From: a virus
Virus record (IMG/VR): IMGVR_UViG_3300022074_000351
Location: 1 to 24,992 of that record
Strand: one strand, 5' to 3'
DNA length: 24,992 nucleotides
The translations under genes were made by a program, and so were the position numbers. Shown in pieces: positions 1-24,992 of this stretch. A model generated the notes under the pieces. That model ran no database searches and was not told the origin of the DNA. It worked only from the letters and a program-made list of their open reading frames with translations. Within the stretch, counting starts at the first letter, position 1; each line of letters begins with the position of its first letter.

Positions 1-3000
1 GCCTAGGTCCGTCCACCCATACCTGTCCTGTCTCATCGCATTGCCCATGGATGGCATGTGAGTGCCACCTAGTGCCTTTAATGAGCCAGCACCGGGGAAT
101 GCATTGATTGCTGCTCCTAGGACCGTTGCTAGCTCCTCACCGTTCTGGCATCGCGTGGCATCCACTACGACGTACTCCATCTTGGCATCCGCTGTTGCCA
201 CAGCTTCACTACCATTGCCCACATAGTCCAGTATGCGACCAGTGAGCACTCCAGATGTCCTGAACGCAGTTGGGTGTATCTGATTGGCACGCTCCCAGTT
301 GCTACTCAACACCCTAGAGGCCGACTTTCCAGCATGAGGTGGGTTGAACGTGATTTGGTTGTCTAACCATGAGCCACCGGGATGGAAGCCACCATCCATG
401 TGCCATACCGTGTCGGCGGCTGTGGCTATTCCGAAGCCTATCATGGGTGTGTGCATCTTAGGGGTGATTCTAGTCAGGTCAGCCGCATTGTAGGGGGTGC
501 CGTAGTTCAACTGCTGGCCGTAGTGCCTGCCATGCTCGGGCCTCTGTGCCTGCTCGCCCTTCATACAGTAACCCGCTGGTGTCTCCCAGTTGACTACGGT
601 GAGCCAGTGAAAGGCTGCGGTGCCTGAGTAGTATGCTTTGCTGGGGGGCCTGTACACATGCCTCTCGTTCTCTATGGAGTTGGGGAATAGTTGCTGGTCG
701 TTCCCCAAACCACTGTGACCACCTTTGAATGGTACTCTAGCCCATGTGCTACTGCTAGTAATGACTCTACCGGGGAACGGCTCCTTGACATTCGCAGTAC
801 CGCTCTCGCTATTGAGCGCAGTTTCATTTGTAAATGGGAATGCCTGTCCCGGACCGAAGACGAGGTAGGTGGTCTTGCTGTCAGTGCCATCCACATGGTC
901 CTCGTAACGGGCTGTCGGGTGAGCGAACCTGAGTACTATGGGGACTGGTTTGGCTTGAATCTCGACACTGCTGTATGTGGTGTCTCCCCTGAGTAAGTCA
1001 GTGCTGAGTATGTTCTGCTTGTTGAACGCGGGAGGTGTGATGCTACCACGATGCTGGTTGCACAGCGCCGCACCGGGGAAGAACGCGAACATGGCGTTGG
1101 TGTCCAGCATGGCGAAGCTGGTGGATATCTCGTTCGCATTCTGCAACCCCGCCACCCCTGTGGGGCCATTAGCGTATGGGTGGGTGTAGAACGAGGAGTA
1201 GTCGTTGGTAGTCCCATCGTTGACGTCAAGCACCACACCGCTGAACCCACCACCGAAGAAGACCGGCACACTGTGGTCCTTGCTGCTCTTGCCACCACGG
1301 AAGTACACCACTGGCTCTGAGAACACGCTACCTAGCGAGCGTAGCCCATCGAACTCCTTCTTGTTGTGCCTTTGTAGAAGCCCCTCCGTATTTCTGCTAG
1401 TGGGAAAATCATCTCCAGCATCCGCTACCTTCCAGCTTAGCTCAATCTGTGGATTGGAGCCCGTCCTGCTTTCGGCTTCTATCGCATACGTCCCTAGCCA
1501 CACTCTAGCTCTCTCACCCACTGGTGATATCTTACCAGCCGATGATGCATCTGCCCCTGAGGGTATCAGGAACGACTGCATCTCGTTGGAGAGTTTGACG
1601 AAAGTGGACCAATTGCTCTGATTGGTAGCACCAAGCCCATCATCGGCGGGAAAGTGGTAATGGGGGTTGTCAATCATAGGCAGTATGTGGTCGCCTGATG
1701 AGCGTGTGAACTGTATGCCCTTGAGCCCCTCCCTCCAGTTGTTGATGTCCACTGGCGTGTTGCTGGAGTCAACTAGGTTGGGTGATGCTGTGTTTGCGTT
1801 AGGCCCTCTAGACGTGGTTGTTATCTCTAGTAAGCTAAAGGGGATGTATCCGCAATCAATGCCTTGGCTGGCGTCTATGTCACTATCGCTTATCGGTCGC
1901 TTGCCATGTGCCGTGCTCGTGCTACTATCGAACTCCCACTCGCCATCAGCCGTTCTCTCGACTAGTCTGACCTCACCGAACTCCAAGTGTGATGCGTGAA
2001 TGCCATAGTCTCGTTTGACTGAGCTACTGTAGGATTGGCTTAGGGGCACTACTGGGCTTCTAGTGTTGTATGCCCTGATTCTTATGGCATCTTCCTTGAC
2101 ACCCCATTGACCGAAGGTCCTGCCATCGGTGGCGTACATCTCCCTGCAATCGAAGATGTGCCCCTCCTCTGAGTTAACCTCGTCCCCAGCATTGATAGCA
2201 GCGGCAGTCACAGCGGCGATGAGTTCGTCAGTCACCAACGTCGTCCAGTTCAATACGGATGAGATAAGTATCTCATTGGGTAGTGCCACTAATCCAGTGC
2301 AACCGAAGAATGTGGTCGAGTCCCTAGACGAGTAAGACACGGTAATACCCACATCGGGAGCAGTCTCATGGTCGGTGATTTGTATGATTCCGTTCTCCCT
2401 AGGGAACCCCAGATAAGCCAGTAAGTCCCCTTTGACGGTCACATTGCTATTCAGGAAGCTAGTGTCATTGAAGGGGGACTTATCGAAGGTTATGGCCAGC
2501 GTTTTGGCACTGGTGTCCTCAACTGCACTGACATGAGCCACAGCGTTTGGAGCATTGACTCCCCTCCACCTAGCTCCCCTCCAAGAGCTAGTGGTCACAG
2601 TGCCACTAGCATCACCGGTAACAAGCCTGCCTGTAGCATCCCCACTGCCGGACATGTGCCCACCTATGGTGAAACCACCTTGACCTGCGCTTCTATCGTC
2701 AAAGAAGATACACACCTCGTCCTCTATAGTAGAGGGGAGTATTGTGTTCTCGTTAGCGAATGCGTCACCCATCTTGCGATATATGTACCTCAGACCGCTC
2801 TCGACACCTAGGTTGTCCTTGAACCTGAAGCCGAAGAGTTGTCCCTTACCCACTGCGTCGGGAGTCGTATCGGTCGTAGGCACATGGCTTGAGTATGCAG
2901 TTTGACCTGAGCTACCGTATCTGTTGTTGAACTTCTCCTCGCCTGTTTTACCGAAGCCCCAGTTACCTGCATCAGGCGCCCAACCGGGCACACCACTGGC

Positions 3001-6000
3001 CACAAGTCCACCGAAGTTGATTCTCGATATGGCTCTCTTACCCACTCTAAGCCCCTTGACTAGGGATGAGGACGAGCCTTTGACATCGAGTGACTCCGTA
3101 TTGACTGTATTGTGCCCCTTGCCACTTATGGAGTCGGAGACTGCTCTCATGACTGCGGAGTCCTCGTAGTCAGCGACGCTCGTGACGTCCTCCCCGCTAT
3201 CCACTGAGGTGACATACTGCTGTAATGTTGTGATTGGGGCGAATGGCCTGCCGTTCTTGTCCAGAGGCATAGGGGCAGGGTGCATGTTCTCACCCTCTCT
3301 CTCGTCTGGGAGGGCCCAGAAGTTTCTCCACCTCCCACCATGTCCCACTAGGAACTGGGGTTGGTAGACGCTCTGTCCCTTGCTGTTGTCAAGCCACACG
3401 CAGAAGTTCCTACCGGATGCACCCGGTACCGTGCTGTGTATCACCACAGTGTAACCGATGTCGCCATTGAGGTCCTGAACCTCCCTGCCTATATGGGCTC
3501 TGATGTATCCCATGTGCGCTCCCCTATCACCGTTGTCGATGTGCCAGAAAGGCGCAGGGTCATGAGCAGAACCGCTTAGCAGTCTAGCGTTCAAGGCGGC
3601 GTGTTGGTTTATCAGCCTGACAATCTCCTCAGCGGCGGCGAGTGTGCTGGTGACGCCATCCCTCTCTGCTACCTCACCGGTGTCTATGGTCAAGCGTCGC
3701 ACGAAGTCCATGTCCTTCCACTGCGGTAGGTGCTGTAGCCTAGTCTCCTCGTGGGAGGAGAGGTCCAAGCTGGTGCTACGAACGCCCTTGAGACAGAGGT
3801 AAGCAGGGATGACCCTAGTGCCATCTGGCGTATCGAAGAACGTGGACGGGTCTCTTAATGTACAACCTGTCGTTCCCTCCCTGTGTTCTATTATCTTCTT
3901 CACAAACGCATCGACAGTGTCGAAAGGCGACCTAGTAAGGAAGTGCTTAGTATCAGCAACCTTGTGAAGGACGACTGAGTCATTGGTTCTAGGAGTCAAG
4001 CTGTATCCGTTCCTGAGACCGGTCACCGCACCACCGAGCGAGTATCCGGCATGCACGTGGTGACCATGTGCCTTCCCGTATATCCTAGAGCCAGCTAGGG
4101 TCCTGCCGTCCGTGGGCAGGTCGACTGTCTGCTCGTCGAACGTCCCGCTGTCCAACAGGTCCTCAGTCTGCCTGTTAGCCAAGTCATGGGCATATGCGCT
4201 CTCTATGAACTTGGACTGCTGTGTGCTTCGTATGTACGGGTTCTGGGACAGGTAGCCGTTAGTGACGTCTATCTGTGTGGTCCATGGACTTGGGCCAGCG
4301 CCGTTGTACACGGCATTGACTTGATGTAGCTCAGTCCTAGCGCTACCACTCTCAACCACCTCCTTGGGCCACCCTATTTGGACGGCTTGCGCACTTGATT
4401 GAACTTGCATGTGTATGTCTTGGAATGCTATGAACTCCCTGTCGTGAGCGACATCGTACAGCAATACACGAGCGTGTCCCTCATCTGACAGGTAGGAGTC
4501 CACGAAAGCCACAGTGGGAGCCTGCGACACAGTGAGACCGAGTGCTAGGTAGTTCTCCTCGATTGTCCTGTTGACGTGCTGTGCGTAGTTCCTCGCAGTC
4601 TCTAGGCAGGTATTCCCGATGAGGAAGTTCTCTATCGGTATGCTATCTCTGGGATTGGTGCTGTCGAGCACCCCCGACCCGCCGTTGAACTCGCTCCATA
4701 CCTCTGCCTCGTTGTAGACACCACGGCTCTTTGCGAACATCCCCTCGACGGCATGTGGGTTGTTGTACGACATGTTGGACCATATCGTGTCACCGTTTCG
4801 CAAGCCACCGGGAGCATACGGGTTGAGCCAAGTGGCGTTGAGTATGGCGTCCTCGTCCTCGTAGTCACCCATCCAGACGCCTAGTTTGACAGTGCCACTG
4901 GGTATCTCCGGTATGGCTGCAGTGAAATCGATGGTTTGCTGGTTGCTGGAGTTTATCTCCGCAACCTCACTGACCACGCCTATCTTCTGTATGACGTCAG
5001 TGGTGGTGTCCTCGAAGTAGTATAGAGTGTCCCCTGTCTTTACATTGATGCCATGCAGGTCATTTACGTTCTTACCATTGGCTGACGTCACTGTTATCCT
5101 GAATGGAGATGATGAGTCCGCAGATTGGTTGGTTATCTCCACATCGGCTATGTTCAAGCTGTTTTTCAACTCACGATAGTACTGAGAGCCATCAAGAACC
5201 TCAGCAGTGACTGCCGTCCCCAGTATGCTCCTGCACTTTCTAGCAAGGGTAATCTCAGCACCCTCAGGCAAACCGTCTGTTTGTAAGTTCTCATCATCGC
5301 TAACAGTTCTTGCTGTTCCAGCACCTATGGTTATGGTAGTCGCTGTGACCGCCGTTACCACCCCTACAATAATACCCCCATCATCGTAAAGATTACTTCC
5401 TACTGAAAATATAGTAGTAGCATCCACTCCTTCAACGTCAAATGCTGAGGTAATACCTCCAGTTGTTTGATTTTTCTTAATCACGCCAGTTGAGTACTTG
5501 TTAGGGGTGAACCCAGTTGACGTGTTATATACTAGAACTATGCTGTTCTTTGGGACGGCTGTGATTGTGGCTCCCGTTAGAGTCTTGATGTGACCGTGAT
5601 ACTGGAATCTGTGGATGGTGCCATTGTCATCATACTGCACTTCGTAACCCAAGTCCCCCACATTGGATGGGGCATCGGCCAACGAGTCATAACCCAAGTC
5701 AGGGAATTTAGCGAAGTCATTGGAGCTCAGTGTTATGATTACAGCCTTGTCCTGATTCGACAGAGGTATCGTCTTAGTAGACAAGGCCTTACCGAACGCA
5801 CGTTTGACTGCCACTTGTGCTGCATGTGGATTGGACTCAGGCCCAGCCTTGAACTCCACTGCACTGACATACTGACGTAGGCCGTAGTCCACATTACCTC
5901 CTTGCGTCTTCACACTAGCGGCATCATGGTAGTACTCGTCCCTATCCTCGAAATCGGATGACGGGGTTATCTCGTCTGATGCCAGCGGTGTATTGCCTTC

Positions 6001-9000
6001 CTCAAAACCAACTCCACCCAAGAACACTGCTTGACCCGCTCTGAGGTCCTCGAAGAAGCCATCACTGTGCCCATGTGGCATGGAGCTGGTGACTAGTTGG
6101 ATATACGTATTGCTGACGGGGTCACCCGTGTACCAGCACCACTCACCATTAGCCAACCAGACCTTTCTGTATCTATGTGCGTTCCTTATTCCCTTGTATT
6201 CGTCTCTATCGGTATGTGACTCGGGAAATATACTGAGGTCGTTGACATGCAATCTGCGATTAGCGGCATCATACTCAGTGATGAATGTAGAATTGACATA
6301 CTCCCTGTTGGATAAGGCGATTGAATAAGCTGATTGGGCCTCCCTGTCTGCTGGTTCCGTGTCCACAAGCCTCCTACCGACTGGACTGGGATTGTAGGTA
6401 TGTGCGGTGTGCGTGGCGTCGACGTGTATCTTGAACGAGTTGTCAGGACCGACGGATGAGTCGAAGAACTGCTTGGAGAAAAAGGGTATCTCAGCTATGG
6501 CTCTAGTGCTGGCATATTGCGTACCTAGCTGGTAGTCGTGTTGCACATCGCTCAGGGCCTGATGCATCCTGTCATTGACCGTGGTGCCGTTCTCCAGATT
6601 GGATTGGTCACCAAAATCAGGCTCACTGTGTATCGTGAAAGTAGCGAATATGTCAACACCCGCACTAGTAACCCCCTCCATCAAGCCACTCGCTCGTAAC
6701 AGTCTCTGTATGTTCGTGTACTCTGTGCCATCAGAGCTAACGTAGTAACCGCTACCTACGGCTTGTAGAGTGAAAACGAACGTGTCTCCCGTCTTACTGG
6801 CATACCTAGCGTTACTTCCATCTGGTAGGTATATCCTACCTAGTTTAGGGAATCCGTACGTTCCCCAAGACGCTAGGTCCTCACTCTCATTGTTGAGCGG
6901 TTTCACATATAGAGTACCAACAGTATCTCCAACACTACTGGCACCTGTAGGTACATTCAACCTGTACGCAGAGACGGAGTATGACCTACGTGTGGAGTAC
7001 GACTCATGGGCCAGCATGCTCTTCTGGAACACGGGTCTGGTGTCGATGGCACCTTGTCCCGGACCACCTAGGGTCACTGTTATTACAGGCGCATTGGGCT
7101 CTATCTCCTTGACAACGTGGGAGTCAGGGCTACCCCTACCGGAGAAGTTCATCGCTCTGGAGACTATGGAGTCGCCTATGCCTATGCAGTTGATTGCCTC
7201 TACTGCTCCCTCGCCGTCAACGCTCTCCTCTATGCTCCTGACCTTCACCCTGCTCATCATATACAGCAGGGCCGCTTGGTTGGGCGTGCTGCTGATGTTC
7301 ACCTTGGAGAGCAGTCCGCTCCTCTTCCTGTCACAGGGTTGCACTATGATGCGCATGTCGTTGTCAGAACCACTGGTCAACAGGTAGTTGTCCACGATGT
7401 CGAACACCTCGTGTATGGGTGTGGCCGAGGACACTGTGCCAGTATCGAACTGGCCAGCGGATGGGCTACCGACAGCCAAGTCCGGGTCCACCCTCCTGTA
7501 GCTACCCTTGTCAGTGATGGCCTTGTCCTTGTTGACCTTCTCCAAGTACAGCTTGTGAAACGCTGAGTCATGGGTGCCAGTCGTGCTGGTCGAGTCGAGT
7601 ATCACGCCGGGGGTCTGGTTCTGTATAGAGTCGGAGTTGTTCCTCGGTGTGTAGTTGGCTGGTGTGAGTGACTCGTCTATCTCGTCGTCAGCGGAGTGTC
7701 CTTCCGAGGTATCGCCCACTAGACTGTGGTCATACAGTATGGCGTCATTGGTGTTGATGTCCTGTGAGCTGACTTCTATGTAGCCTCCGGGGGCATGTAG
7801 GGTCATTCCTGAGGATATGGCGTGGATGATTGAGTCGTATATGTACTCAGCCCCACTCACTAGCGTATCGGAGGACGGGACTGTCTTCTCGACCATCAAC
7901 AGCGGTTGCACCGTTCCACTCATGCTCTCCCCAGTGAGGTCTATCGCATTGTAGTGTATCTCCACGAAGGGAGCTAGTGTGGGAGTCAGGTCAGACAGCC
8001 TAGGAACGTGTAGGATAGCCACCCTGCTCTCCTTCGATGGCTTGACGTGGTACTTCCGTATGTCACTGCTGATATGCGTCTGAGCGTCATCAGGGTCATG
8101 TTTCTGGAAGGGCGGTATGGGCCCCTTGAGTGCGAATGGGGTGTAGTCGAAGTTAGGCCCGCCAATGGCAATGAGCTTCCTCTTGCCAGCAGGTGGGCTG
8201 GTGGTGCCGTTGTAGGAGTTGTACGCGGCAGTCACAGTGCTACTGCTGACGACGTCCTTGATTTCCACGGCTCCGAACTCACGATAGAGGTCAAGCACGC
8301 TGTTGACTGACACTACCTTGTCTATGCCGCTCTGCATCTCATCGTAGATGATGTCCACCACATCAGCGGAACCATCCGCTCTCTGGTCAATCAGCTCAGC
8401 GGAGGCCTTGGGCAGTATCCTGAGGTAGGAGTGCCCCTCGACATGGTTCTCTATGTGTCTGCCGCTGTGCCCTATCTGGTAGGCGGCATCCACTGTCGTG
8501 GGCCATGTGGCGGCGAAGGGGTTGTTGGTGTCGGAGGTGGTTGTTGACATTGCCGACGAGTACACGAAGCCATGGTTGCCGAACTCGCTCTCGTCTATCA
8601 CCATCTGCCCGGTCCTGTCTACAATCTGTGATGTGTAGTGAGGTGGCTGGTATGGGTTGCCCGTCGCTGTATCCAGCAACAGGTCGGAGCTGACTACGAC
8701 GAAGTGGTTGTCCACCCCAGCGCTCCTCGTATGCAGGGCAGGGAGCAGGCCGTTGGTGGATGAGGCGAAGTCTAGGTGTATGCTGGACACAAGCAGGTTG
8801 CCGGTATCGACGTTGATGCTATGGAGCCTCATTCTCTCTGGCGGTTTGCCATTGGGGGCCTTCGTGTCCGGGTCTATGCCATTGGGATTGATGAGTATGT
8901 TATACGGCGTGTGCGATACGGCATGGGTGACTAGCGTGCCAGACTGGTAGTCCAGCACCTTGTAGTCCCCGCTGGAGTACTTGTGCACACCAGTAGAGTC

Positions 9001-9930
9001 CTTGGAGAAGACGTAGTTGCTCGTGACGCTCGATAGCCCAGTGAGCCTCTTGGCTAGTGTGGTTGCATCTGCGCTCGACATGCTGATTTGCGATATCGTG
9101 ACGCTGACGCCATCTATGGTGGTGCCGTTGTTGGCTATGGAGGAGAACGTGTAGACGCCCTCTATCGGTGATATCGGCTCCTCGAACCTGTATAGCAGCA
9201 GCGTGTCTGCATCAGGCAGTGGGCAGTTGTTGTTTATCATGGCGCTCTTGAAGTTACCATTGATATGTATGGCCTCCATAGTCCCACGGAACTTGCCCCC
9301 CTTGCCACCGATGTAGGTCTGCTTGGATGACTCAGCTAGGGTGAGGTTCTTGTTCTTGGTGGACTCTGCCGCGACCAGCTCCCCGTTCACGTACAGCTCG
9401 ACCGAGGATGCCCTGACAGCCCCAACCACGTGTATCAGTGGCCTGTGGTTCTTGTTGAGGTCAGTCGCATCGTCCCTGCCACTGACGAAGCGGTTGTATG
9501 AGTCCTGTACCCCTTGGTACTCGATGTGCGGGTAGACCATCCCCTCGTACCTGTTGGATGAGAAGTTAGCAGTGGTGAGGGTCACCTGAGTCTCCCCGTT
9601 CTCGCCCGCTAGGTTCACGGTGAACGTGGCTGGTCCGGGCGTGTCGATGTTGCCTAGAGTTAGCTCGAACTGCCCCTCCTTCTCTATTATCGTACCACCG
9701 CAGTCAGGCATGACCCAAGCCTCTACCGTCATGTAGCCACTGAAGGAGCCTGATGTAGCACCACTTCCCCTGTAGGACAGTGGCGAATCCTCGGATATGA
9801 TTGGCCTGACATCCGGGGTGCCTTGGGTGGTCTTGGTTCCCAATGAGGAGAATAAGCCCTCGGGGACGACTATGCTGTCGGTTATGCCGTTGAAGAACAT
9901 CGCATGGTTCTTACGGCTGATGACTGTCAT
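1..9930 (-). CDS. Giant tail-tip/tail-fibre protein, partial (at least 3310 aa)
   Basis: The frame starts at an ATG (9928-9930) and reads through to base 1 without a stop: exactly 3310 codons, C-terminus outside the window. A GGAGTGA Shine-Dalgarno lies just upstream, and the start is 13 bases after the stop of the preceding gene. Residues about 60-250 look like a LamG/concanavalin-like jelly roll, with VEAWVMP near residue 68, ELYVNGELVA near 175 and TYIGGK near 192. The rest is long, beta-rich and rich in Gly, Ser, Thr, Asn, His and aromatic residues, with no enzymatic motif I can name. It follows tape-measure-like and Dit-position genes, which is where siphoviruses encode tail-associated/host-specificity proteins. 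It probably forms the tail tip or fibres and binds the host surface. Residues about 1457-1533 are encoded by a more A+T-rich stretch. The structural role is fairly secure; host binding is inferred. Confidence 0.8.
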   Translation of the reverse strand, partial: MTVISRKNHAMFFNGITDSIVVPEGLFSSLGTKTTQGTPDVRPIISEDSPLSYRGSGATSGSFSGYMTVEAWVMPDCGGTIIEKEGQFELTLGNIDTPGPATFTVNLAGENGETQVTLTTANFSSNRYEGMVYPHIEYQGVQDSYNRFVSGRDDATDLNKNHRPLIHVVGAVRASSVELYVNGELVAAESTKNKNLTLAESSKQTYIGGKGGKFRGTMEAIHINGNFKSAMINNNCPLPDADTLLLYRFEEPISPIEGVYTFSSIANNGTTIDGVSVTISQISMSSADATTLAKRLTGLSSVTSNYVFSKDSTGVHKYSSGDYKVLDYQSGTLVTHAVSHTPYNILINPNGIDPDTKAPNGKPPERMRLHSINVDTGNLLVSSIHLDFASSTNGLLPALHTRSAGVDNHFVVVSSDLLLDTATGNPYQPPHYTSQIVDRTGQMVIDESEFGNHGFVYSSAMSTTTSDTNNPFAATWPTTVDAAYQIGHSGRHIENHVEGHSYLRILPKASAELIDQRADGSADVVDIIYDEMQSGIDKVVSVNSVLDLYREFGAVEIKDVVSSSTVTAAYNSYNGTTSPPAGKRKLIAIGGPNFDYTPFALKGPIPPFQKHDPDDAQTHISSDIRKYHVKPSKESRVAILHVPRLSDLTPTLAPFVEIHYNAIDLTGESMSGTVQPLLMVEKTVPSSDTLVSGAEYIYDSIIHAISSGMTLHAPGGYIEVSSQDINTNDAILYDHSLVGDTSEGHSADDEIDESLTPANYTPRNNSDSIQNQTPGVILDSTSTTGTHDSAFHKLYLEKVNKDKAITDKGSYRRVDPDLAVGSPSAGQFDTGTVSSATPIHEVFDIVDNYLLTSGSDNDMRIIVQPCDRKRSGLLSKVNISSTPNQAALLYMMSRVKVRSIEESVDGEGAVEAINCIGIGDSIVSRAMNFSGRGSPDSHVVKEIEPNAPVITVTLGGPGQGAIDTRPVFQKSMLAHESYSTRRSYSVSAYRLNVPTGASSVGDTVGTLYVKPLNNESEDLASWGTYGFPKLGRIYLPDGSNARYASKTGDTFVFTLQAVGSGYYVSSDGTEYTNIQRLLRASGLMEGVTSAGVDIFATFTIHSEPDFGDQSNLENGTTVNDRMHQALSDVQHDYQLGTQYASTRAIAEIPFFSKQFFDSSVGPDNSFKIHVDATHTAHTYNPSPVGRRLVDTEPADREAQSAYSIALSNREYVNSTFITEYDAANRRLHVNDLSIFPESHTDRDEYKGIRNAHRYRKVWLANGEWCWYTGDPVSNTYIQLVTSSMPHGHSDGFFEDLRAGQAVFLGGVGFEEGNTPLASDEITPSSDFEDRDEYYHDAASVKTQGGNVDYGLRQYVSAVEFKAGPESNPHAAQVAVKRAFGKALSTKTIPLSNQDKAVIITLSSNDFAKFPDLGYDSLADAPSNVGDLGYEVQYDDNGTIHRFQYHGHIKTLTGATITAVPKNSIVLVYNTSTGFTPNKYSTGVIKKNQTTGGITSAFDVEGVDATTIFSVGSNLYDDGGIIVGVVTAVTATTITIGAGTARTVSDDENLQTDGLPEGAEITLARKCRSILGTAVTAEVLDGSQYYRELKNSLNIADVEITNQSADSSSPFRITVTSANGKNVNDLHGINVKTGDTLYYFEDTTTDVIQKIGVVSEVAEINSSNQQTIDFTAAIPEIPSGTVKLGVWMGDYEDEDAILNATWLNPYAPGGLRNGDTIWSNMSYNNPHAVEGMFAKSRGVYNEAEVWSEFNGGSGVLDSTNPRDSIPIENFLIGNTCLETARNYAQHVNRTIEENYLALGLTVSQAPTVAFVDSYLSDEGHARVLLYDVAHDREFIAFQDIHMQVQSSAQAVQIGWPKEVVESGSARTELHQVNAVYNGAGPSPWTTQIDVTNGYLSQNPYIRSTQQSKFIESAYAHDLANRQTEDLLDSGTFDEQTVDLPTDGRTLAGSRIYGKAHGHHVHAGYSLGGAVTGLRNGYSLTPRTNDSVVLHKVADTKHFLTRSPFDTVDAFVKKIIEHREGTTGCTLRDPSTFFDTPDGTRVIPAYLCLKGVRSTSLDLSSHEETRLQHLPQWKDMDFVRRLTIDTGEVAERDGVTSTLAAAEEIVRLINQHAALNARLLSGSAHDPAPFWHIDNGDRGAHMGYIRAHIGREVQDLNGDIGYTVVIHSTVPGASGRNFCVWLDNSKGQSVYQPQFLVGHGGRWRNFWALPDEREGENMHPAPMPLDKNGRPFAPITTLQQYVTSVDSGEDVTSVADYEDSAVMRAVSDSISGKGHNTVNTESLDVKGSSSSLVKGLRVGKRAISRINFGGLVASGVPGWAPDAGNWGFGKTGEEKFNNRYGSSGQTAYSSHVPTTDTTPDAVGKGQLFGFRFKDNLGVESGLRYIYRKMGDAFANENTILPSTIEDEVCIFFDDRSAGQGGFTIGGHMSGSGDATGRLVTGDASGTVTTSSWRGARWRGVNAPNAVAHVSAVEDTSAKTLAITFDKSPFNDTSFLNSNVTVKGDLLAYLGFPRENGIIQITDHETAPDVGITVSYSSRDSTTFFGCTGLVALPNEILISSVLNWTTLVTDELIAAVTAAAINAGDEVNSEEGHIFDCREMYATDGRTFGQWGVKEDAIRIRAYNTRSPVVPLSQSYSSSVKRDYGIHASHLEFGEVRLVERTADGEWEFDSSTSTAHGKRPISDSDIDASQGIDCGYIPFSLLEITTTSRGPNANTASPNLVDSSNTPVDINNWREGLKGIQFTRSSGDHILPMIDNPHYHFPADDGLGATNQSNWSTFVKLSNEMQSFLIPSGADASSAGKISPVGERARVWLGTYAIEAESRTGSNPQIELSWKVADAGDDFPTSRNTEGLLQRHNKKEFDGLRSLGSVFSEPVVYFRGGKSSKDHSVPVFFGGGFSGVVLDVNDGTTNDYSSFYTHPYANGPTGVAGLQNANEISTSFAMLDTNAMFAFFPGAALCNQHRGSITPPAFNKQNILSTDLLRGDTTYSSVEIQAKPVPIVLRFAHPTARYEDHVDGTDSKTTYLVFGPGQAFPFTNETALNSESGTANVKEPFPGRVITSSSTWARVPFKGGHSGLGNDQQLFPNSIENERHVYRPPSKAYYSGTAAFHWLTVVNWETPAGYCMKGEQAQRPEHGRHYGQQLNYGTPYNAADLTRITPKMHTPMIGFGIATAADTVWHMDGGFHPGGSWLDNQITFNPPHAGKSASRVLSSNWERANQIHPTAFRTSGVLTGRILDYVGNGSEAVATADAKMEYVVVDATRCQNGEELATVLGAAINAFPGAGSLKALGGTHMPSMGNAMRQDRYGWTDLG
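9181..9753 (-). other. LamG/concanavalin-like domain of the giant tail protein
   Basis: This segment encodes about residues 60-250 of the giant protein. It has the usual LamG_3 landmarks in order: an EAWV strand, a G-x-F-x-L-x-L strand, an H-x-x-G-A-V segment, an E-L-Y-V-N-G-E turn, a Y-I-G-G strand and a final F-R-G-x-M-E-x-I-x-I strand, closing with LLLYRFEEP. Such domains in viral tail proteins usually bind carbohydrate or glycoprotein. Identification is by motif reading only. Confidence 0.65.
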
Positions 9931-9943
9931 TTCGCTCACTCCA

Positions 9944-11119
9944 TCAGGATAGTATCATGTTGTCTATTGGGGCGAATATCATGTTGAAGTTGTAGACCGA
10001 CTCACCAGCGTCGTAGGTTATGTCGAACTTCTGCACAGCTCCCTGTATGCCGGTCAGCTCTTTCTCCATGTCAAATTCCACGCTTGCTGGGTGGTCATTA
10101 TTCTCCGACGTCTTCTCCTTGCCGTAGTAGAAACCTGTTGGCATGAAGAAGTTACGAGCTACGTACTTCTCCCCTCCCTCTGCTTTGAGCGTCGAGTTGT
10201 ATGGTATCTGTATGCCGACTATGTAGTCTTGTAGCTCAGAGCCCTTTACTCTGTTGCGTGAGCCTATTCTACCTGTGAATTTACCAATCGTCCCTCTCCT
10301 AGTGCTGTTGTTTATAATTCCGTAGAGGTCTTGAACCTTATCTCCAGCGGATTTTATAATCGAATCAGTCCCACTTGAGAATTTAGTAAAGACAGGCTCC
10401 TTGAAGTAAGAGCCCGTAGATGCGTTAGATGCAGTGCCTACTTTCTTGAATCTAGGGGTAATCCTTCTTGTAGCGGTATCTCGCCCATTCGTCGTCATAG
10501 ATATCGAGACAACACAATTAGCTGACAATAGATTAGTACCACTATCTGCCTTAAGACCCTCAACGACTTGAGCAGTGTACTTAGATGAAAGTTGGGCGTT
10601 TATGTATGCCGCAACTGCTGTTGCTATGTCTTCTGGAGTGCTACTATTGTGAACTAGAACAGTTGGAGTGCTACCCGCACCGGCAGTAGCGTGGTATGCC
10701 GTGCTACCTGAGCCATTGTTAGTGAAGGGTATCGAGTCGAATTGTGATGCGTTGACTGCGGTGAAGCTCTGAAGCTGTAACTCTATGCCAAGCAACTGAG
10801 GTATGTTGGTGGAAGTAGCAAAAGGCAGGTGAAGCTCCGTGTCATCCGTGAAAGTTAAACGAATTGCTTCCAATCTACCAAAGTTGATTGACGCGGAATG
10901 AGGTGCGGCTGATGTACCAACACGGTCGTCCGCTATGATGCCTTGGATGTTTATCATGGCGCTGTTGACGTTCCAGTCCATACCTATCCTTCTGCTACCA
11001 GTCCAAGGCAGCGCAGAGCCACCAACCTTCCTCGTGGTGCTGAGGACCATGTTAGTGGCATCCAACTCTATGAGATTGCCGTTCTCCTGAACCAGTCTGA
11101 TAGGGATGCCCTTGGCCAT
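9944..11119 (-). CDS. Tail protein in the distal-tail (Dit) position, 391 aa
   Basis: The ATG at 11119 overlaps the preceding tape-measure-like gene's stop (TGATG), so the two are translationally coupled. The N-terminus (MAKGIPIRLVQENGN, then RIGMDWNVNSAMINIQGII, residues about 1-62) and the C-terminus (from about residue 290, ending in YNFNMIFAPIDNMILS) look like a beta-rich tail component. Residues about 114-225 resemble a separate inserted beta domain, with an A-T-A-V-A-A-Y-I-N-A helix followed by strands. Its DNA, and that of the adjoining residues up to about 265, is roughly 45% G+C by hand count against about 54% in the flanks. Position between the tape-measure-like gene and the giant tail gene suggests a Dit or baseplate hub role. 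I do not recognise a family, so the function rests on gene order. Confidence 0.6.
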   Translation of the reverse strand: MAKGIPIRLVQENGNLIELDATNMVLSTTRKVGGSALPWTGSRRIGMDWNVNSAMINIQGIIADDRVGTSAAPHSASINFGRLEAIRLTFTDDTELHLPFATSTNIPQLLGIELQLQSFTAVNASQFDSIPFTNNGSGSTAYHATAGAGSTPTVLVHNSSTPEDIATAVAAYINAQLSSKYTAQVVEGLKADSGTNLLSANCVVSISMTTNGRDTATRRITPRFKKVGTASNASTGSYFKEPVFTKFSSGTDSIIKSAGDKVQDLYGIINNSTRRGTIGKFTGRIGSRNRVKGSELQDYIVGIQIPYNSTLKAEGGEKYVARNFFMPTGFYYGKEKTSENNDHPASVEFDMEKELTGIQGAVQKFDITYDAGESVYNFNMIFAPIDNMILS

Positions 11120-11880
11120 CAGGTGTACCTCCCACGAGTTCTTCCCCCACCGGAACTACGTGAGATTTCTTGCTGTACCAAGTCGCCTATCTCCCTTGCC
11201 ATGGCTCTCTTGTCAGTGGCATCGGTCATACCGCTGAGATTGAATGTCATATCGAAGTTGTAGGTGGCACCGCCTGCTACTGCTGTGCCTACGTTAGTGG
11301 TGCTACCACCACCGCCTCCCCCGCCGCCGAATACGTCCTTACCGAAGTCGTACACTTTCTCCAGCGCATTGCCTATTGCGTCAAACAACCTGCCTAGCGT
11401 AGCGTCGTACACTCTGCTCATGAAGCCCGTTAGGCTGCTCCAAGCGTTGCGTATCCCGGAGAAGACTCTCTTCGCTGCTGACTCAAGGCCATCGAACGCG
11501 AAGGTCAAGGCCGCTGTGAAACCATCCCACAACACGCCTATGGTCCCGTCCCATATCGATTTGGCGTTGCCAAGGGCCTTGCTCCATTGTCCTGTGAATA
11601 GGTTGAAGAAGAGCATCATGCCGTTCTTCAGCAAGTCCCATATGGGCATGACTATGCCATCCCAAAGCGACCTCATGACCTTGAGCAAGGGCTCGAAAGC
11701 GTCCTTTATGAACTCGAAGGCATCGACAGCCTTCTCCTTTGCGAACTCGAAGGCCTTACCTAATGCGCTCCCTATCTTGGATGCGACACTACCGAGTTTC
11801 TGCATTTCTCCGCCTATTCCCATCAGACTCTTGCTCATGCTAGCAAGTTGATTGAGAACTATGCCTATTCCCTTTGCCAT
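11119..11880 (-). CDS. Short tape-measure-like tail protein, 253 aa
   Basis: The ATG at 11880 overlaps the stop of the preceding frame (TGATG). Residues about 1-60 are predicted helical. Residues about 60-185 are amphipathic and hydrophobic with recurring W-D-G-I and I-W-D units, as in tape-measure proteins (LWDGIVMPIWDLLKNG, AKSIWDGTIGVLWDG). A run of eight glycines follows near residues 190-197. The C-terminal segment (YNFDMTFNLSGMTDATDKRA, then an E-I-G-D-L-V-Q-Q-E-I helix) matches the usual end of tape-measure proteins. Directly upstream is a chaperone pair with a frameshift signal, which normally precedes the tape-measure gene. It is very short: at the usual 0.15 nm per residue it would specify a tail of about 38 nm. 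Alternatives are a partial or accessory tape-measure protein, or a membrane-active tail-tip protein. Confidence 0.7.
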   Translation of the reverse strand: MAKGIGIVLNQLASMSKSLMGIGGEMQKLGSVASKIGSALGKAFEFAKEKAVDAFEFIKDAFEPLLKVMRSLWDGIVMPIWDLLKNGMMLFFNLFTGQWSKALGNAKSIWDGTIGVLWDGFTAALTFAFDGLESAAKRVFSGIRNAWSSLTGFMSRVYDATLGRLFDAIGNALEKVYDFGKDVFGGGGGGGGSTTNVGTAVAGGATYNFDMTFNLSGMTDATDKRAMAREIGDLVQQEISRSSGGGRTRGRYT

Positions 11881-12172
11881 CAGAAGTCCTCCGTCTCAAG
11901 GAACGTGTAGTCGAAGTCGACAGTGTCGTTGCTGGCGTTCTGGGAAGCCTGTTGCTTCTCATGCTGAATCCTCTCCTCCTCGTTAGCCGCAAGGGCCCAA
12001 GAGAGGGATTGTCTGAAGATTGGCTCGCTCATACTGTACACCTCATGTAGTGATATGCTGTAATGTTTCGCTACGATGTAGGCGAACAATTGCATCTGCA
12101 TGTCTAAATCTTCGGATGACTCTATCTTCCGCTTCTTCAGAAACTGCCGAACCCTCAACTGTTCGCCTTCGT
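11880..12172 (-). CDS. Tail assembly chaperone, C-terminal (T-like) frame reached by -1 frameshift
   Basis: This frame is open from the slippery site at 12173-12179 and ends in TGA at 11880-11882. Its only initiator near the 5' end is a TTG at 12158, which overlaps the upstream stop and has no clear Shine-Dalgarno; the first ATG is about 20 residues further in. The arrangement matches the lambda G/GT system: a -1 slip would join residue 115 of the upstream protein to Tyr-Glu-Gly-Glu-Gln and then these 92 residues, giving a fusion of about 212 aa. The sequence is helical and polar, with an acidic C-terminus rich in Asp and Phe. Known G-T fusions bind the tape-measure protein during tail assembly; that role is inferred from position. 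Independent translation from TTG cannot be excluded. Confidence 0.7.
12148..12165 (-). promoter_or_regulatory. Candidate frameshift-stimulating hairpin
   Basis: Seven bases after the slippery heptamer, CGAAC (12165-12161) can pair with GUUCG (12152-12148) around an eight-base loop that contains the zero-frame UGA. The spacing is canonical, but the stem has only five base pairs and may be coincidental; I did not find a convincing pseudoknot partner. Confidence 0.35.
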
Positions 12173-12517
12173 AAAACCCCCTTGCATCGCCTCCGCCAGC
12201 TCATCTGGCTTAGGTAGTAGTGCTGCTATCTGCTGGCCCACGTAGGCGTTGAGGCTCATCATCTCCTCGACAGACAGGTCTGGGTTGGTTCTGACGACCC
12301 ACTCTTTGAAGGCGTAACGCCAGTAACCGTCTAGGTTGATGGATATGTCATCCCCTTGCATGGAAAACATGCTCTGTGCTGCTTTCTGCACGTCAAAGAA
12401 CGTAAGGTCCCTCACCCAGACTTCCATCTTCATGTCTGGGTTATCGCGGTCTGCACTGATTTCGTGCCTTTGTTCACTCTTCCTCGTAATTAGGTTGTGT
12501 TTGTCTACTATCGTCAT
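12155..12517 (-). CDS. Tail assembly chaperone (G-like), 120 aa
   Basis: The ATG at 12517 lies inside the end of the preceding SAP-domain gene (44-base overlap) and the TGA is at 12155-12157. The protein is small and mostly helical, with a central segment (EVWVRDLTFFDVQKAAQSMF, then YWRYAFKEWVVRTNPDLSVE) like siphovirus tail assembly chaperones, which often carry a W-R-x-A-x-x-x-W-x-x-x-T-x-P pattern. A GGGTTTT heptamer lies in phase five codons before the stop, and the next frame follows at -1. It should act with its frameshifted fusion to keep the tape-measure protein assembly-competent. Family assignment rests on size, position and the frameshift signal. Confidence 0.75.
   Translation of the reverse strand: MTIVDKHNLITRKSEQRHEISADRDNPDMKMEVWVRDLTFFDVQKAAQSMFSMQGDDISINLDGYWRYAFKEWVVRTNPDLSVEEMMSLNAYVGQQIAALLPKPDELAEAMQGGFTKANS
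12173..12179 (-). promoter_or_regulatory. Slippery heptamer GGGTTTT for programmed -1 frameshifting
   Basis: In transcript sense the site reads G GGT TTT in the zero frame of the 120-aa gene (Gly114, Phe115). It fits X XXY YYZ with X=G and Y=T. After a one-base slip the codons continue TAC GAA GGC GAA CAG TTG, which is the frame of the downstream 92-residue ORF. The zero-frame TGA lies 15 bases beyond the site. Both phase and location match tail chaperone frameshift sites. Confidence 0.75.
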
Positions 12518-13211
12518 GTTGTGTCACTTCCTCGGTTGCAGCCTCTTGCGAGGGGGCATCCGGCTCATCTTCAGCAGCCTCTTGCGAGGGGGCTTCCGTT
12601 TCGCCTTTGGTCGGTTGCTCGACTATACCTGCGTCATCGCGTCTCAGCCTTAACACTACCTCAGATTTGGTACCTCTAATCGTGATTCCCCTAAGTCTGC
12701 ACTGGTCTTGTAACTCACGCACGGTGAAGGAGTTGTAGTCAACCTCCCCACCAAACGGGTTCTCGTCTATGACCTCCTCAACCTCATCAGGAACTTCCTC
12801 ATCAGGAGCTTCCTCCTCCTCAGCTTGAGCTTCCTCCTCCTCTTCCTGAGCTTCCTCGATGCTGTCTTCGTGAGTCTCCTCCTCTCCTTCTTCGATGGGC
12901 TCAGCATCTTCCTCGAATATCTCCTCGATTACCTCCTCTATGACTTCTCCTATGTCGTCGGCTAGACCCTCTATGACGCTCATAGCAGCCTCGACCCAGC
13001 TAGGCTTCTCCTCGATGACATCCTCAATCTGCTTGTCCATGAGCCTCTCGAGCACCATGTCATCGACCTCGCTTCTGGTTCTGGATGCCAAGAGGCTTGA
13101 GGCCCATTCGGTGTCGGACCTCAACTCGACTCTCTGCAAGAGCCAGTGCACGTAATTCTCATGTGAGTTTCGTCGGTAGTAGCTGACTCTACTGACGGCT
13201 ATTGGTAGCAT
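12474..13211 (-). CDS. Acidic SAP-domain protein, 245 aa
   Basis: The ATG at 13211 follows a GAGTGA site and starts nine bases after the tail-tube gene's stop. Residues 1-90 are helical and mixed-charge. Residues about 93-150 are an extreme Glu/Asp-rich tract. Residues about 159-192 (FTVRELQDQCRLRGITIRGT, then KSEVVLRLRRDD) match a SAP motif, a short helix-extended-helix unit that often binds DNA. A duplicated APSQEAA peptide follows in an acidic tail. The gene sits between the tail tube and the chaperone genes, where virion morphogenesis proteins are expected, so the role may be structural or chaperone-like rather than DNA regulation. I do not recognise the full-length family. Confidence 0.7.
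   Translation of the reverse strand: MLPIAVSRVSYYRRNSHENYVHWLLQRVELRSDTEWASSLLASRTRSEVDDMVLERLMDKQIEDVIEEKPSWVEAAMSVIEGLADDIGEVIEEVIEEIFEEDAEPIEEGEEETHEDSIEEAQEEEEEAQAEEEEAPDEEVPDEVEEVIDENPFGGEVDYNSFTVRELQDQCRLRGITIRGTKSEVVLRLRRDDAGIVEQPTKGETEAPSQEAAEDEPDAPSQEAATEEVTQHDDSRQTQPNYEEE
12538..12593 (-). repeat. Two 20-base direct repeats, 36-base period
   Basis: The plus-strand sequence gcagcctcttgcgagggggc occurs exactly at 12538-12557 and 12574-12593. The 36-base period equals twelve codons, so the repeat encodes APSQEAA twice near the C-terminus of the SAP-domain protein without breaking frame. It looks like a recent short tandem duplication. Confidence 0.9.
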
Positions 13212-13219
13212 GTTATCAC

Positions 13220-15658
13220 TCAGGCATGTATGATGGTATCGACTGCGATGACCTTCACTGCCTTTGGTAGTATCTTCAACGTTGCTCTTAGTGGCCCCTT
13301 GTCCTCGGGTATTGGTAATGGTGCCTCCACTATGTAGTAGTCATCAATGAGTATGTCTATGCTCTCTGCCGTGCCACTGGACACGACCTTGGTGAACGAG
13401 AGGCGTATCATGTCGGAGTCTGTCTGTGCCGCTTCGTCCGTGTCGTCGAAGTTCTCCACAGCTCTTCTCATGTTGTGGTAGAAGAGGGGGTCGTCTACTA
13501 TTATCTCCATGTCCAGCTCGTACTCGGTCTTGCCCTCGACTGCCAGAGTGGGGTTACGACTCCCTGCGAACGGCACTTGGTCTGTCGAGCTATTAGCTGT
13601 ATTAGCTGCGTTTATCGTGTAGTACTGCTCTACGCCAGTGCTACCAGTGAGTGTGAAGGAGACCACTTGGCCCAGTTGGGTGCCGAGCATCGAGATATTG
13701 CCGTTGTAGAACATGAATGGCTTCTGCGTGCCCTTCTCTATTCCGGACTTCTTTCTCTCTACCTCTGTGTTGGCAGTGTCCTCGAAGAGTCTGTGAGTGT
13801 TGTATCTATCTCCACTATTCTTACCACCTGAGAAAGAGGCAGTCAGCGTGATGACACTGTCTGATATGGCTGTGCCACTAGGAGTCGTGTTACCAGCGGA
13901 GGACTTGTCGTCTTGAGTCAGAGTCACGACCGCATCTGATGATGTGGCTCCAATCTTCAGAGTTCCTGCTGCTTTGGCCGCATTGACTGCTGCGGCTATG
14001 TTGGTGGCAAATTGATTGGCATTGCTGTTAGCATTGCTAAAAGCTATCTTTGTTGCCGTAGATGACGACAAGCTGTTATCGATGCTGAAGTTCACGGTAT
14101 TGGTGCCATCGCTGAGCGTAAGCACACGTGTGTTGGCTTCCCCGGCACTCTTAGAGAGAGCGGTCAAAGTTGCAGTGGCCACAGCTCCCTCCAGTCTACC
14201 GGTGTCCGTGTAACACAGAGCCGAGTCGAAGTTAGCAGTGAGCCTGAGAGCGGCATCCGTGTCTGCGGTCAAGCTGTAGCTAGTGACCTTGCACCCACGG
14301 AAGACACGTGTAAGTTGCTTGGAGTCAGTCGCCCCTCCATCGAATGTGCCTGCATTGCTGTCACTGTCCCTTCTCCTCACACTGACTTCCATTGCGAAAG
14401 AGGGCACTGTGGCTCTTGAGAAGAACAGGTGACTAACTGGGTTTTCCAATCCACCTGTCGCAGCGGTTCTATGTGGACTGCCATTGCTATTATCTGTTGC
14501 ATATCTAGCGAACTCAACCACGGTATCGTCCTCGTACGAGTAGAGAAGTGGGTCATCCAGCCAGATGGTCCCTGCACCCCCGCTGACTGTGATGGCCACT
14601 ATCCTACGCGCTTCTTCCTTCAAGGCCTTGTCTATGATATTAGTTGCATTGACATTCGGCCAAGCATCAGCATCAGCATCACCACCAACACCAGTATCGC
14701 GGTAAGTCTGGACATCTACTCTGTTTGTGGTATTTGTGGCGGAGTCACCACCAAGTAGGAAGACGTAGTCCCCAACGGATACGGCACTCCCGCCAATAAC
14801 GGGGTCCGTGCTACCGCTGCTGTCGAACTTTATGAGGGAGGCACCGGAGCTGACAGCGCCATTGAGTTTGAAGGTATCACTAGCATGCCCGTCCTGTCTG
14901 ACGTTAGGTGCGCTTACTACTTCCTGACCCAAGCAGTAGTAGAACCACCTGCCGTTGTGTATGTTGCACTCGAAGGACCCACCGACGTTAGTGAACCTGC
15001 CCGGAACCTGAACTGCCACATCCCTACCAAGCCCCACAACGTGGTACCTCTTGAGGTCCACCTTGGTCTCCGGTAGAGCGACAGTACTCACCAAACCGAC
15101 GAACTGGTCTGTGAGCACGCTCTCAGAAGTCGCGTTAGCGTCATCTTGGTAAGCCATATCAACATCAATAGAAGGTGTGGTGAATGGTAGGATTGTCATG
15201 GAGTCACCAGCTTCGGAGTCCTTGTCGGCGGCGCTGTGGTCCGTCTTCAGAGCTGGTGTTATGGTCAGCTCGGTCTTGCCGTCGTTGTCATTGTTAGCGT
15301 CATTAGCGACCTCCTGCTTGATAATTGTAAATACTCTACCTGTATCAGCGTAATCATCTTCCTGTGAGAAGCCAGTGCTACCGCCTGCTATCGAGAATAT
15401 CACTCTGCTACCCACTAGCATGCCATTGGGGAACTCGAGTATGCCAGAGTTCACGGGGGTATTTGCGGTTCCACCGCTCAACACGATGACGCTCGTGTCC
15501 TTCACCAAATCTCGATGAGGCGCATTAGCTGCGTTAGCCCCGGTCTCGAACGAGGCAGTGAACTTGAACGAGCCCGCGTAGTTGTGCTCCAAGAGTATGC
15601 CAGACTCGTGTCCGAACGTTACTTCGGACAAATCTCCACGATATACTGTCGACGGCAT
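13220..15658 (-). CDS. Tail tube (major tail) protein with inserted domain, 812 aa
   Basis: The ATG at 15658 lies just downstream of purine-rich GAGGTG and AGAGG sites. The C-terminal third has a phage tail-tube signature: FMFYNGNISMLGTQLGQVVS (IS-x-L-G strand before a VSFTLTG strand), a D-P-L-F-Y segment, and a final beta region ending IVEAPLPIPEDKGPLRATLK. An earlier region (SRATVPSFAMEVSVRRRDSD, then VFRGCKVTSYSLTADTDAAL) has the same flavour, suggesting a duplicated or interrupted tail-tube core. Residues about 498-612 form a beta-rich insert with a helix rich in Asn and Ala (NQFATNIAAAVNAAKAAGT) and V-T-L-T strands. At 812 residues it is several times longer than common tail-tube proteins, so the surplus probably decorates the tail surface. 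Its place between tail terminator and chaperones supports the call. Confidence 0.7.
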   Translation of the reverse strand: MPSTVYRGDLSEVTFGHESGILLEHNYAGSFKFTASFETGANAANAPHRDLVKDTSVIVLSGGTANTPVNSGILEFPNGMLVGSRVIFSIAGGSTGFSQEDDYADTGRVFTIIKQEVANDANNDNDGKTELTITPALKTDHSAADKDSEAGDSMTILPFTTPSIDVDMAYQDDANATSESVLTDQFVGLVSTVALPETKVDLKRYHVVGLGRDVAVQVPGRFTNVGGSFECNIHNGRWFYYCLGQEVVSAPNVRQDGHASDTFKLNGAVSSGASLIKFDSSGSTDPVIGGSAVSVGDYVFLLGGDSATNTTNRVDVQTYRDTGVGGDADADAWPNVNATNIIDKALKEEARRIVAITVSGGAGTIWLDDPLLYSYEDDTVVEFARYATDNSNGSPHRTAATGGLENPVSHLFFSRATVPSFAMEVSVRRRDSDSNAGTFDGGATDSKQLTRVFRGCKVTSYSLTADTDAALRLTANFDSALCYTDTGRLEGAVATATLTALSKSAGEANTRVLTLSDGTNTVNFSIDNSLSSSTATKIAFSNANSNANQFATNIAAAVNAAKAAGTLKIGATSSDAVVTLTQDDKSSAGNTTPSGTAISDSVITLTASFSGGKNSGDRYNTHRLFEDTANTEVERKKSGIEKGTQKPFMFYNGNISMLGTQLGQVVSFTLTGSTGVEQYYTINAANTANSSTDQVPFAGSRNPTLAVEGKTEYELDMEIIVDDPLFYHNMRRAVENFDDTDEAAQTDSDMIRLSFTKVVSSGTAESIDILIDDYYIVEAPLPIPEDKGPLRATLKILPKAVKVIAVDTIIHA

Positions 15659-15671
15659 GTTCCTCTACACC

Positions 15672-16121
15672 TCACGGGATAAGCTCTGCAAAGATAACTA
15701 CTTCTATCTGGTAGTTCATTCTGAAGAGTTTCTTGGTCCTATCTGACAAATCTGTCCTTGTTTTATATACCAGCCTGTCGAAGTTAGTACCATCTCCCTT
15801 CCTCTTCAGGTGGATGCATCTCCTGAGCTCGTTCTCCATGGCTTGGAAGTGCTCCCTGCTACGTGTGGTGCGCATGTCCACAGTGATGTTTATTCTCGTT
15901 GTGACGAAGTCGTACAGCAGCTCTGGAGTCTCCTCGTTGTGCGCTGTCTCGAATACGAGCACGAAGTCAGTTCGGTCTAGGTCGAGGCGCTTACCCCTCT
16001 CTGCACCTGTGTCGGCTATGTCGATTATGACTGGCTTGTAGTTGTTGGTGTTACCCCTGTTCCAGTTATCGTTGAGGACGTCAATGACGACGTTCAGACC
16101 CTCTTTGAATGTGGCTACCAT
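15672..16121 (-). CDS. Tail terminator/completion-like protein, 149 aa
   Basis: The ATG at 16121 starts two bases after the previous stop. The protein begins with a helix (FKEGLNVVIDVLNDNW) and continues with alternating strands, including FVLVFETA and an RINITVDMRTTRSREHFQAM segment, and ends in a strand (NYQIEVVIFAELIP). This helix-strand layout, about 130-150 residues long and encoded just before the tail tube, is usual for siphovirus tail terminators (gpU-like) and related neck proteins. Such a protein would cap the tail tube and join it to the head connector. Assignment is by position, size and fold pattern rather than a diagnostic motif. Confidence 0.55.
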   Translation of the reverse strand: MVATFKEGLNVVIDVLNDNWNRGNTNNYKPVIIDIADTGAERGKRLDLDRTDFVLVFETAHNEETPELLYDFVTTRINITVDMRTTRSREHFQAMENELRRCIHLKRKGDGTNFDRLVYKTRTDLSDRTKKLFRMNYQIEVVIFAELIP

Positions 16122-16123
16122 GA

Positions 16124-16447
16124 TTAGAACTCCATGAATTCGGTCTTCCTGCGCTGGCGGTCATAGGCATCGTGGTCTGGCACTATCTTGCCTCCGACGT
16201 TTCTCAGCTTGTTCTGCATGAGGGTTGGGGACTCGGTCATCATCCTCCTGTCCACTCTGTCCTTGAGTGCTAGCTCCTGCTCCAGAGTCGCCTCGTCCTC
16301 CTCCACTTCGCGCTCAGAACGCTCCACTGCCTCACGATAGTCACCATCCCCCTCTTTGATGGCTCTCTGCAAATCCTGTTGCACCTCTCCTGCACTGAGC
16401 TCAGCCTCAAGTTGCTTCTTGTACTCCTCGTAGACCAAGCGTTCCAT
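16124..16447 (-). CDS. Small charged helical protein, 107 aa, unknown
   Basis: I prefer the ATG at 16447, which follows the adaptor gene's TAG and an AGTAGGGA purine run, over a TTG four codons upstream that overlaps the adaptor stop. The product is almost wholly helical and highly charged, with long Glu/Arg/Lys heptad-like stretches (residues about 1-75, likely coiled coil) and a short basic C-terminus. It lies between adaptor-like and terminator-like genes, where head completion or neck proteins are encoded, but no family motif is visible. A structural or assembly role is inferred from position only. Confidence 0.6.
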   Translation of the reverse strand: MERLVYEEYKKQLEAELSAGEVQQDLQRAIKEGDGDYREAVERSEREVEEDEATLEQELALKDRVDRRMMTESPTLMQNKLRNVGGKIVPDHDAYDRQRRKTEFMEF

Positions 16448-16451
16448 TTCC

Positions 16452-18017
16452 CTACTCAAAAGTAACGACCTCCACGTACCTGCCGAAGACCTTGTCTATG
16501 TCAGCCCTGTAGAGTTGTATCTTGGCCCCTAGGTCCACGTTCTGAGTGCCTTCTGGTATGAGGACGCTTCTGTCGTCGTTCATGAGCAGGTCTATCGCAA
16601 CCATCTTGGTGGTAATGTCCTCTATACCCTTGTCGACGTACCTCTCCCCATAGATGTAGGACACCTTGACGGCATTCCACTCGAAGAACGGGTATGAGTT
16701 GTTGAAGTAGATTATGCCCATCTCCGGGTCCATCCACCAGTCTCTGAGCCTACCTCTGTCACCACTGGAGCTACCGCCCTGCAAATCGACTTGTAGTCTA
16801 TGTTGAGTCAGAATGCCTGCTATGTTAGATAACGCACTGCCTATGACTATCACACACCCAGTGAATGTGGTGTCAGTCTTGCCTGTGTATCTGAATACGT
16901 CACCACTAGCATCAACCACTACACCAGCATCAGCGAACCCGCCGGTGCTGTCTACGGTGATTGTGGTGCTATCGAGGGATGAGAAGGTCGCGGTGTTGGA
17001 TGCCGTTTGACTAATCTGTATATTGCTGTCAGTCGTGACTATGCTGCAAGTCTCACCACCCTTAGTGCCCCTCATGCTAGTTAGCTTGACTATACCACTA
17101 CCTAGGTCGGAGTTGGCTGTAGCTAGGAACTCGTTGTTCATAGCCACATTGGACGTGTTGCCCTCTAGGGTGAACACCGGAGCGAACTCGACAGCGGTCT
17201 TACCCACTCTGTCCTCCTTGTTGATTAGGTCAGAGAGGTTCTGAGCTGACGTTATCTTATCGAAGTCGGCTCTCCAGTTGTTGGTGCCACTACCGATTGT
17301 GAGAGTCCCTGAGCTACCGTTACCGGGCGATACCACGATGGAGCCACTCAGTGAACGCACGTCATCTGGTAGTGTGATACGAGCCTCAGCGGCCCCTATC
17401 TCCCTGTAGTCGTCACCCTGCCATAGCTCCAGTCTCAGAATCTGCTGTACGTTCCTGAACAGCAGTGGGGTAGTGCCGACGTAATCAGTGTAGTATCGAC
17501 GCCTGTATGGCTTGTACGTGTCGAAGTTGATGTACTCGGCCTGCACCAAGTACGGGCGCCAAGCGTTGTGAGTGAGATTGTCGATGTGGTCCTGCATACG
17601 CAGTATGACGTCATCCACCTTCTTCTTCGTCACACCACGGGTTCTTCCGTCGGTGAATGACGCTGTGTTCTGCACGTATGCGTTATCAGCGCTCTGGAAG
17701 TCCGCTGCGGTTATGGTTGAGCTGAATCCCAGCTTCACACCATTGATTGAGCTAGTGATGGCAGTGATTGTCCTCTCTAGACCAAGGGGGTCCGCATCCG
17801 AGTAGATTAGTATCGTATCGCCTACGGAGAAGCCTATGTTCCTGTAATCCGTACCAGTGACGTACACGCCATCGCTATCACTGTCTGATGCTACTAGCAC
17901 TGCCTCCTGCGGACCTATGTCCAACAGGTCGGCTACCTTTTGAGCTGTGGTATATACTGTCTCAGTGGGGTCAAGTGGTCTTGTCTCTCCCTCACCCGGA
18001 CTGAATACCTGTGGCAT
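16452..18017 (-). CDS. Head-tail connector/adaptor-like protein, 521 aa
   Basis: I place the start at the ATG at 18017 (MPQVFSPGEGETR). It overlaps the previous gene's stop as TAATG and has a GGTGGAG site eight bases upstream. A longer reading from 18089 would add 24 residues lying inside the zinc-ribbon gene. A helical segment (VDDVILRMQDHIDNLTHNAW, about residues 133-152) leads into YKPYRRRYYTDYVGTTPLLF and ILRLELWQGDDYREIG, and the C-terminal part has DWWMDPEMGIIYFNNSYPFF, a V-K-V-S-Y-I-Y-G strand and a final helix (IEDITTKMVAIDLLMNDDRS). This is the layout of adaptor proteins fixed below the portal. Between them are beta inserts: about residues 222-345, and 347-400 with a TITVDSTGGF...FRYTGKTDTTFTG motif common in phage virion proteins. 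The fold assignment is moderate. Confidence 0.6.
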   Translation of the reverse strand: MPQVFSPGEGETRPLDPTETVYTTAQKVADLLDIGPQEAVLVASDSDSDGVYVTGTDYRNIGFSVGDTILIYSDADPLGLERTITAITSSINGVKLGFSSTITAADFQSADNAYVQNTASFTDGRTRGVTKKKVDDVILRMQDHIDNLTHNAWRPYLVQAEYINFDTYKPYRRRYYTDYVGTTPLLFRNVQQILRLELWQGDDYREIGAAEARITLPDDVRSLSGSIVVSPGNGSSGTLTIGSGTNNWRADFDKITSAQNLSDLINKEDRVGKTAVEFAPVFTLEGNTSNVAMNNEFLATANSDLGSGIVKLTSMRGTKGGETCSIVTTDSNIQISQTASNTATFSSLDSTTITVDSTGGFADAGVVVDASGDVFRYTGKTDTTFTGCVIVIGSALSNIAGILTQHRLQVDLQGGSSSGDRGRLRDWWMDPEMGIIYFNNSYPFFEWNAVKVSYIYGERYVDKGIEDITTKMVAIDLLMNDDRSVLIPEGTQNVDLGAKIQLYRADIDKVFGRYVEVVTFE

Positions 18018-18211
18018 TACTCTCCACCTTCCTGCATAGTGGGATATAGATAGGGTGAGGCTTGCCTTATTTCCTCTTCTTGGATGCACCTGTTACATAC
18101 GGTTGAATCTACATCGGATGGTTCTAATGTTGCTCCACATCTCTTACAAGCCTCATGCCTCTTACCCGGTAGAAGTTTGAGAAGTCTCCAAGACTTATCG
18201 AATGCACTCAC
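18017..18211 (-). CDS. Small zinc-ribbon protein, 64 aa
   Basis: It starts with GTG at 18211, overlapping the TGA of the upstream gene (GTGA), and stops with TAA overlapping the adaptor's ATG. Four cysteines form a CxxC-x13-CxxC pattern (Cys22, Cys25, Cys39, Cys42), a treble-clef or zinc-ribbon knuckle. The N-terminal 20 residues are basic and hydrophobic (SWRLLKLLPGKRH), and the tail is acidic. It is coupled translationally to both neighbours, so it is made together with head-tail connector proteins. Whether it is a virion part, an assembly factor or a transcriptional regulator cannot be told from the sequence. Confidence 0.75.
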   Translation of the reverse strand: MSAFDKSWRLLKLLPGKRHEACKRCGATLEPSDVDSTVCNRCIQEEEIRQASPYLYPTMQEGGE

Positions 18212-18501
18212 AGTCTCGCCTCCTCATCACGAGTAGCGAGGTTGTACTCCATAGGCTTGTCGCATGAGCCACAAGTGGCCCTCCACATGAAGTGGAGCAT
18301 ACCACAGTGCTTGCACCTAGTGCCTGAACCGATGTTCATCACATCAGAGACCTCAGCAGTCCTAGCTCGTTGCTTGCGAGTAACCCCCTTGAGGGGATTC
18401 TCAGTATCTACCTCATGCTTGTAGGAGATGTCTGCACGCACGTCTTGCTTCTGGAATCTGCTGATGTCGTCTATGTCAATCTCTACTGACTCTAACCCCA
18501 T
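18208..18501 (-). CDS. Zinc-ribbon protein, 97 aa
   Basis: The ATG at 18501 is preceded by a strong GGTGAGGGG site. The first 55 residues are acidic and then basic (a TRKQRAR cluster near 41-47). The C-terminal half contains CxxC-x10-CxxC (Cys63, Cys66, Cys77, Cys80) with aromatic residues between the pairs (HFMWRAT), typical of a compact zinc ribbon. The gene overlaps the second zinc-ribbon gene by four bases. Two adjacent zinc ribbons of different length and poor similarity suggest partners rather than a fresh duplication. Function is unknown; nucleic-acid or protein binding is the general expectation. Confidence 0.75.
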   Translation of the reverse strand: MGLESVEIDIDDISRFQKQDVRADISYKHEVDTENPLKGVTRKQRARTAEVSDVMNIGSGTRCKHCGMLHFMWRATCGSCDKPMEYNLATRDEEARL

Positions 18502-18516
18502 GCATACCCCTCACCA

Positions 18517-18690
18517 TCAGCTTGTTGCTACAACTATGAAAACATTACCTAGAACGGTAAATGGCTCAACTGATATCGGGTCGTTACTGGATATAGCATT
18601 GACCACTGCGGTCTGTATAGCTGTCTTAGCAGTGCTGTCATTGAAGTCAGCAGGCGCAAAAGGCCCCAATATCGTACAAGTCTTCGTCAC
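18517..18690 (-). CDS. Small hypothetical protein, 57 aa
   Basis: A GTG-started frame (VTKTCTILGPFAPADFNDST at its N-terminus) fills the gap between two clear genes. It has a GGTGA site five to six bases upstream of the GTG and stops 15 bases before the next ATG. The protein has one helix-like segment (AKTAIQTAVVNAISSNDP) and a hydrophobic C-terminal strand (VEPFTVLGNVFIVVATS). I recognise no family. Its neighbours suggest a small virion or assembly protein. The ribosome site, the tight fit and the ordinary codon use make it likely to be real. Confidence 0.6.
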   Translation of the reverse strand: MTKTCTILGPFAPADFNDSTAKTAIQTAVVNAISSNDPISVEPFTVLGNVFIVVATS

Positions 18691-18707
18691 CTAGGTCACC
18701 GCCTTAA

Positions 18708-18983
18708 TCAGCGCTTTCCTAGTGCCCACCAACGACCAGTGTTTCCGCTTACGCAATCTACTGTCAAAGAGCCGGGTGCGGCAGTTGTGACGATAGCAAA
18801 AGCCCCGTCTACTCCACCTCCCGTGTTGTCCTCGGTATCACCGATAACATCTGCTGCAAGTATGTTGGATAGTCCTGTGACTATTGTCCCAGTGTCTACG
18901 CTGTCTGCATTCCATGTTCCGGTAACCAGTAATAGGTCTCCCAATGCGTGTGTTCTGCTGTCTGTTGTGCTACTAAATGCCAT
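18708..18983 (-). CDS. Small beta-rich virion protein, 91 aa
   Basis: The ATG at 18983 overlaps the preceding stop as TAATG, with GGAG ten bases before it. The sequence carries a G-D-L-L-L-V-T-G-T-W strand, a D-T-G-T-I-V-T-G-L-S turn, I-L-A-A-D-V-I-G, and a C-terminal A-P-G-S-L-T-V-D-C-V-S-G-N-T-G-R-W-W-A-L-G strand pair. Short proteins with this plan are common next to capsid genes in marine tailed viruses and are presumed to be minor capsid or decoration proteins. It is encoded within a run of small genes after the capsid protein. Role inferred. Confidence 0.65.
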   Translation of the reverse strand: MAFSSTTDSRTHALGDLLLVTGTWNADSVDTGTIVTGLSNILAADVIGDTEDNTGGGVDGAFAIVTTAAPGSLTVDCVSGNTGRWWALGKR

Positions 18984-19381
18984 TATTCTTCATCTCCTGT
19001 TTCTGTTGTTTCAACTGCCTCTTCAACGGGGATTTCCTCCACCGCTTCTTCGACTACTGGTTCTACGACTGGCTCCGGGTTCAAAACACCTTCCACCATA
19101 TCCAGTAGTGTCATCTTTGTTTTGAAGCCACCACTGACTTTCACACCGTTTGATTTTAGCCAATCGGTGATTTTTGCCTTAGTCCATTCTGAATCGGGTA
19201 TGCCGTCTCCTAGTAGGTCAGCGTGTGCGCCTTCTACTTTGAAGTCAGCTCCGAGTCGGGCGCCCCAATGGGCAACCCACTCGTCGCTAACCTCGTGCGC
19301 TACTCCCCTGACCCAGTCAGGCATAGAGGCATCGAGATTACGACGCCTTTTCTGCGCTCCTGTGTAGGTTACTGTGGGCAC
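18983..19381 (-). CDS. HeH/SAP-like protein with acidic tail, 132 aa
   Basis: The start is GTG at 19381, with GAGGTGG a few bases upstream. The N-terminus is basic (GAQKRRRNLD). Residues about 63-100 (DSEWTKAKITDWLKSNGVKV, then a K-T-K-M-T-L-L-D-M-V helix) match a helix-extended-helix fold like HeH/LEM or SAP. Residues 102-132 are a Glu/Val/Pro-rich acidic tail. HeH or Rho-N-like domains are often found in head-completion proteins encoded directly after the major capsid gene, which fits this position. The gene ends in a TAATG coupling with the next. DNA binding is possible but not shown. Confidence 0.65.
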   Translation of the reverse strand: MPTVTYTGAQKRRRNLDASMPDWVRGVAHEVSDEWVAHWGARLGADFKVEGAHADLLGDGIPDSEWTKAKITDWLKSNGVKVSGGFKTKMTLLDMVEGVLNPEPVVEPVVEEAVEEIPVEEAVETTETGDEE

Positions 19382-19390
19382 TTACCCACC

Positions 19391-19795
19391 TCACGAATAG
19401 AATACTAGTACTTGTCCGCTAGTGACAGCGCCTGTAGCTTCCAGAGTGATTACTTTTCCGCTGAAGGAAAGACCTGCGGTCTGACCGTTGTTAGCGGTAA
19501 AGGTCGTCATGAATGCTCCAGTGATTGCACTGATGCCACCTGCAAGCGTTACTGTGTTGCTGTCTGCGATTGTTCCTAGGGTTAGGATAGCCATCTTTGG
19601 TGCTGGGTCGTATCCGTTTGCTCCATCGCTGTTTACTGCTGCGAAGGTGCCTACGCCACCACCGGGGTAGGTAACGTCTCCTGCTCCATCTAGGTATTCG
19701 GTCGTGTCCTGAGAACCAGCTCTTAGTTCCCAAGCTCCTGTTACGGCGGCTGTTAGTGAGCCACCTGCTGCTGTTGCTGTTAATTCTTCTGCCAT
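19391..19795 (-). CDS. Probable capsid decoration protein, 134 aa
   Basis: I choose the ATG at 19795 (MAEELTATAAGG). An ATG two codons upstream lies too close to the GAGGTGA site, and the chosen start has the same leader spacing as the capsid gene. The protein is Gly/Thr/Ala-rich and predicted all-beta, with few charges and several hydrophobic strands (MAILTLGTIADSNTVTLAGG, AGLSFSGKVITLEATGAVTS) ending in GQVLVFYS. It is the first gene after the major capsid protein, the usual place for capsid cement or decoration proteins. The shared leader suggests matched strong expression. No specific family is recognised. Confidence 0.6.
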   Translation of the reverse strand: MAEELTATAAGGSLTAAVTGAWELRAGSQDTTEYLDGAGDVTYPGGGVGTFAAVNSDGANGYDPAPKMAILTLGTIADSNTVTLAGGISAITGAFMTTFTANNGQTAGLSFSGKVITLEATGAVTSGQVLVFYS

Positions 19796-19808
19796 ATTCA
19801 TTTCACCT

Positions 19809-19819
19809 CTTTAATTCTC
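19809..19819 (-). promoter_or_regulatory. Leader element GAGAATTAAAG before the decoration gene
   Basis: The minus-strand sequence GAGAATTAAAG lies 13 bases upstream of the chosen ATG and directly precedes AGGTGA. The identical 11 bases occur at the same distance before the major capsid gene. It could be an archaeal-type promoter fragment, a translational enhancer or a processing site. Confidence 0.5.
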
Positions 19820-19835
19820 CACTTATGCTCCAGAC

Positions 19836-21008
19836 TCACTTAAGGTCACGGATGCTCCCCTGTGCTCCAAAGAAAGTAGTCCAAATCTCGCCCATGGTTC
19901 GATAGAGACCCTCTTGGCCCAGTCTGTTGATTGCGAACGGGTCACCGGTTTCGATGCCGCTCTCGAAGTACTGCGTTGGTATTGCAGTGCTGAAGTATAG
20001 GTAGTCTGTGTCTAGGTAGTACATCCTGCTGATTCCGTCAGATAGCATGTCCTTGGTTGGGATGATTGGTACACCGTTGTAGGTTGCGACAATGAATCCT
20101 GCCTCAATACCGGGTACACCCTTTACACCGTTGTAGGTTGGGGTAACTCTCTTCTCTTCCATGAACCTCTGCTGGGACTGTAGCAATTGCTGAATCCTCA
20201 TCAGAGTGTCGTATCCAGTTAGGATGACCTTGGGGTTTCCACCACGAATCCAGAGCTTCTGGAACATCTCGTCCATTACGTCCAGTGTTAGGACTCTCTG
20301 GCTGGAGGCCTGAGCATCTGCCGCACAGGACATCTCTGCTTCGGACCACGAGTTAGCGGACCTGTCAATCGAGTAGATGTCTAGGTCTGTTGCCGCTGTT
20401 ACGTGGGTGTTGCTGCTGGAGGTCTTCAGACCGGTTAGTCCAGCGCTTCCACCGTCGTTTGCAGTGACTCTGTCGAGGGACTCGAAGTTGTTTGCCGCTG
20501 GTGTGTCTACGTCTGTTAGAAGCATCTTGTTGACCATCTCAGCGTGGTGCTTGCCCATCTCTTCCTTCATGACTGAGCGAATATCTCCCAATCCGTCGTC
20601 CTTGTCAGCTAGGAAGATAGCAGTCTCGGACATATCGAACGTGTGTGCGATTGTCTTTGGCTTTGCTGCTACGTGCTGGAAGGTAGGCCTTACAGTCTCA
20701 GGTAGTGTTGCGTTCTCAGCAACTCCACCGTGTAGGACACCATCGTTGTTTGGTCTTGCTGTGATAACTCTCCAGCCGGACCTGTCCCATGGTCTCTTTG
20801 GTAGTATTGAGAAGGCGTTGAACTCTTGGTTGAGTTGCGACCAGACCTTGCGACCATAAATCGCTTGGTATGTTCCACCTGTGGTTGACAGCATTGGGCT
20901 GTCAGCCTTGAGTAACTCGCTACCAGTGTAGGAGTAACCCATTGCGTTCCCGGCGCCATAGTAGTAGCGCTCCATGTCTGTTATTGTTCGTACATAATTT
21001 CTTGCCAT
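19836..21008 (-). CDS. Major capsid protein, HK97 fold, 390 aa
   Basis: The start is taken as the ATG at 21008 (MARNYVRTITD), which has an AAAGGAGA site ten bases upstream; a GTG three codons earlier would sit directly on that site. The gene follows protease/scaffold and precedes small decoration-type genes. The N-terminal segment (about residues 1-60) is followed by SILPKRPWDRSGWRVITARP and RPTFQHVAAKPKTIAHTFDM, then a spine-helix-like stretch (DIRSVMKEEMGKHHAEMVNK) and DVMDEMFQKLWIRGGNPKVI-LTGYDTLMRIQ, the pattern of HK97-type capsid P and A domains. The C-terminal strands (YNGVPIIPTKDM, RMYYLDTDYLYF) are also typical. Length is normal for the fold. No delta-domain is evident, because scaffold is fused to the protease instead. 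Confidence 0.85.
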   Translation of the reverse strand: MARNYVRTITDMERYYYGAGNAMGYSYTGSELLKADSPMLSTTGGTYQAIYGRKVWSQLNQEFNAFSILPKRPWDRSGWRVITARPNNDGVLHGGVAENATLPETVRPTFQHVAAKPKTIAHTFDMSETAIFLADKDDGLGDIRSVMKEEMGKHHAEMVNKMLLTDVDTPAANNFESLDRVTANDGGSAGLTGLKTSSSNTHVTAATDLDIYSIDRSANSWSEAEMSCAADAQASSQRVLTLDVMDEMFQKLWIRGGNPKVILTGYDTLMRIQQLLQSQQRFMEEKRVTPTYNGVKGVPGIEAGFIVATYNGVPIIPTKDMLSDGISRMYYLDTDYLYFSTAIPTQYFESGIETGDPFAINRLGQEGLYRTMGEIWTTFFGAQGSIRDLK

Positions 21009-21021
21009 ATTTTTCACTCTC

Positions 21022-21032
21022 CTTTAATTCTC
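21022..21032 (-). promoter_or_regulatory. Leader element GAGAATTAAAG before the major capsid gene
   Basis: This is the second exact copy of the 11-base element, again 13 bases before the ATG and directly followed by a GGAGA ribosome site. It lies in the 37-base gap between the protease and capsid genes, one of the largest intergenic gaps in the window. Confidence 0.5.
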
Positions 21033-21045
21033 AAATCTCCGGTAC

Positions 21046-22497
21046 TCACTCGAACGTCTTTGACGCCAAGTGGTGTACTTCCTCCCATGACATTTGTGCT
21101 AGGTCTTCGGTCGAAGGAACGACCACTGATGGTGCGCTCTCTGACTTGCGAATTTCTGCGCCTTCTACGGCGGGAGATGCTATTTCATCGAGTCTTGCTC
21201 CTAGAGCTTCGATGGACTTCTGGATATCAGCTAGTGGGCTGCGAGCATCGAAAGCTGCTGCCTCTGCCTTTGCGATTTCGTTTCTCCTCTCTGAGTTGAA
21301 CCTCTCAGCGAAGTGCTTCTCTAGGTCAGACTTGAACTCCTGCTCCATTGCTGCAGCCTTGTAGACCTCGTAAGCCGACTCGACCTCTGCATCAGAGACG
21401 GTAGTTGCGGAGATAAAGTCAGATTTCTCGACTTTTCCACCTGCACCGGTTGTAGCGGCGATTGCGCCAGTTGAAGGTGACCCTCCCTCTTGCACTCTGC
21501 CCTTTACCTGTCCTGTGTGCTGTGTGTACCCAGCGTCCCACTCTTCAGGTGTGGAACCTAGGTTGGCTTTCTCAAGGTCATCAAAGTGGTTTCTTGCGGC
21601 GTCTGTATCTACTCCACCGCTCTTCAAGGTGTCTTCCATCCAGTTTAGGTAGCTTGAGGTGATTACATCTGAGTATTCCTCAGACTTCTCGACCTCGCCC
21701 TTGGATGCTTCTTCCTCAGCCTTGTCTTTCATGTCCTTGTCATCCTTGGCTCCGTCCTTTTTCTTGTCCATGTGCTCTTTGAGTCCTGCTGGCATGCCTT
21801 TCTCCATGTCATCAAGTCTTCCCTCAAGGCGCGATAGAACATCGCCAAGTTGCTTCATCATTTCGTTGTCATTTTCTGTTTCTGTCATTTCTGTCACTTC
21901 CGTGTCTTCTTTTAGTATGCTAAATGTTGCTTCGGGATTTATTCCTTTTTCGCAAATCGTTATTTCATGAAGCTCCAGTTTGCTAATTTCTTGGTAATCG
22001 CCTCTCTTCTGGTCTGATTTTCTGACCCTCTTAAACGCTTGACCACCGATACTGAATCCTCTGAGAACGCCCTTTCTGATTTCTGCTGAAACCTCTTTTG
22101 CCTTCTCGATGTCGTTTCTGAGTTGTACTACTACAAACATCCCGACATCATCGACTTCGCTTTTCCACAACCTCCCTTCGTTATCTGTATAATTTGGTAT
22201 TACATCTCCAACTTGTATATTACTGTGAGCCAATTGAACATTTCTATAAGACGGATTCTGCATAAATTTGTTGAATGCGTCCTTCAATGCCTCCTTCGTT
22301 ATTACGTCACCCTGCTTGTCAACTACTTCTACGCTCGCATATCCAGCCACAATGAGGTCGTTTCCGCCTTTGAGGACGACCAGAGGGTCGTCGTCGTGGT
22401 TGAAGAGCTGTTGACTTCCGAGCACACTATCAGCCACAACGTACTGCTTTACTACTTCAATGCTTTGGGAATCGAAATGTATATCTCTAAGAGTCAT
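21046..22497 (-). CDS. Prohead protease (XkdF/S78-type) fused to scaffold, 483 aa
   Basis: The ATG at 22497 overlaps the end of the preceding gene by 11 bases. Residues about 45-195 match the prohead protease fold: VAGYASVEVVDKQGDVITKE, then the QLAHSN histidine (His91), VVVQLRNDIEKAKEVSAEIR, the GFSIGG serine (Ser149), and LELHEITICEKGINPEATFS, which closes the fold and offers an acidic third residue (Glu178). The order His-Ser-acid fits the S78/XkdF group. Residues about 200-290 are very charged and Met/Lys/Glu-rich, and about 375-450 form coiled coil (LEKHFAERFNSERRNEIAKA). These resemble an internal scaffold that is digested during maturation. The last 35 residues may be the capsid-interacting end. 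The capsid gene follows directly. Confidence 0.82.
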   Translation of the reverse strand: MTLRDIHFDSQSIEVVKQYVVADSVLGSQQLFNHDDDPLVVLKGGNDLIVAGYASVEVVDKQGDVITKEALKDAFNKFMQNPSYRNVQLAHSNIQVGDVIPNYTDNEGRLWKSEVDDVGMFVVVQLRNDIEKAKEVSAEIRKGVLRGFSIGGQAFKRVRKSDQKRGDYQEISKLELHEITICEKGINPEATFSILKEDTEVTEMTETENDNEMMKQLGDVLSRLEGRLDDMEKGMPAGLKEHMDKKKDGAKDDKDMKDKAEEEASKGEVEKSEEYSDVITSSYLNWMEDTLKSGGVDTDAARNHFDDLEKANLGSTPEEWDAGYTQHTGQVKGRVQEGGSPSTGAIAATTGAGGKVEKSDFISATTVSDAEVESAYEVYKAAAMEQEFKSDLEKHFAERFNSERRNEIAKAEAAAFDARSPLADIQKSIEALGARLDEIASPAVEGAEIRKSESAPSVVVPSTEDLAQMSWEEVHHLASKTFE

Positions 22498-24992
22498 TTT
22501 CGATAGACTGCTCTGATGTTTGTTTCAGTTTCTTCTTCCTTCCGGGATAGTCATCTGGTTTCTCTGGGTCCGTCCCCGGACGTTCTTTCATATCATAGTC
22601 AGGTAGGCTCTGCTCGCCAATTAGCGTAGTTGGGCCTCTTGGGCTCTCAGTTCCATCCCCTACATCTATGCCCAATCCCCTGCCACCGCTCATGGGATAG
22701 TGGCCTGCGAACCCCTTGTCGAGCTTGTCAAGGACCTTCTCTATCATTTTCAGCGCTTTCATTGTGTCCTTGGGCTTGAGCAGTATGTTCTGGTCCTTCT
22801 TGGGTTTGAGGATTCCTGCGCTCTGATTCTCTATCCTACGGGCATGCTCATCAGTCATGCCCTCGTCCTCTTCCAAGTCTGGTATCTCGAGCTCCTCCTT
22901 CTTGAGGTAGGCGAATCCCCTCTGCCAGAAGGGCTCTAGGCTCTTGGCTAGCCTGACTGAGTAGTCTGACGAGGAGACTCCGCCTATCGCCGCCATCGGG
23001 TTGGTTGGCCCCTCTTCGGTGATTTCGTACTTCACTATGTCCTCTGGTAGCCTCAGTATGAAGTGCTTGTCCTCTATCTCCATCGTGAATGGTATGTGGT
23101 AGAGTATGTCCTCCTTGGCCAGCATGACCCACTTGGGGTGCTTCTCCTCTCCCTTCATGTAAGTGGACTTGGCGTCCCTTATCAGTAGCATGTCGTTCTC
23201 CTTGCCTAGTGACTCCACTGCCTGTTTCAAGCCGACTTCGTCCGTGACCCTGATGTCCGATGGGCTTGGTATGTGCACTGGGTGATAGCTGTCGAACTGC
23301 CCCCTGAGTATCTTGACCCTCTCACGGGTGGTCAGGTCGGTGACGTCGTCCTTGTCGTACATCATTATGTCATTGATGAACAGCTCGCCATTGACCATAG
23401 CTGCATCCACCACGAAGTTCTTCTTGCACGATGAGCGTAGCGCCGACCTCAAATCGTCACTGGTGGACTGGTTCTCGCCCTTCTCGTTCTCTATGTAGAT
23501 GTGATTGCCCTTCTTGCTGACCTTGCACCTCGTTCCCTCCCTGTGGACTGAGACTACCCACTCACCAGTGAAGCCCCTGAGCTGTGACATGTCATCTAGC
23601 TCGAATATCCTGTGCATGGGCTCTATGAGGGGAATCTCCTTGGGTAGGTCGGCCTTATTCATTATGTTGTGGTCCTTCTGGTGAGGGAACTGACCAGTGC
23701 TATCTGGGATGGACATTGCGGACCCGCTCTGCACTGGCATGGAGTTCTGCATCATTGACTGGATGTGCTCGGTAGTGTGAGTGTCGCTTAGGACCGACTG
23801 TAGCATAGACACGGGTATTGTGTTGTAGTCGACTGGTTGGGGGTTCATCCCAACCACCGTCTCAGAGCCGTCGTGCTCGAGGCCGAACTCGGCTGTCATC
23901 TCATGACCCGTGTCTAGGGCGCCGTCGTTAATGACGTCTAGGGGCACTATGCCGCTTTGGCTGTTGATTGAGCGTATTGGGCTATCGTCATACCCGCCTA
24001 TCAGGCTTGCGGAAGATGTCGGCATCTCGGAGGTAATCTCCTCGGGAGCTATAGCTGGGTTGAAGGACATGATGTGGCTAGCTATGTCCTTGATGGGGAG
24101 GTGCCTCTTTCGGGTTTGCGAGCCCTTACCGGGAGGGTTCGGGTGAAGCAAGGGGCCTCCGTCTCTGGATACGATGCCCTTGCCGTCCCCCTTCGTCTTG
24201 GCTTGTGGCGGTCGCTGAAGCTGTAGGCCATACGCATCTAGCTTAGCGGGTGTGCCCACCGCCTTTGCACCAAACCAAGACATCGCGCTGTGTATGGGTA
24301 TCCTCTGTGCGAGGGTTTTGAGTTTGTTTTTCCTTTCTGGGTTGTTACTTCCCGTCGGCCAGTCTCTCTTGTCGTTGGCCAGAGCTATGTCCAAGGCGTC
24401 ATGGACGCTGTCATGTCCCCTGACGTGAGTGAACATGTCCTTGTCCTCATCGTTCCAGTCGTGGCCTATCCCAGCTAGCTTGCCAAAGGACATGGCAATG
24501 ACCTTTCCTCTGATGTCTTCGCTGTTCAACCAGTTAGATACGTATTCCTTGTGGGCCTCGTCGTTAGGCAGGCCCAATATCTCCAAGGCCTCGTCCACAC
24601 CAGTGTCAGGGCCTATCGTGTGGTTGTCCATTATAGTGGGTTGTTGCAGGTAGTTGGATATGAGGGCATGCATGTCTGAGGTGGTTTCCTGCTCCACACC
24701 CCTCCTGATGTCATGCCCGTAGGAGGTCAGGGAGTGACCATCGTCTAGGTGTATTGAGCGCATTGCCCCTGATAGCAGGGCATACGAGTTAGCTAGCGCT
24801 TTGGGGTTTTTTGGGTGGAATGCTAGTGGTATCTCTCTTTCCACTTTCTCCCTGAGCTGTCTGGCTCTTTGAACTACAGCTCTGTTATCGGATGATATCA
24901 GCTTCTGTAGGCTCTCCCTCGCACCATGGCCCGAATATCCGCTGACAGCTCTATCTTCCTGCTCCCTCTGTATCTCCATCAGGGATTTTATG
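22487..24992 (-). CDS. Large head-assembly protein with degenerate ligase-like domain, 5' partial
   Basis: From an ATG at 24979 the frame gives 830 residues, but it is also open upstream to the window edge and that ATG has no Shine-Dalgarno site, so the true start may lie outside. Residues about 1-110 are helical and charged; 110-450 are mixed and low complexity in places. Residues about 465-622 align by eye with the nucleotidyltransferase core of ATP-dependent DNA ligases: WVVSVHREGTR (motif I position), FVVDAAMVNGELFINDIMMY (motif III region), TDLTTRERVKIL, and MLLIRDAKSTYMKGEEKHPK with WVMLAK (motifs IV-V). The motif I lysine is His479 and the DGE glutamate is Ala527, so catalysis is unlikely, and no OB-fold is evident. 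The C-terminus is Pro/Gly/Lys-rich. It sits before the protease, next to where a portal gene is expected. Confidence 0.6.
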   Translation of the reverse strand, partial: IKSLMEIQREQEDRAVSGYSGHGARESLQKLISSDNRAVVQRARQLREKVEREIPLAFHPKNPKALANSYALLSGAMRSIHLDDGHSLTSYGHDIRRGVEQETTSDMHALISNYLQQPTIMDNHTIGPDTGVDEALEILGLPNDEAHKEYVSNWLNSEDIRGKVIAMSFGKLAGIGHDWNDEDKDMFTHVRGHDSVHDALDIALANDKRDWPTGSNNPERKNKLKTLAQRIPIHSAMSWFGAKAVGTPAKLDAYGLQLQRPPQAKTKGDGKGIVSRDGGPLLHPNPPGKGSQTRKRHLPIKDIASHIMSFNPAIAPEEITSEMPTSSASLIGGYDDSPIRSINSQSGIVPLDVINDGALDTGHEMTAEFGLEHDGSETVVGMNPQPVDYNTIPVSMLQSVLSDTHTTEHIQSMMQNSMPVQSGSAMSIPDSTGQFPHQKDHNIMNKADLPKEIPLIEPMHRIFELDDMSQLRGFTGEWVVSVHREGTRCKVSKKGNHIYIENEKGENQSTSDDLRSALRSSCKKNFVVDAAMVNGELFINDIMMYDKDDVTDLTTRERVKILRGQFDSYHPVHIPSPSDIRVTDEVGLKQAVESLGKENDMLLIRDAKSTYMKGEEKHPKWVMLAKEDILYHIPFTMEIEDKHFILRLPEDIVKYEITEEGPTNPMAAIGGVSSSDYSVRLAKSLEPFWQRGFAYLKKEELEIPDLEEDEGMTDEHARRIENQSAGILKPKKDQNILLKPKDTMKALKMIEKVLDKLDKGFAGHYPMSGGRGLGIDVGDGTESPRGPTTLIGEQSLPDYDMKERPGTDPEKPDDYPGRKKKLKQTSEQSIENDS
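23114..23587 (-). other. Degenerate ATP-dependent DNA ligase-like domain
   Basis: This segment encodes about residues 465-622 of the large head protein (numbering from the ATG at 24979). The order and spacing of ligase motifs I, III, IIIa, IV and V is kept, while key residues differ: H-R-E-G-T-R in place of K-x-D-G-x-R, V-D-A-A in place of L-D-G-E, and L-I-R in place of V-I-K. Conservation of the scaffold with loss of the nucleotidyl-lysine points to a binding or structural role. Confidence 0.5.

What the first reader, a model, noticed from the sequence alone, without database searches (positions are those of the whole stretch)
23114..23587. Apparently inactive DNA-ligase fold built into a head-assembly protein
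The protein encoded just before the prohead protease contains a stretch that follows the motif order of ATP-dependent DNA ligases, but with the nucleotidyl lysine replaced by His479 and the motif III glutamate by Ala527. Ligases belong to replication modules; a dead copy inside the structural cassette suggests reuse, for example to hold DNA ends or nicked DNA at the portal, or as a virion protein. I know of no characterised precedent in this gene position.
Basis: partly seen in the sequence, partly recalled or inferred. Interest (0 to 1): 0.75.

Follow-up and report, generated by a model that had tools for sequence, protein, structure and literature searches.

The report
Dead DNA-ligase domain in virus head protein
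In tailed viruses of the marine-archaeal 'magrovirus' type, a very large protein encoded among the head-building genes carries a DNA-ligase domain whose catalytic residues are lost in every relative examined, yet the domain is among the best-preserved parts of the protein, so it has probably been kept for a binding or scaffolding job rather than for joining DNA.

Summary
Residues 445-683 of the ORF at 22487-24979 (-) form a domain homologous to ATP-dependent DNA ligases: Pfam DNA_ligase_A_M matches it just above cut-off and matches 26/26 relatives; the AlphaFold model's best PDB matches are archaeal ligases (E 6.5e-10). This is not a local mutation: in 134 distinct homologues (down to 28% identity) motif I is never Lys and motif III never Glu. 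Purifying selection is strong (dN/dS 0.013-0.068). The domain and a short C-terminal tail are the best-conserved parts of a ~1,700-2,150-aa protein (the window holds its last 830 aa) encoded between portal and prohead protease in every untruncated magrovirus-type locus. A sister lineage keeps the ligase OB fold; the window's lineage lacks it. Only 1 of 20 records over 80 kb has a separate intact PF01068 ligase, so published 'DNA ligase' calls in magroviruses may partly be this domain (inference). Function is inferred: a non-catalytic binding or scaffold module of a head-associated protein. DNA-end holding at the portal is untested; the acidic domain and missing OB fold do not favour it. Closest precedent: poxvirus A20. 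New variant of a known kind.

The parts
22487..24979 (-). C-terminal 830 aa of a giant head-cassette protein (full length about 1,700-2,150 aa in relatives; the 5' part lies outside the window)
   Evidence: ORF calls; full-length relatives such as L005:5678-11152
22931..23647 (-). Catalytically dead ATP-dependent DNA-ligase-like nucleotidyltransferase domain, residues 445-683
   Evidence: Pfam PF01068 above cut-off, 26/26 relatives; AlphaFold plus Foldseek to DNA ligases
23528..23545 (-). Degenerate motif I H479-R-E-G-T-R484 (ligase K-x-D-G-x-R); nucleophilic Lys replaced, Gly and Arg kept
   Evidence: 134 distinct homologues: never Lys at this position; Arg 123/128
23396..23407 (-). Degenerate motif III D525-A-A527-M (ligase D-G-E); Glu lost, Asp kept
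   Evidence: Column is I/V/T/M/F/A, never Glu; Asp 124/129
23354..23380 (-). Motif IIIa FINDIMMYD, retained
   Evidence: D/E at 129/129
23114..23188 (-). Motif IV to V segment LLIRDAKSTYMKGEEKHPKWVMLAK; catalytic motif V lysine lost, segment almost invariant in the family
   Evidence: D, Y, G, W invariant and H 131/132 in the distinct rows, which include loci chosen by the capsid protein alone
22570..22690 (-). Strongly conserved C-terminal tail (GRGLGIDVG...ESPRGPT...PDYDMKERPGTD)
   Evidence: One of the highest-conservation stretches in the 53-sequence full-length alignment
21046..22497 (-). Prohead serine protease (Peptidase_S78), immediately downstream and overlapping
   Evidence: Pfam PF04586 4.6e-10; PHROG head maturation protease
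19836..21017 (-). HK97/SU10-type major capsid protein
   Evidence: PHROG 24667 3.6e-60; relatives in HVTV-1/HCTV

Best explanation
A DNA-ligase catalytic core (nucleotidyltransferase plus OB fold) was captured into a giant protein of the head-gene cassette in an ancestor of magrovirus-like tailed viruses, lost its adenylation chemistry, and has been kept as a non-catalytic binding module. Shown: homology and fold, family-wide loss of catalytic residues, strong purifying selection, fixed position between portal and protease, an OB fold in one lineage and its absence in the window's lineage. Inferred: that capture preceded loss, that the protein is part of the head or is ejected with DNA, and that the hyperconserved motif IV-V hairpin together with the C-terminal tail forms an interface with a head component (protease, capsid protein, portal or another part of the giant protein), with DNA contact possible mainly in the OB-bearing lineage. 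Of the binding targets I put a protein partner slightly ahead of DNA.
For: Ligase homology by Pfam in 26/26 relatives and by profile to PDB ligases; Foldseek to archaeal ligases. No Lys in motif I and no Glu in motif III in 134 distinct rows. dN/dS 0.013-0.068 in the domain in all seven close pairs compared, below the N-terminal part in the five pairs where that could be computed. Domain and tail are the most conserved parts of the protein. Of the 80 loci found by capsid protein alone, 73 carry the domain and the 7 others are cut off at the contig end. Gene order TerL, HNH-like, portal, three small genes, giant protein, protease, capsid protein. OB fold present in the sister lineage. Precedent for a dead viral ligase serving as a structural part: A20 of poxviruses (PMC11142717). 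Acidic domain, pI 5.3, favours protein over DNA contact.
Against: No experimental data on any member; no direct evidence that the protein is in the virion. No partner identified. A hyperconserved pocket-lining hairpin could also serve ligand binding or a new chemistry. The order of events (loss of OB in the window lineage rather than gain in the other) rests on parsimony, not on a rooted tree.
Confidence: 0.6

Rival explanations
1. The domain is a DNA-end or nick-holding module inside the head or at the portal.
For: Ligases bind nicked DNA; the sister lineage keeps NTase plus OB, the minimal DNA-gripping pair; gene lies next to the portal cluster; conserved Arg/Lys in motifs I and IV-V.
Against: The window lineage has no OB fold; no ligase N-terminal DNA-binding domain was found by Pfam; the domain is acidic, pI 5.3.
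Confidence: 0.2
2. The giant protein is an ejected effector packaged in the head, and the dead ligase domain acts in the infected cell, for example by occupying nicks or partnering with host repair or replication proteins.
For: In haloarchaeal HVTV-1 a large gene upstream of the prohead protease (a few small genes lie between) encodes zeta-toxin kinase plus ADP-ribosyltransferase domains, typical of ejected effectors (general knowledge).
Against: No sequence similarity between HVTV-1 ORFs of that region and any segment of the giant protein, so the shared slot does not prove a shared role; deep conservation of one domain is less typical of fast-evolving effectors.
Confidence: 0.11
3. The domain still binds a nucleotide or carries out a different reaction with shifted catalytic residues.
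For: Motif I Arg, motif III Asp, motif IIIa and the basic residue of motif IV are kept; the motif IV-V hairpin is almost invariant.
Against: Motif I Lys, motif III Glu and the first motif V Lys are lost in every distinct homologue, and the residue replacing the nucleophile is variable (W, Y, M, H, L, F, Q), unlike a new catalytic residue.
Confidence: 0.07
4. Chance resemblance or a decayed relic without function.
For: Sequence scores against Pfam are close to the cut-off.
Against: Fold match E 6.5e-10 and 1.5e-12; dN/dS below 0.07; present in all untruncated magrovirus-type loci.
Confidence: 0.02

Closest known systems
ATP-dependent DNA ligases (Pfam DNA_ligase_A_M; archaeal Thermococcus/Pyrococcus and human LigI/III type)
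   Same: Nucleotidyltransferase fold, motif order, motif IIIa, Gly/Arg of motif I, basic residue of motif IV; OB fold in the sister lineage
   Different: Motif I Lys, motif III Glu, first motif V Lys lost in all homologues; fused in a giant head-cassette protein; no OB in the window lineage
Middle domain of poxvirus processivity factor A20
   Same: Viral, catalytically dead DNA-ligase NTase (plus OB) kept as a structural part of a complex (PMC11142717); poxvirus processivity factors also appear among the fold matches
   Different: A20 is a replication-holoenzyme subunit of eukaryotic viruses; here the domain is in the head-gene cassette of archaeal-type tailed viruses
Snurportin-1 m3G-cap-binding domain
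   Same: Non-catalytic nucleotidyltransferase-type fold used for binding (general knowledge); weak profile matches in 9 of 26 relatives and to PDB chains
   Different: Binds an RNA cap in nuclear import; only weak sequence similarity
HVTV-1 gp115 (zeta toxin plus ADP-ribosyltransferase)
   Same: Large multidomain protein encoded upstream of the prohead protease in a related capsid lineage
   Different: Different domains; no detectable sequence similarity; other genes lie between it and the protease
Stand-alone ligase of one magrovirus-like record (L070)
   Same: Same Pfam family, same virus record as a dead copy
   Different: 379 aa, stand-alone, with intact KFDGVR, FDGE and EGAMVR motifs, about 80 kb away

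Membership tests
ATP-dependent DNA ligase (active enzyme) | Nucleophilic Lys in motif I (K-x-D-G) | tested here: not met
   His479 in the window; never Lys in 134 distinct homologues
ATP-dependent DNA ligase (active enzyme) | Glu in motif III | tested here: not met
   Ala527; I/V/T/M/F/A in homologues, never Glu
ATP-dependent DNA ligase (active enzyme) | Glu-Gly at the start of motif IV | tested here: not met
   Gly absent, Glu in only 19 of 123 rows, in a gappy stretch
ATP-dependent DNA ligase (active enzyme) | Lys-x-Lys of motif V | tested here: not met
   First Lys position is L/M/I/V in all rows; second is Lys in 5 of 132
Ligase/capping-enzyme nucleotidyltransferase fold superfamily | Sequence profile match | tested here: met
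   PF01068 26.5 bits over cut-off 26.2; 26/26 relatives match
Ligase/capping-enzyme nucleotidyltransferase fold superfamily | Nucleotidyltransferase fold | tested here: met
   AlphaFold model with Foldseek E 6.5e-10 to an archaeal ligase
Ligase catalytic core | C-terminal OB fold | tested here: not met
   Absent in the window lineage; present in the sister lineage, TM 0.63-0.64 to archaeal ligases
Ligase catalytic core | Nick or DNA-end binding | not testable with these tools
   Needs purified protein
Virion or ejected head protein | Gene in the head cassette between portal and protease | tested here: met
   Gene order in seven relatives, annotated with PHROGs/Pfam in one; 73 of 73 untruncated loci have the domain
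Virion or ejected head protein | Protein present in the virion | not testable with these tools
   No cultured virus or proteome of this group is available here

The most novel reading that the evidence does not exclude
A family-wide, essential head-morphogenesis or packaging component of an abundant marine archaeal virus group is built on a repurposed DNA ligase core: the first pseudo-ligase that works in virion assembly or genome organisation instead of replication. As a corollary, part of the 'DNA ligase' annotation of magrovirus genomes is wrong and most of these viruses would rely on the host ligase.
Probability: 0.4. Interest if true: 0.75.

Novelty: new variant of a known kind. Interest (0 to 1): 0.6.

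Why it matters
Pseudoenzymes derived from ligases are rare, and none that I could find is part of a virus head cassette. The domain is fixed across a widespread marine virus group and is among the best-conserved parts of a giant protein of unknown function, so it points to the working surface of that protein. It also bears on genome annotation: the literature says almost all magroviruses encode a DNA ligase (PMC10160649), but of 20 records over 80 kb only one has a separate intact PF01068 ligase, so part of that statement may rest on this inactive domain.

Tried and rejected
Single-sequence PDB search with the whole ORF gave only chance hits (alcohol dehydrogenase, E near 1); profile and fold searches were needed. 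Searches of named phage genomes with the whole protein and with the sister-lineage domain, and two scans of 84,980 prokaryote genomes, found no relative. The type-record accessions ON649702 and OR863078 are not held, so the published ligase annotation could not be checked at source; the original magrovirus paper is not held. HVTV-1 and vir519 ORFs share no detectable segment with the giant protein. Local mutation was rejected, as was relic without function. Pattern ascertainment was considered: one relative search was driven by DAKSTYM and HPKW motifs, so invariance there was re-checked with loci found by the capsid protein included. NAD-dependent and RNA ligases were sought and not found in large records. 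A Pfam scan of the OB stretch gave only weak hints; the fold search settled it. One script failed for a missing consensus match and one for a file format; both were redone.

Full report
What is there. The ORF at 22487-24979 on the minus strand (830 aa from its first ATG) runs off the window, so the window holds only the C-terminal part of the protein. Full-length relatives are about 1,700-2,150 aa.

Is it a ligase fold? Yes. Pfam DNA_ligase_A_M matches the domain above its curated cut-off (26.5 against 26.2 bits) and matches every one of 26 aligned relatives. A profile of the family picks out DNA ligases among PDB sequences, and a profile of a sister lineage does so at 4.4e-7. AlphaFold2 predicts the fold with pLDDT 76.9 and pTM 0.68. 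Foldseek places it with archaeal and human ATP-dependent ligases, best E 6.5e-10, with 124 hits below 1e-3. In the viral library, DNA ligases dominate the named hits, with mRNA capping enzymes and poxvirus processivity factors further down.

Is it dead everywhere? Yes, by sequence. In 134 distinct homologous rows (pairwise identity down to 28%, median 43%) the motif I position is W, Y, M, H, L, F or Q and never Lys; motif III is never Glu; the first motif V lysine is always replaced by a hydrophobic residue. Kept are the motif I Gly and Arg, the motif III Asp, motif IIIa, the basic residue of motif IV, and the segment RDxxSTYMxGExxHPKW. Loss of activity is therefore inferred from the missing catalytic residues, not measured.

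Is it under selection? In seven close pairs dN/dS in the domain is 0.013-0.068, below the N-terminal part in the five pairs where that could be computed. In a full-length alignment of 53 diverse relatives, the domain and the last ~50 residues are the most conserved parts of the protein.

Where is it? Of 80 loci collected with the capsid protein alone, without reference to this domain, 73 carry it and the 7 others are cut off at the contig end. In a wider capsid-protein set, 55 loci carry it; 11 loci with more than 4.5 kb upstream do not, and those have a weak or no match to the magrovirus-type protease, so they lie outside the clade. Gene order in the relatives is terminase large subunit, an HNH/LAGLIDADG-like gene, portal, three small genes, the giant protein, prohead protease, capsid protein. 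All ten long records tested encode a B-family DNA polymerase. This, the relation of the capsid protein to haloarchaeal HVTV-1/HCTV, and the module layout described for magroviruses (PMC12999244, PMC10768690, PMC10160649) identify the group as magrovirus-like; the host of this particular virus was not determined.

Evolution. In a sister lineage (alignment A3) the domain is followed by a second domain. The model of both (pLDDT 80.9) matches archaeal ligases over nucleotidyltransferase plus OB fold with TM 0.63-0.64. The window's lineage lacks the OB fold. The simplest reading is capture of a two-domain ligase core, loss of catalysis before the family diversified, and later loss of the OB fold in one branch. 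I have no rooted tree for this.

Other ligases. PF01068 was searched in 31 virus records, 20 of them over 80 kb. All contain the dead domain; one contains a separate 379-aa ligase with intact motifs. No NAD-dependent ligase was found in 10 and no RNA ligase in 14 large records. The statement that almost all magroviruses encode DNA ligase (PMC10160649) may thus partly reflect this domain. That is inference: I could not see their gene calls, their set includes groups not sampled here, and the records may be incomplete.

How it works. The most likely explanation is a non-catalytic binding module of a head-associated giant protein. Its near-invariant motif IV-V hairpin and C-terminal tail suggest a fixed partner. 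The acidic domain (pI 5.3) and the missing OB fold make a protein partner somewhat more likely than DNA in the window lineage; DNA contact remains open, especially where the OB fold is kept. The best precedent is the inactive ligase in poxvirus A20, a structural part of the polymerase holoenzyme (PMC11142717). The related haloarchaeal virus HVTV-1 has a large kinase/ADP-ribosyltransferase protein upstream of its protease without detectable similarity, so an ejected-effector role is possible but less supported.

Verdict. New variant of a known kind (pseudo-ligase in a new setting), interest 0.6.

Noticed in passing
window 22570-22690 (-): C-terminal tail of the giant protein (GRGLGIDVG...ESPRGPT...PDYDM..RP) is as conserved as the ligase domain and may be a docking peptide.
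   Followed up: partly
window 12474-13211 (-): A 245-aa protein in the tail region carries a SAP domain (Pfam 5.9e-8), normally a DNA-binding domain, among structural genes.
   Followed up: no
window 1-9939 (-): Open-ended 3,313-aa ORF at the end of the structural cassette with a concanavalin A-like lectin (Laminin_G_3) match; likely a tail fibre or adhesin.
   Followed up: partly
L068:1539-5480 (HVTV-1 gp115): A large protein upstream of the prohead protease with a zeta-toxin kinase domain and an ADP-ribosyltransferase domain, possibly an ejected effector.
   Followed up: partly
L015:1539-2705 and equivalents: An HNH/LAGLIDADG-like gene sits between terminase and portal.
   Followed up: no
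G003, locus L070: The one large record with a true stand-alone ligase (intact motifs) also carries the dead copy.
   Followed up: partly
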